NCBI RefSeq assembly: GCF_030065545.1 | Contig: NZ_JASJNC010000004.1 | Span: forward strand, 186,001-250,000 | Length of the DNA: 64,000 nt | Source: Marinicella marina | GTDB taxonomy: Bacteria > Pseudomonadota > Gammaproteobacteria > Xanthomonadales > Marinicellaceae | Reading direction: 5' to 3' | Part shown: positions 1 to 64,000 of the stretch, one piece after another | Position numbering within the stretch: position 1 is the stretch's first letter | How the letters are laid out: every line of letters starts with the position of its first letter | Program-made: the position numbers and the translations under genes | Notes under the pieces: generated by a model | Seen by the model: only the letters and a program-made list of their open reading frames with translations | Database searches by the model: none | Told to the model about the DNA's origin: nothing

Positions 1-993
1 GAATTTCACTTTACCTAAATCACCCGCTTCACCTAATACTGTAACCACATCTGCACTGCCCCACAAGCCACGTTCTTCGGCATTGAAACAAACAAACAAA
101 ATAGAAGATTCCGTATCGTAATTACTGATGACGTTCGCAATTTCTAATACACCAGCACAACCAGAGGCGTTGTCTTCAGCACCTGGTGACGGCCGGTTCC
201 AATTAAAATCTTCATTCCTAGAATCTAAGTGCGCACCGACGACATACCAGTCATCTGGTTTAGTTACGCCTTGCTTAAAAGCTAACACATTAAAACCGAT
301 ATGATTATGTGGATCAATTCTATAAGTGTTTAAACCTAAATCATTGAATCGCCCTTCTAGCCATTCGCCAGCACCTACCATGCCCATTTCAGTTAAGCGA
401 TCATGCGAGGCCAAAATCTCAAGTTGTGAAAAATAACGGTTTTCATCAACCTGATTCAACATGGCAGCCAAAGTATCCGATTGTTGTGATTTTGTGATGT
501 TGCGATTATCAAATTGATAACTCAGTACAGTATTTTTTTTAAATGCTCGAAATTCATTGTGGCTGACCAACTTCACTTTATCGCTGAAACCTGCAGCTGC
601 CACTAATTGGTGACCACCACCTCTGAAGATTGGCTCTACTTTGGCATGTATGTCATGGCTATTTTTGACAGCGTTCTCATGTTTGGTGTCATCCGGGTCA
701 CTACTTGAACAATGCCCATTGCTTTTGAACATCAGATCTGACAAGTCAACGCTTTTCGTAGTTGCTAGTACCTGTGTATAAGAGGGCATGGTTTCAGTTG
801 AGTCATTGAAACTAACGATCATTTTATCGCCCATCTCAACCCACCAATCAACTTTGGGGTGTGATTTGATTGCGGTGACTTTTTCAGCACCTATTTTATT
901 GATTTCAAGCAATGAAATATCGGTGACTTCTGCCCAAATGTTGAAACTCAACGTCAAACAAAAGATAACAACAGCCAGAATTATTTTATGCAT
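1..993 (-). CDS. Secreted M28-family zinc peptidase (3' end outside window)
   Basis: A partial gene: the frame is open from an ATG at 993 to the window edge, giving about 331 residues with no stop. A hydrophobic signal peptide opens the protein (MHKIILAVVIFCLTLS...A). A poorly conserved stretch of roughly 190 residues, possibly a propeptide, follows. The catalytic domain then shows the M28 zinc-ligand pattern: GAHLDSR, SPGAEDNASG and NAEERGLWGS (His, Asp and the Glu-Glu pair). M28 enzymes are aminopeptidases or carboxypeptidases that bind two zinc ions, and the signal peptide suggests action in the periplasm or outside the cell. The C-terminal part, including the last ligands and any sorting domain, is missing. 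The substrate cannot be told from sequence. The neighbouring CBS-like gene is on the same strand but 186 bp away, so the two are probably separate units. Confidence 0.85.
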   Translation of the reverse strand, partial: MHKIILAVVIFCLTLSFNIWAEVTDISLLEINKIGAEKVTAIKSHPKVDWWVEMGDKMIVSFNDSTETMPSYTQVLATTKSVDLSDLMFKSNGHCSSSDPDDTKHENAVKNSHDIHAKVEPIFRGGGHQLVAAAGFSDKVKLVSHNEFRAFKKNTVLSYQFDNRNITKSQQSDTLAAMLNQVDENRYFSQLEILASHDRLTEMGMVGAGEWLEGRFNDLGLNTYRIDPHNHIGFNVLAFKQGVTKPDDWYVVGAHLDSRNEDFNWNRPSPGAEDNASGCAGVLEIANVISNYDTESSILFVCFNAEERGLWGSADVVTVLGEAGDLGKVKF

Positions 994-1179
994 AATTTTT
1001 CCTTATTAAATGATAAATACAGTTACATTGCTTAACATTTCTGAAATCATTGCGCTGAACTGGTTCCATCTAAACTGCTTAAACTGCAGTCGATTAATTA
1101 AGTCTAGGGCGATTCATTTGAATCCTATCTGAGCACATGGTCAAATAGGTATAAGTAGTTTACCCAGACACTCAATATA

Positions 1180-2556
1180 TTATTGATTCACATCCACCCG
1201 CCGCAGGTAATTCAGCAAATCAATTCGTGTGATTAAGCCCAAAAATTGGTTGTTGTCTTTGACTATAGCCACTTTACCATCATCAAATATTGGCATCAGT
1301 TTTTCCAGTGGTGTGTCGATGCTCAAAAATTCCAGGTTACTGGTCATGGCAGACTCAACCGTATCATCAAAAGCATCGGCATTTTCAAAAACTTTCATCA
1401 ACACATCGGACTCATCGATGATGCCAACAATCACATCGCCGTCCATCACCGGCATTTGCGATACATCGTACAGCTTCATGCGCTGATACACGGTCGCCAA
1501 GTTTTCACTGGGACGCATAACGATGGTGTCGTTGGATTGATACGGTCTGGAAATTAAATCACGCAAATCTCCATGCTGTTCAGTTTGGATATAACCGTTG
1601 TCCATCATCCAATAGTCATTGTACATTTTAGACAAGTATTTGTTGCCGGTGTCACAAACGAAGACCACCACATTCTTGGGCTCTGTGGCTTCCTGACAAT
1701 AATTCAAGGCAGATTGGATCAGGGTACCGGTGGATGAACCTCCCAAAATGCCTTCTTTGCACAGCAGTTCCCTGCCCGCTGCAAAACTCTCAGCATCACT
1801 GATGGCATAAGCTTTGGTTACATGAGAAAAATCACTGATACTGGGCAAAAAGTCTTCTCCAATACCCTCCACTTTCCAGCTACCACTGTCCTCACTGAGG
1901 TTGCCTTCATTGATGTATTCAGCCAATATACTACCAACCGGGTCTGCCAAAATCAGTTCTGTCTCAGGATGGTGCTCCTTCACGTACTGACTTAAGCCCG
2001 TGACCGTACCACTTGAACCCACACCGAACACAATGGCATCCACATCACCATCTAGTTGTTCAAAGATTTCAGGCGCGGTGGTTTGATAATGGGCCTTGGG
2101 GTTGTTGGGGTTAGCAAATTGATTGATAAAATAGGCACCTGGGGTTTGTTCAGCAATGGTGGCAGCCAAATCCTGGTAGTATTGTGGGTGTCCTTTGGCC
2201 ACATCTGAACGCGTCAGCACAATTTCAGCACCCATGGCCTTCAAATTAAAGATTTTCTCTTTACTCATTTTATCTGGAATAACCAGAATCAGCTTGTAGC
2301 CTTTCTGAGCAGCAACCAAAGCCAAGCCAATGCCTGTGTTTCCTGCAGTGCCCTCAACCAAGGTATCTCCTGGTTTGATGTGCCCTGCTTTCTCAGCTTC
2401 ATCGATCATCGACATGCCGATGCGGTCCTTGATTGAACCACCTGGATTCATGTTCTCAAGCTTGAGGTATAAATGACACAGGCCGGTGTCTAAATGATTG
2501 ACTTTGACCATAGGGGTGCGACCAATGAGGTCCAGCACGGAATTAACTACTTGCAT
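1180..2556 (-). CDS. Cystathionine beta-synthase-like PLP enzyme with C-terminal CBS pair
   Basis: A 458-residue fold-type II PLP enzyme. Residues 1-320 form the catalytic core: the Schiff-base lysine lies in GGSIKDRIG, the asparagine loop is EGTAGNTGIGLA, the phosphate-binding Gly/Ser loop is GVGSSGTVTGL, and a GILGGSSTGT motif follows. Residues about 335-455 form two CBS motifs, normally a regulatory module. Enzymes of this layout condense serine or an activated serine with homocysteine or sulfide. The CBS pair and the length favour cystathionine beta-synthase (transsulfuration) over plain cysteine synthase, which lacks the tandem CBS tail. There is no N-terminal heme-binding extension as in animal enzymes. 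No cystathionine gamma-lyase gene adjoins it, so the pathway direction is inferred from the family only. Confidence 0.85.
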   Translation of the reverse strand: MQVVNSVLDLIGRTPMVKVNHLDTGLCHLYLKLENMNPGGSIKDRIGMSMIDEAEKAGHIKPGDTLVEGTAGNTGIGLALVAAQKGYKLILVIPDKMSKEKIFNLKAMGAEIVLTRSDVAKGHPQYYQDLAATIAEQTPGAYFINQFANPNNPKAHYQTTAPEIFEQLDGDVDAIVFGVGSSGTVTGLSQYVKEHHPETELILADPVGSILAEYINEGNLSEDSGSWKVEGIGEDFLPSISDFSHVTKAYAISDAESFAAGRELLCKEGILGGSSTGTLIQSALNYCQEATEPKNVVVFVCDTGNKYLSKMYNDYWMMDNGYIQTEQHGDLRDLISRPYQSNDTIVMRPSENLATVYQRMKLYDVSQMPVMDGDVIVGIIDESDVLMKVFENADAFDDTVESAMTSNLEFLSIDTPLEKLMPIFDDGKVAIVKDNNQFLGLITRIDLLNYLRRVDVNQ

Positions 2557-2599
2557 ATATGTCCCACGATAATTGTGATTTTAGATAAGGTTATGAGCC

Positions 2600-3568
2600 T
2601 TACTGATTCAAAATAATGATATCTACCCGGCGATTTTTGGCTTTGCCTGCTTCGGTGTTGTTATCTGCCACAGGTAAAGATTCGCCCATACCGATGGCTT
2701 CTATCCTTGATGAATTGATACCATAATCCACCAACAGTGACTTGACCGCATCTGCCCTTTGCTGTGATAGATTGAGATTAAAAGCATCACTGCCAGATGA
2801 GTCTGTGTGACCTTCGATGCGAATGTTGCGCTCTGGATATCCATCAATGAAATCCAAAACTTTGGTAAAATTATCCACTGCACCTTGTTTGATGTTGGCC
2901 GATGCTGAGTCAAATACAAAGTCACCCAAAGTCATGACCAACCCATCTACCGTCTCTCTGGCAGCCAAAGATTCCAGTTGTCGTCTCAAAGCATCAATTT
3001 CTTCAAAAGCCAAATCAGCCTCTTGTTTGGCCAAGTCTGCCACTTTTTTCTGCGCTTGCGCATATTCTTGTGCTGCAGCCAATTCTGCTTGTGTCAATTC
3101 CTTTTCACTGGCTATTTGATCTGCTAATTCTAAAGCCCGTTGTTTTTCAAGCCTTTCTCGCTCTATTTCCTCCGCCCTTAAACTCAACTGCAATTGAGCA
3201 CGATCGGCTTCTAACCTGGCCACAGCTGCTTCAGTTTTAAGGGTCTCGATATTCAGCTCGTTGAGCTTTTTATCTTCCGTGCTGAGTTGTTCATCCAGAT
3301 ATTCAGACTCAGCCACCATGCGGGCTTTGATCAATGAATTTCTGGCCATGTATACAGCATGTTCCTTAACTTTTCCGCGTTGATTGTAAAGTGCCTCTAT
3401 GGCGGTTTTGGCTGTCGATTTTTCGCCTTTGGCATAAGGTTTGTACTTCTCATCAGTGATGAAATTATCAAACTCAATGCGCAATGCTTCTAGTTCGAGG
3501 TTCTTCTTAGCAGCCATAGTTGGCTGAATCAAACTGAAAAAAATCACCACAAAAAATATTATTCTCAT
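2600..3568 (-). CDS. OmpA-family peptidoglycan-binding envelope protein with coiled coil
   Basis: A 322-residue exported protein. A signal peptide (about residues 1-19, ending TMAA) is followed by a long charged alpha-helical/coiled-coil stretch (about 25-200) rich in Ala, Glu, Leu and Lys. The C-terminal 110 residues are an OmpA-like domain: a start near VFDSASANIK, the peptidoglycan-binding core IEGHTDSSGSD, then LSQQRADAVKSLL and AKNRRVDI. Such domains bind the diaminopimelate of peptidoglycan non-covalently. The gene overlaps the upstream lipoprotein gene by 4 nt (ATGA), so they are co-translated and probably work together as an outer-membrane-to-wall tether. The specific role is unknown; there is no outer-membrane beta-barrel domain. 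Confidence 0.85.
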   Translation of the reverse strand: MRIIFFVVIFFSLIQPTMAAKKNLELEALRIEFDNFITDEKYKPYAKGEKSTAKTAIEALYNQRGKVKEHAVYMARNSLIKARMVAESEYLDEQLSTEDKKLNELNIETLKTEAAVARLEADRAQLQLSLRAEEIERERLEKQRALELADQIASEKELTQAELAAAQEYAQAQKKVADLAKQEADLAFEEIDALRRQLESLAARETVDGLVMTLGDFVFDSASANIKQGAVDNFTKVLDFIDGYPERNIRIEGHTDSSGSDAFNLNLSQQRADAVKSLLVDYGINSSRIEAIGMGESLPVADNNTEAGKAKNRRVDIIILNQ

Positions 3569-4017
3569 TGTAAGCGCTCCTGCAATTCCAGTAAGTAGAC
3601 TTGTGCGGCTGAAACTTGATCACGTTTATCTAACAGTTCATTATTTTTGCGATTCAAAGTTGCTCTGAGTTTGGCAACCTCAATATCGGCATATATTTGA
3701 GCGGTGTATTGTGCCTCTAATTTTCGCTTGCGGTCGGCTTTGGCCTTTTTCGCCAGTTGTAACTTTTCTTTGATGAATTTTATTTCCAAAGGTGCCGCAT
3801 CTGCCACAGGTGAGTTAACCACAGCTGCCACATCACTCTCTAATTTAAAGAATGAATCATCGTCAATTTTTGTCCCACCAGGTGAACCACAACCAGAAAG
3901 AAGGGTCAAAAGCAGCAATTGGCAGGCTAAAACCAGTGTTTTTGTTGGTTCTGTCCTTATATTTCGCTTTATCAGTTTGTTTAAAGCCTTTGATTTAACT
4001 ATAATTTGATTCATCAT
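3565..4017 (-). CDS. Small DUF4398-like lipoprotein
   Basis: The protein has a hydrophobic leader ending in LLLLTLLSGCG, a good lipobox with the lipidated cysteine in SGC. A mature helical region rich in Lys, Ala and Glu follows. It resembles the DUF4398-type lipoproteins often found beside OmpA-like proteins; that family name is a tentative match. The longest frame begins at a TTG at 4032, but the tandem ATGs at 4017/4014 are the more natural starts. Neither has a clear Shine-Dalgarno sequence. The divergent transglycosylase gene starts at 4039, so the two promoters must overlap coding sequence. The gene overlaps the OmpA-like gene by 4 nt. Function is inferred only: an outer-membrane-anchored partner of the OmpA-like protein. 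Confidence 0.7.
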   Translation of the reverse strand: MMNQIIVKSKALNKLIKRNIRTEPTKTLVLACQLLLLTLLSGCGSPGGTKIDDDSFFKLESDVAAVVNSPVADAAPLEIKFIKEKLQLAKKAKADRKRKLEAQYTAQIYADIEVAKLRATLNRKNNELLDKRDQVSAAQVYLLELQERLQ

Positions 4018-4038
4018 AAATTTATTACACAACCATTA

Positions 4039-4719
4039 ATGACAATGCTTTGCCGATTCAGTTTTTATTTTTTTGTTGCCGCAGTCTTTTTATTTTCAGT
4101 CAGTGACACTTTTGCCGCCAAAAACTTAAAAGTCTATAAGCATGTTGATAAAGATGGAATTATACACTATTCATCTAAAAAGCCTGCCGGTAAATCCTAT
4201 TCAATCATGAATGTCAGATGCCCTGAATGTTCGGCTTGGCGAAACGCCGTCAATTGGCAGACCACACCATTAATTTTAGGCAAATTTACTCAAGAAATTT
4301 ATACCGCAGCAGAAAAACATGATTTGAATCCAGCTTTATTGAAAGCCGTCATTCATGCTGAATCGGCATTTAAACCACAAGCCGTTTCCTCTGCTGGCGC
4401 CCAAGGACTGATGCAATTGATGCCACTGACCCAAAAAACCTATCAAGTAACTAATCCTTATAACCCAGCACAGAACATCAATGGTGGCGCTGCTTATTTG
4501 CGTCATTTAAAGAATACCTACAGCACCATGGATGTATATTTAGCGGCCTACAATTCGGGTGAAACCGCGGTTGAAAGGTATGGTCGAACCATTCCACCTT
4601 TTCCTGAAACCCAAGAATACGTGCGGCGGGTCAAAATTTTATATGCCCGCTACCAACGCAACCTCAGTGCCGCCAACAATCCAAACACCCAACCCTATAT
4701 CGGCGCAAGCAGCCGTTAA
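4039..4719 (+). CDS. Secreted SLT-type lytic murein transglycosylase with DUF4124-like N-terminus
   Basis: A signal peptide (ending SVSDTFA) is followed by a DUF4124-like segment (VYKHVDKDGIIHYSSKKP) and then an SLT/lysozyme-like domain. The catalytic glutamate lies in HAESAFKPQA and is followed by the classical SSAGAQGLMQLMP motif, NINGGAAYLRHL and LAAYNSGETAVERYG. Enzymes of this family cleave the MurNAc-GlcNAc bond of peptidoglycan with formation of an anhydro end. I chose the ATG at 4039; the frame extends to a TTG at 4006, but that would put 11 polar residues before the signal peptide. The next gene begins 3 nt after the stop, so it is probably translationally linked. Confidence 0.88.
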   Translation: MTMLCRFSFYFFVAAVFLFSVSDTFAAKNLKVYKHVDKDGIIHYSSKKPAGKSYSIMNVRCPECSAWRNAVNWQTTPLILGKFTQEIYTAAEKHDLNPALLKAVIHAESAFKPQAVSSAGAQGLMQLMPLTQKTYQVTNPYNPAQNINGGAAYLRHLKNTYSTMDVYLAAYNSGETAVERYGRTIPPFPETQEYVRRVKILYARYQRNLSAANNPNTQPYIGASSR

Positions 4720-4722
4720 TAT

Positions 4723-5391
4723 TTGAACTTGTCTGAAATACCCACCGGAAACGCATTCCGATTAAGTGGTACACAACTGTGTTTGGTTATTGGCGCGCCA
4801 ATGATTTGGCTGGTTCTATGGCTAGCTCTGTTGGGCATGTATCCCTTAGATAGCACTGTGACACCCAATCTTTTGATTCATGGCAGCTCCCTGTTGCTGG
4901 TTGTTTTGTTAGTTAAAAAATTCACCAACCAGATCAAAAATCCGCTGCTTCTAAAAGCGCCAGACTGGACTTGGGTACTTATTGCTGTTGCTGTAGCTGT
5001 CTTGTATTGGGGATTCGATCATTGGATGATGCATGAACTTTGGCAAATAGATTCCAGTGTTGCAATCAAAACTTGGCAAAGCAACAACATGGACTACCTG
5101 CCGCTGAGTGTATTGATCAGTACAGTTTTGTTAGCGCCGGCTTTTGAAGAAATACTGTTCAGAGGAGTTGTGTTTAACCAGCTCAATATGCGTCTTAATT
5201 CCGTTATTGCCGCATCGTTTTCCGCCGGCTTTTTTGCTTTGATACATTGGAGTTGGCCAGCATTCATCAGCCTTTTTTTTGCTGGACTGCTCTATGCCTG
5301 GTTGTTGGCTCGTGCCAAAAGCTTGTGGATCCCCATGCTGGCACATGTGGTTCATAACTTAATGACTTATTTGGTTTTTATTGGTCAATGA
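4723..5391 (+). CDS. CPBP-family intramembrane metalloprotease
   Basis: A 222-residue polytopic membrane protein with the CAAX-protease/bacteriocin-processing (CPBP, Abi) motifs: EEILFRG (motif 1, catalytic Glu pair and Arg), FALIHWSW (motif 2, His) and [11 protein letters not shown] (motif 3, HxxxN). About six hydrophobic segments are visible. Family members are membrane-embedded glutamic or metallo-type proteases; bacterial substrates are mostly unknown. The start is a TTG at 4723, 3 nt after the transglycosylase stop, with no better in-frame ATG before the first membrane segment. The 3' end overlaps tadA on the other strand by 33 bp. No bacteriocin genes are nearby, so a role in immunity is not supported. 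Confidence 0.85.
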   Translation: MNLSEIPTGNAFRLSGTQLCLVIGAPMIWLVLWLALLGMYPLDSTVTPNLLIHGSSLLLVVLLVKKFTNQIKNPLLLKAPDWTWVLIAVAVAVLYWGFDHWMMHELWQIDSSVAIKTWQSNNMDYLPLSVLISTVLLAPAFEEILFRGVVFNQLNMRLNSVIAASFSAGFFALIHWSWPAFISLFFAGLLYAWLLARAKSLWIPMLAHVVHNLMTYLVFIGQ

Positions 5392-5871
5392 AGCGGCCTT
5401 CTTTTCGCTTCTTTTCTGGCTAAAGAAGTCACTGATAATCTCTCCACACGCTGCAGCTAACACACCTCCGGTGGCATTGATTATGTGGTTATTGAAAGGT
5501 TTAAGCAGATGCGATTCAACACTCTCTATCACCCCAGTTTTAGTATCACTGGCACCATAAACCAACCTTTTCAATCGAGCATGAACACAAGCGCCAGCGC
5601 ACATGCTACAAGGTTCAAGGGTAACAAATAACTCACAATCGATTAATCGGTAATTGCCAATTGCTTTTGCGGCTTGACGCAAGGCCAATACTTCTGCGTG
5701 AGCTGTAGGATCATTCAAAGTAATGACTTGGTTGTGAGCTCGGGCAATGATCTGATTGTCATGAACCACCACTGCACCCACAGGCACCTCATCCGCTTGC
5801 GCAGCGGCTTTCGCTTGTGCCAATGCAGCAAGCATGAACTGTTCATCACTTTGAGGGTTGCTTATTCCCAT
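5359..5871 (-). CDS. tadA: tRNA-specific adenosine deaminase (A34 to inosine)
   Basis: TadA deaminates the wobble adenosine of tRNA-Arg(ACG) to inosine. This 170-residue protein has the zinc-dependent deaminase motifs: H58-A-E60 (NDPTAHAEV, with E60 the proton shuttle) and P87-C-S-M-C91 ([11 protein letters not shown]), plus the N-terminal helix and VPVGAVVV strand. A short basic tail of about 20 residues follows the conserved core. The ATG at 5871 overlaps the guaA stop by 10 nt, so it is translated as the last gene of a guaB-guaA-tadA unit. This gene order is common in gammaproteobacteria. Its 3' end runs 33 bp into the convergent CPBP protease gene. Confidence 0.95.
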
Positions 5872-7415
5872 TCAATGGTGGCAGGCGGCTTACTTGAAAC
5901 ATCATAAACCACTCGAGAAACCTTATCTATCTCATTGATAATCCTGCGTGATACTAAATCAATGAATTCATACGGTAAATGCGCCCATCGCGCGGTCATG
6001 AAATCAATGGTTTCCACCGCTCGTAATGCAATCACGTATTCATATCGACGAGCGTCACCGACAACCCCTACTGATTTAACTGGTAAAAACACCGCGAATG
6101 CCTGACTGGTTTTGTCATAGAGGTTATGATTCCGCAGTTCTTCAATAAATATGTGATCAGCGCGGGCCAAAACATCGGCGTATTCTGCTTTAACCTCACC
6201 CAGGATGCGTACGCCCAAACCTGGTCCTGGGAACGGGTGGCGATAAACCATTTCAGGTGCCAAACCTAAATTGACTCCCAATTTACGCACTTCATCTTTA
6301 AATAAGTCTTTCAAGGGCTCGATCAGCTTTAATGCCAAGTCTGCTGGCAGGCCACCCACATTATGATGCGATTTAATGACGTGTGCTTTGCCTGTGCTGG
6401 ACGCTGCTGATTCGATTACATCTGGGTAAATGGTACCCTGTGCCAGCCATTGAATGTCATCCAGTTCTTTGGCTTGCTGTTCAAAAATACGGATAAATAG
6501 TTCACCAATAATTTTACGCTTTTTCTCAGGATCTGATTCACCTGCCAAGGCCTTGAAGTACATGTCTTGGGCGTTAACACGGATAACATTGATGTCCATT
6601 TTATCAGCCATGGTTTGCATCACCTGATCTCCTTCTTCAAAACGCAGCAAACCGGTATCAACAAACACACAAACCAACTGCTTGCCTATGGCTTTGTGTA
6701 ACAAAGCAGCCACTACAGATGAATCCACTCCTCCAGACAGTCCCAGCAAGACTTTTTCATCGCCAACTAATTGTTTGATGTTTTCTACATGAGTATCAAT
6801 GATGTTATCGGTTTTCCACAGATTTTCACAGCCACAAATGGCATGAACAAACTGGGATAAAATTTCACGACCATCAGCGGTATGCTCCACTTCTGGGTGA
6901 AATTGTACGCCATAAATCGGCAACTCCTGGTGCTGACAGGCAGCAAAAGGTGTCGATGAAGTATGCGCAATGGGATGGAATGAATCAGCCAAAGACTTGA
7001 CCTTATCACCATGACTCATCCACACATCCATGGTTGTTTTATTGACTTGTGAAAACAAGTCAGACGATCCAGTTACATTGACTTGAGCATAGCCGAACTC
7101 TTTGTCTTCTGAGCCCTCAACCACCCCACCATAGTATTGGTTCAAAAGTTGCATGCCGTAGCAGATTCCCAAAACGGGGACACCCAATTCAATCACCACC
7201 TCATTCAATGTCGGGGCATTTTCCATATGCACTGATTCGGGACCACCGGAAAGAATGATGCCTTCAGGGTCAAAGGCTTTAATGTCAGCAGTGGCTGCGT
7301 CCCAGGCGTATATTTCACAGTAAACATCCAGTTCCCTGACGCGACGGGCAATCAATTGGGTGTACTGCGAACCATAGTCTAAAATCAGTATTTTGCTTTG
7401 CTTGATATCCATCAT
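5862..7415 (-). CDS. guaA: GMP synthase (glutamine-hydrolysing)
   Basis: GuaA converts XMP, glutamine and ATP to GMP. The 517-residue protein has an N-terminal class I glutamine amidotransferase domain (nucleophile Cys near residue 85 in GICYGMQ; His/Glu in [10 protein letters not shown]). An ATP pyrophosphatase domain follows with the PP-loop [10 protein letters not shown], and then the C-terminal dimerisation domain ending PPATIEWE. The length matches the family (E. coli 525). Two adjacent ATGs (7415, 7412) are possible; the AGGA at 7419-7422 is better spaced from the second. Only 12 nt separate it from guaB, so the two guanine-nucleotide genes form one operon, with tadA overlapping at the end. 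Confidence 0.97.
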
Positions 7416-7427
7416 ATGTCCTGTGAG

Positions 7428-8912
<1,485 letters not shown>

Positions 8913-8922
8913 TTAGCGGCGT

Positions 8923-8951
8923 ATTCTAACACACTATCACTGTTGAAAGCA
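8923..8951 (-). promoter_or_regulatory. Possible guaB promoter
   Basis: Reading the minus strand, TGCTTT (8951-8946) and TAGAAT (8928-8923) are separated by 17 nt, about 35 nt before the guaB ATG. The -10 is fair and the -35 is poor. This is a visual match only; the 250-bp gap shared with the divergent xseA gene could hold other promoters. Confidence 0.35.
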
Positions 8952-9137
8952 CAATACTGGACCGCAAAGCAATAACATATAATTGATTAATTTTTTAAAG
9001 GTAATGTACTGATCATGACAGCCTGATTATGTGATGTGTTTTGTACACTTGCCTTAATGCCAGCGAAGTTATAAGCTGATCTAAAATTTACATCTAACTG
9101 CAAACAACACCCGCTACCAAACTATAACTTTGAACCC

Positions 9138-10478
9138 ATGAACACACAACCAGGACAAACAACACAAAATGCTTTCTCACCCTCAGCCCTTAATCAAATA
9201 TTGAAAAAGCACTTGAATGAACAGTTTGGTAGCTTTTGGCTCACTGGTGAGATTTTTGAACTCTACCAATCTCCCGCTGGCCACAAATATTTCACCTTAA
9301 AAGACAGCCAATCTGGCATCAAATGTGTGATGTTCAAACAAAAACAAAACACACCTCTGGCCAAGGGCTCGCAAGTAATCATCTTGGGAAATTTATCTTT
9401 ATATACACCTAAGGGCGATTTACAAGTCAATGTTTTGCGCATCATGGATGCCGGCAAAGGCGATTTAGCACAACAATTTATGTTGCTGAAACAAAAACTG
9501 CAACAAGCCGGTTTGTTTGAACAAAAAAACAAACAACAACTACCATCAATGATTGGCTCATTGGCTATCGTCACCTCACCTAAAGGTGCTGCACTACAAG
9601 ACATCCTTAATATAATCAAATCACAAAACCCTTTGATTGAAATTACACTTTATCCCACCCCAGTTCAGGGCGAGGATGCCGCCCCAAAAATCAACCATGC
9701 GCTGAGGGTCGCAGATGAGGCAAACCACGATGCCATATTATTGACCAGAGGTGGTGGTTCAAAAGAAGACTTGTGGACTTTTAACGATGAATTCTTAGCC
9801 CACCAAATCGCACAACTTGAAACACCGGTAATCAGTGCCGTGGGGCATGAAACAGATGAATCCATCAGCGACTTGGTGGCGGATGTCACTTGCATCACAC
9901 CCAGTGCGGCAGCGCAACTCATCAGCGGTGATTTCAGACAGTCTAAACACCTTCTGACACAACAAAAACAACTGCTTTCCCTACTCGTTCAGGATAAATT
10001 GCGCCTGTTTCAACAACAAGTGGACAGCAGGGGCCATGCCATTGAAAAACGTCATCCAAGCAATCTATTGAAACAACAAGAAGCAGCATTAGGCACGGCC
10101 GAACAAAAACTCAATAACAGTTTCAGTAGCAAGTGGCTGGCTTTGAAAAACAATTACCAACATCTGCATACTGCCCTGATTAATAATGAACCTGATTTAA
10201 TTATCCAACATCAACGCCTGAAGCAATTTCGACAACAGCTCTCTAACAACATCAAATCACAGCTCAGTGACAGCCACCAAGCATTGCAACTGTCGATCAA
10301 CGATTTGAATCATCAAAACCCATTGAATGTGCTGGCCAGAGGGTTCAGCATCACCTCACGCAAACAAGATAACAAAGTCATAACCGACATATCTCAAGTG
10401 AAAGATGGGGATGAGGTAGTAACTCAGTTAAAATCTGGTAGAATAAGCGCCAAAATTTTTGAACGTTTAGAAAAATGA
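9138..10478 (+). CDS. xseA: Exodeoxyribonuclease VII large subunit
   Basis: XseA is the catalytic subunit of ExoVII, which degrades single-stranded DNA from both ends. The 446-residue protein has an N-terminal OB-fold (about 15-110: FWLTGEI, KYFTLKDSQSGIKCVMF). The catalytic region carries the family signature LLTRGGGSKEDLWTFNDE, then PVISAVGHETDESISDLVAD, and a long helical C-terminal coiled coil precedes the final barrel segment (NPLNVLARGFSIT). The length agrees with E. coli XseA (456). The small subunit gene xseB is not adjacent, which is usual in gammaproteobacteria. The gene is divergent from guaB, again a familiar arrangement. Confidence 0.95.
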   Translation: MNTQPGQTTQNAFSPSALNQILKKHLNEQFGSFWLTGEIFELYQSPAGHKYFTLKDSQSGIKCVMFKQKQNTPLAKGSQVIILGNLSLYTPKGDLQVNVLRIMDAGKGDLAQQFMLLKQKLQQAGLFEQKNKQQLPSMIGSLAIVTSPKGAALQDILNIIKSQNPLIEITLYPTPVQGEDAAPKINHALRVADEANHDAILLTRGGGSKEDLWTFNDEFLAHQIAQLETPVISAVGHETDESISDLVADVTCITPSAAAQLISGDFRQSKHLLTQQKQLLSLLVQDKLRLFQQQVDSRGHAIEKRHPSNLLKQQEAALGTAEQKLNNSFSSKWLALKNNYQHLHTALINNEPDLIIQHQRLKQFRQQLSNNIKSQLSDSHQALQLSINDLNHQNPLNVLARGFSITSRKQDNKVITDISQVKDGDEVVTQLKSGRISAKIFERLEK

Positions 10479-10523
10479 ATACTCTAATCGCTCAAATTAC
10501 CAATTAACGAGGATATTTTACCT

Positions 10524-10961
10524 ATGACAACACAATCAAAATCAGTATTATTACCATTTTTAGTCGTTGCAGCCATCATTTTTGTGGCGGCTCTGGTGTG
10601 GAAAATGGTTGGTTCTGATGAACCAGTAACCAGCACAACTGAGGTGGCAGTAACTGAAGCCAAACCTGCGGTGAAAGCGACAACTAACAACAACCCGCAA
10701 CCAGTTATTGAAGTTGTTGATTATGATGAACCAGCGCCGCTGATTGAACCGGTTACCCTAACTGAAGAAGAGCAGCAAGCCATCAGAGAACAAACCAGTG
10801 CCAACATGGGTTTCGGCATGAGATTCCCAACGGTAGAGAGAGCCATAGAGGGCTTGAAAGTTTTGCGCGAAAATGGCAATGATGATGTGGCAGAAAAATT
10901 AATTGTTTATATCAACACTCAATTTCCCAACGAATCCATCCCAGCTGATTTAATTGACTAA
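10524..10961 (+). CDS. Small single-pass membrane protein of unknown function
   Basis: A 145-residue protein I do not recognise. Residues about 9-27 form one transmembrane helix (LLPFLVVAAIIFVAALVW) after a short polar start, so it is probably an inner-membrane protein with the rest outside. A Thr/Val/Pro/Glu-rich linker (about 30-85) leads to a compact helical C-terminus (about 90-145). It follows xseA by 45 bp, with a GAGGA rather far (about 12 nt) from the ATG. Its stop overlaps the TTG start of the YigZ homologue by 8 nt, so the two are probably translated together. No function can be assigned. Confidence 0.7.
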   Translation: MTTQSKSVLLPFLVVAAIIFVAALVWKMVGSDEPVTSTTEVAVTEAKPAVKATTNNNPQPVIEVVDYDEPAPLIEPVTLTEEEQQAIREQTSANMGFGMRFPTVERAIEGLKVLRENGNDDVAEKLIVYINTQFPNESIPADLID

Positions 10962-11544
10962 AAAAGTCATCACCCAAACCAACACCAATGAAGAAGTCAT
11001 CAAGAAAAGCTTATTCATTGGTGTTTGTGCCCACATTGAATGTCCGCAAGACTTCCAATCTTTCCTAGAACAACACCAAGACCTTAATGCCACGCATAAT
11101 TGCTGGGCTTATCGTGTGGGTGATGAATACCGCTTCAATGATGATGGAGAACCTTCAGGTACTGCAGGCAAGCCCATTTTGGCTGCCATTGAGGGCGCTG
11201 GATTCGATTACACGGCGGCACTGGTCATTCGCCATTATGGCGGCATCAAACTCGGTACCGGTGGGCTGGCCAGAGCCTATGGCGGCACCATCGCGAAAAA
11301 CTTGCAAAACGCTGCACACAAGACTTTTGTTCCAACCACTTCATTACAGGTTGAAGTGCCTTTTGAATCCAGTCAGTTGTTATTTAAATACGTGGCGGAA
11401 TTTAACGCCAAGGTCAGCACGCAAAAATTCAATGAATCAGGTCTGGTAGCTGTGATTGAATTGGCCGTCATTGAATTAAATAAATTTCGAGTAACACTCA
11501 CTGATGCCAGCAAAGGACAGGCGCGTTTTATTGGAGTTGAGTGA
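10954..11544 (+). CDS. YigZ/IMPACT (UPF0029) family protein
   Basis: A 196-residue protein of the YigZ-IMPACT family. The N-terminal domain has the family motifs: KSLFIGVCAHI, the THNCWAYRVG segment, RFNDDGEPSGTAGKPIL and VIRHYGGIKLGTGGLARAYG. A smaller C-terminal ferredoxin-like domain (about 130-196) follows. Eukaryotic IMPACT regulates GCN2; the bacterial role is unclear, though links to translation have been suggested. The start is a TTG at 10954 inside the preceding stop region, and no in-frame ATG precedes the conserved core. The last 69 bp overlap the convergent DUF4105 gene, an unusually long antisense overlap for two well-supported reading frames. Confidence 0.88.
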   Translation: MTKKVITQTNTNEEVIKKSLFIGVCAHIECPQDFQSFLEQHQDLNATHNCWAYRVGDEYRFNDDGEPSGTAGKPILAAIEGAGFDYTAALVIRHYGGIKLGTGGLARAYGGTIAKNLQNAAHKTFVPTTSLQVEVPFESSQLLFKYVAEFNAKVSTQKFNESGLVAVIELAVIELNKFRVTLTDASKGQARFIGVE

Positions 11545-12588
11545 ATTAAGCACTGATTTCAAGGCCATCAAAGCTGGCAACAACAAAGGCAATAAATACC
11601 AAGCATGGGCAAAGCAGACCATTACCAGCCACAGTAAAATGCTCAAAAATATAACTTTAACCATGGTTTGACTTGCTTTAACAAAAAATCCCAGCGGTGA
11701 AAATAGCAGCACATTAAAATTCCAAGCCAAAGCAGCATGTGGGGTCAAAAACCACAACAACAACATAACCAAACCTATCAGGGCGTGCCATTTAAACCAA
11801 GCATTGGCAAACATCCGCTTGGTCTGTGGCAAAAACAGCAGCACAGTCCAAAATATCACATAGGCAATCATTAACCAATGACTTCTGAACAGCAAATAAA
11901 CAGTATTTTCAGCCTTCGTGGCAGTTATTGACTGATTGGCACGTACTTTATCAGGCATCAATTCCAAAATACTTTTCTCGAGAAAAACTGGAAAAGCCAT
12001 CAACTCCCAATCAGTTCTGTCATCGTAAGCCATCCAACCATAGCCTACAGCCAAACCAAAATTCATCCAACCTTGCTTTTTGGCTGGAAACGACTGTTTA
12101 TAATAGTTACTTTGTGCATCAGATGCGGCTTCAGCAGCCAGCTGGCCTTGCCAGACTTGATCAAGGATGTCGCGAATTTTGGTGGCACAATTATTTAAAA
12201 AATAATCATACTGATAGGACCTGTTCTCAGGTAAGTTGTGCCACTTTAAATAACTCTCTAGCTGTTCTACTTCAGCTTCAGTCATGATCAAATCAATGAT
12301 GCTGAAGTCCCGTTGTTGTCTTTGGGCTAAACGAAATTCCGTGTTGATGTCACTTAATCCCACCTCATACTGCATTTGATTGGAGATAAACTCAGTGAAA
12401 ATGTCATCATCAAAGCTGAAGTACCCAAAACCATAAACATCATCACCAACAGCAATGGCCGTGTGACCAAATGCCGACCAATAAGCTGCTCCAGGACCGA
12501 TAGTGATTAACTTGACTGATTTTGCATGAGCCATTTGACCAGCAGCCAACAAAATCAAACAAAGAAGTATGCGCCAATCAGTTTTCAA
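11476..12588 (-). CDS. DUF4105 (Lnb N-terminal-like) membrane-anchored periplasmic protein
   Basis: A 370-residue protein. A signal peptide (ending GQMAHA) precedes a DUF4105-type domain (about 25-190) with the conserved GPGAAYWSAFGHTAI start and the NNCATKIRDIL motif, where His and Cys are likely catalytic residues in an NlpC/P60-like fold. The C-terminal half (about 230-350) has four or so transmembrane segments. This domain occurs in proteins that process lipids or peptidoglycan precursors; lipoprotein acylation (Lnb in enterococci) is one known role, and the activity here is unknown. It begins 4 nt after the CorC-like gene, so they are co-transcribed. The last 23 codons overlap the YigZ gene. 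Confidence 0.8.
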   Translation of the reverse strand: MKTDWRILLCLILLAAGQMAHAKSVKLITIGPGAAYWSAFGHTAIAVGDDVYGFGYFSFDDDIFTEFISNQMQYEVGLSDINTEFRLAQRQQRDFSIIDLIMTEAEVEQLESYLKWHNLPENRSYQYDYFLNNCATKIRDILDQVWQGQLAAEAASDAQSNYYKQSFPAKKQGWMNFGLAVGYGWMAYDDRTDWELMAFPVFLEKSILELMPDKVRANQSITATKAENTVYLLFRSHWLMIAYVIFWTVLLFLPQTKRMFANAWFKWHALIGLVMLLLWFLTPHAALAWNFNVLLFSPLGFFVKASQTMVKVIFLSILLWLVMVCFAHAWYLLPLLLPALMALKSVLNSLNSNKTRLSFAGISECYSKFI

Positions 12589-12592
12589 TTGA

Positions 12593-13438
12593 TCAGCTCA
12601 AATCCACTTCAACAAACTCTATTCTTCGCTTATCAGCTTTGATAACCTTGAAATTCAAATCAGCGACTTCGATCAGCTCTCCGGTTTCAGGTAAGCGGCC
12701 GGCTTCACTGGCAACCAAACCACCGATGGTATCAAACTCAGCATCATCAAAACCAAAATTAAATCGTTCATTGAACTCTGTGATGGTGGTCAATGCATTG
12801 ATGCGATAAAGCTGCTCACTGACATGCATGATGTAAGGGTCTTCACGATCATCGTACTCATCATCAATTTCACCAACTATCTCTTCCAAAATATCTTCAA
12901 TGGTAACCAGGCCAGCAACACCGCCGTATTCATCAATGATGATGGCCATGTGGTTGCGTGAAGTTCTGAATTCATTCAATAAGATATTGACCTGTTTTGA
13001 CTCGGGAATCACCACCGCAGGCCTGATAAAATCTCTTAAGTTAAAGTCTTTCTCAGTTTTCACAAATGACTTCAAAACATCTTTGGCCAATAAGATACCT
13101 TCCAATTCATCTTTATCCTCACCAACCACTGGAAAACGCGAGTGGCCCGATTCAACGATGATGGGTAAAACATCTTCAATGCTGGATGTCAGAGGAATCA
13201 CTACCATTTGTGCCCGAGGCACCATCACTTGACGGACTTGTAATTCAGATACTTTCAGTGCACCTTTCATCATGTTCAAGGCATCGGCATCAAGTAAATG
13301 GTTGTTGTATGCTTCTTGCAGGATGTGCAACAGATCGTCGCGATTTTGTGGTTCATCCGTAAATATGTTGGCTAATTTGCTGAGCCAAGACTTCTGATTA
13401 TCCGCATCAGAATCTTTCCTACTCTGGTCTTCTGTCAT
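12593..13438 (-). CDS. corC: CorC/HlyC family CBS-domain protein
   Basis: A 281-residue cytosolic protein of the CorC (YbeX) type. A short N-terminal region is followed by two CBS motifs (about 65-185: VRQVMVPRAQMVVIPL, GHSRFPVV, and NHMAIIIDEYGGVAGLVTIEDILEEIVGEI, the family hallmark). A C-terminal CorC_HlyC FAD-binding-like domain ends in DLNFKVIKADKRRIEFVEV. It lacks the N-terminal CNNM membrane domain, so it is the soluble form. In E. coli this protein is linked to magnesium/cobalt resistance and ribosome maturation and sits next to ybeY and lnt. Here neither adjoins; instead a DUF4105 protein follows at 4 nt. Confidence 0.9.
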   Translation of the reverse strand: MTEDQSRKDSDADNQKSWLSKLANIFTDEPQNRDDLLHILQEAYNNHLLDADALNMMKGALKVSELQVRQVMVPRAQMVVIPLTSSIEDVLPIIVESGHSRFPVVGEDKDELEGILLAKDVLKSFVKTEKDFNLRDFIRPAVVIPESKQVNILLNEFRTSRNHMAIIIDEYGGVAGLVTIEDILEEIVGEIDDEYDDREDPYIMHVSEQLYRINALTTITEFNERFNFGFDDAEFDTIGGLVASEAGRLPETGELIEVADLNFKVIKADKRRIEFVEVDLS

Positions 13439-13530
13439 TAAGGTTTTTTAATACACCTTGAATTGTTTAACATGAGCTAAGTTTAATGCCTGCCGTTGAA
13501 CTTGTCCAATATAAAAGGATTGATTTATAT

Positions 13531-14616
13531 TCACTGATTGGATAACAAATAAATCAAACCTGCCGCCAAAGCCACAGCCAAAACAGCACCTATGATTTTA
13601 AACATGCTATAAGGCCGTTCACCATGTGCTTTGCCGTTTTGTCCATTGATGACATACCTATAGGTTTTCCCTTTGTAGCTGAATGCTGAAATCCACATGG
13701 GAGCCAACAAAAGTTTAAAGCCCACTTGTTGGTAGATAGAATCTATGTGGTGGATCCGCTGGTGATCACCGCCAATGTCACGCCGCACTGTTGTTCTGAT
13801 GGTCCTGTGCATGACCTCCTTGGCCATATTAAAGGCCTCTGGCAAGCCTATTTGATAGAGTTCAGATCGGAACCCACTGAGGTATTTGTTGTTGTATTCT
13901 TGGGTTTTATACAAATCCCATTCTGATAAGAAATTTTGAAACTTGACCGGCAATGATTGTGTGCCCATGGTCATGACATCATCAAAACTATTATGTACTT
14001 TACCCGACCTGTTTCGCCACCTGATTTTTACCACTGTTTGTCTTTTCATGACAGTTCTGCCGTTGACCTTGGTTGGCACGCGGATGGTGGTGGTGTAATT
14101 ATCGCCACGTTGTCCGGAATAAGTGCTGTAAACTTGTGCATCAAATGCCCACATCGGCATGTAGGAACCTAGGATGGATTGGGCTTGGATGGCTTTTCTT
14201 TTCAATGACGAAGGTGCAAACCACAAGCCGCCCAACCATTGACTGAAAGCTGTTTCAGCTTGGTGCTGATGAATTTCGAAAGGTATTACGCCATCCGGTT
14301 CCAACTTCCTCGATAAAGCAACAGGCACCACCACATTCAGGTCACAATAAGGACATTCTTCCGCATGCACATTGGTTGGCAACATGAATTGTGCACCACA
14401 ATTCTCACACTTCAGTTCATGATTGACGTTTTGTGGGTCAAAGTAATCAATTTGACTGATTGCCGACTTATAATCATGGGCCAAATACATGTCCAGCGGT
14501 GAAGCCTCAATCGGATCAACTTCACCACAGCTTACGCACCTCAGTGAGTGCAAGCCAATGGCATAATCCAAGTCTGAACCACACTGGTTACACTTGAAGT
14601 GTGTGTAGGAAATCAT
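13531..14616 (-). CDS. Double zinc-ribbon, C-terminally membrane-anchored protein
   Basis: A 361-residue protein with two zinc ribbons at its N-terminus: C9/C12/C27/C30 and C70/C73/C88/C91, all in CxxC pairs. A middle region with several Trp-rich strands follows (WLGGLWFAPSSL, GSYMPMWAFDAQVYSTY). One transmembrane helix closes the protein (about 338-358). Database entries of this type are often labelled primosomal protein N'-like, but no helicase motifs are present, so that name is misleading. It starts 15 nt after the SPFH/GYF_2 gene and is surely its partner; the pair recurs in bacteria. A role in tethering or recognising membrane proteins through the SPFH scaffold is inference. Confidence 0.75.
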   Translation of the reverse strand: MISYTHFKCNQCGSDLDYAIGLHSLRCVSCGEVDPIEASPLDMYLAHDYKSAISQIDYFDPQNVNHELKCENCGAQFMLPTNVHAEECPYCDLNVVVPVALSRKLEPDGVIPFEIHQHQAETAFSQWLGGLWFAPSSLKRKAIQAQSILGSYMPMWAFDAQVYSTYSGQRGDNYTTTIRVPTKVNGRTVMKRQTVVKIRWRNRSGKVHNSFDDVMTMGTQSLPVKFQNFLSEWDLYKTQEYNNKYLSGFRSELYQIGLPEAFNMAKEVMHRTIRTTVRRDIGGDHQRIHHIDSIYQQVGFKLLLAPMWISAFSYKGKTYRYVINGQNGKAHGERPYSMFKIIGAVLAVALAAGLIYLLSNQ

Positions 14617-14631
14617 TGAATTTTATCAGCT

Positions 14632-15741
14632 TTACTCAGGTAAATCCGGTGGCATGCTATCCAGGTGACGCTGTACCTCAATCAAAGCAGTGGCATCGAC
14701 CCAATCATCTAAACCAGCTGTCCACATCAAGGTTTCTCCGTTGATTTCAGCGTTCAATATGCGTGATGCCACTTCTGGCAAAGTCATCGGACCGACTCGT
14801 TTGCCATCAAGCACAGCAAAATATTGCTTCACCTCTTTGACTGATTCGGGCATCGGTGGCGGTTTGAGTGGGTCGGTATCATCACCTTTGGCCAGAGCTT
14901 GTCCAAATGACTGCGCCATACCAAAACCCATACCCATAGCCATACCACCACCGGCAGCTCCACTTTCGTTATTGGCTGCATCGCGCATTGATTGTGCTTG
15001 TTGGTAACGGGTAAATCGATTCAAGTCACCCACAGCAATTGAACTGGCTCGTTCATCCAAAGCTTTTTCAACTGACTCAGGTACCGAAACGTTCTCAACC
15101 AGCATGGTTTCAAGAGACAAACCATAAGCAGCAAACATCGGTTGAATCTGCGCTGTCAAGAATTGGCCCAAATCATCATAGTTGGCTGCGATATCAAGAA
15201 TTGGGATTCCTGATTCGCTGATTACTTTGGCAAATCCTGTGACCACCAAGTTTTTCAACTGGCCGACAATTTCCTCCAGCACAAAATGCCCATCAGTACC
15301 AACTATTTCACTGATCATTTTATGTGGGTCATTGATTCTGAATGCATAACTACCGAAGGCCCGCACCCGGATAACACCGAATTCACGGTCACGCAAAATC
15401 AATGGATTACGCAAACCCCATTTCATGTCAGTAAACACTTTGGTGTTGAAAAAATATACTTCAGCCTTGAAAGGGCTTTCAAACCCATGTTTCCAACCTT
15501 GCAGTGAGGACAAAATGGGTACGTTGGCGGTGCTCAGCTCATACAAACCAGGTTCAAATACATCTGCCACTTCGCCTTCATTGACCAACACAGCAGTTTG
15601 TCCTTCTCGAACGGTCAACATTGCACCATTCTTTATTTCGTTGCCATAGCGAGGAAAACGGTACACCATGGTATGTTGCGTATGATCTGTCCATTCAATG
15701 ACATCAACCAATTCGCCAAAAATTTTATCCCAAATGCTCAT
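14632..15741 (-). CDS. SPFH-domain protein with C-terminal GYF_2 domain
   Basis: A 369-residue protein of the YdjI type (SPFH/band-7, formerly called virion core-like). The SPFH region spans about residues 20-240 (MLTVREGQTAVLVNEGEVADVF, VIRVRAFGSYAFRI, LVENVSVPESVEKALDER). A Gly/Ala/Met-rich linker follows (GAAGGGMAMGMGFGMA). The C-terminus is a GYF_2 (DUF4339) domain (about 310-360: KRVGPMTLPEVASRI, LMWTAGLDDWVDA), normally a peptide-recognition module. There is no obvious transmembrane helix, so it is probably a peripheral scaffold. It is the first gene of a two-gene operon with the zinc-ribbon membrane protein. A second, unrelated SPFH gene (YqiK type) lies at 56.6-58.6 kb. Confidence 0.85.
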   Translation of the reverse strand: MSIWDKIFGELVDVIEWTDHTQHTMVYRFPRYGNEIKNGAMLTVREGQTAVLVNEGEVADVFEPGLYELSTANVPILSSLQGWKHGFESPFKAEVYFFNTKVFTDMKWGLRNPLILRDREFGVIRVRAFGSYAFRINDPHKMISEIVGTDGHFVLEEIVGQLKNLVVTGFAKVISESGIPILDIAANYDDLGQFLTAQIQPMFAAYGLSLETMLVENVSVPESVEKALDERASSIAVGDLNRFTRYQQAQSMRDAANNESGAAGGGMAMGMGFGMAQSFGQALAKGDDTDPLKPPPMPESVKEVKQYFAVLDGKRVGPMTLPEVASRILNAEINGETLMWTAGLDDWVDATALIEVQRHLDSMPPDLPE

Positions 15742-15799
15742 TCACTTTGTCCTGTTGAATAAAAACAATTATTATAGCTTATTTAATTTCAGATTCATT

Positions 15800-16261
15800 G
15801 TGAAAAAAGTAACCATAGAAACTCATAAGGAACACCTTGCCCCCTACTTTAAAAGCCTTAACGAAGAGTGGTTAAAACGTTTTTTTGTGATTGAACCCAT
15901 TGATCAAAAGGTGCTGTCCCAACCAACAAAACTAATCAACGAAGGAGGACAGATTCTTTATGCCAGCATTGACGGAATGGTGGTTGGTTGCGTCGCATTA
16001 AAACACCATGGCCAAGGCACATTTGAATTGACTAAGATGGCGGTGACACAATCCCACCAAGCCCATGGCATTGGCACGCAACTGATGCAATCATGTATTG
16101 ATTACTATCAAACCATAAATGGTAAAAAACTCTATTTAGAGTCACATTCGTCGCTGAAGCCAGCCATAAAACTGTACCAAAGGTTTGGATTTGTGGCCAT
16201 GCCGACACCCTTTGAATCTGACTACCAAAGAAGTGATTTTTACATGGAATATATAAAATGA
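15800..16261 (+). CDS. GNAT-family N-acetyltransferase
   Basis: A roughly 153-residue GNAT acyltransferase. It has the core strand GCVALKHHGQGTFELTKMAV, the acetyl-CoA loop QAHGIGTQLMQ (Q/RxxGxG/A), and the terminal LYLESHSSLKPAIKLYQRFGF region typical of the fold. The frame is open back to 15698, but that would overlap the start of the divergent SPFH gene and add an unrelated tail. The GTG at 15800 fits the family start, although no strong ribosome-binding site precedes it. The acceptor substrate cannot be told from sequence. The stop lies 8 bp from the convergent GCS2-CBS gene. Confidence 0.82.
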   Translation: MKKVTIETHKEHLAPYFKSLNEEWLKRFFVIEPIDQKVLSQPTKLINEGGQILYASIDGMVVGCVALKHHGQGTFELTKMAVTQSHQAHGIGTQLMQSCIDYYQTINGKKLYLESHSSLKPAIKLYQRFGFVAMPTPFESDYQRSDFYMEYIK

Positions 16262-16269
16262 AACTTACA

Positions 16270-18195
16270 TCAATCTATTTGTTTCTTTTTATAAGCTTTT
16301 AAATCAGCCTCAAGAACATGACTGGCTATTTTAATCAAGTCATATTCAGTAATTACTCCAACTAACTTGCCATTTTCAACAACTGGTAAACAACTGATGC
16401 GTTTTTCACGCATGATCTGTATGGCTTCAACGGTGGTTGTTTTGGGCTCAGCAAAGATGGGATTGTCATTCATGATCTCTCTGATTGCTGTGCCGTGTTT
16501 GTAATCATCGCCATCAACAATTTTCTTGATTATTGAACGATTAGACACCAAGCCCACAAGTTCACCTTCATCGTTCTCTACCGGGACATGCCTAACCCTT
16601 TTCCAGTCCATGATGCTGGCCGCCAAATCCATTGAATCATCGGGTCTCACCGTCAACAGTTTGGTGACCATAAACTGACCCACCAATAAATACCCGGCAC
16701 GCCAATCTGTGCGGTGTTCAGCTTGAGCCAATGGCCACTCATGTATGGGTGTATCTATCGCTTGCTGATCATGCATTTCAGCCACAATGGCTCTGACTTT
16801 CTCATCAGGGTGCAAGTCTTTGTTCATTTCAGTGATGGATTTAATGGCCCATTTTGCACCAGTTTGTTTGCTGTCTACCCGTTGCTCAATGGTAGTTAGA
16901 TAATGTTCTATGTCATCTTTATCAATGCCTGATGACTTCAATCCAGCTTCAGCAATTGGCAATAACTCATTTTTAATTAGATCAGTCGCTGAAATACTCT
17001 CGCCATTGATCCAGGTAAAATGACATTCCAGACCAGTTCGACAGGCTTGTAAAAAATTATTTCTGGCATGCGAAAAACGCAACACCTCAGTGATGTCTTT
17101 GACTTTGTCTCCCATGCCAGACATCAAACCAAAATAAAACGCTGAGTTGGCCACTTCATCAATCACTGAAGGTCCGGAGGGCAATACCCTATTCTCAATA
17201 CGCAAATGAGGGATGTTATCTTTGACACCATAACATGGACGGTTCCATCGATAGACCGTGCCATTATGTAACATCAAAGCTTTCAATTTCGGCATCAGGC
17301 CAGCATTGACCATGCCCACTGGGTCTTCTTCAAAATCGGAGGTCAAGACCACTGAGAACCTTGAAATATCATCTCTGAATACATCGACAATACTCTCTAT
17401 CCACTCATTACCAAAATGAACCCTGGGTTGGGTGCCTCGATTTTGATGGGCGGTTGAGCGTGTATCGATTGAGTTTTGAAACACCGCAATTCGAGACTCA
17501 TGCCATAACCTTAAATGGTGAATCAAGCCTGAATTAACAGCCACCGCCATCAGCGGCGCTGTGACTGCTTGAGACATGTTGTACATATTGACAAACTCAT
17601 TTCCACTGACCTGAAAATGAACTTGAAAACTGGTGTTCATGGCTTCCAATAAAAAATTATCATGGGTTACAGATAATTCATCCACACCTCGAATATCTAA
17701 CCTGAAATCAGAACCACGAATTTCTTTCAATCGGTCATTCAGTTCGTAGTAACGGTCTACTGGGGTGATGCTGTCCATGGTCAAATGCATTTGTCTGAGC
17801 GTGGGTAATATACCAGCCAAAATGATTTTTGAATCGTGATGATTGGCATGTTTGTGCGCAATAGACAGGACTTCTTTGATTTCCTCTTCCATTTCATGTA
17901 AACATTTGCCTTTGAACCTTCTTGGCGTCAGGTTGGCTTCGATGTTAAACAAAGCAATTTCATTGGTGAAGCGTTCATCACCAATGTCGTTAAGTAAATC
18001 TAACGCGGTTAAATTGGGACTGTAATCATTGTCGGTGATAAACATTTCTTGTTCTGCACCTATGCGCCTGGCACCTGACTCTATCAAGCCTTTTTCAATC
18101 ATCAGTTCAAGTGCTTTCAAGTCATTTAAGACGGCACGCGTAAAGAGTCGCTTGGTCTCGTTATCACCACCTCTTGAAATATTTTGTTCACCCAT
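16270..18195 (-). CDS. Glutamate-cysteine ligase family 2 (GCS2) domain fused to a CBS pair
   Basis: A 641-residue fusion. Residues about 35-400 belong to the GCS2 (carboxylate-amine ligase) family: IGAEQEMFITD, NEIALFNIEANLTP, FQVHFQVSGNEF, HLRIENRVLPSGPSVIDE. The C-terminal 130 residues hold two CBS motifs (VRPDDSMDLAASIMDWKRVRHVPV and IREIMND...EKRISCLPVVENGKLVGVITEYDLI). GCS2 enzymes join glutamate, or a related acid, to an amine using ATP; which product is made here is unknown. The CBS pair suggests control by an adenine nucleotide. An AAAGGAG lies 9 nt before the ATG. It starts 23 bp after the SLC13 permease stop, so transporter and ligase are one operon. Confidence 0.85.
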   Translation of the reverse strand: MGEQNISRGGDNETKRLFTRAVLNDLKALELMIEKGLIESGARRIGAEQEMFITDNDYSPNLTALDLLNDIGDERFTNEIALFNIEANLTPRRFKGKCLHEMEEEIKEVLSIAHKHANHHDSKIILAGILPTLRQMHLTMDSITPVDRYYELNDRLKEIRGSDFRLDIRGVDELSVTHDNFLLEAMNTSFQVHFQVSGNEFVNMYNMSQAVTAPLMAVAVNSGLIHHLRLWHESRIAVFQNSIDTRSTAHQNRGTQPRVHFGNEWIESIVDVFRDDISRFSVVLTSDFEEDPVGMVNAGLMPKLKALMLHNGTVYRWNRPCYGVKDNIPHLRIENRVLPSGPSVIDEVANSAFYFGLMSGMGDKVKDITEVLRFSHARNNFLQACRTGLECHFTWINGESISATDLIKNELLPIAEAGLKSSGIDKDDIEHYLTTIEQRVDSKQTGAKWAIKSITEMNKDLHPDEKVRAIVAEMHDQQAIDTPIHEWPLAQAEHRTDWRAGYLLVGQFMVTKLLTVRPDDSMDLAASIMDWKRVRHVPVENDEGELVGLVSNRSIIKKIVDGDDYKHGTAIREIMNDNPIFAEPKTTTVEAIQIMREKRISCLPVVENGKLVGVITEYDLIKIASHVLEADLKAYKKKQID

Positions 18196-18218
18196 TTATC
18201 GCGCTCCTTTATCACTCA

Positions 18219-20069
18219 TCAATACAACTTATATATCCAAGTCAACATACCTGTCAACATGGCCCAAACAATTATTGTTAACGGCACACCTACTTTAACA
18301 AAGTCAGCAAATTTATAACCACCGGCGTTCATCACCAATAAATTGGTCTGATAAGCCATAGGCGTGGCATAACTGAGGTTGGCACCAAACAACACCGCCA
18401 ACACAAATGGTTCAACTGGCATGCCCAAACTTTGGGCTATACTGACTGAAATTGGTGTGCCAATCACAGCCGCTGCATTATTTGATATCACATTGGTCAT
18501 TATGGCCATCGAGAACATCAATATGCCTAACACCACCCCAGGTGCAAAACCATCGGTACTGGCCACGAATAAATTGGCCAAATAATCGGCACCACCAGTG
18601 GCCATCAATGCGGCCCCCAAAGCCAGTGAGGCCACGATAATAAATATCACTTGGGCACTCAAAGCATGAGTCGCATCACGCCAGCGCAAACAGCCGGTAG
18701 CAATCAAGACAAAACAACCAATGATGGCACTGATTGATATCGGCATCACATTAAAAGCCGCCAAGCCAACCACTCCAGCCATTACAGCCAAAGCCAATGG
18801 TGCTTTTTTGGTGTGTGGCAATTCCTCACCACCATCCAATACCAACAATGAACCCGCGCGTTTCACTTCTTGAATGGCTTCATGGGTACCTTGCACCAAC
18901 AACACATCACCCGGTCTGAAAATCACATCATCCATGCCCTTGGCAGTTGCGGCTGTCTCCTTACCTTGAGAATGAACTGCCAATAGGGTCAATCCGTATT
19001 TACTGGTCAATCTAGAATCACCAACCCGCACTCGATCCAACAACGAACCTGAAGTGATGACCAGCTCTGCAATAGATTGGTCACCGGCTGACAATGGGTG
19101 AGATTCATCCACTTGATGATCACCAGTGAACAGTGAGCCACCCAACTCAATTTCATACTCACGCAGATTATCAGCCGTGTCTGAAACGATCAGGCGATCA
19201 TTGGCTTTGATGATTACATCAGGTAACGTGGCAATAGATAAAGAGTCACCTCTGACAATCCTTTGTATATTAATTTTTCCATCGACTTTATTGCGAATTT
19301 CAGCCAATGTTTTGCCGTCGGCAAAAGCGCCTTCATCGACTTTAATTTCAGCAGAGAACACCCTAGGAGAAGTGTCTTTCAAAGGTGGTGTACGATCGGG
19401 TAATATCAATGGTGCGATTAACCACAAATACAAAATGGCTACCACCGCCGCAATAGAAACTGGAAAAACAAAATCAAACATACCAAATTCAGGCACACCT
19501 AATCCTTCAGCCACCTTAACCACCAATAGATTGGTTGATGTGCCTATGGTGGTTGCCATGCCACCCAACAACGTTGCCAATCCCATAGGCATCAATGTGC
19601 CGGCAGTTGATTGTCCGGTTCGCAGTGAAACACTGATTAAAACTGGCAGTAATAAAACCACTATCGGCGTGTTGTTCACAAACGCGCTTAATATTGCGCC
19701 GGTAATCAAGGTCAACAGCAAGGACAAGGATGGGCTCACCTTCCAAATTTTTGCTAAATACCGACCGATGGGCTCCATCGCGCCGGTTCTGACCAAAGCT
19801 TGACCAGCCACCATCAGCGCGCACACAGCAATCAATGCCTCATTCCCAAAACCCAGAAAAAATGTTTTAATTGGGAATACACTGCCATCTGTTTGTTGGT
19901 AAGGGAATATATGAAACCCCAACACCAAGGCACAAATAACAAACAAACTGGATGTTTGCAGCGGTATCCTGTCGTTAGCGAACAATATCAGTGCCAACAA
20001 GGTCAATAATAAGACTGCCAAGGCATGTGGCTGCAATGAGTTAGCCAAAAGTTCAGATTCCATATACAC
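18219..20069 (-). CDS. SLC13-family permease with two RCK_C (TrkA-C) domains
   Basis: A 616-residue membrane transporter. The N-terminal half has about five or six transmembrane segments and the motif FVNNTPIVVLLLPV, typical of the ArsB/NhaD/SLC13 (DASS) superfamily. A central soluble region (about 210-395) contains two RCK_C/TrkA-C repeats (LAEIRNKVDGKINIQRIVR and LLDRVRVGDSRLTSKYGLTLLAVH), usually ligand-sensing. Further transmembrane segments follow, with a second NNAAAVIGTPI motif. Proteins of this build carry sulfate, di/tricarboxylates or other anions with Na+; the substrate is not decided by sequence. It is the first gene of an operon with the GCS2-CBS ligase. Confidence 0.88.
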   Translation of the reverse strand: MYMESELLANSLQPHALAVLLLTLLALILFANDRIPLQTSSLFVICALVLGFHIFPYQQTDGSVFPIKTFFLGFGNEALIAVCALMVAGQALVRTGAMEPIGRYLAKIWKVSPSLSLLLTLITGAILSAFVNNTPIVVLLLPVLISVSLRTGQSTAGTLMPMGLATLLGGMATTIGTSTNLLVVKVAEGLGVPEFGMFDFVFPVSIAAVVAILYLWLIAPLILPDRTPPLKDTSPRVFSAEIKVDEGAFADGKTLAEIRNKVDGKINIQRIVRGDSLSIATLPDVIIKANDRLIVSDTADNLREYEIELGGSLFTGDHQVDESHPLSAGDQSIAELVITSGSLLDRVRVGDSRLTSKYGLTLLAVHSQGKETAATAKGMDDVIFRPGDVLLVQGTHEAIQEVKRAGSLLVLDGGEELPHTKKAPLALAVMAGVVGLAAFNVMPISISAIIGCFVLIATGCLRWRDATHALSAQVIFIIVASLALGAALMATGGADYLANLFVASTDGFAPGVVLGILMFSMAIMTNVISNNAAAVIGTPISVSIAQSLGMPVEPFVLAVLFGANLSYATPMAYQTNLLVMNAGGYKFADFVKVGVPLTIIVWAMLTGMLTWIYKLY

Positions 20070-20359
20070 TTCATATAAATAGGAATTTATAGTCTATCAA
20101 ATTGGTAGAAAAAAAACTGAAAAACATTTATCATGAATTGGAATTCACTTGGTTTACACAACTCTTGAGGTATTTTGTTATAAATTTGATGATTTCACGA
20201 TTTTAGCAAACACCATAAGTCAGATCATTGCGACGAAATCGTCTGTAAATCGAGAAAAAAGAACGCAGATTTTTAGTGGGGATTAGGAATAACACAGCCA
20301 AATGAATAGGTGTTGTTCTGTCATGTCTCCTGACAATTAAATTAACCATTAGGAGTGCT

Positions 20360-22018
20360 ATGACAATTGCAAGACCTTGGCTAGACCAATACAAACCCGG
20401 TGTTCCGGCCGAAGTGGGACCATTACCTTACGATTCTGTGGCTGAGATGTTAATGGATTCATGTAAGAAATTTGCTGATAATGATGCCTTTGTGAACTTT
20501 GGCAAGGCAATGACCTACCGCGAATTGGATCAACACAGTAAGCATTTAGCAGCTTATTTACAATCTAAATTCAACACCGGTGACTCAATTGCCATCATGA
20601 TGCCCAATGTTTTACAGTATCCGATTGCGGTGATGGGTATTTTAAGAGCAGGCATGGTCGTTACAAATGTCAATCCACTGTATACACCCAGAGAACTCAA
20701 ACACCAATTGAATGATGCCGAAGCCAAAGCCATCATTGTGATCGAAAACACGGCTTGCACATTGGCTGAAGTCGTTAAAGAAACGGGGGTTGAACAAGTC
20801 ATCACAGCCACCATTGGCGAAATGATTGGTGGACTGAAAGGCACCATCATGGACTTCATGATTAAACGAGTCAAAAAAATGGTACCACCTTTCGATTTAC
20901 CTGGATCAGTTACTTTCAAATCAGTACTTAAAGCGGGTCAATCACTGCCATACAAAGATGTCAAAAGGGAATTAGAAGACATCGCCTTTTTGCAATATAC
21001 CGGAGGCACAACTGGCGTATCTAAAGGTGCTATGTTGACCAATAAAAACATGGTCTCAAACGTGACCCAAACCAGACATTGGATTTCCAGTGAAATTGAT
21101 CAAGGCCAAGAAATAATCATCACTGCGTTGCCCCTTTACCACATATTCGCATTGACGGCTAACTGCCTGACATTCTGTTTATATGGTGCCAAGAACATTT
21201 TAATCACCAATCCAAGAGACATGCCCGGCTTTGTTAAAGAACTGGCCAGCCAAAAGTTCACAGTTCTGACAGGTGTGAACACACTTTTCAACGGCTTGTT
21301 GAACACGCCAGGGTTTGCGGACATCGATTTTTCAAGCTTTAAATTTGCATTAGGTGGTGGTATGGCCGTGCAGAAAAGCACAGCAACTCAATGGAAAGAA
21401 GTTACAGGTGTGACCTTGGCGGAGGCATATGGCTTAACCGAGACTTCACCAGCTGCCTGTATGAATGTGGTACCTATGGAAGCCTATAATGGCACCATTG
21501 GATTACCCATCCCAGGCACAGATTGTCAAATTCAAGATGACGATGGCAATCCTTTACCAGTTGGCGAACCAGGTGAGCTTTGCATCCGAGGGCCGCAAGT
21601 CATGTTGGGATACTTAAAGCGCCCTGAAGAAACCGCCAAAACCATCGTAGATGGCTGGTTGAAAACAGGTGATGTTGCAGTTATGGACGAGAAAGGCTAC
21701 TTTAAAATTGTTGATCGCAAGAAAAACATGATTTTGGTTTCTGGTTTTAACGTATTCCCGAACGAAATTGAAGATGCGGCCTGCTTACATGATGACATTG
21801 TTGAATGTGCAGCCATTGGCATTCCAGATGAAAAATCTGGCGAAATTGTTAAATTGTTCGTGGTTAAAAGCAACGATTCACTGAACGAAAAAGATGTGAT
21901 TGCACACTGTCGAGAAAACTTAACTGGCTACAAAGTACCTAAGCTGATTGAGTTCCGTGACGAATTGCCTAAATCAAATGTCGGCAAAATTCTTCATAAA
22001 GACCTCAGAGAGTCGTGA
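20360..22018 (+). CDS. fadD: Long-chain fatty-acid-CoA ligase
   Basis: FadD activates fatty acids to acyl-CoA for beta-oxidation and lipid synthesis. The 552-residue protein has the AMP-binding P-loop YTGGTTGVSKGAMLTN (about 212), the EAYGLTETSP motif, and the FACS signature DGWLKTGDVAVMDEKGYFKIVDRKKNMI, and ends with the catalytic lysine region KSNVGKILHKDLR. The length matches E. coli FadD (561). An AGGAG lies 7 nt before the ATG at 20360. The 290-bp upstream gap shared with the divergent permease gene shows no clear known operator by eye. Confidence 0.92.
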   Translation: MTIARPWLDQYKPGVPAEVGPLPYDSVAEMLMDSCKKFADNDAFVNFGKAMTYRELDQHSKHLAAYLQSKFNTGDSIAIMMPNVLQYPIAVMGILRAGMVVTNVNPLYTPRELKHQLNDAEAKAIIVIENTACTLAEVVKETGVEQVITATIGEMIGGLKGTIMDFMIKRVKKMVPPFDLPGSVTFKSVLKAGQSLPYKDVKRELEDIAFLQYTGGTTGVSKGAMLTNKNMVSNVTQTRHWISSEIDQGQEIIITALPLYHIFALTANCLTFCLYGAKNILITNPRDMPGFVKELASQKFTVLTGVNTLFNGLLNTPGFADIDFSSFKFALGGGMAVQKSTATQWKEVTGVTLAEAYGLTETSPAACMNVVPMEAYNGTIGLPIPGTDCQIQDDDGNPLPVGEPGELCIRGPQVMLGYLKRPEETAKTIVDGWLKTGDVAVMDEKGYFKIVDRKKNMILVSGFNVFPNEIEDAACLHDDIVECAAIGIPDEKSGEIVKLFVVKSNDSLNEKDVIAHCRENLTGYKVPKLIEFRDELPKSNVGKILHKDLRES

Positions 22019-22024
22019 ATTTCT

Positions 22025-22053
22025 GGTGTGCACTTAACCACAAAGTGCACACC
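22025..22053 (+). terminator. Terminator-like hairpin after fadD
   Basis: A perfect 11-bp inverted repeat, GGTGTGCACTT and AAGTGCACACC, encloses a 7-nt loop just 7 nt after the fadD stop. The run of Us that would follow is weak (only a short TTT a few bases on). It may be an inefficient terminator or an mRNA 3' stabiliser. A TATAAT at 22070-22075 lies between it and tdh, consistent with a new transcript starting there. Confidence 0.55.
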
Positions 22054-22117
22054 TATCACTTTAAATCCTTATAATACAGCCCTGTTTTAAAGTCAGATCC
22101 TGAACACCTAAAAAATT

Positions 22118-23140
22118 ATGAAAGCATTGGTAAAAGCAAAGCCGGAAGAAGGCATATGGATGGAAGATGTCAACTCACCTGATATGGGTCACAATGACGT
22201 TTTAATCAAAGTGGAAAAAACTGCCATTTGCGGCACTGATCTGCACATCTACAAATGGGATGAATGGTCACAAAAAACCATCAAGCCTCCCTTGGTTATT
22301 GGACACGAATTTGTTGGTGAAATCGTTGATAAAGGCACCGAAGTCAAAGGTTATGAAATAGGTCAAAGGGTCAGTGCAGAAGGTCACATTGTTTGTGGCG
22401 TTTGCAGAAACTGTCGTGCCGGAACACCGCACCTATGTCCTAATACCCAAGGCATAGGCGTTAATCGCAATGGAGCATTCGCCGAATACATTACCATGCC
22501 AGTGCAAAATTTATGGCCAGTACCTGATAAAATCCCTTCCAACTTGGCGGCATTTTTCGATCCCTTTGGCAATGCAGCACACTGTGCCCTTGAATACGAT
22601 ATGGTAGGCGAAGACGTACTGATCACAGGCGCAGGCCCCATTGGCATCATCGCCACTGGCATCTGCAAGCACGTTGGCGCCAGAAATGTTGTTATTACTG
22701 ACGTCAATGATTACCGGTTGCAATTGGCGAAGCAAATGGGAGCCACCCGTTGTGTCAATGTGATGAATGAAAAATTAGATGATGTGATGTCAGAGATGAA
22801 CATCACAGGGTTTGATTTGGGCATGGAAATGTCAGGCAACCCAACGGCATTTAACGACATGCTTGAAAACATGTACAACGGTGGTAAAGTCACGCTGCTT
22901 GGTATGTTACCTGACAGCACACAAATCAACTGGGACAACATCATATTCAAAGGACTATCAGTCAAAGGTGTAACTGGCAGAAAAATGTATGAGACATGGT
23001 ACAAAATGACTCAAATGTTATTGACTGGCTTCCCTTTGGATATCGCATTGACACATGAAATCCACATAGACGACTTCCAAACAGGATTTGACTTAATGGC
23101 ATCTGGCCAATGTGGCAAAGTGGTCTGTTCGTGGAATTGA
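22118..23140 (+). CDS. tdh: L-threonine 3-dehydrogenase
   Basis: Tdh oxidises L-threonine to 2-amino-3-ketobutyrate with NAD, the first step of threonine breakdown to glycine. The 340-residue protein is a zinc-dependent medium-chain dehydrogenase: catalytic-zinc residues in [15 protein letters not shown] and GHEFVGEI, the structural-zinc cysteines in [15 protein letters not shown], and the Rossmann motif [13 protein letters not shown]. Length and motifs match E. coli Tdh (341). The next gene, kbl, begins 7 nt after the stop; this conserved operon carries out both steps. Confidence 0.96.
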
Positions 23141-23147
23141 GATTAGC

Positions 23148-24317
23148 ATGAAAAATTATAAAAATATTCTGGACGAAATCAAAGCCGACGGGCTTTACAA
23201 AAATGAACGTGTCATTACCAGTCCACAAGCAGCACACATTAAACTACCTGGTGGCAAAAAAGTCATCAATTTCTGTGCCAATAACTACCTCGGTCTAGCC
23301 GATCACCCAGAAATCATCAAAGCCGCAAAAGATGCATTAGATTCCCATGGATTTGGCATGGCTTCAGTGCGTTTTATTTGTGGCACCCAAGATTTACACA
23401 AACAATTAGAGCAGAAAATCAGTGACTATTTCGGCACCGATGACACCATCCTATACACCTCTTGCTTTGATGCCAATGGCGGATTGTTTGAAACCATTTT
23501 AGATCAAGAAGATGCAGTGATCAGTGATGAATTGAATCATGCCTCAATCATTGATGGCGTGCGCTTGTGCAAGGCCCAGAGACATCGCTATAAAAATAAC
23601 AACATGCAAGAACTTGAGCAAGCACTGCAAGCCACTCAAGACTGTAAGCAACGATTGATTGTTACTGATGGCGTATTCAGTATGGATGGCACCATTGCTG
23701 ATTTGAAATCAATCACGGACTTAGCAGATAAATATGATGCCATGCTAGTAGTTGATGATTCACATGCAACGGGCTTTATTGGAAAAACCGGCCGCGGTTC
23801 AGCAGAATTGGCAGGAGTTCAAGACAAAGTAGATTTGTTCACTTCCACTCTTGGTAAAGCATTGGGCGGCGGTTCAGGTGGCTTCACTACTGGCAAGCAA
23901 GAAATCATTGATTTACTTAGGCAGCGCTCACGCCCTTATCTATTCTCGAATACTTTACCTCCGCCTTTGGTTGCAGCCAGTAACAAGGTATTTGATATGA
24001 TTTTTAATGCCACAGACTTGCGTGACAAATTGGCAGAAAATACCCAGTATTTCCGTGAGAAAATTGTTCAATTAGGGTTTGAAGTTTCTGGAGAAACTCA
24101 TCCCATAACGCCCATTATGTTGGGTGATGCCAATCTGGCCAAAGACATGGCAGACAGATTATTGGAGCTGGGCATCTATTGTATTGGTTTCAGTTTCCCG
24201 GTGGTGCCCAAAGGCAAAGCCAGGATCAGACTACAAATATCTGCGGCACATTCGCGACAAGATTTGGATGATGCCCTTAAAGCTTTTGCTCAAGTACACA
24301 AAGAATTTTTATCCTAA
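23148..24317 (+). CDS. kbl: Glycine C-acetyltransferase (2-amino-3-ketobutyrate CoA ligase)
   Basis: Kbl splits 2-amino-3-ketobutyrate with CoA into glycine and acetyl-CoA, using PLP. The 389-residue protein is an alpha-oxoamine synthase: [51 protein letters not shown], and the Schiff-base lysine in [15 protein letters not shown] chose the ATG at 23148 ([11 protein letters not shown]) because the longer frame from 23112 would overlap tdh and is not conserved. It is the second gene of the tdh-kbl operon. The stop is almost joined to the A-run that serves as U-tract for the terminator of the opposite strand. Confidence 0.96.
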
Positions 24318-24349
24318 AAAAAAGGCGGTGATTCAACTCAATCACCGCC
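24316..24349 (-). terminator. Rho-independent terminator of the DUF1800-DUF1501 operon
   Basis: A perfect 10-bp stem (GGCGGTGATT / AATCACCGCC) with a 6-nt loop. On the minus strand it is followed directly by eight Ts, the standard intrinsic terminator form, 24 nt past the DUF1501 stop. On the plus strand it sits directly behind kbl and may also help to end that transcript, though the downstream U-run is poor there. Confidence 0.85.
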
Positions 24350-24372
24350 TGATTCAATCCAAATATAAAGTG

Positions 24373-25656
24373 TTACTCAAAACCTGACTTAAAGATCACT
24401 TCCTGAGCGGTAAAATTCATACTGACATGGTTTTCGTATCCAGGAAATACATAACTGATGTTAGAGTTACCCATAATCTCTTGTAAGATGGTTGAAAACA
24501 CACGTCTGAAATCAACCACAGGAGCAATGTCTTCACCTCCAAACAATTCATCGTTAGCTAAACCAATGAATTGACCGTATGAATAGCCACCGTTAATTTT
24601 TCCACCAATCAAAAACATAACATTTCCAGAACCATGATCAGTACCACTGTTACCTTGACCATTTTGTCGTGCACGTCTACCAAATTCACTGTGAACCACA
24701 ATTGTTACTTGATCGCCTAGACCAGAAGCCTTTAAGTCCTGCCACAAAGCCCTGACTGATTCAGACATGTTATCAACTTTGCCATAGAAACTACCACCAC
24801 CGCCATCACCTTGGCCGTTGTGGGTATCCCATCCTCCCAAATCAGCAGTTGCAACATTGATGTCTAAATCTTCTTTGACTAGCTGCGCAATCAACGACAA
24901 TTGTCGACCAAAAGTGCTGTCTGGATAGTTGGCACCGCCTGCTGGGGTGTAATTATCTAAGTCTAAGGCTGAAATGATGCCCAAGGTATCCATGGCACTG
25001 CCCACTGACTGATCCAGTGCACTGTTGCCCTGGTACATTTCTCCAATGGCGCTGGCATGACTTTCAGCAAAATCCCCAGAATTCGGGTTGTAGCCGCCCA
25101 CTTGATCAACTGTTAAGGCATTATAGTAAGCCTGAAGACTGATGGGATTTGAGCCGTTCGACACCAATACAGGGATGATTTCAGAACCGGTAATATGTGG
25201 GGTTGAGTTCAAATGCCTGGTCAGCCAGCCGTCAGAGGTTGAAATATTACTTGGGGTTCCCAACTCACGTAATTTCATCGCATCGAAGTGACTTCGACTT
25301 GTATTTTCTTGTGGTAAACCAGTACCATGTATGATGGCTAAGTCACCGCCCAAATACATGTCTCTTAAGCCACTGGCTGCAGGGTGAAAGCCCATCGCCT
25401 CTCCAATATCTAAAACCCTATTGGTACCAGTTAATGGCACTTGAATATCTGGCCTGAGTTGTTCATAAAAATTTCTGTTTGGACCTGAAAAGGGTGGCAC
25501 CACATTCAAACCATCCATCCCTCCACGCATAAATAAATCTATGATGATGGGTTGATTGCTTGGTGATGAGCCACCGGCACGAGCTACTTTTATTCCTGAT
25601 AAAGCACCTACCGCAGCACTTGACTGTAAGAAGGCTCTTCTATTCATTTTTTTCAT
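24373..25656 (-). CDS. DUF1501 family Tat-exported protein
   Basis: A 427-residue secreted protein. The N-terminus carries a twin-arginine signal, NRRAFLQSSAAVGALSG, cut near KVARAGG. DUF1501 proteins are related to the sulfatase/alkaline phosphatase fold; here DLFMRGGMDGLNVVPP, TADLGGWDTHNGQGDG, VVHSEFGRRARQNG and GTDHGSGNVMFLIGGK are visible. The last three contain the Asp/His residues likely to bind metal. The biochemical activity is unknown. It is translated from the same transcript as the DUF1800 protein, 13 nt downstream. This pair is widespread and nearly always adjacent, which suggests a two-component extracytoplasmic complex. Confidence 0.88.
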   Translation of the reverse strand: MKKMNRRAFLQSSAAVGALSGIKVARAGGSSPSNQPIIIDLFMRGGMDGLNVVPPFSGPNRNFYEQLRPDIQVPLTGTNRVLDIGEAMGFHPAASGLRDMYLGGDLAIIHGTGLPQENTSRSHFDAMKLRELGTPSNISTSDGWLTRHLNSTPHITGSEIIPVLVSNGSNPISLQAYYNALTVDQVGGYNPNSGDFAESHASAIGEMYQGNSALDQSVGSAMDTLGIISALDLDNYTPAGGANYPDSTFGRQLSLIAQLVKEDLDINVATADLGGWDTHNGQGDGGGGSFYGKVDNMSESVRALWQDLKASGLGDQVTIVVHSEFGRRARQNGQGNSGTDHGSGNVMFLIGGKINGGYSYGQFIGLANDELFGGEDIAPVVDFRRVFSTILQEIMGNSNISYVFPGYENHVSMNFTAQEVIFKSGFE

Positions 25657-25669
25657 TATTCTTCTCCAG

Positions 25670-27496
25670 TTATCGTTGCATAAAGTAAGGTGAAGCGAGC
25701 AGCAGGCTCAAAGTGCCTCGAAGCCTTTCGTGCCAGCGATAAGGCCATGAATTTTCTTCCAAATCCTCTCTGGGAATGGCTTTGTCTCTGGGCCAGCTAG
25801 GGTATGACTCATCAGAGGGTCTTTGTCTCAAAAAGTTAACTGCTGATTCGAATACCGGATCACCGCTCCAGCCTTGAACTGGTGTGGTGTTAAGGATTCT
25901 TTGCATCCACCAAGCAACCACATTTTCAGGTGACATATCTTCAGGGTTAGCAGTAAAATTATTTAACGTAGTGACCCGTACAGGTGTGATGTAAGTACCT
26001 GAGTTACTTCTATCAATCAGCCAATCAACCGTTTTCCAAGTTTGTATCAAAGCCGTTGAACTCATCCAATAGCTGGATTTAGTGGGATAACCATCAGGCG
26101 CTTGCCATTCGAACGGATAATGCCCCGTATCATCCATGCGATACTCCAAATTATTGCTGTTATCATCATCTGGCTTGACAGTGAAGTTGGTTCTCAAGGC
26201 GCGCATCGCAGAGACTACAGTATCAAATGGTCGTTTCAACTTGGCTTGCCAATTAGCAGGGTTGCTGAATTCAGGGTGATTAAACAATGCTACAAACACC
26301 TGTTTAAGCTGATCTGCAGCATTGCGGTTCTCATAGAAAACATCAGCCACATCATCTATCAGTGATTGTGGTGGATTATCTGAAATAAAGAATCTGGCTA
26401 ATTTGCCTGCAATATGCTTCGCGGTGCCTGGGTGTCTGGCAAGCAATGCCAAAACATTGTCACCATCTGTCTGCCCTTGGTTGGCAGGAATATTGATTTG
26501 GCCGCCGGTCAAAACAGATTTTTGAAACCTGTCATGGCGCTCATCATCGTACATGAAAAAGCCAGTGTCACCGTTGCTGCTGGAATCATTGACACGCCAG
26601 CCAGTTAAACAACGGGTTGCCTCGTAGACATCATTATCGACATAATATTCTTGAATCATGCCATCACTGGGCCACGGACCTCCCCTCTCTGGCACTGAAA
26701 TCATAGGCACTTCATCTTGTTCAGCCAGACCGAAATAATTCTCCACACCTAAAGTGTGTAACTCAATCAACTCTCTGGCGTAATTCTCATTGGGTTCAGA
26801 TACTGAATTGTTGTAATTATCTAAGTAATATAGCATGGCTGGATGTCGAGCCGTAGCTGTAAGGAACGATTGGAAATTACCCAGCATGTGTGTTCTGATT
26901 ACGTCCCTGTCCCAGCTGGTCATGGTTGACCGAGCATAGAAGCTTCTGCCATTCAGACTGAAATGATCATGCCAGAAATCAGCAATTCGTTCTTGTAAAG
27001 GAAATAAGGTATAGGTGGCGCGTAAAAATTTAAGGCGTTCCATTTCATATATAGGCCGGGATGAACTTCTTAAACCTGAACCTGAATTGACGTGGTGATC
27101 TTGCCACATCTGACCGAGACCTTTATTCAATGTCACGTAATTACCAGCTTGATTGATTCTGTTGTCAAGATTGGTATCATTACCACCTGCCAACTGTTGG
27201 TCAACAAAGTTGGCCAGTCGCTCTGAATCAGAGCTACCTAATGCCGCCCATCTGACCTGATCAAATATACCAGGAGTAATACCATATCCCAGCCTAGAAT
27301 ATACCACGTGAGAAAAGTATTGATTTGGCAGATTGGCTGCTTTAATGGCAGCAGTTAACTTGTTTTTATATTTGAACTTTGTAGCATTGAATGTGTTTGT
27401 TTTTGCGCTTGTACCGGTCAATGGCAAAGCGGCTAATAATGCAGAAGCTGCACCACCAGCGACTAACTGCCTTCTGTGTATTTTTTTGATTTTCAT
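25670..27496 (-). CDS. DUF1800 family exported protein
   Basis: A 608-residue protein with a Tat-like leader (HRRQLVAGGAASALLAALP). The DUF1800 body is recognised by HVVYSRLGYGITPGIFDQV near the start, ERIADFWHDHFS, NYARELIELHTLGVENYFG, TRCLTGWRVND, and FYENRNAADQLKQVFVALFNHPEF. Function is unknown. Neighbouring DUF1501 genes across many phyla point to a shared complex. There is no operon partner upstream: 190 bp of non-coding DNA separates it from the DUF423 gene, and its promoter should lie there. The downstream terminator closes the two-gene unit. Confidence 0.88.
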   Translation of the reverse strand: MKIKKIHRRQLVAGGAASALLAALPLTGTSAKTNTFNATKFKYKNKLTAAIKAANLPNQYFSHVVYSRLGYGITPGIFDQVRWAALGSSDSERLANFVDQQLAGGNDTNLDNRINQAGNYVTLNKGLGQMWQDHHVNSGSGLRSSSRPIYEMERLKFLRATYTLFPLQERIADFWHDHFSLNGRSFYARSTMTSWDRDVIRTHMLGNFQSFLTATARHPAMLYYLDNYNNSVSEPNENYARELIELHTLGVENYFGLAEQDEVPMISVPERGGPWPSDGMIQEYYVDNDVYEATRCLTGWRVNDSSSNGDTGFFMYDDERHDRFQKSVLTGGQINIPANQGQTDGDNVLALLARHPGTAKHIAGKLARFFISDNPPQSLIDDVADVFYENRNAADQLKQVFVALFNHPEFSNPANWQAKLKRPFDTVVSAMRALRTNFTVKPDDDNSNNLEYRMDDTGHYPFEWQAPDGYPTKSSYWMSSTALIQTWKTVDWLIDRSNSGTYITPVRVTTLNNFTANPEDMSPENVVAWWMQRILNTTPVQGWSGDPVFESAVNFLRQRPSDESYPSWPRDKAIPREDLEENSWPYRWHERLRGTLSLLLASPYFMQR

Positions 27497-27686
27497 TAGA
27501 ACCCAACTTTTATGATTATGGATAACATTTTAAGATCAATCAGCTGGTTAATTGTGACAATGTTCGCAAATCAACAGCTATAAAGCCTTTGAACTGCCAT
27601 TTTTTAACGAAAATTTAATGAAAATCAATGCGCCACATGAGACCTCATCAATAAGTGTGACTTTTACAAAGTAATTCAATCAAGCT

Positions 27687-28121
27687 CTAGGGTTTGTATT
27701 CATTGCCACTGCTTTTAAACTTCAAAATTCCATGAATCACTAAATTCAGCCATGCCAGAATAATCAGGCTGCCGCCCACAGGTGTAATCCACGAAAAGTT
27801 GGTTTTGCCGACGAAAACCAACAGATACAGGCCGCCACAAAAGCCCAGAACACCTAAAGTCAATGACCAAGCAGCATACCTAACCCAGGGACCGTGATGC
27901 AACTGAGTGCCAACCCCAAACAACAACAAAGCATGCACCAGTTGATAAATAAAAGCATGTTGAAACAAAGCCGCTTCCCGGCTTCCAAGAACCAAACCAA
28001 ATGCATGGGTGCCCAAAGCACCTAAAATGACAGCAGTCAAACCATAGACTGCTGCCACAACCATAAATAATGCAGACCTATTCAAGCGGTAACCCGCTTG
28101 ATTCTGGAGACTGGCTGACAC
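27687..28121 (-). CDS. DUF423 (YgdD-like) small inner-membrane protein
   Basis: A 144-residue polytopic protein with four hydrophobic segments and the DUF423 pattern LGALGTHAFG, ALFQHAFIYQLVHALLLFGVG, LGVLGFCGGLYLLVF and WITPVGGSLIILAWLNL. Family members are small inner-membrane proteins of unknown function. The start is a GTG at 28121, inside the end of the DUF4340 gene (44-nt overlap), with a GGGGG about 8 nt upstream. An internal ATG at the first membrane segment is an alternative. It is the last gene of the Gld-like ABC operon, although a functional link is not implied. Confidence 0.85.
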   Translation of the reverse strand: MSASLQNQAGYRLNRSALFMVVAAVYGLTAVILGALGTHAFGLVLGSREAALFQHAFIYQLVHALLLFGVGTQLHHGPWVRYAAWSLTLGVLGFCGGLYLLVFVGKTNFSWITPVGGSLIILAWLNLVIHGILKFKSSGNEYKP

Positions 28122-29070
28122 CAGTAGCCCCCACTGATGGTGAAGGTTCGATGAATTCTGTCAAACTGCGATTCAAAGAAGTGAATTTATATTCGGCAAT
28201 TTTCATCATCCAATTCTGATATTGTGGGTAAGCATCTGAATGTATGGTAACAAAATATTCTTCATCACCTTGGTAAACTTGCAACTTAATAATATCACCA
28301 TTACTCAGGACATATTCCGCCGACATCATTTCATTCAATTCATCGGTATCTTTGACCAGAGCATCATCCACGATGAATCGACTGAGTGAAGCACTCAATT
28401 GCTCCAAGTAGGCATTGGCTTTGAGCTGGTACCCTTCAGGCATATTTTCTATTTGCCATTCACCAGTTGCTGCTTCTCGAAGCACAGATATTGAATCTTC
28501 AGTGTGTGGTGTCAGTTTAACTGCTTGTATATCACTGGCATCGACATCAAGAACGGTTTTCAATTGCCATGAATCTGTATTAAACCTCACTGGCTTGAGG
28601 CCACTGACAGTGTAAGTTTGATCTTCATCAACTCGCCTGACAAAGACATGGCCGGCAGCAGTTGTTTTGCCAATATTTAAAGCCAAAATCTGTTCATCTC
28701 CGGCAGATATTTTTACCACCAAATCTTGGGCTGATAATTCTAACAATTCATGGTTCTCTGGATTGGCAGTTTTCGCTTCCACAATGACCGCTCGACTGAT
28801 GCCTTGTAATAATTCATACAAGGGCTCCACAGTGGCGTAAAAACCATCATTGAGAACCCATCCATCAGCACCTTTAGCTAAATTAATTGTTTCTCCAGCT
28901 TTGCTCAACGACACTTGATCAACCACACTGAGCTGACTCAAATCAGCTTGCCAATCAGGCACCAACGGTTGTTCAACTTGTCCGCCAGAGGGGTCTTTTT
29001 GACTGAGCCAATAAGCCAAACCAGTCAAAACAATCAACAACCCTAATAGACCTTTCATGTGATTAAACAT
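28078..29070 (-). CDS. DUF4340 domain protein of the Gld-like ABC operon
   Basis: About 330 residues: one N-terminal membrane helix (MKGLLGLLIVLTGLAYWLS), then an extracytoplasmic region with the repeated DUF4340 pattern (LSKAGETINLAKGADGWVLND, VKISAGDEQILALNIGK, VFVRRVDEDQTYTVSGL). The family is usually found beside GldG-type ABC auxiliary proteins, as here. The frame is open back to 29115, but the ATG at 29070 gives an 8-nt overlap with the GldG-like stop and a natural start before the membrane helix. The protein probably sits in the periplasm or inner membrane as an accessory to the exporter. Its role is not known. Confidence 0.82.
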   Translation of the reverse strand: MFNHMKGLLGLLIVLTGLAYWLSQKDPSGGQVEQPLVPDWQADLSQLSVVDQVSLSKAGETINLAKGADGWVLNDGFYATVEPLYELLQGISRAVIVEAKTANPENHELLELSAQDLVVKISAGDEQILALNIGKTTAAGHVFVRRVDEDQTYTVSGLKPVRFNTDSWQLKTVLDVDASDIQAVKLTPHTEDSISVLREAATGEWQIENMPEGYQLKANAYLEQLSASLSRFIVDDALVKDTDELNEMMSAEYVLSNGDIIKLQVYQGDEEYFVTIHSDAYPQYQNWMMKIAEYKFTSLNRSLTEFIEPSPSVGATGVSQSPESSGLPLE

Positions 29071-30907
29071 AGGCTCGCTCCTTCCGCTTTGATTTTCTCC
29101 AGGACAAAAACACAATGACCAATGTCAATAGCATAGGCACTAGGGCAATATTGATGAATTTCAACTCAGTACCCAGTTCCTCTATGTCTTTATTTAAATT
29201 TCGTTTCACTTCACGCAGTGATTTGCGCACTTCCAACTTACGTTGTTTGAACTTAGCTATTTCTTGCTGCTGTTCTTGACTGATTATTAACTGATTTTCT
29301 TGCCCTTTGATGCTTTGTAGCTCATTGAGCTTGGATTCAGTTTCACGCAGTTGTTGCATCAACTGGTTTTCAGTCTCACGGTACTTTTGTTCACTGCGGC
29401 GTTGAATTTCTAGAACCTTATCAAAAGGTCGATTAGAAGTCCCTCTGGCACGAACTTGAATCAAATCGGCACTGCCTGTCATGTTATCAATTAAGTTATT
29501 GATTAAAGTACCGTTATCTGCGAAATTTGAATATATTTGGCGACCAAAAAAGTTTTGAGCACGGACCCACATGCGGTCAAATAACACATCAACATCGGCG
29601 AAAATGACCACGTTGGCCTGATCGACTCTGGTTATCAATTCAGTTTCACCCTCAATGCCAGATGGAAATGCCGTATCCAAGCCACCATTCACGCGTGCAG
29701 CAATGACATGGGATTGATCATCTGGATTGAAGTTCTGAAACAAGGCATTAGGGTTAAACAACAAAGACATGGCATCATTGGCTGTCAACATCGACTGGGT
29801 TGAGCTGGTCAAAATAGGTAATAATTTATCACCTTCAGCAGTCAGCGCACCAGCCAAAGCGGTATTCAAAGAAGTCAAATCAGAAGTCACTATGTCAGAT
29901 TGATTAAAGCTACTTTGATTCCATGAATTGATCCCCAAATGCCTGATGGTTTGGCCTTGACCCGATTGAATAGACACTGCTTGTTGATTGTCTAAAATCA
30001 CTTGGTTTTTATCAAAGCCAATCCCCCAAGCAGCAAACAAAACTGCTAAATCTGATGATCGGTCTGCTTGAATTTGCGCCATTGGATTCTGCGGGTCAGC
30101 CGGTATTTCTTCAGCCTGTGCCATGGGATCAACAAACGCCAGCAAACGACCGCCATTCATAACGAACTGATCAATGGCAAACAGCGTGCCTTCGGTTAAG
30201 TTTTTCGGATGAACCACCAACAGTAAATCCACGTCATCAAATGTGGTTGCAGTGGTTTCTATTGGCACAATTTCATACATCTCCCTGAGCTGTTCAAATA
30301 TGATCTGTCCGGGTATTTGGCCTGCTTGAGGATCAAAAGAGCCCAACAAAGGTAAATCACTCATGACACCAACTTTGCGTTTCGCTGGGTTATTCAAATT
30401 GTAAATCAACTGAGCCACATCATATTCCAAGAAGGCTTCACGGTCGGGTTGTAAAAAAGGAATGATTTCAACGTCATCCAAAGCGTTGGTCGCTGCGATG
30501 CCAAAGAAAACATTTTCCCCCCCCTCACCCACAGGCAAGGGTTGCAAACCATATTGTGAAGCTTGGTCTTCCTCTTCCGAGAAGCTCACAGGATCTACCA
30601 TGGTAATTTTCAATTTGCCAGACCCATATCGTGCCAACTCTTGTAAAAAATCTACCACACGACGGTGGTATGTCCGCAGCAAAGGAATATTTTCTGTCGC
30701 CTGGTCAGAGTAAAACAATCGCAAATGAATTTTCTCATCAATGTTTTGTAGGATGTTAATGCTTCCCTCATTCAGAGTGAACAAATCATTTTCAGTTAAA
30801 TCAACCCTGAGTTTAGAGAATATGCCGCTTTGATTGATGATCACAGAAACCAATAAAAAGATCACTGCCAATATCAACAACTGTACTTTATGTGTTTGAT
30901 TTTTCAT
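29063..30907 (-). CDS. GldG-family ABC transporter auxiliary protein
   Basis: A 614-residue protein with membrane helices at both ends (about 7-25 and 585-603). In between is a GldG/IFT52-like extracytoplasmic domain: LRVDLTENDLFTLNEGS, IHLRLFYSDQATENIPL, KRKVGVMSDLPLLGSF and VHPKNLTEGTLFAIDQF. A coiled coil (about 500-580) precedes the last helix. GldG proteins accompany ABC transporters for gliding in Bacteroidetes, but similar triplets occur in non-gliding proteobacteria with unknown cargo. It starts 3 nt after the permease gene. Gliding is not implied. Confidence 0.85.
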   Translation of the reverse strand: MKNQTHKVQLLILAVIFLLVSVIINQSGIFSKLRVDLTENDLFTLNEGSINILQNIDEKIHLRLFYSDQATENIPLLRTYHRRVVDFLQELARYGSGKLKITMVDPVSFSEEEDQASQYGLQPLPVGEGGENVFFGIAATNALDDVEIIPFLQPDREAFLEYDVAQLIYNLNNPAKRKVGVMSDLPLLGSFDPQAGQIPGQIIFEQLREMYEIVPIETTATTFDDVDLLLVVHPKNLTEGTLFAIDQFVMNGGRLLAFVDPMAQAEEIPADPQNPMAQIQADRSSDLAVLFAAWGIGFDKNQVILDNQQAVSIQSGQGQTIRHLGINSWNQSSFNQSDIVTSDLTSLNTALAGALTAEGDKLLPILTSSTQSMLTANDAMSLLFNPNALFQNFNPDDQSHVIAARVNGGLDTAFPSGIEGETELITRVDQANVVIFADVDVLFDRMWVRAQNFFGRQIYSNFADNGTLINNLIDNMTGSADLIQVRARGTSNRPFDKVLEIQRRSEQKYRETENQLMQQLRETESKLNELQSIKGQENQLIISQEQQQEIAKFKQRKLEVRKSLREVKRNLNKDIEELGTELKFINIALVPMLLTLVIVFLSWRKSKRKERAYV

Positions 30908-30910
30908 GAT

Positions 30911-31645
30911 TTAATCAGCCTTTTTCATGTCAATTATTAAGGAAGTCGCATACAGCCACAATGCGATGGTCATACCAAAATAGGTGATATCCCCCAAGTC
31001 CAAAACACCCTTGGTAATTGAGTCAAAATGAGTCAAGAAACTGGTAGAAGCTATGGCATCTACAATCACTTGTGGCATGAACACTTTGAAAAAGTTCAAA
31101 ACCATAGGAAAGCCAGATAATAAAAACAAAAAACAAACCACCACACTGAGGATGAACGCTATGACTTGATTTTTAGTCGCCGCAGAAATACAGCTACCAA
31201 TGGCCAAGAAACCACCGGCAAGTAATAAACTGCCCATGTAACTGGCCACAATCAATCCATTATCTGGGTTGCCTAAATAATTGATTGATATAACCATTGG
31301 AAAAGTCAACAACAGTGCTATGCCGATAAAAATCCATGCTGCAAAAAATTTACCCAGCACCCAATCCATTTTCCTCACCGGTAGCGTCATCAGCAGTTCG
31401 ATGTTACCACTGTTACGTTCCTCGGACCACAACCGCATGGCCACCGCTGGGACTAAAAACAAATACAGCCAGGGATGGAAATTAAAAAACGGAATCAAAT
31501 CAGCTTGCCCTCGTTCATACAAGTTACCAAAATAAAAACCAAAAACACCGCTCATGATTAAAAATATCACAATGAATACATATGCAATTGGGGTAGCAAA
31601 ATAACTTTGCAGTTCTCGTTTCATGATTGAACTGATCGCACTCAT
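30911..31645 (-). CDS. ABC-2 type permease (GldF-like)
   Basis: A 244-residue membrane protein with six hydrophobic segments. The opening IMKRELQSYFATPIAYVFIVIFLIM and the downstream RLWSEERNSGNIELLMTLPV are characteristic of ABC-2/GldF-type permeases. The ATG overlaps the ATPase stop by 4 nt and the GldG-like gene follows 3 nt after the stop, so ATPase, permease and GldG-like protein form one translationally coupled unit. The cargo is unknown. Confidence 0.88.
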   Translation of the reverse strand: MSAISSIMKRELQSYFATPIAYVFIVIFLIMSGVFGFYFGNLYERGQADLIPFFNFHPWLYLFLVPAVAMRLWSEERNSGNIELLMTLPVRKMDWVLGKFFAAWIFIGIALLLTFPMVISINYLGNPDNGLIVASYMGSLLLAGGFLAIGSCISAATKNQVIAFILSVVVCFLFLLSGFPMVLNFFKVFMPQVIVDAIASTSFLTHFDSITKGVLDLGDITYFGMTIALWLYATSLIIDMKKAD

Positions 31646-32583
31646 TTCAACACCTCCCGCTCACCAACTGTCTGGGTGATGTTTCTGAACACTTCATCAA
31701 GTCGACCAGCTTCCATTTTTAAACTCTTTACTTGTATGGCTTCTTTACGAAGGAAGTCACTGATTTCATCAAAGATAAACAAACCTTGTGTTGGAAATAC
31801 CGTTGTCTCTTTTAATCTGGCATCATAATCGACATCTAACACACAATTCATATTCTTGATTTTATTCAACAAGCCAGTATCTAAATCTGACACAAAACTC
31901 ACGGCATGGTGATAACGAGACATTTTCTCCATTTCACTTGGCGAGTTATCTGCCACTATCTCCCCGCCTGCAATGATGATCGCTCGATCACAGACTGCGT
32001 GAACTTCTTCTAAAATATGTGTTGATAAAATAATGGTTTTATCTTTTGACATGTTGGTGATGAGCGCACGCACTTGGTGTTTTTGATTGGGATCAAGGCC
32101 ATCGGTGGGCTCATCCATGATCAAAACTTCTGGGTCATGAATGATGGCTTGAGCCAAACCAACCCGTCTTTTGAAACCTTTAGATAAGGTTTCAATTTTT
32201 TGGTAAAACACCTTTTCCAAATTCACCCGCTGAACCACAGAATCCACAGATGATTTAAGCAAGTTGGCTTTGATGTTCCTCAGGTTAGCAACGAAATGTA
32301 GGAATTGTCCTACCTCCATTTCACCATAACTGGGGGCGCCTTCAGGCAAGTAACCAATCTTTTGTTTAACAGCTATTGGATCTTGTTTGATGTCAGTACC
32401 ACAAACTTTTATGTGACCTGCTGTGGGTTCTAGAAAACCTGTCACCATTTTCATGGTGGTTGATTTCCCCGCTCCATTAGGGCCCAAAAAGCCCAAAACT
32501 TGGCCTTTATTTGCAGTAAATGACAAATCATTGACTGCAGTAAAATGACCAAATTTTTTAGTTAAATTCAAACATTCAATCAT
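31642..32583 (-). CDS. ABC transporter ATP-binding protein (GldA-like)
   Basis: A complete ABC ATPase of about 313 residues: Walker A GPNGAGKST, Q-loop region KIGYLPEGAPSYGEM, signature LSKGFKRRVGLAQA, Walker B VLIMDEPTDGLDP, and the switch histidine in ILSTHILEE. The C-terminal 90 residues are the extension common in ABC-2 exporters. The frame begins at an ATG at 32598, but the ATG at 32583 (MIECLNLTKKFG) is the usual family start; neither has a strong ribosome-binding site. It leads a five-gene operon: ATPase, permease, GldG-like, DUF4340, DUF423. Confidence 0.9.
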   Translation of the reverse strand: MIECLNLTKKFGHFTAVNDLSFTANKGQVLGFLGPNGAGKSTTMKMVTGFLEPTAGHIKVCGTDIKQDPIAVKQKIGYLPEGAPSYGEMEVGQFLHFVANLRNIKANLLKSSVDSVVQRVNLEKVFYQKIETLSKGFKRRVGLAQAIIHDPEVLIMDEPTDGLDPNQKHQVRALITNMSKDKTIILSTHILEEVHAVCDRAIIIAGGEIVADNSPSEMEKMSRYHHAVSFVSDLDTGLLNKIKNMNCVLDVDYDARLKETTVFPTQGLFIFDEISDFLRKEAIQVKSLKMEAGRLDEVFRNITQTVGEREVLK

Positions 32584-32598
32584 GTCTTTCCGTCTCAT

Positions 32599-33015
32599 CT
32601 CTATTGATAAACAAACAGCAACAACAATACATAATAAAATGAATTAAGCTGCGCACGCATTGTGACCACCCATTACAATGAGCGACCGATTAAACCATGA
32701 GAATGTTGGAGGCTAACGAACTAAATTTCAAGTCATTTTTTTAATCAATCTGAACTACGATGCCATTAAGCCATTCTCGGGTGATTAGTGGACCAATATT
32801 CAATATTCATTGACTTACCACAAGACCTTGTCTATCATCGCTTAGCTGTTTTGAACATTGATTATTAAAGGATGCTGAGGGGCTTCATCTGATTTCATTG
32901 CCATAAAACCAAATCCAACCATGTTCAACAACCCCTTACCAGGGCTTCCCTGTTAGTTGGGTTGACTATCAGCTGAAATTTCACGACACACAACAAAGAC
33001 TTGTAATCAATAAAG
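32599..33015. other. 417-bp non-coding divergent region
   Basis: No convincing reading frame on either strand. It must hold the promoters of the ABC operon (minus) and the M14-like gene (plus). A nested hairpin can be drawn at 32929-32964: an outer CAACCC/GGGTTG stem and an inner CAGGG/CCCTG stem with a 3-nt loop, separated by small internal loops. No U-tract follows, so it is not a terminator. Nothing else is recognised here. Confidence 0.5.
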
Positions 33016-34029
33016 ATGATAAATATTCTTGACCAATTACCGACTGGTATTCTGGATGTTGATGCTAAAGATTTACATCAATTTTTAGACAATCACACTT
33101 TGGTTCGTATCAATGGACGCATCGAACGGCCATTGTTTGTCTCTATACTGCAGCATGGAGATGAGACCACGGGCTGGGATGCCATGAAAGCATTGATAAA
33201 AAACCATAAATCTCAACTACCAAGAAGCATTTATTTATTGTTCGGTAATGTTGAAGCTGCTGCTAAAAACTTACGCCAACTGGACGACCAGCCCGACTTT
33301 AATCGCTGCTGGCCTGGTTTACACCGACAAAAAAACGCCACAGCAGAAAAAATGGCTTTCATCACTGACATGATGGCGGGAATTAAACCTTTCGCCAGTA
33401 TTGATATCCATAATAATTCAGGACGGAACCCACATTATGCAGGCATCAATTCCCTCAATGGTGAGTTTGTAAATTTGGCATCATTATTTTCTGAAACGAT
33501 CATTCACTTCACCAGCCCAGATGGCATCCAGTCTGGCGCCTTTGCTCAGTTTTGCCCATCAGTTACCATTGAATGTGGCATGTCAGGAACGGCTGATGGC
33601 ATAGAACAAACACATACTTTTTTAGAGAACCTAATTCAACTTTCTTCCTTAAAAACCATACCTGGTGTTGCGGAACACCAACAAGTTTTGAATATTTTTT
33701 CAACCGTAAAAATCAAACCAGAAGTCAGTATTGGCATAGCCGGTGAAACTGTTGATGAGGTTGATTTCTTAATCAATGATGATCTCGACTACCTCAATTT
33801 TCATTTGATTGAGGCAGGCACTGTGTTTGGCAAAACCAACAACAAGCAAGTACCCATGCCGTTCACCGTGACTGATCAAATAGGACATGACATCACTGAC
33901 CGGTATTTCGAACAAACAGAAAATGAAATCAGGCTCAAACAAAAAGTGGTGCCAGCGATGATCACTCAAAGCATCCACGCCATAAGGCTTGATTGTTTGT
34001 GCTATTTTATGCATCCACTGAGCCATTAA
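33016..34029 (+). CDS. M14-like zinc carboxypeptidase / AstE-aspartoacylase family protein
   Basis: A 337-residue cytosolic protein. Zinc-binding residues of the M14/succinylglutamate-desuccinylase superfamily are visible: His and Glu in LQHGDETTGWDAM (HxxE) and the third ligand in SIDIHNNSGRNPHY. The later TIECGMSG resembles the catalytic-Glu segment of aspartoacylase-like members. A smaller C-terminal beta domain follows. It may remove an acyl or amino-acid group from a small substrate, but I cannot name it. There is no signal peptide. The SDR gene starts 26 bp later on the same strand, so the two may be co-transcribed. Confidence 0.72.
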   Translation: MINILDQLPTGILDVDAKDLHQFLDNHTLVRINGRIERPLFVSILQHGDETTGWDAMKALIKNHKSQLPRSIYLLFGNVEAAAKNLRQLDDQPDFNRCWPGLHRQKNATAEKMAFITDMMAGIKPFASIDIHNNSGRNPHYAGINSLNGEFVNLASLFSETIIHFTSPDGIQSGAFAQFCPSVTIECGMSGTADGIEQTHTFLENLIQLSSLKTIPGVAEHQQVLNIFSTVKIKPEVSIGIAGETVDEVDFLINDDLDYLNFHLIEAGTVFGKTNNKQVPMPFTVTDQIGHDITDRYFEQTENEIRLKQKVVPAMITQSIHAIRLDCLCYFMHPLSH

Positions 34030-34054
34030 CTTTAACCAAAATAATCAATTAAAC

Positions 34055-34825
34055 ATGAATCTATCAGATACCAAAGCAATCATATCAGGTGGCGCATCAG
34101 GCCTCGGGTTTGCCTGTGCCGAACACATTGTCAATCATGGTGGTCAAGTCACCTTGATCGACATCAATCAACAAGCTGGCGATGAGGCAGTCGCTAATTT
34201 GGGTAAAGAACATGCCCACTTTGTTAAAGCTGATGTCAGCAACGAAGCCGAAATTAAAACCGCATGTGACGCCGCAAAGGCATTCTCTGACGGTTTAAAT
34301 GTGGTTATTAATTGTGCTGGTGTTTTGGCAGGTGGTCGGGTATTGGGCCGTGAAGAGCCTATGGCCTTAAGCCATTTCAACAAGGCCATCCAGGTCAACT
34401 TAGTTGGCAGTTTTAATTTATCGAAAGCCGCGGCTTTTTTGATGCAACATAACGATGCAGATCAAGATGGGCAAAGGGGTGTGATCATCAACACCGCATC
34501 GGTTGCTGCCTATGAAGGCCAAATTGGCCAAGCAGCCTATTCTGCCAGTAAGGGTGGCATTGTCGGTATGACTTTGCCTATGGCGCGTGAATTAACTCGT
34601 TTTGGCATACGAGTCATGACCATTGCACCTGGGGTGTTTTTGACCCCAATGGTGGCTGGCCTACCAGATGAAATCAAAGCCGCTTTGGGTGCTTCAGTGC
34701 CTTTCCCATCGAGACTGGGTGAGCCATCTGAATTTGCTCGTATGGCAGAGCATATCATCGAGAATACATACTTAAATGGTTCAACCATCAGATTAGATGG
34801 TGCAGTCAGGTTAGAACCCAAATAA
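34055..34825 (+). CDS. SDR-family 3-hydroxyacyl-CoA dehydrogenase type 2-like
   Basis: A 256-residue short-chain dehydrogenase. The NAD-binding motif is ISGGASGLGFACAE, with a following Asp (LIDINQQ) that indicates NAD(H). NCAGVL is present, and the catalytic Ser-Tyr-Lys is in NTASVAAYEGQIGQAAYSASKGG. The tail GVFLTPMVAGLP ... ASVPFPSRLGEPSEFA matches the type 2 3-hydroxyacyl-CoA dehydrogenase (HSD17B10-like) group, which acts in beta-oxidation of short or branched acyl-CoAs. The exact substrate is not fixed by sequence. It is followed by a good bidirectional terminator. Confidence 0.88.
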   Translation: MNLSDTKAIISGGASGLGFACAEHIVNHGGQVTLIDINQQAGDEAVANLGKEHAHFVKADVSNEAEIKTACDAAKAFSDGLNVVINCAGVLAGGRVLGREEPMALSHFNKAIQVNLVGSFNLSKAAAFLMQHNDADQDGQRGVIINTASVAAYEGQIGQAAYSASKGGIVGMTLPMARELTRFGIRVMTIAPGVFLTPMVAGLPDEIKAALGASVPFPSRLGEPSEFARMAEHIIENTYLNGSTIRLDGAVRLEPK

Positions 34826-34843
34826 ATAAGTAAACAATCAAAT

Positions 34844-34873
34844 AAAAAAACCAGCTAAAAAGCTGGTTTTTTT
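34844..34873. terminator. Bidirectional intrinsic terminator
   Basis: AACCAGCT and AGCTGGTT form an 8-bp stem with a 4-nt AAAA loop, flanked by a run of As on the left and a run of seven Ts on the right. It ends the M14-SDR transcript on the plus strand and serves the convergent DUF2189 gene on the minus strand. Confidence 0.88.
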
Positions 34874-34881
34874 AATCCCCT

Positions 34882-35703
34882 TTATTTTTGCTTGGGCCCA
34901 CCCAAGCCTGGTCCTAATTCCCAAGCGTCAGCATCAATGGTTTCTTTATAAGCATGCCAAGTGGCATGTCCCACCAGCGGCAATAAAACAATGAATCCCA
35001 AATAAAAAGTTAAAATTCCTATCACCACCAGAACCACAATCAATAAACCCCAAACCAGCATGGTCAATTTATTTTTCAACACGGCATTGATGGATGTTAC
35101 TACCGCGGTTACTGTATCCACTTTGCGGTCCATCAGCATGGGAATAGAAAAAGCCCCCACACAAAAAATAATTCCTGCAAATATCGCCCCAACAGCACTG
35201 CCAACACTCAAAAACATCACCCAGTCTTCAAATTGCATGGAACTGGGAAAGAAAATGTGCAGCATGCTCGCTGCCCTGGCCCATATTAAAAACACAATCA
35301 AAAACATGAATGATAAAACCATCTCATTCCCGAGGTTTTTTTGCCCTTCCCGCAAACACCTAAAAAACTGAGGCTCAACCTGATTACTGATTTGTCGACT
35401 GAGTGAATACAAGCCAATGGCAATGATTGGCCCCAAAAAGAAAAAACCAGCGGTGATTGCAATGGCCAACACAATTGAATGTGCTTGATAGGCCACCCAC
35501 GTAATAAAAACGCTGATCAACATCATAATTACACCATAAGCCAAGCTTATCTTTGGTACTTGCACCAAGTCCTTCCAACCTTTTTTCAACCAAACAAAAG
35601 GGGCCGTTGTTGGTACTTTACGACATGGAGCAACAATCGGTTGAACATACTCACTGCTGGCTTGTGGTTCATTGGAAGTGCTGTGATTATTTGCTTCAGA
35701 CAT
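34882..35703 (-). CDS. DUF2189 family integral membrane protein
   Basis: A 273-residue membrane protein. A polar N-terminus of about 40 residues leads into six hydrophobic segments. DUF2189 features are seen in the start PFVWLKKGWKDLVQVPKISLAYGV, GFFFLGPIIAIGLYSLSRQI, the FIVLLPLVGHATWHAYKETI end and a short Gly/Pro tail. The family occurs widely in proteobacteria, often near cytochrome oxidase or regulatory genes, but has no known function. It is alone between two terminator or promoter regions, so it is probably monocistronic. Confidence 0.82.
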   Translation of the reverse strand: MSEANNHSTSNEPQASSEYVQPIVAPCRKVPTTAPFVWLKKGWKDLVQVPKISLAYGVIMMLISVFITWVAYQAHSIVLAIAITAGFFFLGPIIAIGLYSLSRQISNQVEPQFFRCLREGQKNLGNEMVLSFMFLIVFLIWARAASMLHIFFPSSMQFEDWVMFLSVGSAVGAIFAGIIFCVGAFSIPMLMDRKVDTVTAVVTSINAVLKNKLTMLVWGLLIVVLVVIGILTFYLGFIVLLPLVGHATWHAYKETIDADAWELGPGLGGPKQK

Positions 35704-35824
35704 GCCTTAGATTGAATTCAATTACCAAATAAAATAACACAAATCCAGCAACAGCTTTTCAACCATTAAGCCGTAATTTGATTTAAATCAAACTTTTACA
35801 GGATTGAATTTAACTATAAATGCC

Positions 35825-36400
35825 TCAATCAAAACTATTGAGGAAAATCACATCACTCTCAGTAATGATTATGGCGCCATCATTACGGACCAAACGATAA
35901 AACTCTTGTGAAGACTGGTTACCTCTCGCACCAGAGAGCACATAGGCTAAAACATAGACTTCACCAACTGGCTCTGTTGGTGGAATCCAAAACAATGTTC
36001 TTGAGCCCACATTACCATGGCTGCTGGTATGGGTGGCTGCCATCATGGCGCTGCCACCACAGTCCCTCACTTCAGTTTCATCATCAAAGTTAAAAGTACC
36101 GACTTTCTGGCCTTTGCCATCGACCACTGAGATCACAATACCAGTATAAGTGGCTTGATTGCCTGCACCCGTTGCGGTCAGGGTGATCTCGACGTGTTCA
36201 AAAACGTTATATTCGGAAACATTCGATGACAATACATAGCCTCCGGTATTTTGATTTCTGGTTCTGGATTGCATGCCAGTGATGGTTGAAAAATTGGCAA
36301 CCACATCACAGGTACCAGCACCACTAGCGAATGCGCTTGATTCTGAATTCAAAACCCAACAACCCACGACAATCAGTAAAATTTTTATTTGTGTTTTCAT
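35825..36400 (-). CDS. Secreted Reeler-like domain protein
   Basis: A 191-residue protein with a signal peptide (about 1-26, ending SAFASG). The mature part shows a pattern I read as a Reeler (reelin N-terminal-like) domain: GGYVLSS near the start, YNVFEHVEITLTA, GIVISVVDGKGQKVGTFNF, the DCGG cysteine, AATHTSSHGNVGSRTLFW and VYVLAYVLSG. Three cysteines include the N-terminal GTCD and DCGG, which could form a disulfide as in the animal domain. The protein ends ESDVIFLNSFD, a short motif comparable with the end of the secreted protein at 50.5-51.2 kb. The domain call is from pattern memory only and should be tested. It is apparently monocistronic. Confidence 0.6.
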   Translation of the reverse strand: MKTQIKILLIVVGCWVLNSESSAFASGAGTCDVVANFSTITGMQSRTRNQNTGGYVLSSNVSEYNVFEHVEITLTATGAGNQATYTGIVISVVDGKGQKVGTFNFDDETEVRDCGGSAMMAATHTSSHGNVGSRTLFWIPPTEPVGEVYVLAYVLSGARGNQSSQEFYRLVRNDGAIIITESDVIFLNSFD

Positions 36401-36623
36401 ACTACCCTCTTTTTAAAGTGTATACATTTTTTAAACATAATAATTCATGCTGGGTAATAATAACAGCATAATAAAACCAACAAATATCTTTCAATTCGAA
36501 AACAAATACCGTTAAGCGGAAAATTTAAAGCCCTATTTTCTAACTATTACCACAATTCATCAGCATTCTTGGCCACATGCGGCTATAATCGCGCCTGCTT
36601 TTTATCTTCAAAAAAAACACCAC

Positions 36624-38225
36624 ATGATCTCTACAGCTAACATCACCATGCAGTTTGGCTCTAAGCCATTATTTGAAAACATTTCTATTAAGTTTGGTAA
36701 TGGCAACCGCTATGGCCTAATAGGCGCCAACGGTTGTGGTAAATCAACCTTTATGAAAATTCTGACCGGTGAACTGGCACCCTCATCAGGTAATGTCAGT
36801 TACGACCCCGATGAGCGCATCGGTGTTTTGGGTCAGGACCAATATGCTTTTGAAGAATTCTCAGTGATTGATACCGTTATCATGGGTCACAAAGAACTGT
36901 GGGAAGTCAAAGCAGAACGCGATCGCATATACGCCTTACCAGAAATGTCAGATGAAGAAGGCATGCTGGTGGGTGAATTAGAAAACACCTTTGCTGAAAT
37001 GGATGGTTATTCTGCTGAAGCCCGTGCCGGCGAATTGTTATTGGGTCTGGAAATTCCTGAAGAACAGCATTTTGGCCCCATGTCTGAGGTAGCACCAGGC
37101 TGGAAATTACGTGTATTGCTTGCACAAGCTTTATTTGCTGATCCCGATATTTTACTGTTAGATGAGCCAACAAATAACCTGGACATCAATACCATTCGTT
37201 GGTTGGAAGACACCCTGAATGCCAGAAAATCGACCATGATCATCATTTCACATGATCGACACTTTTTAAATTCAGTCTGCACACACATGGCAGACCTTGA
37301 TTATGGTGAGTTGCGCATGTTCCCAGGCAATTACGATGAATACATGACAGCAGCGACACAAGCCAGAGAAAAACAATATGCAGAAAATGCCAAGAAGAAA
37401 GCCCAAATAGCAGAATTACAAAGCTTTGTTTCAAGGTTTTCAGCCAACGCTTCTAAAGCCAAGCAAGCTACATCAAGACAAAAACAATTGGATAAAATCC
37501 AATTGGAACACATCAAACCTTCCTCTCGAGTGAACCCTTATATTGTCTTCAAACAAGAGAAAAAATTATTCAGAAATGCAATAAACATCAAAGGCTTAAG
37601 CAAGTCTTTTGATAAAAACACTTTGTTTAAAGATGTCGACTTATTATTAGAGGTGGGCGAACGCTTGGCCGTGATAGGTGCCAATGGCATCGGCAAAACC
37701 ACATTTTTAAACTGCATCACTGATACCATTTCGCCTGATTCCGGTGAAGTCAAATGGTCAGAAAATGTTGACATCGCTTATTTCAAACAAGACAACATGG
37801 GTGCTTTCAAACAAGACATCACCGCCTACCAATGGATGGAACAATTCAAAAAGCCCGAAGACGATGAGCAAGCCATACGCTCGGTGATGGGTCGTATGCT
37901 GTTCTCAAAAGAAGACTCAGCGAAGAAAGTCAGTGTCTTATCAGGTGGTGAGAAAGGCCGTTTGATGTTTGGCAAATTGATGTTGGAAAAACCCAATGTT
38001 ATTATTATGGATGAACCCACCAACCACTTAGACATGGAATCTATTGAGTCATTGAATTTGGCCTTGGAAAATTACGATGGCACGCTGATATTTGTCTCAC
38101 ATGATCGCCAATTTGTTTCATCTATCGCTACCCGTGTGATGGAATTACTGCCTCATGAAGTGGTTGATTTCAGGGGCACTTACAGTGATTACTTGGAAAG
38201 ACAAGGCATTAAAGAAGCTTCATAA
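36624..38225 (+). CDS. ybiT: ABC-F family ribosome-associated ATPase, YbiT type
   Basis: A 533-residue soluble protein with two ABC domains joined by a charged helical linker (about 240-310). Walker A motifs are GANGCGKST and GANGIGKTT; Walker B motifs are [12 protein letters not shown] and [12 protein letters not shown]. The second domain has the normal LSGGEKGR signature, whereas the first has the divergent [10 protein letters not shown], as in E. coli YbiT, and the overall match to YbiT is very close. ABC-F proteins bind the ribosomal E site and ease translation problems. A TATAAT at 36584-36589, 35 nt before the ATG, could be its promoter. It is followed after 58 bp by the OsmC-YcaO gene. 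Confidence 0.93.
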
Positions 38226-38283
38226 ATAAACGATATGTATGAATTGATGCTAAAGTAACAACAGCCAAAAAATACAAGTATTT

Positions 38284-40470
38284 ATGGAAATAAAAGTCAA
38301 CTACCTCGACAACCTGCGCTTAGAAGCTCTATTTGATGACTTCAATGTAGTCTCTGACCAGCCCATCAGATACAAAGGCGATGGATCAGCACCTGGGCCA
38401 TTTGACTATTTTTTGGCCTCCTCGGCCTTGTGTGCGGCTTATTTTGTTAAGGTTTATTGTAACGCCCGTGACATCCCCACAGATAACATTCGATTGTCAC
38501 AAAACAACATCGTAGATCCTGAGAATCGATACAATCAAGTCTTCAAAATTCAAGTTGAATTACCAGAGGACATTTCTGATAAAGACCGCAAAGGCATTCT
38601 GCGTTCAATTGATCGCTGTACAGTTAAAAAAGTGGTACAAAGCGGTCCGGATTTTCAAGTTGAGCTGGTTGACTCTTTAGCAGATGACACCGATGCCATG
38701 CTGATGGTGGATGTAGATCAAGCGAACGAGACTTTTATACTGGGTAAAGACCTCCCTCTAGAACAAACCATAGCGAATATGACCTCACTGCTGGCTGGTT
38801 TGGGCATTAAAATCGAGGTGGCCTCATGGCGCAATATTGTACCCAATGTGTGGTCATTGAATATCCGTGATGCCGCATCGCCGATGTGTTTCACCAACGG
38901 CAAAGGCGCCAGCAAAGAATCAGCCTTATGCTCTGCTTTGGGCGAGTATATTGAGCGTTTAAGCTGTAATTTCTTTTACAATGACCAGTACTTTGGACCT
39001 GAAATTGCTGGCAGCGAATTCGTTCACTACCCCAACGAAAAATGGTTCCCACTCAACGCTGATGACAGCTTACCTGTAGACCTCTTGGATTCACACACGC
39101 TGGCTATCTACAATGAAGATGGAGAACTCAAAGGCTCGCATTTAATAGACACCAATTCGGGCATGAAAGAACGCGGTATTTGTTGTATCCCCTATATCAG
39201 GCAATCAGATGCTACCACCGTCTACTTTCCCTCGAACTTAATTGAAAACGTGTTCCTCAGTAATGGCATGAGTGCAGGTAACACCCTGCCCGAGGCGGAG
39301 GTTCAATGTTTATCTGAAATTTTCGAACGTGCCGTAAAAAAACAAATCATTGAAGAAGAAATTGTGTTACCTGATGTTCCTGAATCAGTGCTTGAGCAAT
39401 ACCCGAGCATTCTGGCAGGCATTAAAGCACTTGAGGCTCAGGGGTTTCCGCTGGTCATCAAAGATGCATCATTAGGCGGTAAGTTTCCAGTGATGTGTGT
39501 CACCTTGATGAATCCCAAAACCGGCGGTGTATTTGCTTCGTTTGGCGCACACCCAAGTTTTGAAGTGGCTTTAGAGCGCAGTTTAACGGAATTACTTCAA
39601 GGCCGCAGCTTTGAGGGCTTGAATGATGTGCCTCTGCCTACCTTTAACTCATTGGCAGTGCAAGAACCAGAAAATTTTGTCGAACATTTCATTGATTCCA
39701 CTGGGGTTATTTCGTGGCGTTTTTTCAGTGCCAACAGTGAATACGACTTCAATCATTGGGATTTCAGTGGTTCCACCAAAGTAGAACGTGATTTTTTGCT
39801 GAGTTTACTACACGATATGGGTCATGAAGTTTATGTTGCGGTTTTTGACCAATTAGGTGCCAATGCCTGTCGCATTTTGGTACCGGGTTATTCAGAGGTC
39901 TATCCTATAGAAGATTTGATTTGGGATAACACCAATAAAGCACTGGATTACCGTGAAGACATATTGAACATCCACCGCCTTGATGACACCAATTTAGTTA
40001 ATTTGGTTGATCGATTAGAGGACAGCCAACTTGATAACCACACAGAAATCATCACTTTGATTGGGATTGAATTTGATGAGAATACAGTCTGGGGACAATT
40101 GACCGTTTTGGAGTTAAAAATTCTGATTTACCTGGCCCTTGGTGAACACGAGGATGCTTTGGATTTGGTTGAAGAGTTTCTGCAATACAACATCAACACA
40201 CGAGAACGTAATTTGTTTTATCAGGCCATGCAAGCCGTGCTTGAAATTACTTTAGATGAAGATCTGCAATTGGCTGATTTTGAAAACAATCTTACTCGCA
40301 TGTTTGGCGATGCTGTGATGCGCCGTGTGATTGGCTCAGTTCAGGGCTCAGTGAAGTTCGATGGTTTAACTGAAACCAACATGAACTTAGATGGCTTGGA
40401 CAAACACCAGCGGTTGTTAGACAGTTACCATAAAATTCACCTAGCCAGGAAAAACAACATCACTGATTGA
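38284..40470 (+). CDS. OsmC-YcaO fusion protein
   Basis: A 728-residue cytosolic fusion. Residues 1-125 form an OsmC-like domain (DNLRLEALFDDFNVVSDQPI, PGPFDYFLASSALCAAYFV, ending in the RCTVKK segment); catalytic cysteines in OsmC proteins reduce peroxides. Residues about 150-565 form a YcaO domain with ATP/Mg-binding motifs (NGKGASKESALCSALGEYIER and the EAEVQCLSEIFERAVK region). YcaO enzymes activate peptide amide backbones with ATP; E. coli YcaO is linked to RimO-dependent ribosomal protein S12 methylthiolation. The last 150 residues are helical, possibly TPR-like. The fusion is an established family. No precursor peptide or azoline oxidase gene is nearby, so RiPP synthesis is not supported. 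Confidence 0.88.
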   Translation: MEIKVNYLDNLRLEALFDDFNVVSDQPIRYKGDGSAPGPFDYFLASSALCAAYFVKVYCNARDIPTDNIRLSQNNIVDPENRYNQVFKIQVELPEDISDKDRKGILRSIDRCTVKKVVQSGPDFQVELVDSLADDTDAMLMVDVDQANETFILGKDLPLEQTIANMTSLLAGLGIKIEVASWRNIVPNVWSLNIRDAASPMCFTNGKGASKESALCSALGEYIERLSCNFFYNDQYFGPEIAGSEFVHYPNEKWFPLNADDSLPVDLLDSHTLAIYNEDGELKGSHLIDTNSGMKERGICCIPYIRQSDATTVYFPSNLIENVFLSNGMSAGNTLPEAEVQCLSEIFERAVKKQIIEEEIVLPDVPESVLEQYPSILAGIKALEAQGFPLVIKDASLGGKFPVMCVTLMNPKTGGVFASFGAHPSFEVALERSLTELLQGRSFEGLNDVPLPTFNSLAVQEPENFVEHFIDSTGVISWRFFSANSEYDFNHWDFSGSTKVERDFLLSLLHDMGHEVYVAVFDQLGANACRILVPGYSEVYPIEDLIWDNTNKALDYREDILNIHRLDDTNLVNLVDRLEDSQLDNHTEIITLIGIEFDENTVWGQLTVLELKILIYLALGEHEDALDLVEEFLQYNINTRERNLFYQAMQAVLEITLDEDLQLADFENNLTRMFGDAVMRRVIGSVQGSVKFDGLTETNMNLDGLDKHQRLLDSYHKIHLARKNNITD

Positions 40471-40540
40471 TTCACTGTGAAACCCTTCCAACACAAATTA
40501 ACGGGGATTCAAAATAACTGTTTCTTTGAGTCTATCAGTT

Positions 40541-41320
40541 TCACTTGTAAATTAATTTTTCGATGAATTTAGGATTGAATAATTGCCATTCACCGTCCTT
40601 TTGAGCCAAACGATCAGCCAAAGCCCACATCACCGCTGGGTGATGCCCATAGCCCATATGGCTACAAACCACTTCGATATTCTGGGTAAACTTGGACTCT
40701 TGTTCTAAACAACACTGCCACGCTGTGATGCCATCTGATTTGGAATAAAAAGAGGTACTGGGCACCGGTGGCGGAGTCGGCATGTTCTTAATTAATTTGG
40801 GACACATATCAGATAATTTATAACCACTGGTTTTTTCAAAAATCTTGGTGGCATGATTTGCCCTTTGGTTGTTACAAAAAGGTGATCCCATGCTCACCAC
40901 TTGACGCACCATTTCTGGATGCACTCGGGCCAATTCACGGGCATAAATACCACCCAATGACCACCCAATCACAGTCACTTTTTCTGCGTGCCATTGGTGA
41001 ATGTCTTGCAATCGCCTGATGATGGCAGGACCACAGGCAGTCAGGGGATCACTGTGACGTCCCATGTTGCGGCCCAATGACCAGCCATAGGCCTTGTAGT
41101 TTCGGCTATTGAGAAATGTTCTTAATAGTTTGGTAGAAAAATCAGAGGCCAAAAAGCCAGGTAATACCAACACCGGATGACCGTCACCTTTGGGTGCGGC
41201 TTGCAGCCAAGGATAACTCAAAGCAAATGAGCCCGCTTCGAAAAAGGTGCGGACTTCTAAGGCCATTTTGAACAGTGAAGGTCGGTGTAAATGTGAATTG
41301 AACGAAGTTGGTAAGGTCAT
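40541..41320 (-). CDS. Alpha/beta-hydrolase, lipase-like
   Basis: A 259-residue alpha/beta hydrolase. The oxyanion/strand region is GHPVLVLPGFLASD, the nucleophile elbow is VIGWSLGGIYARELA, and a likely acid and catalytic histidine lie in SKSDGITAWQ and GYGHHPAVMWALAD. There is no signal peptide or lid-like hydrophobic stretch, so it is probably cytosolic. It overlaps the WS/DGAT gene by 4 nt, which couples the two and suggests action on the neutral lipids or acyl esters handled by that enzyme. This is inference from context; an esterase or thioesterase role is equally possible. Confidence 0.8.
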   Translation of the reverse strand: MTLPTSFNSHLHRPSLFKMALEVRTFFEAGSFALSYPWLQAAPKGDGHPVLVLPGFLASDFSTKLLRTFLNSRNYKAYGWSLGRNMGRHSDPLTACGPAIIRRLQDIHQWHAEKVTVIGWSLGGIYARELARVHPEMVRQVVSMGSPFCNNQRANHATKIFEKTSGYKLSDMCPKLIKNMPTPPPVPSTSFYSKSDGITAWQCCLEQESKFTQNIEVVCSHMGYGHHPAVMWALADRLAQKDGEWQLFNPKFIEKLIYK

Positions 41321-42789
41321 TTTTTTGGACTTTTATTCTTTGGTTTGGCTTTTTTCTTGCTTCTTTTACTTCCTTTTTTAAGCGACAACGCCTGTAAATT
41401 TGCCTCTAATTCATTGGCAGATTCACGGATGTACTGAGTAAACAAATCAACATCTGGCATTACATTGGCAGCCACCGTTGGGCTGATTGACAGTGTGCCG
41501 TTGTAGCTTAATACTGGCATAATCAAACCCATGCCGTCAAACACTGGTGCCATACCCATATTGGCTAACATTTTATGACCATTCATATACAGCGGTATCT
41601 GAGGTCCAGGTACATTGGTAATAATTAGATTAAAAAATGGCCGGTGGTGGTTACTGACATTCATGCGAGTGTACATGCGGGTGGCTGCAGACCCCAATGC
41701 AAATGGAATGAATTCGGTATAGTCAATCAGTTGTTTGGCGCCAATAGCATTTTGATAAGCTTTACCTTGGTCCGTGTGCTGATGTACTTTTTGCAGTTGT
41801 TTGACCGGATCTGCTTCGGTTGTTGGTAGTTGCACCAGCATGGCTGACACTTGGTTACCCATATCATCCTGTTCTCCTTCAGTTCGGGTAGAAACTGGAA
41901 TCATGGCTACCAGTGGCTTTTCTGGCAGCGCGTCTTTTTCATGCAGGTAACGACGCAAGGCACCCGTGCATATGGTCAAAACCACGTCATTAAGGGTGGC
42001 GCCTTTGGCCCCCACCCTCAAATCTTTGACCCGTTGTAAATCCAACAGCGTACTGTTCCAAAGCCGTTTAGAGGTGACAGGTTGATTCAATATGCTGGGT
42101 GGTGCGTTAAGAATAGACCTGGGTATTTCTTTGGATTGAACCCGCGACAACCGCCCTGCTTTCCAAGTGGACTTAGCGGTCTCAAGCAAAAGTCCTGGCA
42201 GTTTGAAAGGTCGCTTGATGTAATTCATCGCACTGCGTCTGATCAGCGTGAAGTCACCTGGAAGTGCTTCAGCATCTGGTAAGGGCATGGCTGGAATTTT
42301 ACGCGGCTTTTCAGTCACATCAAATAACAAGCCCATAATGGCTGCGCCTGACGCACCATCAATGGCGGCATGATGAATTTTACTGATAACAGCAACCGAC
42401 CCCTTAGGTACCTGAGAAATTTGATCTAAGCCTTCAACAAAAACAAACTCCCACAAAGGCCTATTGCGGTCTAATTTCTGCGCAAAAATACGCGATGCTA
42501 ATTTACGCAAGGCCTGCCAGTCACCAGGTCTTGGTAGAGCGGTATGGTGCAGATGCATATCAATGTCAAAGTTTGGGTCATCCACCCAATAAGGGTGATC
42601 AATGCTCATAGGGACTTGAACCAAACGCTGGAAAAGTCGCGGTGCCAATGGCAGTCGTTCAAGCAAAAAACTTTTGAAGTCCTCAAAAGACAAAGAACCC
42701 TCATAAACATTAACACTGCCCACATGCATGGGCTGGGTGTCAGTTTCAAGGTATAAAAAAGATGAATCTAGACCGCTCAGGGGTTGCAT
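41317..42789 (-). CDS. Wax ester synthase/diacylglycerol acyltransferase (WS/DGAT)
   Basis: A roughly 490-residue bifunctional acyltransferase that esterifies fatty alcohols or diacylglycerol with acyl-CoA to form storage lipids. The active-site motif HHxxxDG is present as KIHHAAIDGASG (about residue 135). The start MQPLSGLDSSFLYLE is the classical N-terminus, and PLWEFVFVEGL and NLIITNVPGPQIPLY are also family marks. The frame extends seven codons to a TTG at 42810, but the ATG at 42789 matches family starts. A very basic C-terminus (Lys/Ser-rich) of about 20 residues closes the protein. It is the first gene of a coupled pair with the hydrolase. Confidence 0.92.
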   Translation of the reverse strand: MQPLSGLDSSFLYLETDTQPMHVGSVNVYEGSLSFEDFKSFLLERLPLAPRLFQRLVQVPMSIDHPYWVDDPNFDIDMHLHHTALPRPGDWQALRKLASRIFAQKLDRNRPLWEFVFVEGLDQISQVPKGSVAVISKIHHAAIDGASGAAIMGLLFDVTEKPRKIPAMPLPDAEALPGDFTLIRRSAMNYIKRPFKLPGLLLETAKSTWKAGRLSRVQSKEIPRSILNAPPSILNQPVTSKRLWNSTLLDLQRVKDLRVGAKGATLNDVVLTICTGALRRYLHEKDALPEKPLVAMIPVSTRTEGEQDDMGNQVSAMLVQLPTTEADPVKQLQKVHQHTDQGKAYQNAIGAKQLIDYTEFIPFALGSAATRMYTRMNVSNHHRPFFNLIITNVPGPQIPLYMNGHKMLANMGMAPVFDGMGLIMPVLSYNGTLSISPTVAANVMPDVDLFTQYIRESANELEANLQALSLKKGSKRSKKKAKPKNKSPKK

Positions 42790-42869
42790 AATATTTAGGG
42801 TCAAAAACAAACATCATAGCAGAAATTGAGTTAAACTCTCACTGTTGGAAACAGATTCGGGGGAATCAG

Positions 42870-43322
42870 ATGCAAAAGGTCCATGTCACAGTCAATTTTA
42901 ATCAAGATCTAAAAACCGTGTTCAATGCCATTGTCGATCACCGCAGCTTTTTATCTGGTGGGGGCCTGACATGTCGTTTGACTCAAGATGGGAAACCCCA
43001 TAAAAATGGCCAAGGAGCCATCCGCAAAATTCGTACCAAAAAATACACCCTAACTGAAAAAATCACCGCTTATGAACACTTGAAAAGCTATGATTATCTG
43101 ATTACAGACATTGCTCCAAAAGTCAACTTTACCCACCACAATGGCTGGATTGAATTCACACCTGTAGATGATCACATCCGTGTTGATTGGCACTCTCACT
43201 TCACTTTCAATACCCCAATTATAGGACGTATGATTGGGTATTTTGTACAACAACAAACCGCAAAAATATTCTTACAACGACTTAATTACGTGCGGAACAA
43301 CCTGTCGAAAGTCAAACTATGA
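42870..43322 (+). CDS. SRPBCC/START-like superfamily protein
   Basis: A 150-residue protein with the polyketide-cyclase/START-like (SRPBCC) helix-grip pattern: an N-terminal strand (VHVTVNFNQDLKTVFNAIVDH), a central series of strands (GAIRKIRTKKYTLTEKITAYE, WIEFTPVDDHIRVDWHSHF) and a long C-terminal helix. These proteins bind hydrophobic ligands; the ligand here is unknown. A GGGGGA lies a few nt before the ATG. The stop overlaps the YbaN gene start (ATGA, 4 nt). It is divergent from the WS/DGAT gene with a short shared promoter region, so a link with lipid metabolism is possible. Confidence 0.72.
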   Translation: MQKVHVTVNFNQDLKTVFNAIVDHRSFLSGGGLTCRLTQDGKPHKNGQGAIRKIRTKKYTLTEKITAYEHLKSYDYLITDIAPKVNFTHHNGWIEFTPVDDHIRVDWHSHFTFNTPIIGRMIGYFVQQQTAKIFLQRLNYVRNNLSKVKL

Positions 43323-43675
43323 TAATTAAATCTGCTTGGTTCACACTGGGAATTTTCAGTCTGGCCTTGGGTATACTTGGAGTGTTTCTACCATTATTAC
43401 CAACCACGCCATTTATTCTATTAGCAGCGGCAGCATTTGCAAAATCCTCACCCAGGTTACATGATTGGCTGTTGAATCATCGTAATTTTGGCAAACTAAT
43501 AAGGAACTGGCAAGACGGCGGTAGGATCGATCGTCGCAGCAAGGTTGTGGCCGTTATTGTTTTGTCTGCTATGCCACCTTTGAGTTATGCCCTGGGTGCG
43601 CCTGTTTGGGCCATAGGCGCACAATTGCTGGTATTGATTTTGGTGGCTGTGTTTATTCTGTCACGTCCCTCTTAA
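43319..43675 (+). CDS. DUF454 (YbaN) family inner-membrane protein
   Basis: A 118-residue protein with three hydrophobic segments and the DUF454 pattern GIFSLALGILGVFLPLLPTTPF, FILLAAAAFAKSSPRLHDWLL and NHRNFGKLIRNWQDGGRI. YbaN-like proteins are small inner-membrane proteins of unknown function. The gene overlaps the SRPBCC gene by 4 nt at its start. Its last 23 bp overlap the convergent amidohydrolase gene. Confidence 0.9.
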   Translation: MIIKSAWFTLGIFSLALGILGVFLPLLPTTPFILLAAAAFAKSSPRLHDWLLNHRNFGKLIRNWQDGGRIDRRSKVVAVIVLSAMPPLSYALGAPVWAIGAQLLVLILVAVFILSRPS

Positions 43676-45287
43676 AGATTTTAACGCCACCCACCCAGGT
43701 TTCTAAAACTTCAGTTTTCCAAATTTCTGCAGGGTCAACTACAAAAATGTCTTGATTAACCACAATAAAATCTGCCTGTTTTCCCACTTCCAATGAACCT
43801 GAGAAATCCTCTGCATGCGCTGCAAAGGCCGCATTGATGGTGAAGGATTGCAAAGCTTGTTCTACTGACATGGCTTGATCTTTGTACCAACCACCCGGTG
43901 GTTGGTTTTGGTGGTTTTGACGGGTGACAGCTGCGTGTAAACCATGAAAGGGGTTAATTAATTCAACCGGAAAATCTGAACCAGAAGCCACCACCACCCC
44001 GGCATCGAATAACTTCTGCCAGGCATAGGCTCCTTTGATTCGCTCACTGCCAACCCGATCTTCAGCCATGTTCATGTCCGAGGTGGCATGTGTGGGCTGC
44101 ATCGAGGCGATTAGACCATGTTGTTTGAATTTGATGATATCATCCAAGCGTAAAATCTGCGCGTGTTCAACACGGTGTCTTAATTGTGAGGTTTGCATGC
44201 CATTTCTGATTAACAAATCAATCACCTCGGTATTGCCTCGGTCACCAATGGCGTGAACATTGGCTTGGAAATCAGCTTTGATCACAGCATCCAGTTTGTT
44301 TTGTATTTGTTCTGGCGTTTGCACATAGGCACCTTGCATTTCTGGTTTGTCAGAATAAGGCTCATGCATCATCGCACCATAACTGCCCAATGCACCATCA
44401 ATCATCAACTTAACTGAACGAATGATGAAATGATTTTCTATGTTCAGTTGACCTTTTGCCAACAGTTTTTCATAGGTTTCAGCACCACTGGCCAACATGG
44501 CATAAACTCGAATAGGTAAATTGTTATCAGTCGCTAGATCGGTAAAAATTTCATAACTGTCCTGCCCAATGCCGGCATCATGCACAAAGGTTAAACCAAC
44601 TGATGCCAAGTCTTTCAGTGCCAAATCCATGGCTTTGCGTTTCATTTCGGTAGAGACATTGGGAATGTGTTTTTTGACCTTGTACATCGCATTATCAATT
44701 AAAATGCCAGTTGGCAGACCTTCTGAGTCTTTAAGAATCAAATCATCGCCTTTGGCCGATTCGCGGGTGATACCAGCTATTTCCAGTGCTTTGGAATTAG
44801 CCCATCCAGCATGACCATCAACTCGTTCCAACCATATCGGCTTGTCTTTAGAAATTTCATCCAAATCATAACGACTGGGAAAAGCCTTACCTGCCCACAA
44901 TACCTGATTCCAACCCCGTCCCAGTATCCAAGGATATTCTGGGTTTTTATTGGCGTAGTCACCGGTGGTCTTTATGGTACCTGACAGGCTTTTAATGCCT
45001 TGGACATTGACCAATAATTGCGACAAGCCATATTCCAAGATGTGGCCATGGGCATCATGCAGACCAGGTAACACTGCTTTGCCTTGACCATTTATTGTTA
45101 CGGCGTCTTTGAGGTTATCTGGATTAATCTCTAACAATTGACCCGTATCTGTATCGAATAACAACGCATTAAATTCTTCTAATTGTTGGCCATTGTGGCT
45201 GTATGCCTTGATGTTTTTCAGATGAATCACTTCTGCTTGAGTTGAAAGACAGAAAATCAGCGCCAAAAGTGTGGGTATTTTATGCAT
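43653..45287 (-). CDS. Secreted amidohydrolase (YtcJ-like, amidohydrolase_3)
   Basis: A 544-residue metal-dependent hydrolase. A signal peptide (about 1-18, ending STQA) directs export. The TIM-barrel metal ligands are in LPGLHDAHGHILE (HxH), the FVHDAGIG strand, NVHAIGDRGN, HRVEHAQIL and SGSDFPVEL. The layout matches the YtcJ-like group, whose members hydrolyse N-acyl or amide bonds; the natural substrate is unknown. It overlaps the YbaN gene by 23 bp at the 3' end. The TonB-receptor/sugar-dehydrogenase region begins upstream on the other strand, so the shared 130 bp is a divergent promoter. Confidence 0.87.
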   Translation of the reverse strand: MHKIPTLLALIFCLSTQAEVIHLKNIKAYSHNGQQLEEFNALLFDTDTGQLLEINPDNLKDAVTINGQGKAVLPGLHDAHGHILEYGLSQLLVNVQGIKSLSGTIKTTGDYANKNPEYPWILGRGWNQVLWAGKAFPSRYDLDEISKDKPIWLERVDGHAGWANSKALEIAGITRESAKGDDLILKDSEGLPTGILIDNAMYKVKKHIPNVSTEMKRKAMDLALKDLASVGLTFVHDAGIGQDSYEIFTDLATDNNLPIRVYAMLASGAETYEKLLAKGQLNIENHFIIRSVKLMIDGALGSYGAMMHEPYSDKPEMQGAYVQTPEQIQNKLDAVIKADFQANVHAIGDRGNTEVIDLLIRNGMQTSQLRHRVEHAQILRLDDIIKFKQHGLIASMQPTHATSDMNMAEDRVGSERIKGAYAWQKLFDAGVVVASGSDFPVELINPFHGLHAAVTRQNHQNQPPGGWYKDQAMSVEQALQSFTINAAFAAHAEDFSGSLEVGKQADFIVVNQDIFVVDPAEIWKTEVLETWVGGVKIFKRDVTE

Positions 45288-45417
45288 AGTTACTTCCTCA
45301 GATTATTTTTTTGTCACATTCTAACACCTGCTATTGGTTTTTTTCTTATGACATCTACATCTTGTTCACGTCATTGATTTAAAATGATTTATTATTTTGT
45401 ATATGTGGGAATCAAAA

Positions 45418-46539
45418 ATGAAGGCAACTACCTTTTTAATCACAGCCATCTTCGCAGCATCTAATGTCTATGCAGCGCACCATGCGGACCATTCAGCCTC
45501 TCATGCCATTAAAGTCAGCACTTATGCTGAGGGTTTGAATCAACCTTGGGGCATGACATTCTTGCCTGATGGTCGTTTGTTGGTTACCGAAAAACAAGGC
45601 AACCTCAGAATAGTTGCTAAAGACGGTAAAGTTTCCCCGCCATTGACTGGTTTGCCAGAAGTCGACACCAATGGTCAAGGCGGCTTGTTGGATGTGGTAC
45701 TTGACCCTGATTTTGAGAATAACCAAATGGTTTATTTTTCATACGCCAAATCGGCGACAGGTGGACAAGCCAGAACAGCTGTTGGCAAAGGCAAACTGGT
45801 CAAAAATGGACTGCAAAATGTTACAAGCATTTGGCAACAAGCACAGCCTTTCAAAGCCGGTTATCACTATGGATCACGTCTGGTATTTGACCGGACCGGG
45901 CACTTATTTGTCACCTTAGGTGATCGTGGCAACCGCGATAATGTGCAAGACCTGAGTAATCATTTTGGCAAAGTGGTGCGCATTGACACCGATGGCAAGC
46001 CAGCAGCTGACAACCCATACCTTAACAAGCCCAATGTCTTGCCGGACATTTACAGCTCGGGTCACCGCAACATTCAAGGTGCTTTCCTGCATCCGGAGAC
46101 AGGTGCGCTGTGGGGCAACGAACACGGCCCGCGCGGTGGTGATGAAATTAACTTAATCCAAGCCGGTAATAACTACGGCTGGCCAACCATCACCTTCGGC
46201 ATCAATTACAGCGGCACACCCATCACCGATAAAACAGCGATGGAGGGCATGCAACAGCCTTTGCATTATTGGGACCCGTCCATCGCCACATCTGGCATGC
46301 TCATCTACACAGGTGATGCCTTCCCAAATTGGCAGGGTGATGTCTTCACTGGTGCTTTGAAATTGATGCATTTGAATCGGGTAAAATTTGATGACAACAA
46401 TAAAGTGGTCACAGAAGAACGTTTATTAAAAGATCAAAATCAACGCATCAGAGCCATCGAACAAGGCCCAGCAGGACACATTTATGTGGCCACCGACAAC
46501 CCTGAGGGCAAAATCCTCAAAATATCACCAGCCCAGTAA
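45418..46539 (+). CDS. Secreted PQQ-dependent sugar dehydrogenase
   Basis: About 373 residues; a signal peptide (MKATTFLITAIFAASNVYAA) and a short His-rich mature start (HHADHSASH) precede a six-bladed beta-propeller of the GSDH family (soluble aldose/sorbosone dehydrogenase). Typical segments are LNQPWGMTFLPDGRLLVTEKQG, YHYGSRLVFDRTGHLFVTLGDRG, SGHRNIQGAFLHPETGALWGNEHGPRGGDE and ATSGMLIYTGDAFP. Family members oxidise aldoses in the periplasm with PQQ. I chose the ATG at 45418, with a GTGGGA 7 nt upstream, over the TTG/ATG at 45397/45403. The TonB receptor follows after 18 bp in the same direction. Confidence 0.9.
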   Translation: MKATTFLITAIFAASNVYAAHHADHSASHAIKVSTYAEGLNQPWGMTFLPDGRLLVTEKQGNLRIVAKDGKVSPPLTGLPEVDTNGQGGLLDVVLDPDFENNQMVYFSYAKSATGGQARTAVGKGKLVKNGLQNVTSIWQQAQPFKAGYHYGSRLVFDRTGHLFVTLGDRGNRDNVQDLSNHFGKVVRIDTDGKPAADNPYLNKPNVLPDIYSSGHRNIQGAFLHPETGALWGNEHGPRGGDEINLIQAGNNYGWPTITFGINYSGTPITDKTAMEGMQQPLHYWDPSIATSGMLIYTGDAFPNWQGDVFTGALKLMHLNRVKFDDNNKVVTEERLLKDQNQRIRAIEQGPAGHIYVATDNPEGKILKISPAQ

Positions 46540-46557
46540 TAGTAAATACCTGACAAC

Positions 46558-48615
46558 ATGAAACCTGCCACACTGATGATGGTGCTGCTTTTGAGCAGCA
46601 GCCATTCCCTACGGGCTCAAACCATCCAAGATGAAGCCTCAGACCAAGACCAAGATGTTGAAAACGTTGCCCGCCAACCTAACCTGGTGGTCAGTGAAAA
46701 TGTGCCAGATATTCCTGCACCGCTACAAAGTGAGGCTAAAAAAATCAATGCATGGTCAGGCAGTGCATCGATCAATACCGATGAATATTGGCGCAACCAG
46801 CGTGCCGCAAACATCAAAGACATCTTAGACTTTGTACCTGGTGTATTTGCCCAACAACGCAACGGTGCCGAAAGCGCCCGCATTTCAATCCGTGGTTCCG
46901 GCTTGGGACGTCAGTTCCAAGGTGGTGGTTTGCTGTTATTACAAGATGGTGTGCCATTGAACACAGCAGATGGTTCATTCGACTTTCAGGCAGTTGATCC
47001 TTGGCTGATTGATTATGTGACTGTCTTTAGGGGAGGTAATGGCATGGCTTCAGGTGGCAGCACCTTAGGTGGTGTGATTAACCTGGGCACCACCCTACCT
47101 GATTTGGCCCAAAACAATGAACTGCGGTTATCTGCAGGCAGCTTCGGTAGCCAACGGGGCATGGTCGCATTCACCACAGGCAACGAAAACCAAGCTTTCA
47201 GACTGCGTACAAGTTTACTCAAACAAGATGGTTTCCGGATTCAAAATCAACAAAGAAGCAATCGATTTGATTTACAGCACCTGATTAAAGGTCAATCAAA
47301 CTGGCAGCACCGCATTGGTCTCTATCACCTGAATACCTACGCCGAATTACCCAGCAGTCTTTCCCAGACATTGATCGATGAGGATCCCAGACAATCAAGA
47401 GGCTTCAATATTTTTGGCAATTTCAACCGTGATATGACTTTAACTCGTTTGTCATATCAGCTGGCAAATGAGCACCTAAAGACAACCATATATTGGTCGC
47501 AAAAGCGCTTAAACAACCCAGTTTTCACTTACATCAACCGCGACTCCGATGATGCCGGCATCAACCTCAATTACCAACGCGGTAACCACCAGCTTCTACT
47601 CACCACCCAGTCCGGTGACCAAGATGAACGGCGACGAGAAAACGAAGCCGGCTTACCTGGAGCCGAACGGCTTACAAGATTCCAACAGGCCCAAACAACC
47701 ACTGCCGCATACAGTTATCAATTACCAATATTATCAAATACATACAGTGATCAGTTAACATTGGATTTAGGCCTACAAGCGGTATGGGCTGAACGCGAAA
47801 TCAAAGAAAGTTTTCCTGAAAGCATCACCAGCAATAAAGACTACAGTCAGTTAAATCCTCGTATCGCTGTGCGCTATCAACCGCAAGCCAACAAGCAGTG
47901 GTTTACCAGCTTGTCACGCAGTTTTGAAGCACCCACATTCGCTGAACTCAATAACGGCAATCAACCGGGATTTAATAACAGCATCAAAGCCCAATCCGCA
48001 GACACCTTCGAGGTTGGAACGCGTGGTTTTACAGAAACTTTTAATTGGGACATGAGCCTGTACTACAGCCGTATAGAAGATGAATTCATTCGTTTTCGAT
48101 TTCCTGATGGCGCCACCCGCACCACCAATGCCGAACAATCGATACACTGGGGCTTGGAAAGCGCTGTCAGTTGGCGCCTCAATCGAGACATGATTTCATC
48201 AGGTGACGAACTGACTCTGAGTAGTAATTATCAATACAACCAATTCAACCTGGATGATGATCCCACATTCAACAACAACCGCATTCCTGGCATACCTGAA
48301 CACTATGTTTTAACGCGTTTAGAGTATTTACATCCATCAGGTTGGCGCATCAGCCCTAACATTGAATGGGTTCCTTCGGCTTATTATGTTGATTTAGCCA
48401 ACTCCGTCAAAACCCAAAACTACCTGCTCACAGGTTTAAGCGTGACATACACCCAAACCAATGGGCTGAGCTGGTTTTTTGACGCCAAAAACCTCAATGA
48501 CCAAACCTATATCAGCACTACCCTGCCCATCCCAGATGCCGGTGGCAGCGATGGCAATTATTTTTACAGTGGCGAAGGCCGGGCCTTTTATGCTGGTTTA
48601 ACTTGGGCTTTTTAA
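46558..48615 (+). CDS. TonB-dependent outer-membrane receptor
   Basis: A 685-residue receptor. A signal peptide ending LRAQ is followed by a plug domain (about 70-190: IKDILDFVPGVFAQQRN, RISIRGSGLGRQFQGGG, LLLQDGVPLNTADG, VFRGGNGMASGGSTLGGVINL). A 22-strand-type beta-barrel region ends in a terminal aromatic (AGLTWAF), as expected for outer-membrane insertion. Siderophore, cobalamin and sugar receptors share this form. The position 18 bp behind a sugar dehydrogenase suggests a carbohydrate-related ligand or PQQ uptake; both are inference. No strong ribosome-binding site is seen before the ATG, so translation may be coupled. Confidence 0.92.
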   Translation: MKPATLMMVLLLSSSHSLRAQTIQDEASDQDQDVENVARQPNLVVSENVPDIPAPLQSEAKKINAWSGSASINTDEYWRNQRAANIKDILDFVPGVFAQQRNGAESARISIRGSGLGRQFQGGGLLLLQDGVPLNTADGSFDFQAVDPWLIDYVTVFRGGNGMASGGSTLGGVINLGTTLPDLAQNNELRLSAGSFGSQRGMVAFTTGNENQAFRLRTSLLKQDGFRIQNQQRSNRFDLQHLIKGQSNWQHRIGLYHLNTYAELPSSLSQTLIDEDPRQSRGFNIFGNFNRDMTLTRLSYQLANEHLKTTIYWSQKRLNNPVFTYINRDSDDAGINLNYQRGNHQLLLTTQSGDQDERRRENEAGLPGAERLTRFQQAQTTTAAYSYQLPILSNTYSDQLTLDLGLQAVWAEREIKESFPESITSNKDYSQLNPRIAVRYQPQANKQWFTSLSRSFEAPTFAELNNGNQPGFNNSIKAQSADTFEVGTRGFTETFNWDMSLYYSRIEDEFIRFRFPDGATRTTNAEQSIHWGLESAVSWRLNRDMISSGDELTLSSNYQYNQFNLDDDPTFNNNRIPGIPEHYVLTRLEYLHPSGWRISPNIEWVPSAYYVDLANSVKTQNYLLTGLSVTYTQTNGLSWFFDAKNLNDQTYISTTLPIPDAGGSDGNYFYSGEGRAFYAGLTWAF

Positions 48616-48815
48616 TGCTGCGACTTCAGGCATATCGCTAACGGTTTGACTGTCACTAGATTAGCATCTGAAGACATTTAACTTTTTAGTTATTTTTTCG
48701 TTAAAAAATTTATGCAGCTAAATTATTTACCCTTTTTTGTTATCTGCGTCTCATTTATCTAAAGTGTTTATAAAATCACTTAAGCTATAATGTTTGCTTA
48801 ATCATTCAAAAGGAC

Positions 48816-50261
48816 ATGACTTTGAAAACAGAAAATAAATTCCATTTGTTACTTTTATTGACTGCTGTGTTTTTGACACAAAACACCCAAGCTGCGGTGC
48901 ACATCAGCCAAAACAACCAAGGCCAAGCCATTGTTTTCCCCTATTTTACAGTGGCCAATGATTTGAATACATTATTCAGTATCAGTAATGAACAAAACAC
49001 CGCCAAAGCAGTCAAAATCAATATCAGAGAAGGCAAAGGCGGCGATGCCATGTATTCTCTTAATCTCTATCTTGGCGCCCAAGATACTTGGACCATGGCC
49101 TTAGTTGAAACCGATGGATTCATCAACTTATTGACCGGTGATGAGTCCTGTGTAATCAATTTGGTTGCTCCAGATATTGAAAGTGCAGTTAATTGGGACT
49201 GGCAAACCGGCATGGTTGAAGTCATTGAAATGGGCAACTTCTCCATTGAATCAGAACTTTTTTTCCCAAACCCATTCACCAATGACATCACCACCGAAGA
49301 AAATTGTCAGAACATCATCAGTGCTTGGACTGATAGTGGTGTATGGACATCTGACAGTTCCGATAATTTGAATCCAGTGTCCGGTGGACTGACCGGCCAG
49401 GTTTCGGTGTTTGATGTGGCCAGAGGGTTTACTTTTCAGGTACCATCAGTGACTTTGAATGACTTTTTTCCAAGTGGTTCAATCAATCACTTTGCACCCA
49501 ACTCTGGTTTGCCTGATTTGAACAGTGGCGATAACATCAGTTCGGTGCTTTACCAAGGGAACTTAATCACAACAGTTTGGCCAACTGGCTATGAAGCAGT
49601 CAGCGCCCTGTTGATGAAAACCAGCACCAGTAATGATTTTACCCTTGAGGCTTTCATTGATGCCAAAAGTGAATGGGTGATCAGTTTTCCAACATTGAAT
49701 TTTCACTTAAACAACAATCTCACCACAGAACCTTTTATGACCAGTGACTTCAACACAGTACTGGAACCGGGCCAATTCTTTTTTTCACAATATACTGGTG
49801 TTCCAGTGATTGAACGCAGTGGTTTGTATGATCGCGATGGAAGGTTCTATTTTACGGATTTATCCATTGTAGACCCGCCTCCACCACCTTCATTTACGGC
49901 ACTGAAATTTGACAGCATGGTTAATACCACTGTAATGATAGGAGTACTACCACCTTTCATTGATGGCGTTCGAACCTTCCCCCCTTCAACCATTTCTGGC
50001 GAACCCAGAGACAATGTTTTTCATTACTTTGTGGACACTTCATCCAACCCTAATCTTGATACAGGTAAACGCACCGAAAGAATTCAGTATCAAGTCAATG
50101 ACCGCGGTATCGACCAACTTTCTCAAGCCACTCAAAATTACCATGGTCTTCCCTTCATTGCTTTTGCCTACAGTCGTTATACAAATGCCAATGCACAACC
50201 TGGATTATTAGCCACTTATTCAAGTGCCTTGATGAATCGCAGTGAAAGCAAAATTGATTGA
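48816..50261 (+). CDS. Secreted protein of unknown function
   Basis: A 481-residue protein with a signal peptide (about 1-27, ending NTQAA). Mature N-terminus VHISQNNQGQAIVFPYFTVANDLNTLFSI and the later KAVKINIREGKGG and LNLYLGAQDTWTMALVETDG resemble secreted proteins I have seen in marine gammaproteobacteria, always without assigned function. It is largely beta in character; two cysteines (GDESCVIN and EENCQN) may form a disulfide. An AAAAGGA lies a few nt before the ATG, and a TATAAT at 48786-48791 preceded by GC could be its promoter. A strong hairpin (50289-50330) follows. Location is probably periplasmic or surface. Confidence 0.75.
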   Translation: MTLKTENKFHLLLLLTAVFLTQNTQAAVHISQNNQGQAIVFPYFTVANDLNTLFSISNEQNTAKAVKINIREGKGGDAMYSLNLYLGAQDTWTMALVETDGFINLLTGDESCVINLVAPDIESAVNWDWQTGMVEVIEMGNFSIESELFFPNPFTNDITTEENCQNIISAWTDSGVWTSDSSDNLNPVSGGLTGQVSVFDVARGFTFQVPSVTLNDFFPSGSINHFAPNSGLPDLNSGDNISSVLYQGNLITTVWPTGYEAVSALLMKTSTSNDFTLEAFIDAKSEWVISFPTLNFHLNNNLTTEPFMTSDFNTVLEPGQFFFSQYTGVPVIERSGLYDRDGRFYFTDLSIVDPPPPPSFTALKFDSMVNTTVMIGVLPPFIDGVRTFPPSTISGEPRDNVFHYFVDTSSNPNLDTGKRTERIQYQVNDRGIDQLSQATQNYHGLPFIAFAYSRYTNANAQPGLLATYSSALMNRSESKID

Positions 50262-50288
50262 CTGTTTAAGATGTGATTTTTAAAAACC

Positions 50289-50330
50289 TCTGCAGCGATT
50301 AAATATTGATTTGTATCTAATCGCTGCGGG
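50289..50330 (+). terminator. Hairpin after the 481-aa secreted-protein gene
   Basis: A perfect 10-bp inverted repeat, GCAGCGATTA and TAATCGCTGC (50292-50301 / 50318-50327), with a 16-nt loop. It extends to about 13 pairs with G-U pairs. It lies 30 nt after the stop codon. No U-run follows on the plus strand, so it is terminator-like rather than a proven intrinsic terminator. Confidence 0.45.
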
Positions 50331-50451
50331 CAATTTATAGAAATGCGTTTTTAAAATAATTAAAAACACGTTACTTCAAACCTTTTTATGAACGTGTTCA
50401 CAGTCCGATTGCAAACGCAGCTTATAATGATTTAATTAATCAACACATGGA

Positions 50452-51213
50452 ATGATCATGCTGGTAAAAAACATATCCTTCATTGGCGTTATATTCACAG
50501 CCATGTTTATGATAAATGTTGTTCATGCACAAACAGCTTTCCTTGAACAAAACGGCTTAATCATAATTGAATTAGAGTCATTAACAGATATTCCAAATGG
50601 CTGGTCTGAGGAAAGCGTGTTCGATGAAATATCAGGGACCAGTTACCACCGTTATGCTGGTAATAACCAATTCAATAACCCGGGTGTGGACTTGTTTGAA
50701 GTGTTGATATTTATCCAAAACCCAGGTACCTATCAATTTCGTTGGCGCAACTTAATTGCAAAGGGCGACTCAAACACCGATGCCAATGATTCTTGGCTCA
50801 GAATCATTGCTGATGCTTATTACGGCCAACAAGGCAACGACAGCATTGTTTGTCCCAAAGGCTATGACCCAAACAACAATGACTGCCCAATTAACCTCGA
50901 TGCCGACGGTGAAGTCACGCCTGAGGGGTCAGGCAGTAACGGCTGGTTTAAAGTCTATCGCAGTGGTTCGGGCTTATGGAAATGGAGCACCCGCACCAGT
51001 GACAATGATGCCCATGAGATCTTTGCCCGATTTGATACCAGCGGTTTGTATTTAATCCAAATTTCTGGCCGCTCCCAGAACCATGCCATTGACCGCATGG
51101 TTCTGAATGATGTTAATTATAACGGCGATCCAACTGACTTGATTTTGCCCGAGTCAACAACCATCGATGCTGATTTGATTTTTGCTGATGGTTTTAACGG
51201 TGAATTCTTTTAA
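50452..51213 (+). CDS. Secreted CBM-like protein with C-terminal IFADGF motif
   Basis: A 253-residue protein with a signal peptide (about 1-26, ending NVVHA). The mature part is a beta-sandwich-like sequence: IIIELESLTDIPNGW, YQFRWRNLI, SWLRIIADAYYG, GLYLIQISGRSQNHAIDRMVL. This pattern resembles carbohydrate-binding modules of the CBM6/DUF5010 kind, where an R/D pair lies in the last strand. A two-cysteine loop (VCPKGYDPNNNDCP) is present. The C-terminus, TIDADLIFADGFNGEFF, contains an acidic-IFxDGF motif that may act in secretion or sorting; compare the Reeler-like protein's ending. A TATAAT at 50423-50428 is a candidate -10. Ligand unknown. Confidence 0.7.
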   Translation: MIMLVKNISFIGVIFTAMFMINVVHAQTAFLEQNGLIIIELESLTDIPNGWSEESVFDEISGTSYHRYAGNNQFNNPGVDLFEVLIFIQNPGTYQFRWRNLIAKGDSNTDANDSWLRIIADAYYGQQGNDSIVCPKGYDPNNNDCPINLDADGEVTPEGSGSNGWFKVYRSGSGLWKWSTRTSDNDAHEIFARFDTSGLYLIQISGRSQNHAIDRMVLNDVNYNGDPTDLILPESTTIDADLIFADGFNGEFF

Positions 51214-51229
51214 TCAATAGCACCTCAAA

Positions 51230-54200
51230 TCATTCTTTTTTGGTGGTTTTTTTTACTGCTTTCTTTTTGCTCGCTGACTTGTTCATCGCAGAACGTTTGG
51301 CAGCTTTGCTTTTGACCGTCTGACTTTCAGTTGTGTTTACCGTTCTGGTGGATTTTGAAAGACTGAGGTTCTTGATTTTTTGACTCAGTTCAGTCACCTG
51401 CTCCAGTACCTCATTATTGATATTAAGCTTCTTATTCATCGCTACCACAATCGGTACGAACGATGTTTCCAAAGTCTCAGACAGTGAAATCATCGCATCA
51501 TCAAGACCAGGCAACGGCTCATTTGAGACGTTGACTTGTAAATTCAGTTTCTCTATAGCTTGACTCAATCGATCGCTGACAATTGACAACTGTTGTTCAG
51601 TTTGACTTTGAGATGCTTGAGATTGTTGCATCCACTGCCCAGTCAATTCACTCATGTCGGTCTTTAAAGCACCAATTTGACTGGCAATCTTGGTGGCGCC
51701 ATCGGCCTCATCTCCAGCCAAAGCGTTGCGGATTTTAAATTCTGCTTTGATCGCCTGCCATCTTTCTTCATCTTCAGCATTCAAAGTACCTCTGAGTGCT
51801 TTCAATTTAAGTAAGTTTTCCTCAGCCCCAGTGGTCAACAGCTGCGCTTCACCCGCATAATGATCATCTATCAGCTGTTGCAGTTCATGCTGGTCCATCA
51901 CTGGTACCACTTTCTCAGCCAATTTATTCATGTTTCGGTAACTGCCCTGTAATTTGAAAGGTGGTTCTTGTCGGTACCTGTCATCCATCGCAGCAGATGA
52001 AATGTACGCTTGATTGACTTTCAAGATCACTTCTTGGACTGTGAACAAGTGTTTTAAAACAGTAATGATTTCGTTGATTTCACTGCTGGCATAACTGTGA
52101 GACAAATCTGATGTAGCCACTTCTTTGCCTTTGGCCATATCCATCAACAGGTATAAGTCATTCATCTCTCGCAGTGCCAGAGGAGCCAGCACCGGATTCG
52201 ATGTCAATGAGTTTTCAATGTAACTCATAGCAAACACATCCTCTTGTCCACCCAGAATGTCACCTAAGTTATAGACGTCGGCCCGATTGGCCAACATATC
52301 AGGAACCCTAAAGACTTCACCTGATTCGGTATACGGATTACCCGCCATGATCACACAGAATTTTTTGCCACGCATGTCATAGGTTTTACTCATGCCGCGC
52401 CACACCCCTTCGATTTTACGGGTACCGTCACATAACGAGATGAATTTCTGCAAGAACTCGGCATGGGTGTGCTGGATGTCATCCAAATACAACATCACAT
52501 TATTCCCCATCTCCAATGCTAAATTAAGCTTTTCAAGCTCTTGTTTGGCTGTTGCATTGGGCGCATTGGCTGGATCCAATGATTTGACATCATGCCCCAA
52601 TGAAGGACAGTTGATTTTCATAAAATTCAAACCCAAACGGTTCGCTGTGTACTCCATCAAAGTGGTTTTGCCGTAGCCTGGCGGTGATATTAACAGCAAC
52701 AAACCCATCAAATCACTGCGTTTGTTTTGTCCGGCGGCGCCCATCTGTTTGGCCAAATTATCACCAATGATGGGTAAATAAGACTGATTGATCAATTGGT
52801 TACGCACGAACGATGCCAATGGTCTGGCTTTGAAAGTTTCCAGCGCCATTTGTGCACGTTGTTCGTGCATCACGGTTTGTTTCATTTCACGGTATTCTTG
52901 GTATTCAGGCACCAGTTGTTGGTGATAATGGCTCAAACGCTCCATGAACTCATCGAACTCAAATTTGAGTGTGCGATTTTTGATGCGACTGTGATCCCCC
53001 AATAGATCGTCTACCTGACAAGCCAAATCCAATGCCGAAGCATCGTAAGCCTTGCCCTGTTTTGCCAAAATCAGCACAGTGGCTTCATTGATGAAGCGCA
53101 GCATGTCCTGATTTATTTCATTGTCTTTGCGAATCATGCCACTGAGCCAATAACCAATCAATTGCCACTGTTGTTTGGGGTCATCATTGAGCGCATCCAG
53201 CTCATTTTTGAAAGCCTTATCCTCTCCCACCGCGGTCAAATGATCATTCAGTTGTTTAACTAAATCTGCCGCATGTTTAGAGACTTGAAATGTTTTGGTC
53301 GGTGAATCATCAACGATATGGGCCAAAAGGAATTCAGCGGCCAACAGCATTTGTGCTGCGTTAAAGCGCAAATCATTCTGTAGATAAAAGGCGTCCATCT
53401 CCGCTTTGAATTCAACATACAAGTCTTGGCACATAGATCGGTCACCCAAGGTTTTGGCAATTTTATTAGCAGTTTGAGCGCGCTGTGTATAGTGCTTTTG
53501 GTTTTTAACACTGCTGTGCAACCAAAAATAGCTAGCCAATGCCCGAGCACTGGGCCCAAACATCATCAAAGGCGCTGTTTGGTATATCTGCAGCAATTGG
53601 CTGATGATTTTACTGGCATCATGATCATGGATGCCTTTTTCATAGCCTTCTTGGTAACGCGGGTTGGCATAGGCCTTGACAAAATCAACCAATGCCTCTT
53701 CATCCAACGACACCAACTGATCTATGCTGCTGCCTGCTTCACCCTGAATGGCATCTTGAAAAATGTTGTAAGCCAAATACTCGGCTCGGTAAACCGAGTC
53801 ATTTTCTGAGCTCATTGTTTGTGGCCAAAAGTCCTTGTAATCGTGTAGCTTTTGGTTATTCACAGGCTCATAAAAATCAGTCCCAGACAAATGAAAATAC
53901 AGGGCATCATTCCTTGGCAAAATGGTCAAATCAAGTGACTGGGTGTTGACGCTGAAACGGTGTTTCCCCAATTTAATGTTCTTGCCACCGTCTTCAAATA
54001 TGTCCTGCTTGTCCCTCAACGAACGTATGGCCTGCTCTTTGATGGCTTTTAGTCTGGCCTCTGTGTCATCGGCTTTGACACTGTCATCCAAGTCATGCAA
54101 CTGACCGATCAGCTCCTTGACTTTATGAATCATGGGATCGGAAGAATAATAGGTGTTCAATTGATCACTGTCGGTGAACTTCAAAGAACGCCGCTCTATA

Positions 54201-56551
54201 CTTTTTAACACCCGAGTGGCTGCAGATTGTACATTCTCGGCTTTGCGTTGGCGTTGATCAATCAGACTTTGTTTCTTGTTTTCAAAGGTCTCGTGTAGTT
54301 CTTCGCGTTTGGTCAGTATTTGGTCTAAAAAGGCTTCGTTCTCACTGAAGTTAACCTCAAGCTCTTCCAACAACACCATCAAACGCGCCAACTGTTCATC
54401 ACAACCATCAGGCGTTTCTGCCAGGGCCACCCCACTGGTGATGCTTTGCGAAAGGACTGCCAATTGAGCACCAAACTCAGCCACTGATTCAGTTGCTGAC
54501 AGCTCCTTGCTGGTCAGCTTAGCATGCGCTTTGGTTTGATTGATCCGAGAGTATACTTGTGAAACTGACTCTAATATGGCGGTTTTCTGCAGCGTATCAT
54601 CAATTTCTAAACCGTTGATGACCTCTGAGAGTGCATCCAAACCCAAACTCATTTCATCCAATTCGTCCAACAAAGGCTTTAAATCTTTGACTGTTTTAAT
54701 CTCAGCGGTTTTTTGGTGCACCTCATCGACCACCTGCTCATAATGCAACATGGCTTGTTCATCCGACAGGAACTGAATGGTTCTTTTACCCAGTGCCTCA
54801 ATTTCATCATCCACTTGCAATGACAAGTCTTCAATCGCACTTAAATCAATATAACGGTACTCGCGCAATGACAACAAGTGGCCTTTTTGTCGTTTTAACT
54901 GCAACAAACCATCTACAAATGGTGCTGGCGTATCCCAATTAGCAATTTTGATTTCACGAAGTAATTGTTGTAAGTCATGCTGAGCCTCTTTCAACGCTTT
55001 GGCACTTTGTAGATTGATTGATTTGACCTTTTCAAACTCGTCCAACACCAATTCTGATGTTTCACCAATCAAATCCAACTGTTCTGAGAAATCACCCACG
55101 GCTGAATTTTCCAGCCAATAATAACCATCCTTCACCCGCTGGATGTTTTTTATCAAATCCTCATAGACTTGAACACTGGGTTGTTGCTCACTGATCAGTT
55201 TGGAAATACCATATAGTTCTGAGATGCCTTGGACCAATTCCGCATTTCCAATGGTTGATAATTCACTGTCATCTTTGCTTTGACTGGCACTGTATTCCTC
55301 ACTGGTATAAGGCGTTTGCCAGATTTGCATGGGGTGTATCCGCGTCGCCTCAGTTGACTCGGCGCGAAAAATAATCATTTTGCCATCATCATATAATGAA
55401 TAACCGTGACCAAAAATGGGATTTTGTAATTCCTTGCGGATGGTGTTGTAAGAATAAAGCGCCAGTTTTCCTTCCAGCTTTTCATAAAACACATACAGCA
55501 CATCTTCGCCATTGGGTGCATTCCAGCGCCGTTTGAACAACAAACCATCTACATCTTCAGCAAAGACTTTGGATTCACCACTTTGTAAGTAGTAACCACC
55601 AGGGAAAATGATGCCATGATCATTTGGCAACTGCACACAAGCATGTCCCAAGGCATCTATTCGCAAGACCTCATTGTTGCGGGTATTGAACACAAAATAA
55701 CGCCAATCTTGTTCTTTGTAAGGCAAGATTTTTAATAAAATCAAGGCATGGACTTTGGCATAGTAGATGTCGGCATCTTCCAAAGATTGATTCGGTTCAT
55801 CAACCGCCTCTTGGTAAATACCCTCACCATCCTCGGTGTTATTCTCGACCTTGATGGTCAAATCACCACCGACGGTTTCAACAAAAACTTCATCCATGAT
55901 TGATACATGAGGGTGACGGCCTTGAACGAATTGGTCTCGCTCGGCTTTGTGCCACTCAAAATCATAAGCCGGTGGTAATTCAATGTCGCGCTCACCGCGA
56001 TCATCGATGTATTGCACTTCACCGTTGTTGCCTATGACCCAACGAAATACCCTGATGTCGCCGATTTTTTCGCCAATTTGGAATGCCGCCAAGAGTTTTT
56101 GATCGACCACACGCAGCTGAATCAACTCGGCTTTTTTGTAGTAACTGTAGAGCTCTAAAAACTGTTTAACAAAAACCTCGTCAGCCAGGAATGAACCGGC
56201 CAATGGTTCCGCTTTGACTTCAAATTTTCCCTCGTTTTCATGCAGCGAATACAGCGCGAAAACGTCCTTTACTTGGGTGGCTTTTTTTAAACCAATAAAC
56301 ACATTGTAGCCAAACAACAATTGTCCATTGATTCGCACCATATCACGTGGTGTGCAATTGTTTTCTGTTCTTACCCTGACCCGATCAACCACTTCAAGTA
56401 CCGTTTTGCCGAATGTTGATTCACGCAATTGGTTCAAGCCAATGATTTTTTGTTCTAATTGTTTGTTTTGTTCCTCTAGGCGTTTGCGAATGACCTCATA
56501 TGAGCCGCCACTGGCTACCGCTTGATTGATGGTGCTGTTGTTATCAGCCAT
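51230..56551 (-). CDS. Giant AAA+ ATPase of the DNA-repair-ATPase (DUF3686-type) family
   Basis: A 1773-residue cytosolic protein, the largest in the window. Residues about 1-480 form a beta-rich, repeat-like N-terminal domain (DUF3686-type as I recall the name), with blocks such as NGQLLFGYNVFIGLKK and YFVFNTRNNEVLRIDALG. Long coiled-coil helices occupy about 480-880, and a helical region about 900-1280. A AAA+ domain follows: Walker A PPGYGKTTLMEY near residue 1294, Walker B VMLYLDDIQH near 1355, sensor 1 VIMAGNPYTESG near 1403. A basic, Lys/Ser/Ala-rich tail closes the protein. The database label 'DNA repair ATPase' is not backed by any nuclease or DNA-binding motif seen here; adjacency to flotillin, OB-fold and PspA genes argues for a membrane-related role. 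A GGAG lies 7 nt before the ATG. Confidence 0.8.
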   Translation of the reverse strand: MADNNSTINQAVASGGSYEVIRKRLEEQNKQLEQKIIGLNQLRESTFGKTVLEVVDRVRVRTENNCTPRDMVRINGQLLFGYNVFIGLKKATQVKDVFALYSLHENEGKFEVKAEPLAGSFLADEVFVKQFLELYSYYKKAELIQLRVVDQKLLAAFQIGEKIGDIRVFRWVIGNNGEVQYIDDRGERDIELPPAYDFEWHKAERDQFVQGRHPHVSIMDEVFVETVGGDLTIKVENNTEDGEGIYQEAVDEPNQSLEDADIYYAKVHALILLKILPYKEQDWRYFVFNTRNNEVLRIDALGHACVQLPNDHGIIFPGGYYLQSGESKVFAEDVDGLLFKRRWNAPNGEDVLYVFYEKLEGKLALYSYNTIRKELQNPIFGHGYSLYDDGKMIIFRAESTEATRIHPMQIWQTPYTSEEYSASQSKDDSELSTIGNAELVQGISELYGISKLISEQQPSVQVYEDLIKNIQRVKDGYYWLENSAVGDFSEQLDLIGETSELVLDEFEKVKSINLQSAKALKEAQHDLQQLLREIKIANWDTPAPFVDGLLQLKRQKGHLLSLREYRYIDLSAIEDLSLQVDDEIEALGKRTIQFLSDEQAMLHYEQVVDEVHQKTAEIKTVKDLKPLLDELDEMSLGLDALSEVINGLEIDDTLQKTAILESVSQVYSRINQTKAHAKLTSKELSATESVAEFGAQLAVLSQSITSGVALAETPDGCDEQLARLMVLLEELEVNFSENEAFLDQILTKREELHETFENKKQSLIDQRQRKAENVQSAATRVLKSIERRSLKFTDSDQLNTYYSSDPMIHKVKELIGQLHDLDDSVKADDTEARLKAIKEQAIRSLRDKQDIFEDGGKNIKLGKHRFSVNTQSLDLTILPRNDALYFHLSGTDFYEPVNNQKLHDYKDFWPQTMSSENDSVYRAEYLAYNIFQDAIQGEAGSSIDQLVSLDEEALVDFVKAYANPRYQEGYEKGIHDHDASKIISQLLQIYQTAPLMMFGPSARALASYFWLHSSVKNQKHYTQRAQTANKIAKTLGDRSMCQDLYVEFKAEMDAFYLQNDLRFNAAQMLLAAEFLLAHIVDDSPTKTFQVSKHAADLVKQLNDHLTAVGEDKAFKNELDALNDDPKQQWQLIGYWLSGMIRKDNEINQDMLRFINEATVLILAKQGKAYDASALDLACQVDDLLGDHSRIKNRTLKFEFDEFMERLSHYHQQLVPEYQEYREMKQTVMHEQRAQMALETFKARPLASFVRNQLINQSYLPIIGDNLAKQMGAAGQNKRSDLMGLLLLISPPGYGKTTLMEYTANRLGLNFMKINCPSLGHDVKSLDPANAPNATAKQELEKLNLALEMGNNVMLYLDDIQHTHAEFLQKFISLCDGTRKIEGVWRGMSKTYDMRGKKFCVIMAGNPYTESGEVFRVPDMLANRADVYNLGDILGGQEDVFAMSYIENSLTSNPVLAPLALREMNDLYLLMDMAKGKEVATSDLSHSYASSEINEIITVLKHLFTVQEVILKVNQAYISSAAMDDRYRQEPPFKLQGSYRNMNKLAEKVVPVMDQHELQQLIDDHYAGEAQLLTTGAEENLLKLKALRGTLNAEDEERWQAIKAEFKIRNALAGDEADGATKIASQIGALKTDMSELTGQWMQQSQASQSQTEQQLSIVSDRLSQAIEKLNLQVNVSNEPLPGLDDAMISLSETLETSFVPIVVAMNKKLNINNEVLEQVTELSQKIKNLSLSKSTRTVNTTESQTVKSKAAKRSAMNKSASKKKAVKKTTKKE

Positions 56552-56591
56552 GCCTCACTCCAAAATACTGTAATTAAACGTTCCTTGCCAG

Positions 56592-56621
56592 CAGCAGAGC
56601 CAGAATCAACTGGCCCTGCTG
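56592..56621 (-). other. Intercistronic hairpin between flotillin and ATPase genes
   Basis: CAGCAG/CTGCTG (6 bp), one A-C mismatch, then GCCAG/CTGGC (5 bp) around a 6-nt AATCAA loop. It lies in the 83-bp gap between the yqiK-like stop and the ATPase start. No U-run follows on the minus strand, so it probably does not terminate. It could protect the upstream mRNA or set different levels for the two genes. Confidence 0.5.
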
Positions 56622-56634
56622 GTATGCATCAACT

Positions 56635-58638
56635 TTAACTTTCGGTGTCTTGCTCATCGTTGCGAGACAATTTCTTGATCATTTGAGTGATGGTGTCTTT
56701 ATCAAAACTCTTACCGTTACCCAAACTCATGACCTTAGCCACCGCAGCTTGTAAGATGTCGCTTTTACCAATGGCACCATCTACCGCTTTACCCACTGCC
56801 AACGAACTCATGAACTTCTCTAAGAAGTCACCATTGCCACCGACAATATCGATATTCGCTTCTTTTAAAGCCTCTGCCAGTACTTTGGCTTGGGTTTCAG
56901 CAATACCCGTATTGGCCTCAATCGCTTTCATGTTCTCAACATGCGACATGTCTAAGCCCATGCGAAACTCCTCATGTTCTCTGACCGTCTCATCCATGGT
57001 CGCCAGCGCCGCAAACTTCTCTTTCAAACCTCGTGCTTCTGCCGCATAGCGTTCTTCGATGGCTTGTGCTTCAGCCACTTTAATCTTCACTGCGACCATG
57101 GCTTGTTGTTCTTCACCTTGAGCATCCGCTTCTTTCACCCGCACATTGGCCATGCCTATATCCTCAGCACCGACCGCCTCTGCTTTGAATTTCTCTGCCA
57201 TCACAGCCGCTTCTGCCTCACCTTGTTTCTGATGAGCGGCGGCTTTGGCTTCTATGACTTTGGCTTCTGCCAAACCAGTGGCAGCCGCTTCCTCACGCAC
57301 ACCTTCAGCCAATCTGATTTTGGCATCGGCTTCTTTGGCTGCTGATTCACGTGCCGCCTCAGCCAGAGTGATGCGCTCACTGGCACGGTGTTTGGCTGTG
57401 GTTTCTTGTGCTTCGGCCGCTTTGATTTCCTTGATTAAATCTTGTTCTGCCAAAGCTTCAGCTGCAATCACCTGAGCTTGTTTGTTGCGTTTGGCTTCTT
57501 CCACCACCCGCAGTTCATTGATTTTTTCTTCTTGCTCAGCCACTGTTTTTTCTACCGCTATGCGTTCACGCACCACATCTGCAATGTTTTTCTTTTCAAC
57601 CTCAAGGTCTTTTTCTTTGTTGATTTCTTGCAGCGCCACTTCACGTTCACGGCCAACAATTTCTAACTGTCTAACCTTAGTGACTTTTTCTTCTTCGATT
57701 GCCACCGCACGCATGCGGTTATTGGCCGCCACTTCAACTTCTCGCTGTTTGTTTTCTTCCAGTACCATCAGTTCTTGATCGGTAGCAATCCTGGCTGTTT
57801 CTGCTTTCAGGCGTTCTTCACTTTCAATTTTTTCTTTTTCAGCTTCCTCGCGGGCTTTGACCGAAGCAATTTCGCGCATCTGCCTGGCCTCTGCATCGGC
57901 TTCAATGCGTTCCAACTCTAAAATTCGCTCCCTGGCTTCAACATCCCTTTTCTTGATTTTGGTTTCCTCTTCACGCTCAAACTCATTGGTGAGGATTTTT
58001 TGTTTCGCCGTTAACTCAGTGATTTTACGAATACCCTGGGCATCCAAGATGTTGTTCTCATCCAAAGACGAAATCGGCGTTTGCTCCAAATAGTCAATCG
58101 CCGCATCTTCCAACACATAACCATTCAAGTCTTTACCAATGACCATGATGATTTCATCCCTGAAGCGATCACGTTCTTCATACAACTCCTCAAACTCAAG
58201 TTTTTTACCCACAGTTTTTAAAGCTTCTGAGAACTTGGCACTGAATAACTCTTCTATGGTGGCTTGTTTAGATGCCCGCTCACAACCAATCGCTTGTGCC
58301 ACTTTCAGTACGTCTTCTTTGGTTTTATTAACTCGAACAAAGAAGGTTACCTTGATATCCGCCCTGATGTTGTCCTTACAAATCAATCCATCTTGAGCCC
58401 GACGATCAATCTCAATGGTCTTGAGTGATATGTTCATGAATTCCTTTTTATGAATAACTGGCCACACGGTGCGACCCGTAAAGGTCACTTCCGGTGTTTC
58501 TTTCATGGTGTTCACAATCATGGCCTGACCCTGCTCTACCTTTTGGTAGAACTTCATCACAATCAGGGCCAACCCGATGAGTGCCAACACCACCACCCCA
58601 GCATAGGTGGCTATGGCTATTAATAAGTCGCTATTCAT
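56635..58638 (-). CDS. yqiK: YqiK-type flotillin (SPFH) protein
   Basis: A 667-residue flotillin. One N-terminal membrane helix (about 7-29: IATYAGVVVLALIGLALIV) is followed by an SPFH domain (about 40-200: VEQGQAMIVNTMKETPEVTF, INISLKT-like segment, DIKVTFFVRVNKT, EELFSAKFSEALKTVG). A very long Ala/Glu/Lys coiled coil (about 220-570) carries many AEAQ/EAEAK-type repeats, and a globular tail ends the protein. Flotillins form membrane microdomain scaffolds. The domain order matches E. coli YqiK. AAAGGAG lies 9 nt before the ATG. A YqiJ-like gene precedes it by 96 bp, the same gene order as yqiJK of E. coli. Confidence 0.9.
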   Translation of the reverse strand: MNSDLLIAIATYAGVVVLALIGLALIVMKFYQKVEQGQAMIVNTMKETPEVTFTGRTVWPVIHKKEFMNISLKTIEIDRRAQDGLICKDNIRADIKVTFFVRVNKTKEDVLKVAQAIGCERASKQATIEELFSAKFSEALKTVGKKLEFEELYEERDRFRDEIIMVIGKDLNGYVLEDAAIDYLEQTPISSLDENNILDAQGIRKITELTAKQKILTNEFEREEETKIKKRDVEARERILELERIEADAEARQMREIASVKAREEAEKEKIESEERLKAETARIATDQELMVLEENKQREVEVAANNRMRAVAIEEEKVTKVRQLEIVGREREVALQEINKEKDLEVEKKNIADVVRERIAVEKTVAEQEEKINELRVVEEAKRNKQAQVIAAEALAEQDLIKEIKAAEAQETTAKHRASERITLAEAARESAAKEADAKIRLAEGVREEAAATGLAEAKVIEAKAAAHQKQGEAEAAVMAEKFKAEAVGAEDIGMANVRVKEADAQGEEQQAMVAVKIKVAEAQAIEERYAAEARGLKEKFAALATMDETVREHEEFRMGLDMSHVENMKAIEANTGIAETQAKVLAEALKEANIDIVGGNGDFLEKFMSSLAVGKAVDGAIGKSDILQAAVAKVMSLGNGKSFDKDTITQMIKKLSRNDEQDTES

Positions 58639-58734
58639 TGTTTATTTCTCCTTTATCAGTCTTTGCTATATTGTCCACAACCGAAGTTGTTACTTGTTGT
58701 TTCATGGTTTGTGTTTAAGACAGACCATTTATTT

Positions 58735-59433
58735 TTAATTTAATTCTTCTGCTTTGATGACCCAGTAACTGCCGTCTTCTTCATCGTATGATTTCAGTAT
58801 GACCAAATCACCTTTGGTGATGTTATCAGACACTTTGGCTCTGACATCAAACAGCATCCCTGCGCCACCATCTTGGTACTCTGCTTGGCCGAAGCTCTCA
58901 GTGACAGAGCCCGTTTTAACCAAACACTCACTGCCTATGAAAGAAACCTTGTTTCTGGCCGTGTACGACACAAAAGCACTTTTCAGAGGCCTGATGAATT
59001 GTGCCGTGACTGGTATGGCCAAAGCAAAACTGACCAATAACAAAGCCGCACCAACCAACCACTGTAACAGCGCCAAAGGAATCAGTGGCATAACCACTGA
59101 TGCCAAAATGTAACTGATCAACCAAGCCGAAGCCACCAAAATCGAGACCACCACAGTCACAGGCACACCAGTCAGACCCCATTTCAACATAAAGCCGGTA
59201 ATCCCTCTGAGACTTTCAGGGTCAAAATCAGGATCTACCGTAGCACCTACATCGGCATCTACATCAAGCTCAATATCTGCGTCAACATCAACATCAAGAT
59301 CGAAGTCAGCATCAAACATATCAATATCAACCGCACCTAACATCGCCAATAACCAGTAAACAATGATGATTGCCAGTAAAAAGGTAAACACAATCACAGG
59401 AAAACTCGTTATGTTTGTTAAAAAAATTTCCAT
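58735..59433 (-). CDS. yqiJ: YqiJ-like OB-fold membrane protein with Asp-rich loop
   Basis: A 232-residue protein of the YqiJ (NfeD-related) type. An N-terminal membrane helix (about 8-30) is followed by an extreme acidic loop (about 32-73) with roughly one Asp in every two residues (blocks such as DADFDLDVDVDADIEL). Two or three membrane helices follow (about 80-145), then an OB-fold (about 155-232: VSFIGSECLVKTGSVT, DVRAKVSDNITKGDLVILKS, WVIKAEEL). NfeD-like OB domains pair with SPFH proteins. The frame begins at a GTG (59436), but the ATG at 59433 has a GAGGAG at 5 nt and overlaps the previous stop by 1 nt. The acidic loop might bind calcium or a basic partner. Confidence 0.82.
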   Translation of the reverse strand: MEIFLTNITSFPVIVFTFLLAIIIVYWLLAMLGAVDIDMFDADFDLDVDVDADIELDVDADVGATVDPDFDPESLRGITGFMLKWGLTGVPVTVVVSILVASAWLISYILASVVMPLIPLALLQWLVGAALLLVSFALAIPVTAQFIRPLKSAFVSYTARNKVSFIGSECLVKTGSVTESFGQAEYQDGGAGMLFDVRAKVSDNITKGDLVILKSYDEEDGSYWVIKAEELN

Positions 59434-59774
59434 CACAGCTCCTCATCAATATTTTTGACGTGCTCAATCAGTTTTTCTGCAGCTCGCCTTTTGACCTCAA
59501 CAGGGTCATTGGTTTCTAATTCATACGCTTCGGCTAAAAAAGCCATGTCATCATCAGACAGTGAGATTGATAGACGCAGTCGTTTTGGTTTTCGCGACAC
59601 ACTCAGACCCAGAATTTGTCTGATTCTGTCAGACGGGTTGATGCTTCTGTCTAAAGCTTCTTTTCTGATCACATATTGGATTTTCTCACCCACATCGAAA
59701 GCCACCTGGGTGGCCTTCACCGCTTTCTTCTCCTTGGCCCATTTATTCAAGATTTGTTGTTTCTTATCAGTCAT
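59433..59774 (-). CDS. Small basic protein with ribbon-helix-helix-like profile
   Basis: A 113-residue protein. The first 60 residues are helical and Lys/Arg-rich (ILNKWAKEKKAVKATQ, IRQILGL). The C-terminal half reads like a ribbon-helix-helix: a strand (KRLRLSISLS), helix A (DDDMAFLAEAYEL), a turn, and helix B (VEVKRRAAEKLIEHV). If so it could bind DNA and be the regulator of this locus, but it could also be a structural adaptor of the flotillin complex. The gene is preceded by a 131-bp gap, in which a 13-bp sequence is repeated in tandem 12 nt from the ATG. It overlaps the YqiJ-like gene start. No family is recognised with confidence. Confidence 0.7.
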   Translation of the reverse strand: MTDKKQQILNKWAKEKKAVKATQVAFDVGEKIQYVIRKEALDRSINPSDRIRQILGLSVSRKPKRLRLSISLSDDDMAFLAEAYELETNDPVEVKRRAAEKLIEHVKNIDEEL

Positions 59775-59785
59775 GCAGCCAATAT

Positions 59786-59811
59786 TTCCCTGTCAACAAT
59801 CCCTGTCGACA
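59786..59811 (-). repeat. Tandem 13-bp direct repeat upstream of the RHH-like gene
   Basis: On the minus strand TGTCGACAGGGAT is followed directly by TGTTGACAGGGAA: two copies differing at two positions. The repeat sits 12-37 nt before the ATG of the RHH-like gene. Ribbon-helix-helix repressors often bind tandem direct repeats, so it is a possible operator, although TTGACA within the second copy could also be part of a promoter. Confidence 0.4.
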
Positions 59812-59905
59812 CATCAACTGCATGGTCCTTAGCCTGATAATAAATTTGATTCATGGGTTTCATTCATTCAACTCAAAAATAAGCATTAATAAAAGTTGCA
59901 ACAGA

Positions 59906-60616
59906 TCATTCCTTGTCAATGATCCTTTTCAACACATCTGCTGCATCTTCCGTGACTTGTTCAGAAACTTCATTCTGATGTTTTTCGGTCAACACTGGCT
60001 TGCGCTCATTAACCATTGCATCATCCACTTCATATTGTTCATCAAGGCTTTGCTGTTTTCTGCGTATCCTTTCCAAGGATCGTTTGGCAGATAACATTTT
60101 GCTGTCGGCTTGGTTGAAGTTTTTGGTAATGACTTCAGTCGCCTTTTGGATGTCCGCAGTGGTTTGTACCATTGCCACCTGCCGTTCCAGTTCTTTCAAT
60201 GAACGTTCGGCATTTTCCATTTGTCGAGTCAAATGACCTAAGTGCAGTTCATGTGACTTGAGTATGCCCGCCTCGGCTGCCAGGTCTTGTTCCAGTTCAA
60301 CCATTTCAGTGGCCAAATCAAAAGCCAATATTTCATCATTTTGACTCAAAGCCTTAATGATGCGCTGCTCATGCTCATCAACTTGCGACTTCATCAACTT
60401 AACTTTTCTAGAGCATTGTGATTCTTTGGCCAATGCGTCGCTGATGGCATGTTTGGCACTGCTTAAATTAACTTTGGCCACTTCAATTTGTTTTTCGTAT
60501 ATTTTATTACCAGTTGAATCCATAACCGCTTCACTCAATGCCCTGGAATCATCTCTGATGACTTGAATGATCTTATCTAAGATGTTCATTCCTGCACGTT
60601 TCTTATCACCACTCAT
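59906..60616 (-). CDS. PspA/IM30 family protein, YjfJ type
   Basis: A 236-residue helical protein of the PspA/IM30/ESCRT-III superfamily: almost wholly coiled coil, with an N-terminal amphipathic-looking segment (MNILDKIIQVIRDD), the long helices at about 35-190 (AKHAISDALAKESQCSRKVKLM, LAFDLATEMVELEQDLAAEAGIL), and a tail that ends in KRIIDKE. The match is to E. coli YjfJ rather than to PspA itself. PspA-type proteins polymerise on damaged membranes. The ATG overlaps the YjfI stop (ATGA), so the two are coupled as in the E. coli yjfIJ order. Confidence 0.85.
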   Translation of the reverse strand: MSGDKKRAGMNILDKIIQVIRDDSRALSEAVMDSTGNKIYEKQIEVAKVNLSSAKHAISDALAKESQCSRKVKLMKSQVDEHEQRIIKALSQNDEILAFDLATEMVELEQDLAAEAGILKSHELHLGHLTRQMENAERSLKELERQVAMVQTTADIQKATEVITKNFNQADSKMLSAKRSLERIRRKQQSLDEQYEVDDAMVNERKPVLTEKHQNEVSEQVTEDAADVLKRIIDKE

Positions 60617-61020
60617 TTTAAGAAGTCCTCCATGGCCGATACCACATCAACAGCGTTTTCGTTCAACATCACCACCTCTTCCACCACTTTATCTAACTCA
60701 GAACTGACCGATAAAGCACCGAAAAGCACATACCGATCGCCTACCCTGGCGTAAGATGACAATGGTATTGAAATGCTGGTATCAAGCATCATTTCTAACA
60801 TCTCAGTGCGCCTGTCTGCTCTGATTTCATCCTCGGTCCATAAATAGATGATACAAATGATTTGAAATTGAGTTTGCGTAATAAACACCGGAAAACCATC
60901 AAACCCATTGATCTCAACCTGTAACACTTCTACTTCCCCAGTGATTCTTTGGCAATCAAAAGTAAAGCCTTCCGTGGTTCTGTGTTGAGATAATTTAATG
61001 GCAAAATCCTCTGTGTTCAT
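60613..61020 (-). CDS. yjfI: YjfI (DUF2170) family protein
   Basis: A 135-residue protein of the DUF2170 family (YjfI in E. coli): VEVLQVEINGFDGFPVFI, FQIICIIYLWTEDEI, LLDTSISIPLSSYA-like segment and VLFGALSVSSELDKVVEEVVML. DUF2170 proteins nearly always accompany YjfJ/PspA homologues and are thought to assist in membrane stress. Good ribosome-binding site (AAGGAG) 10 nt before the ATG. It is the first gene of the operon driven by the palindrome-flanked promoter at 61056-61088; it is coupled to the PspA homologue through the ATGA overlap. Confidence 0.88.
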   Translation of the reverse strand: MNTEDFAIKLSQHRTTEGFTFDCQRITGEVEVLQVEINGFDGFPVFITQTQFQIICIIYLWTEDEIRADRRTEMLEMMLDTSISIPLSSYARVGDRYVLFGALSVSSELDKVVEEVVMLNENAVDVVSAMEDFLK

Positions 61021-61055
61021 ATCGTTTTTCTCTCCTTCATCTGCTCAATGCATGA

Positions 61056-61088
61056 TGACATAATATGTCACAATGACATAATATGTCA
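61056..61088 (-). promoter_or_regulatory. Promoter with twin 15-bp palindromic operators
   Basis: The sequence TGACATAATATGTCA occurs twice (61056-61070 and 61074-61088). Each copy is a perfect 7-bp inverted repeat around one central base, and the centres are 18 bp apart. Read on the minus strand, the distal copy supplies a consensus -35 (TTGACA, 61087-61082) and the proximal copy a -10 (TATTAT, 61065-61060) with an 18-bp spacer. The start would be about 33 nt before the yjfI ATG. A protein bound to both sites would block polymerase, so a repressor operator is the simplest reading. The protein is not known. Confidence 0.75.
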
Positions 61089-61219
61089 ATGTGCATGAAG
61101 TCACATATGAACTGTATTTGACATCTAGGCAGGTATGAAAATGAATTAAATAAGGGGCTTATATGATTGTAAAACTTAACAATAAATAAAAAAATTACCC
61201 GAAAAGTAAGTGGCTGAAA

Positions 61220-62206
61220 TTAATTTTGATTATTTTCTGGTTCAATTTCATGCAGCGCTGCGCTTGAGTCATCACTGACCTGCTGCATGTGTTCAAGGGT
61301 CTGATCAATCAATACTTTGGCTTGTTCTAATTTGGCCGTATCGATTCTGAAGTGCTCGGCATGCTTTTGCTGGCGTTGATTGTTGTTGGCCATCGCCACA
61401 CCAGCTGCCACATCCAGAGCGGCTGTGGTGGTCATCACCGTTTGGTCAATATCACGGATCAAGCTTTGGTTTTGTTTGATGATCAATTCTACGGTCATCA
61501 TCGCTTGTCTGGCGATCAAGGATTGTTGTTGTAGGTCGATCAAGCGTTGTTGCACTGGGCCAAGTAATTCATCATCAATGACCGCTAAGTGATGGGCACT
61601 GATTGTTAAGGTATCTGCGCTGCGTAGTTTGAGTTGTTGTTCGAAGACAGTCACGAAATCAAAGCTTTGGGTCAGTTTTTGCAAACCCGCCATCAACGCT
61701 TCATGATCGCCGTTGAGAATCTGATTGTCGCGCATCAACTGCCGCTTTTCAGCATTTAACTGTTCCACCAATCCAACCATCACTTTGCGTTTTTCCGGGA
61801 AATTATCCAACCACATTTGATAAGCTGATTCTCGCCAAGAAAACAACAACAAAAAACGTTCCCTCCAGCTCAATCTGCGTTGAGGAGGTTGCATGTCAGC
61901 CACCTGTTGCGAAAGTTGAGCCAGTAACTTTGATACCTTACCACCGGCATCGGTATCTGCCATCAATTGTTGCAAAGGATGAATCAAGCGCTTATTCAAC
62001 TGCCAATAAGCCGCCTGCTCCTCTGCCCCCAACTCAAATAAGGCATTCCTGACTTGATCAACCAACTGTAAATCATTGAAATCCATCGCCAGCACCCAAT
62101 CAACCAATTGATCAGCAGCTTTTTCTATGTATGCCTCAGACTCATGACTGATCATTGCATGATCAAGTGTGCTTAATTGTTTAAAAGTTGCCAGTGCAGC
62201 CTTCAT
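61220..62206 (-). CDS. Divergent TelA-like (toxic-anion resistance) protein
   Basis: A 328-residue cytosolic helical protein. The central and C-terminal part resembles TelA/KlaA of tellurite resistance loci: YQMWLDNFPEKRKVMVGLVEQL, the following DNQILNGDHEALMAGL, the LQQQSLIARQAMMTVELI block, and NQSLIRDIDQTVMTTTAAL with ALDVAAGVAMANNN. The N-terminal 110 residues are not recognised. TelA itself is of unknown biochemistry, often found with ter genes. It lies 200 bp upstream of yjfI on the same strand; whether it shares a transcript with the others is unclear because the operator-bearing promoter lies between. The call is by pattern and should be treated as moderate. Confidence 0.65.
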   Translation of the reverse strand: MKAALATFKQLSTLDHAMISHESEAYIEKAADQLVDWVLAMDFNDLQLVDQVRNALFELGAEEQAAYWQLNKRLIHPLQQLMADTDAGGKVSKLLAQLSQQVADMQPPQRRLSWRERFLLLFSWRESAYQMWLDNFPEKRKVMVGLVEQLNAEKRQLMRDNQILNGDHEALMAGLQKLTQSFDFVTVFEQQLKLRSADTLTISAHHLAVIDDELLGPVQQRLIDLQQQSLIARQAMMTVELIIKQNQSLIRDIDQTVMTTTAALDVAAGVAMANNNQRQQKHAEHFRIDTAKLEQAKVLIDQTLEHMQQVSDDSSAALHEIEPENNQN

Positions 62207-62331
62207 TAAAGATTAACCATCCTGTTGTTTTTTCCTATTATATACATGTATCATTCAAAGACATAAGCCTCAAATAAACAAGGTTTAATTAATCAAGATT
62301 TCTCAGAATAACAATAAACCTACTAAAGCCT

Positions 62332-62742
62332 ATGAAACAATTTCACCTCAGTATCAAAACCCCAGGACGTGGATATTATTTAATCACTGACCAAATCAAT
62401 CGGTGTGTTGAAGAAGCTCTGGCTGGGCTTGATGTGGGTTTGTTGCATGTATTCTTGCAGCATTCATCGGCCAGTCTGACCATCAACGAAAATGCCGATC
62501 CGACGGTACGTGAGGATTTCAAGAACTTTGAGGAAAAGTTGGTACCTAGGAATTTTCCCTATCGGCATAACTATGAGGGTGATGATGACATGCCTGCGCA
62601 CATAAAATCTTCACTGATGGGCTGTCAATTATCCATACCAATCAGCGGTGGACGTTTGGCACTGGGCACTTGGCAGGGAATTTATTTGTGTGAGCACCGC
62701 GATCAACCACATCAAAGAAATATGGTATTAACCATCTATTAA
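62332..62742 (+). CDS. yjbQ: YjbQ (UPF0047) family protein
   Basis: A 136-residue protein of the YjbQ/UPF0047 family, some members of which have thiamine-phosphate synthase activity. Motifs: GLLHVFLQHSSASLTINENADPTVREDF, NYEGDDDMPAHIKSSLMG, and GRLALGTWQGIYLCEHRD with the conserved His/Glu residues. The length fits the family (about 138). It is divergent from the TelA-like gene with 125 bp between them, so its promoter lies there. The true cellular role is not settled in the literature as I know it. Confidence 0.92.
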   Translation: MKQFHLSIKTPGRGYYLITDQINRCVEEALAGLDVGLLHVFLQHSSASLTINENADPTVREDFKNFEEKLVPRNFPYRHNYEGDDDMPAHIKSSLMGCQLSIPISGGRLALGTWQGIYLCEHRDQPHQRNMVLTIY

Positions 62743-62743
62743 A

Positions 62744-62771
62744 CTGCAACCAGTTGGCTGCAACCAGTTGG
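62744..62771 (+). repeat. Tandem 14-bp duplication after yjbQ
   Basis: CTGCAACCAGTTGG occurs twice, back to back, starting two bases after the yjbQ stop. It looks like a small replication-slippage duplication. No hairpin or known site is formed. Confidence 0.7.
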
Positions 62772-62777
62772 CAGAAA

Positions 62778-62918
62778 TCAATTGGGGGATGACACCTGAT
62801 TTGAGGTGTTTTTATCAGTGCTTCCAGTCTCTAACGTGCTGACGGCATAGCTTGCAGCAATTACCACAATTACCGCAAATACAATGTATCTTTTATAACC
62901 TTTGAATTGTCTGATCAT
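62778..62918 (-). CDS. Possible 46-aa single-pass membrane protein
   Basis: A short frame with an ATG at 62918 and a TGA at 62778. The product starts with a basic stretch (MIRQFKGYKRY), continues with one hydrophobic helix (IVFAVIVVIAASYAV), and ends in a polar Ser/Thr/Asn tail: the usual form of a small inner-membrane protein. No Shine-Dalgarno sequence is obvious, so it may be spurious. It lies alone in a 375-bp gap. Confidence 0.4.
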   Translation of the reverse strand: MIRQFKGYKRYIVFAVIVVIAASYAVSTLETGSTDKNTSNQVSSPN

Positions 62919-63117
62919 ATTTGTTTTTTACAGTCTTAAAAAATTAATTAATAATCTCAATAAACATGTTTAAAATAAACCTAGTTTCATGAAGGCATTG
63001 TGAATCAATTGTTAACACGGTCTGAACCAACTGGTATCAACGATTGTTACCATTGGCGCATAAAAAGTCTTAAGTTAACAACACTCAAACACAACAACAG
63101 AACTTAAATTAGGGATT

Positions 63118-64000
63118 ATGAAGAATAAATCAAGTGTAAAAGTAGGACTTGCTCTTGGCAGTGGCTCTGCCAGAGGCATGTCACACATCGGTGTGATTAA
63201 AGCTTTGGAGGCGATGGGCATCAAGGCAGACATTGTGGCGGGTTGTTCTGTGGGCAGTATGGTTGGTGCCAGTTATGCCACCAACAATTTATCCCACTTA
63301 GAGGAATGGGCGTTATCAATGAACGAATCAAAGGTTCGTTCTTTCCTCAGCCTCAACTTCAATGCCTCTGGATTCATCAATTCGATGAAGTTAAAGAAGC
63401 TTTTTGAACATGCCATTGGCCTTGAATCATTGAAGTTCAAAGACATGGACAGACCGTTTGGCGCAGTGGCAACCGACTTAAGTACCGGCAAAGAGGTTTG
63501 GTTGAATGAAGGTTCAGTGCATGATGCTTTGTGGTCATCGATGGCTTTTCCGGGACTTTTTCCCAGTGTCAAACACGGTAACAAGTGGTTGGTTGATGGC
63601 GGCTTAGTCAACCCCGTACCCGTCTCTTTGTGTCGCGCCATGGGCGCTGAGAAAGTCATTGCAGTCAATCTCAATGCCGATATCATTAACAGTTACAAAG
63701 CCGTCAGCGATGAAGATGAAGAAGATGACTCATTACCTGAGGATCCATTGGCTGATCAGGATGATGCTGGCCTGTGGGACAAAACCAAAGCGGGCTTTGA
63801 GAAAGCCGTTAAATTAATCAGTGCCGATGGCAGCAAAGTCAAAGAACCCAAAGGCATCGATGTGATTTCTAATTCCATTCACATCATGTCCTCGCATTTG
63901 ACCCGCAGCAGATTAGCCGGCGAGCCACCTGATGTGTTATTGCAGCCACGGTTAACAGATGTTGGGCTGTTAGAGCTGCACAAATCAAAAGGGTGTATTG
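63118..64000 (+). CDS. RssA-like patatin phospholipase (3' end outside window)
   Basis: A partial gene: 294 codons are present with no stop. The patatin oxyanion motif is ALGSGSARGMSHIGV, the nucleophile serine is in AGCSVGSMVGA, and the catalytic aspartate in LVDGGLVNPVPVSL. This makes it a Ser-Asp dyad lipid acyl hydrolase of the RssA group. An acidic insert of about 20 residues (DEDEEDDSLPEDPLADQDD) at about 200-220, followed by a lysine-rich helix, is not typical of E. coli RssA. No signal peptide is seen, so it is probably cytosolic. The ATG follows a GGGATT weakly resembling a ribosome-binding site. Confidence 0.88.
   Translation, partial: MKNKSSVKVGLALGSGSARGMSHIGVIKALEAMGIKADIVAGCSVGSMVGASYATNNLSHLEEWALSMNESKVRSFLSLNFNASGFINSMKLKKLFEHAIGLESLKFKDMDRPFGAVATDLSTGKEVWLNEGSVHDALWSSMAFPGLFPSVKHGNKWLVDGGLVNPVPVSLCRAMGAEKVIAVNLNADIINSYKAVSDEDEEDDSLPEDPLADQDDAGLWDKTKAGFEKAVKLISADGSKVKEPKGIDVISNSIHIMSSHLTRSRLAGEPPDVLLQPRLTDVGLLELHKSKGCI

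Follow-up and report, generated by a model that had tools for sequence, protein, structure and literature searches.

The partners of non-classical PspA proteins, and the way in which these proteins are switched on, are largely known from gene neighbourhood alone. A locus of Marinicella marina raises the question of which proteins act together in such a system and what controls their genes. It lies in a 64,000-nt stretch of DNA, referred to here as the window (GCF_030065545.1, contig NZ_JASJNC010000004.1, positions 186,001-250,000), in which a sequence-only reading had noted seven same-strand genes at 51230-62206, and all seven open reading frames are present on the minus strand. The families it had named are correct: Pfam searches returned TelA, DUF2170, PspA_IM30 and DUF3686 with AAA, and flotillin and YqiJ were recognized by alignment or profile comparison with Escherichia coli proteins. 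The two short overlaps can be read directly, 4 nt (ATGA) between the YjfI and PspA genes and 1 nt (TGATG) between those of a 113-aa protein, P113, and YqiJ. Rfam and tRNA searches returned no features. In window coordinates, the locus comprises:

61220..62206, minus strand: TelA-like protein, 328 aa, a divergent PF05816 member (80.8 bits)
61056..61088, no strand: operator of two perfect palindromes, 61056-61070 and 61074-61088
61060..61089, minus strand: promoter TTGACA-N18-TATTAT, the best promoter-like site of 51000-62400
60613..61020, minus strand: YjfI/DUF2170 (CesT/Tir-like), 135 aa, BacA homologue (PF09938, 112 bits)
59906..60616, minus strand: PspA/IM30 of the YjfJ/BacB type, 236 aa (PF04012, 65 bits)
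59433..59774, minus strand: P113, 113 aa, tandem ribbon-helix-helix protein and predicted regulator (from a structure model)
58735..59433, minus strand: membrane protein of the YqiJ type with 3 TM segments, start codon ATG at 59433 (by profile comparison with E. coli YqiJ)
56635..58638, minus strand: flotillin-like SPFH protein of the YqiK type, 667 aa (alignment to E. coli YqiK)
51230..56551, minus strand: giant ATPase, 1773 aa, with DUF3686, DUF7902, a long helical middle and a C-terminal AAA module (PF12458, 658 bits)

The DUF2170 gene directly precedes that of PspA, which is the only PF04012 match in the genome, and the YjfI family profile matches E. coli YjfI at 90.5 bits. The flotillin-like and YqiJ-like proteins reached no Pfam model, Band_7 included for the former. 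However, the flotillin-like protein, which has a TM segment at its N-terminus (residues 1-34) and a long coiled coil, aligns with E. coli YqiK (28% identity over 447 aa, E 2e-34). The YqiJ-like protein contains hydrophobic segments, and a profile of its family picks up E. coli YqiJ (33.8 bits, residues 16-192), whereas a direct BLASTP comparison of the two was not significant. The PF05816 score of the TelA-like protein compares with a curated cut-off of 30, and a canonical TelA is encoded elsewhere in the same genome (375 bits). All seven genes adjoin one another, but the TelA-like gene is set off from yjfI by 199 nt that hold the best sigma-70-like promoter of the region; the seven-gene unit originally envisaged is thus likely an operon of six genes, with the TelA-like gene as a companion outside and upstream of it. 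The TelA-like protein is a genus-level companion, found in nine genomes of the genus, all of which carry P113, and in none of the seven members that lack it. Neither the TelA-like gene nor that of P113 lies beside the ATPase in six distant ATPase loci examined.

Gammaproteobacteria conserve a core of five of these genes (YjfI-PspA-YqiJ-flotillin-DUF3686/AAA ATPase), which has already been described. The same core operon, together with an ESCRT-like analogy, has been published by Ravi et al. 2024 (PMC11237479), whose group 1 shares with the window the YjfI/DUF2170-PspA dyad, a band-7/flotillin coiled-coil protein, an AAA+ protein and a YqiJ/YuaF 3-TM protein. The main text of that paper describes no TelA-like or RHH gene in this class and no operator, and mentions an RHH gene only for the spermine synthase class, where it comes last. 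The grouping is not accidental: in a survey of 87 DUF3686-ATPase loci, each with 7 kb or more of upstream DNA, YqiJ and flotillin each occur in 85, YjfI in 65 and PspA in 62. The locus is a real and conserved bacterial membrane-stress cluster, and the survey bears out the earlier remark that the neighbours of the ATPase are membrane proteins. Experimental data are available for bacABCDEF of Pseudomonas aeruginosa, which likewise begins with DUF2170 (BacA) and PspA (BacB) and continues on one transcript with further genes (PMC2587700, PMC10948618), and in which Bac proteins increase 6- to 13-fold without BacA (PMC10948618). Pseudomonas loci in the survey have the order YjfI-PspA-YqiJ-flotillin-ATPase. 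The bac operon has a putative sigma-54 promoter and neither P113 nor a palindromic operator, whereas the promoter in the window is sigma-70-like and lies under palindromes; between the TelA-like and YjfI genes no sigma-54-like site was found at up to 3 mismatches, the window as a whole containing 118 against 125 expected by chance. E. coli shares the component families, but yjfIJKL and yqiJK are separate loci in K-12, as had been stated, with no P113 beside them, and a DUF3686 search of control genomes, E. coli among them, gave no match. Up-regulation of yjfIJKL has been tied to heat tolerance (PMC12492005). In Bacillus subtilis, an SPFH protein is functionally linked to PspA in the YdjGHI-PspA system, which differs in its other membrane partners and in its regulation, and whose complex as described lacks a giant ATPase (PMC8581546).

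Just before yjfI lie two perfect palindromes, TGACATAWTATGTCA, of 15 bp each and 18 bp apart from start to start; the 3.46 Mb genome contains no other perfect match. The -35 element (TTGACA) falls in the upstream palindrome and the -10 element (TATTAT) in the downstream one. Although this promoter fits 11/12 consensus positions and has the top score in 51000-62400, the same region holds 18 promoter-like sites against 19.7 expected, so that little weight can be put on the score by itself; what counts is that the promoter overlaps the palindromes.

A candidate for the protein that reads this element is P113, which had been guessed to be RHH-like. Sequence searches gave no Pfam family and nothing significant among PDB sequences, and Foldseek alone returned no match under E 0.001. 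The structure model (pLDDT 74) supports the guess, predicting two beta-alpha-alpha units (E22-25/H30-42/H47-55 and E69-72/H74-83/H91-112). On VIA re-alignment, which is the only step that separates single-chain RHH proteins from the rest and yields middling Z scores, the best matches were TraY (9f12, Z 7.2), single-chain Arc (1u9p, Z 7.1) and AvtR (4hv0, Z 6.8), followed by values of at most 5.5. P113 is thus predicted to hold two ribbon-helix-helix units in one chain, an arrangement that the model shares with TraY of the F plasmid and single-chain Arc; TraY, however, acts at oriT, whereas P113 is encoded in a chromosomal stress operon, and identity is only ~16%. P113 has the look of a switch that binds DNA, probably at the palindromes.

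The distribution of protein and site was compared across 78 yjfI loci with upstream DNA, a site being counted at up to 2 mismatches. It lies upstream of yjfI in 28 of the 32 loci with P113 and in one of the 46 without; the exception, L165, is on an end-cut contig of a genome that carries P113 elsewhere. The four P113 loci beyond the cut-off have variant sites with the CATAWTATG core intact, and TTGACA overlaps an operator site in 27/32. A CCCCATA variant of the site is paired with the P113 of a methylotroph. On a tree of YjfI+PspA, P113-bearing loci fall into a single clade, with one change of state. The table therefore amounts to roughly one evolutionary event, its Fisher p-value is not independent evidence, and an independent-pairs test on the tree has no power. 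This common single origin of P113 and operator would also suit a different reading, in which some other regulator uses the palindromes, while P113, with a structural or nucleic-acid-binding role, is a bystander travelling with the YjfI-PspA clade. A similar hint comes from G281, a genus member (88% complete) with a 1-mismatch site before an SPFH-type gene and no P113 found, which suggests that another factor could read similar sites. We nevertheless consider a bystander role unlikely. P113 is RHH-like, and short palindromes are the usual targets of the RHH fold. P113 also accompanies the operator in operons of two architectures, the flotillin-ATPase class and the spermine synthase class, and the two occur together with sites in trans in G139 and G233. 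Within the genus, the paired site occurs in 9 of the 11 operon-bearing genomes, the other two being cut by contig ends, and in 0/7 without the operon.

Control by P113, which we prefer, is also favoured by two further searches. An independent, exact-pattern scan of 368 other genomes of the class found four sites, three directly upstream of yjfI and one before a Band_7 (SPFH) gene; the converse search, by protein, found P113 in 13/369 genomes, adjoining yjfI in 11. Bearers of P113 include Reinekea blandensis and Zooshikella. G139 has six sites at up to 1 mismatch, which front the following genes:

G139, two sites: yjfI-pspA-P113
G139, one site: lipoprotein-DUF350-spermine synthase
G139, one site: YqiJ-flotillin-ATPase
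G139, one site: Band_7 gene
G139, one site: NfeD-Band_7-Band_7

These operons (PspA, flotillin-ATPase, NfeD-stomatin, SPFH and polyamine) are unlinked in the genome. In G233, the single site at up to 1 mismatch is in front of a pspA; G315 carries P113 and has no site at this threshold. The genome of the window shows no convincing regulon site beyond this locus: one site has 1 mismatch and the remainder have 2 (reversed-pattern control, 4 vs 9). A regulon drawn from the latter was rejected, as most of these sites fall within genes or close to unrelated ones. The 1-mismatch site, G000:C2:4041, is located beyond the 3' end of a lipocalin gene and ~150 bp ahead of a gene for a large secreted protein; it recurs in G287.

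As to the ATPase, it had been proposed to act like Vps4 on ESCRT-III, dismantling the polymers that PspA forms on stressed membrane, with flotillin and YqiJ as the scaffold. PspA is a member of the ESCRT-III superfamily, and the ATPase and PspA are neighbours in 62/87 loci. An ESCRT-like role for such clusters has also been proposed by Ravi et al., who describe an N-terminal beta-propeller and a coiled coil in ATPases of this cluster type (PMC11237479). However, 19/87 loci consist of YqiJ-flotillin-ATPase without YjfI/PspA, and the ATPase is almost never found without flotillin and YqiJ; PspA is therefore not its obligate partner, and its near-constant partners are likely flotillin and YqiJ, more than PspA, as judged by neighbourhood. 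Pfam profiles matched PF12458, AAA (32 bits) and AAA_5 (25.5 bits, cut-off 22) and no MIT family, and the Walker A, Walker B and sensor residues are invariant among 26 homologues. In the model of the AAA module (pLDDT 75), NorQ/CbbQ proteins of the MoxR group occupy the top nine rows (Z 15.6-14.2), ahead of Vps4 chains (13.0-12.6); they are best in both fold comparisons, although they lead the other clades by a modest ~2 Z, and the module is thus predicted to be closest to them in fold. Partner counts and fold together leave a Vps4 of PspA unsupported as stated, and we regard this role as improbable. The C-terminal tail of PspA (ADVLKRIIDKE), whose motif is present in 70/72 YjfI-linked PspA proteins, was considered as a MIM1-like hook (VLxRLK) for the ATPase and rejected: E. 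coli YjfJ keeps the tail in a genome with no DUF3686 match, so that it is not an operon-specific ATPase hook, and it may serve YjfI instead. The description of PF12458 as 'ATPase involved in DNA repair', and weak RuvB matches, would place the operon in genome maintenance, with the ATPase as a repair protein. This is very hard to reconcile with constant neighbours that are membrane proteins, with RuvB matches confined to the P-loop stretch and far below cut-off, and with a fold comparison that puts the MoxR group first, and we consider it highly improbable.

Hence, we hypothesize that the locus represents a membrane-stress operon of PspA and flotillin, of Ravi group 1 and the bac type, under its own repressor P113, which we think quite probable as the best explanation of the whole. 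P113 would bind the paired 15-bp palindromes over the -35 and -10 elements and shut the operon promoter until envelope stress lifts the repression. PspA would then assemble on damaged membrane, with YjfI, as its position suggests, acting as its chaperone, while flotillin and YqiJ would build an SPFH scaffold that the neighbouring MoxR-like ATPase may remodel.

Probably new here are P113 as a tandem-RHH candidate regulator, its probable operators and a wider regulon. A bolder proposal, to which we give even weight for and against, is that P113 is the master regulator of a Gammaproteobacterial 'PspA-SPFH' regulon, in which TGACATAWTATGTCA co-controls YjfI-PspA, flotillin-YqiJ-ATPase, NfeD-stomatin, prohibitin-like SPFH and polyamine/DUF350 operons even where these are far apart. 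If true, this would be a psp-type response that operates without PspF or sigma-54, and its regulation would be evidence for a single membrane programme that unites ESCRT-III-like, SPFH and polyamine systems. A shared operator at unlinked genes is evidence distinct in kind from adjacency and points to joint control of PspA, flotillin, NfeD-stomatin and polyamine genes. The DUF3686 ATPase, commonly labelled a DNA-repair protein, is redirected towards flotillin and YqiJ as its likely partners, and the 33-bp element, together with the 113-aa P113, offers a handle for the study of the system.

The seven same-strand genes claimed by the sequence-only reading were all found on the minus strand, in a 3.46-Mb Gammaproteobacterial genome; in the ATPase search, its closest named relatives belong to Marinicella. 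TelA, DUF2170 (YjfI), PspA_IM30 and DUF3686 plus AAA were matched in the locus by family scans, which gave no Pfam match for the flotillin and YqiJ proteins. The former resembles E. coli YqiK (28% over 447 aa, BLASTP) and the latter is tied to E. coli YqiJ via its family profile. The PspA protein is the sole PspA_IM30 member in the genome. DUF3686 was detected in 7 of the 274 class genomes sampled and was absent from all 14 control genomes. ATPase loci were collected from the DUF3686 genomes and by a genome-contig scan, and their neighbours were scored with family profiles; the scan retains only its 80 best matches, which weights the sample towards Gammaproteobacteria. Flotillin and YqiJ are each encoded in 85 of the 87 loci that include 7 kb or more of upstream sequence; YjfI was found in 65, P113 (the small 113-aa protein) in 20 and the TelA-like gene in 7. 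PspA is found in 62, a lower bound, since diverged forms may have been missed in four loci (L062-L065) where YjfI and P113 are present and family profiles detected no PspA. Thus, the core of five genes is real and keeps its order, and the proposed grouping is correct. This grouping is not new: the identical core, with a suggested ESCRT-like analogy, appears in Ravi et al. 2024 (PMC11237479). The operon belongs to a published kind, as does the bac operon of P. aeruginosa, which has been shown to be transcribed as one unit, has a putative sigma-54 site and is linked to biofilm phenotypes (PMC10948618, PMC2587700). Additional neighbours recur in the ATPase loci (clusters c0, c1, c3, c10), namely a membrane protein that is rhomboid-like by eye in 26 loci, a 229-aa protein without assigned family in 20, a zinc-ribbon protein in 15 and, in 8, a small helical protein of EF-hand-like appearance that frequently lies between flotillin and the ATPase.

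P113 is predicted to form two strand-helix-helix units in one chain (pLDDT 74). When the model was re-aligned to PDB chains, F-plasmid TraY, single-chain Arc and AvtR ranked top with middling Z scores (7.2-6.8), followed by a drop; TraY and single-chain Arc each contain two RHH units per chain and stand clear of unrelated rows, in agreement with the earlier label "RHH-like". The protein is kept in the family of the organism, with more distant forms in other Gammaproteobacteria. A P113 profile run against 369 class genomes gave 13 matches; 11 are encoded beside yjfI in operons of the flotillin-ATPase or spermine synthase type. Between the TelA-like gene and yjfI, two perfect copies of the palindrome TGACATAATATGTCA, 18 bp apart and without another perfect match in the genome, overlie TTGACA-N18-TATTAT, the top promoter-like site of the region. 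Allowing up to two mismatches, this putative operator precedes yjfI in 28 of 32 loci with P113 versus 1 of 46 without it (78 yjfI loci having upstream DNA). P113 changes state once on the YjfI+PspA tree, however, and the loci cannot be counted as independent of one another. A reversed control motif was found once in the 78 loci. TTGACA overlaps an operator site in 27/32 P113 loci, and the four P113 loci lacking the operator have a CCCCATA variant that retains the CATAWTATG core. The variant operator CCCCATAWTATGTCT lies ahead of yjfI in loci L102, L132, L187 and L188, possibly with a co-evolved P113. Within the genus, 9 of the 11 genomes that have the operon carry the paired site, and contig ends truncate the remaining two; it is missing from all seven genomes that lack the operon.

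Operator sites are also found elsewhere. The exact-pattern and P113 profile scans of class genomes, the sites in G139 and G233 and the comparison within the genus are all separate from the 78-locus count. An exact-pattern scan of the 369 class genomes gave four sites outside the organism's own genome. One precedes a Band_7 gene; the other three lie immediately ahead of yjfI, in two cases in an operon that contains P113 and in the third on a truncated contig. With at most one mismatch, 25 sites were obtained in 12 P113 genomes, 21 of which front yjfI, pspA, SPFH/flotillin, NfeD or the polyamine operon; the four sites without a clear link lie before a TraB-family gene, before an AI-2E transporter, near cutA/groEL and at a surface-protein ORF. 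In genome G139, the operon with PspA is not linked to the one with flotillin and the ATPase. The reversed control pattern gave one site there, and the six operator sites that have no more than one mismatch all precede relevant genes:

Two sites before yjfI-pspA-DUF4178-P113
One site before lipoprotein-DUF350-spermine synthase
One site before YqiJ-flotillin-ATPase
One site before a Band_7 gene
One site before NfeD-Band_7-Band_7

In another genome, G233, the only site with at most one mismatch lies ahead of a pspA. The operator or its one-mismatch form precedes an SPFH-type gene at L214 2158 (G281) and L164 5678 (G139), and P113 was not detected in G281. A further one-mismatch operator, TGACAAAATATGTCA, lies between a lipocalin gene and a gene for a large secreted protein and is conserved in two genus members (L168 4041 in G000:C2, the organism's own genome, and L213 2571 in G287).

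The TelA-like gene, upstream of the operator and promoter, probably has its own promoter. Canonical TelA is encoded elsewhere in the genome (375 bits versus 80 for the protein of the locus). The TelA-like protein is fast-evolving (29-55% identity within the genus) and is a lineage-specific companion, found in nine genus genomes, all P113-bearing, and in 0/7 without P113. In G283, the TelA-like and YjfI genes are separated by an inserted gene of cluster c8 that encodes 1078 aa (L051 / L070), in line with a separate TelA-like transcription unit.

The catalytic motifs of the ATPase are invariant across 26 homologues. The ATPase and PspA, for which a Vps4-like action was proposed, are grouped in 62/87 loci. 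In the Foldseek and VIA rankings of the AAA model, however, the MoxR-group proteins NorQ and CbbQ come out on top (Z 15.6 to 14.2), followed by dynein and Clp, with Vps4 at Z 13.0; as this lead is modest and the model has a pLDDT of 75, a Vps4-type module may still fit by fold. The constant neighbours, flotillin and YqiJ, point in the same direction as the ranking. Hence, we think it more likely that the ATPase remodels an SPFH-YqiJ assembly rather than PspA polymers. In G139, an in-frame TGA breaks the DUF3686 ATPase frame close to its N-terminus (L013 6168-6510); either the assembly is wrong here or the ATPase has decayed next to intact flotillin and YqiJ.

After a variable linker, the C-terminus of PspA carries the motif (V/I)LxR(L/I)KxK (window 59906-59950), which is present in 70 of 72 YjfI-linked PspA proteins versus 3% of shuffled tails, and in E. 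coli YjfJ but not E. coli PspA. This tail is likely the segment bound by the CesT-like YjfI. We hypothesize that P113 represses the operon, as the operator geometry suggests, and that YjfI, given its published CesT/Tir fold and the conserved tail, is a PspA chaperone. PspA proteins generally act on damaged membrane, and this PspA would do the same, with the ATPase acting on flotillin/YqiJ. An SPFH-PspA link has been shown in B. subtilis (PMC8581546). In the text of Ravi et al. (PMC11237479), an RHH transcription factor appears only as the final gene of the spermine synthase class, and neither an operator nor a TelA-like gene is mentioned in the main text of that study or of the bac operon papers. 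As far as we have searched the literature, this putative pair of regulator and operator, with its additional sites in trans, is undescribed, and it makes the claim of co-function directly testable by binding and expression.

Follow-up and report, generated by a model that had tools for sequence, protein, structure and literature searches.

Two palindromes on the promoter of a DUF2170-pspA-flotillin operon of Marinicella marina: a conserved predicted operator with a candidate tandem ribbon-helix-helix regulator

The window (the whole stretch of DNA that was analysed, 64,000 nucleotides) contains a minus-strand operon that starts with yjfI and has two identical 15-bp palindromes, TGACATAATATGTCA, on its promoter. 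Are these an operator, which protein would bind to it, and which genes are controlled? We give a probability of roughly 0.78 to the following reading. The palindromes are the double operator of the operon DUF2170-pspA-ORF113-yqiJK, and the product of the third gene (ORF113) is the binder and an autorepressor, with a wider membrane-integrity regulon in relatives.

The operon and its promoter

In this Marinicella-type genome, the gene order is DUF2170 (yjfI)-pspA-ORF113-yqiJ-yqiK. The features are as follows:

61074-61088, minus strand: distal operator copy TGACATATTATGTCA, which forms the -35 element TTGACA together with the T at 61089
61056-61070, minus strand: proximal operator copy TGACATATTATGTCA, which holds the -10 element TATTAT (61065-61060)
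61060-61089, minus strand: predicted sigma-70 type promoter TTGACA-18-TATTAT, matching the consensus at 11 of 12 positions
60613-61020, minus strand: DUF2170/YjfI (BacA) family gene, first in the operon (PF09938, E 2.5e-32)
59906-60616, minus strand: PspA/IM30 family gene (PF04012)
59433-59774, minus strand: ORF113, third in the operon, predicted single-chain tandem ribbon-helix-helix (RHH) protein and candidate operator-binding autoregulator
58735-59436, minus strand: YqiJ-like membrane protein (without a Pfam match), identified from its position and its homology to YqiJ-YqiK pairs
56635-58638, minus strand: YqiK-type flotillin (SPFH coiled-coil membrane protein), identified from its sequence and its neighbours (no Pfam match at E 1e-3)

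A PspA/IM30 homologue adjoins DUF2170, the arrangement by which a phage shock (PSP) system of the DUF2170-PspA type is recognized. About 130 bp separate the operator from the end of a TelA-family gene (61220-62206, minus strand), which lies upstream and also neighbours the operon in several relatives.

The sequence-only reading had placed two perfect palindromes on the promoter, and both are indeed perfect and lie where it had put them. Its promoter elements, 18 bp apart, are also confirmed, with TTGACA (61089-61084) in the distal and TATTAT in the proximal copy. The start is predicted near 61053, about 7 nt 3' of the -10 element, which leaves the 33-nt leader that it had described, and the AAGGAG ribosome-binding site fits the ATG at 61020. 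It had considered such a pair improbable by chance. Among the nine odd palindromes of 15 bp in the window, only TGACATAATATGTCA is repeated exactly within 60 bp, and 60 Markov-simulated windows yielded no repeated pair of this kind. The genome-wide search that it had proposed found exact copies of TGACATAATATGTCA only at these two positions in the 3.46-Mb genome.

Control of this promoter by sigma-54 was rejected, as the -24/-12 element TGGCAC-N5-TTGC has no match with up to two mismatches between 61020 and 61667. A CRP-like sequence, TGTGACTTCATGCACA (61090-61105, minus strand), abuts the -35 element. It is kept across genus g1 as TGTGACTNNATGCACA and is not found in g3. It could be the site of a second regulator.

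Conservation of the operator

An ORF113 alignment was scanned against genome contigs, which yielded 80 loci, including ones from Shewanella, Colwellia, Catenovulum, Thalassotalea and Zooshikella. Of these, 77 have enough upstream DNA, and GACATA-W-TATGTC occurs upstream of the operon in all 77 (155 sites), with none elsewhere in the approximately 8 kb around each locus. Six scrambled palindromes gave 0-5 sites over the same loci. The 13-bp core is nearly invariant among sites that were picked with up to one mismatch, while the flanks vary. The spacing of the copies depends on the clade and is 15, 17, 18, 23-24 or 31-40 bp. In genus g1 it is 18 bp, and in g3 it is 17 or 18 and 23-24 bp, with three copies in some genomes. 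Because the core is constant while its placement shifts, we interpret the palindromes as an operator rather than as a conserved promoter block.

For the close relatives (61 genomes from the genus, family and order), the operator was detected in all 17 testable genomes with ORF113, and the operator pair in none of the 42 without it. The sequence-only reading had held that absence of the repeats from close relatives would show that they are not an operator. The opposite was observed, and all relatives that have the operon and its upstream DNA keep two or three copies. Judged from this conservation, the two palindromes are a conserved operator. A chance repeat in an AT-rich, promoter-like sequence can be practically dismissed. 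TTGACA and TATTAT are promoter elements themselves, so that the motif is partly expected, but the palindrome is kept at shifting positions in 77 loci, with spacings that are not those of a promoter, and it recurs before pspA, SPFH, htpX and nhaA genes (see below). The comparative data, like the simulated windows, already contradict chance.

The placement bears on the type of control. One operator copy provides the -35 element TTGACA in 73 of the 77 loci. In Colwellia-type promoters this is the first copy, and the second follows about 35 bp further on, near the expected start. In families f11 and f12 (15-bp spacing), the proximal copy makes the -35 element and the other lies upstream of it. The latter arrangement would suit an activator platform, with ORF113 recruiting the polymerase rather than blocking it. 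We consider this quite improbable, since one copy sits on the -35 element nearly everywhere, with the second on the -10 element or near +1 in most clades, and since hexamers near consensus also fit repression. An operator that covers the -35 element and either the -10 element or the start points to repression.

Co-occurrence of operator and ORF113

In a class-level survey of 276 gammaproteobacterial genomes, ORF113 was detected in 12, all of which have DUF2170, while ten more have DUF2170 alone. ORF113 is almost never found without DUF2170. The exact operator is present at the DUF2170 promoter in 8 of the 12 genomes with ORF113 and in none of the ten without (p=0.0017), and an exact site anywhere in the genome occurs in 8/12 versus 8/264 (p=8e-9). 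The remaining four ORF113 genomes (G124, G239, G264, G309) carry a variant operator at DUF2170. Thus, the operator or its variant is found at the DUF2170 operon in all 12 ORF113 genomes. Among DUF2170 genomes without an ORF113 match, only G327 has the variant, and its contig breaks off close to the expected beginning of ORF113. At E. coli yjfI, both the operator and ORF113 are absent. In G309, ORF113 is encoded on another large contig, far from DUF2170, and the variant operator still precedes DUF2170, which, as far as gene arrangement tells, fits a trans-acting factor. As the palindrome is almost confined to genomes with ORF113, this protein is probably the controlling switch.

The variant, CCCCATA-N-TATGTC, was found upstream of DUF2170 in four ORF113 genomes and in G327 (L191, L192, L193, L195, L273). 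It is asymmetric and always has the same orientation relative to transcription. ORF113 is readable in four of the genomes with the variant, and there its first RHH strand motif reads QLAFEF or QIAFEL instead of QVAFD, while the second (RPRLT) is unchanged. This is only a hint, as G234 and G328 also have E in the first-strand motif, yet have a normal operator. In G219, degenerate copies are found at the ORF113-linked DUF2170 and good copies at a second DUF2170.

ORF113 as candidate binder

The closest named homologues of ORF113 are from Marinicella species. No Pfam, NCBIfam or PDB sequence match names the protein, and its weak Pfam and NCBIfam matches include no RHH family. Curated family models often fail to detect divergent RHH proteins. 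A structure model based on 57 homologues (mean pLDDT 80) has two beta-alpha-alpha units in one chain (E22-25, H30-42, H47-55, followed by E69-72, H74-83, H91-112); the strands were not seen in an earlier model from 17 sequences. When the model was aligned with VIA-align, the top eight rows were of the RHH type, with middling Z scores of 5.2-7.5 (below 8), and the next row had 3.9. These matches are F-plasmid relaxosome chains, which we take to be TraY, a permuted single-chain Arc, AvtR and DndE. Foldseek gave weak matches, with E above 0.1. ORF113 is modelled as a single-chain, TraY-like tandem RHH protein.

It is unlikely, in our view, that the operator is real and its binder is encoded elsewhere, with ORF113 having another role in the operon. 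The binder role of ORF113 is predicted for a protein that has no annotated DNA-binding domain in Pfam or NCBIfam and that nearly always accompanies DUF2170, so that, in principle, the partner might be a different gene of the same operon. However, DUF2170-PspA systems without ORF113 are devoid of the operator, the operator tracks ORF113 closely in the 276 class-level and the 61 close genomes, including the unlinked case of G309, and the protein models as a tandem RHH protein.

Further sites and the predicted regulon

In 39 ORF113 genomes, a genome-wide search returned 174 exact sites, versus three for the reversed control. Extra copies, in Colwellia, Catenovulum, Thalassotalea and others, precede classical pspA, SPFH/flotillin-NfeD, htpX, nhaA, spermidine-synthase and YidC-like genes. 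We retrieved 40 site contexts, from the genomes listed first rather than at random; two are the operon itself. Membrane-homeostasis genes lie downstream of 33 of the 38 extra sites. Genes were labelled by Pfam for one representative per class and by BLAST or N-terminal similarity for the rest:

SPFH/flotillin, NfeD or YqiJK genes: 14 of 38 extra sites
classical pspA: 6 of 38
htpX (M48): 4 of 38
nhaA: 4 of 38, one followed by an SPFH gene
lipoprotein-DUF350(-spermidine synthase): 3 of 38
YidC-like (PF02096), Pmp3 and carbonic anhydrase genes: one site each of 38
gene context without a clear class: 4 of 38

Within one genome, G181, sites precede the DUF2170 operon as well as classical pspA, SPFH loci, YqiJK and a DUF350-spermidine synthase operon. 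In the Marinicella genome no other target was seen, and the two-mismatch sites that were retrieved are not near pspA- or SPFH-type genes; the regulon claim therefore rests on the relatives.

Two further candidates were discarded. A one-mismatch site (G000:C2:4041, L003) had been a possible second target, but it sits on the 3' side of a lipocalin gene and is also present in G014, a genome without ORF113. A match in G028 coincides with the start codon of a gene resembling that for ribosomal protein L25. The near-palindrome 3' of the lipocalin gene, TGACAAAATATGTCA (L003:1501-1515, L063:4071-4085), is conserved and apparently unrelated. In a Colwellia genome, the operator and nhaA (L237:305-1519) are directly followed by an SPFH gene (2-304), and a functional link of this Na+/H+ antiporter with SPFH proteins is possible. 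In L239, L242, L244, L260 and L180, the operator and classical pspA are separated by a gene for a secreted protein of about 100 residues with no assigned family.

The sequence-only reading had proposed a promoter-overlapping operator without a known name, and had named neither ORF113 as its likely binder nor the wider regulon. Its proposal is supported at the level of sequence: the palindrome is conserved across families, co-occurs with ORF113 and recurs before functionally related genes.

Proposed mechanism

ORF113 bound to both copies would cover the -35 and -10 elements and exclude RNA polymerase. The operon would be repressed by ORF113 and freed under membrane stress; that ORF113 is encoded inside the operon suggests autoregulation. 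As with met boxes and omega heptads, the GACATA half-sites, about 8 bp apart, would fit one RHH pair each, from which we infer two ORF113 chains per palindrome. A simple symmetric dimer does not account for the asymmetric variant. In P. aeruginosa, the DUF2170 protein BacA reportedly has a negative effect on its own operon (PMC10948618); DUF2170 or PspA may therefore pass the stress signal to ORF113.

In other marine gammaproteobacteria, the predicted ORF113-operator pair would govern a wider membrane-integrity regulon, with classical pspA, SPFH/flotillin-NfeD, htpX, nhaA, lipoprotein-DUF350-spermidine synthase and a YidC-like insertase as members. We tentatively propose, at somewhat less than even odds, that a tandem-RHH repressor jointly controls PspA, SPFH/flotillin-NfeD, HtpX, NhaA and spermidine synthase and is freed when DUF2170 or PspA engages the damaged membrane. 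This would link PspA, flotillins, HtpX, NhaA and polyamine-type enzymes in a single predicted response in many marine genera. How most bacteria turn on their DUF2170-PspA and flotillin/SPFH systems is the wider question on which it bears. The 13-bp operator, the candidate regulator and the list of targets make the proposal directly testable.

Comparison with known systems

The autoregulatory RHH repressors Arc, MetJ, CopG and omega bind to short repeated sites over their own promoters. According to its model, ORF113 resembles them as a small beta-alpha-alpha protein, with repeated sites on its own promoter, and resembles TraY and engineered single-chain Arc in having two RHH units per chain. 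It differs from these families in the lack of a detectable sequence match, in its operator, in being encoded among membrane-stress genes and in its predicted membrane-stress targets.

The DUF2170-PspA core is common to this operon, to E. coli yjfIJKL and to the P. aeruginosa bac operon, and YqiJ-flotillin or spermidine-synthase partners are common to known DUF2170-PspA PSP systems and the loci described here. From gene neighbourhoods, an RHH transcription factor was described as the last gene of some DUF2170-PspA operons (Ravi et al. 2024, PMC11237479); the accessible text of that paper gives no operator or regulon for such a gene. In the open-access papers that were searched, the motif string occurs in one unrelated plant paper and in none on bacteria, and no such operator or regulon is described. 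That a membrane-integrity regulon under an ORF113-type repressor is previously undescribed is conceivable, though we would not wager on it.

The bac operon was assigned a sigma-54 promoter (PMC10948618), whereas none is seen here. PspF with sigma-54 acts on pspABC and is, as predicted for ORF113, a dedicated regulator of a PspA gene. However, PspF activates a -24/-12 promoter, while the promoter described here is of the sigma-70 type with overlapping palindromes. In B. subtilis, sigma-W controls pspA-ydjGHI, floA and floT (PMC8581546), so that PspA and SPFH/flotillin proteins are controlled together, as is predicted here, but sigma-W is an alternative sigma factor with an unrelated DNA site, and the regulator predicted here is an RHH repressor. 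If the proposal is true, the ORF113 regulon would be a counterpart of PspF and sigma-W that is built on another principle.
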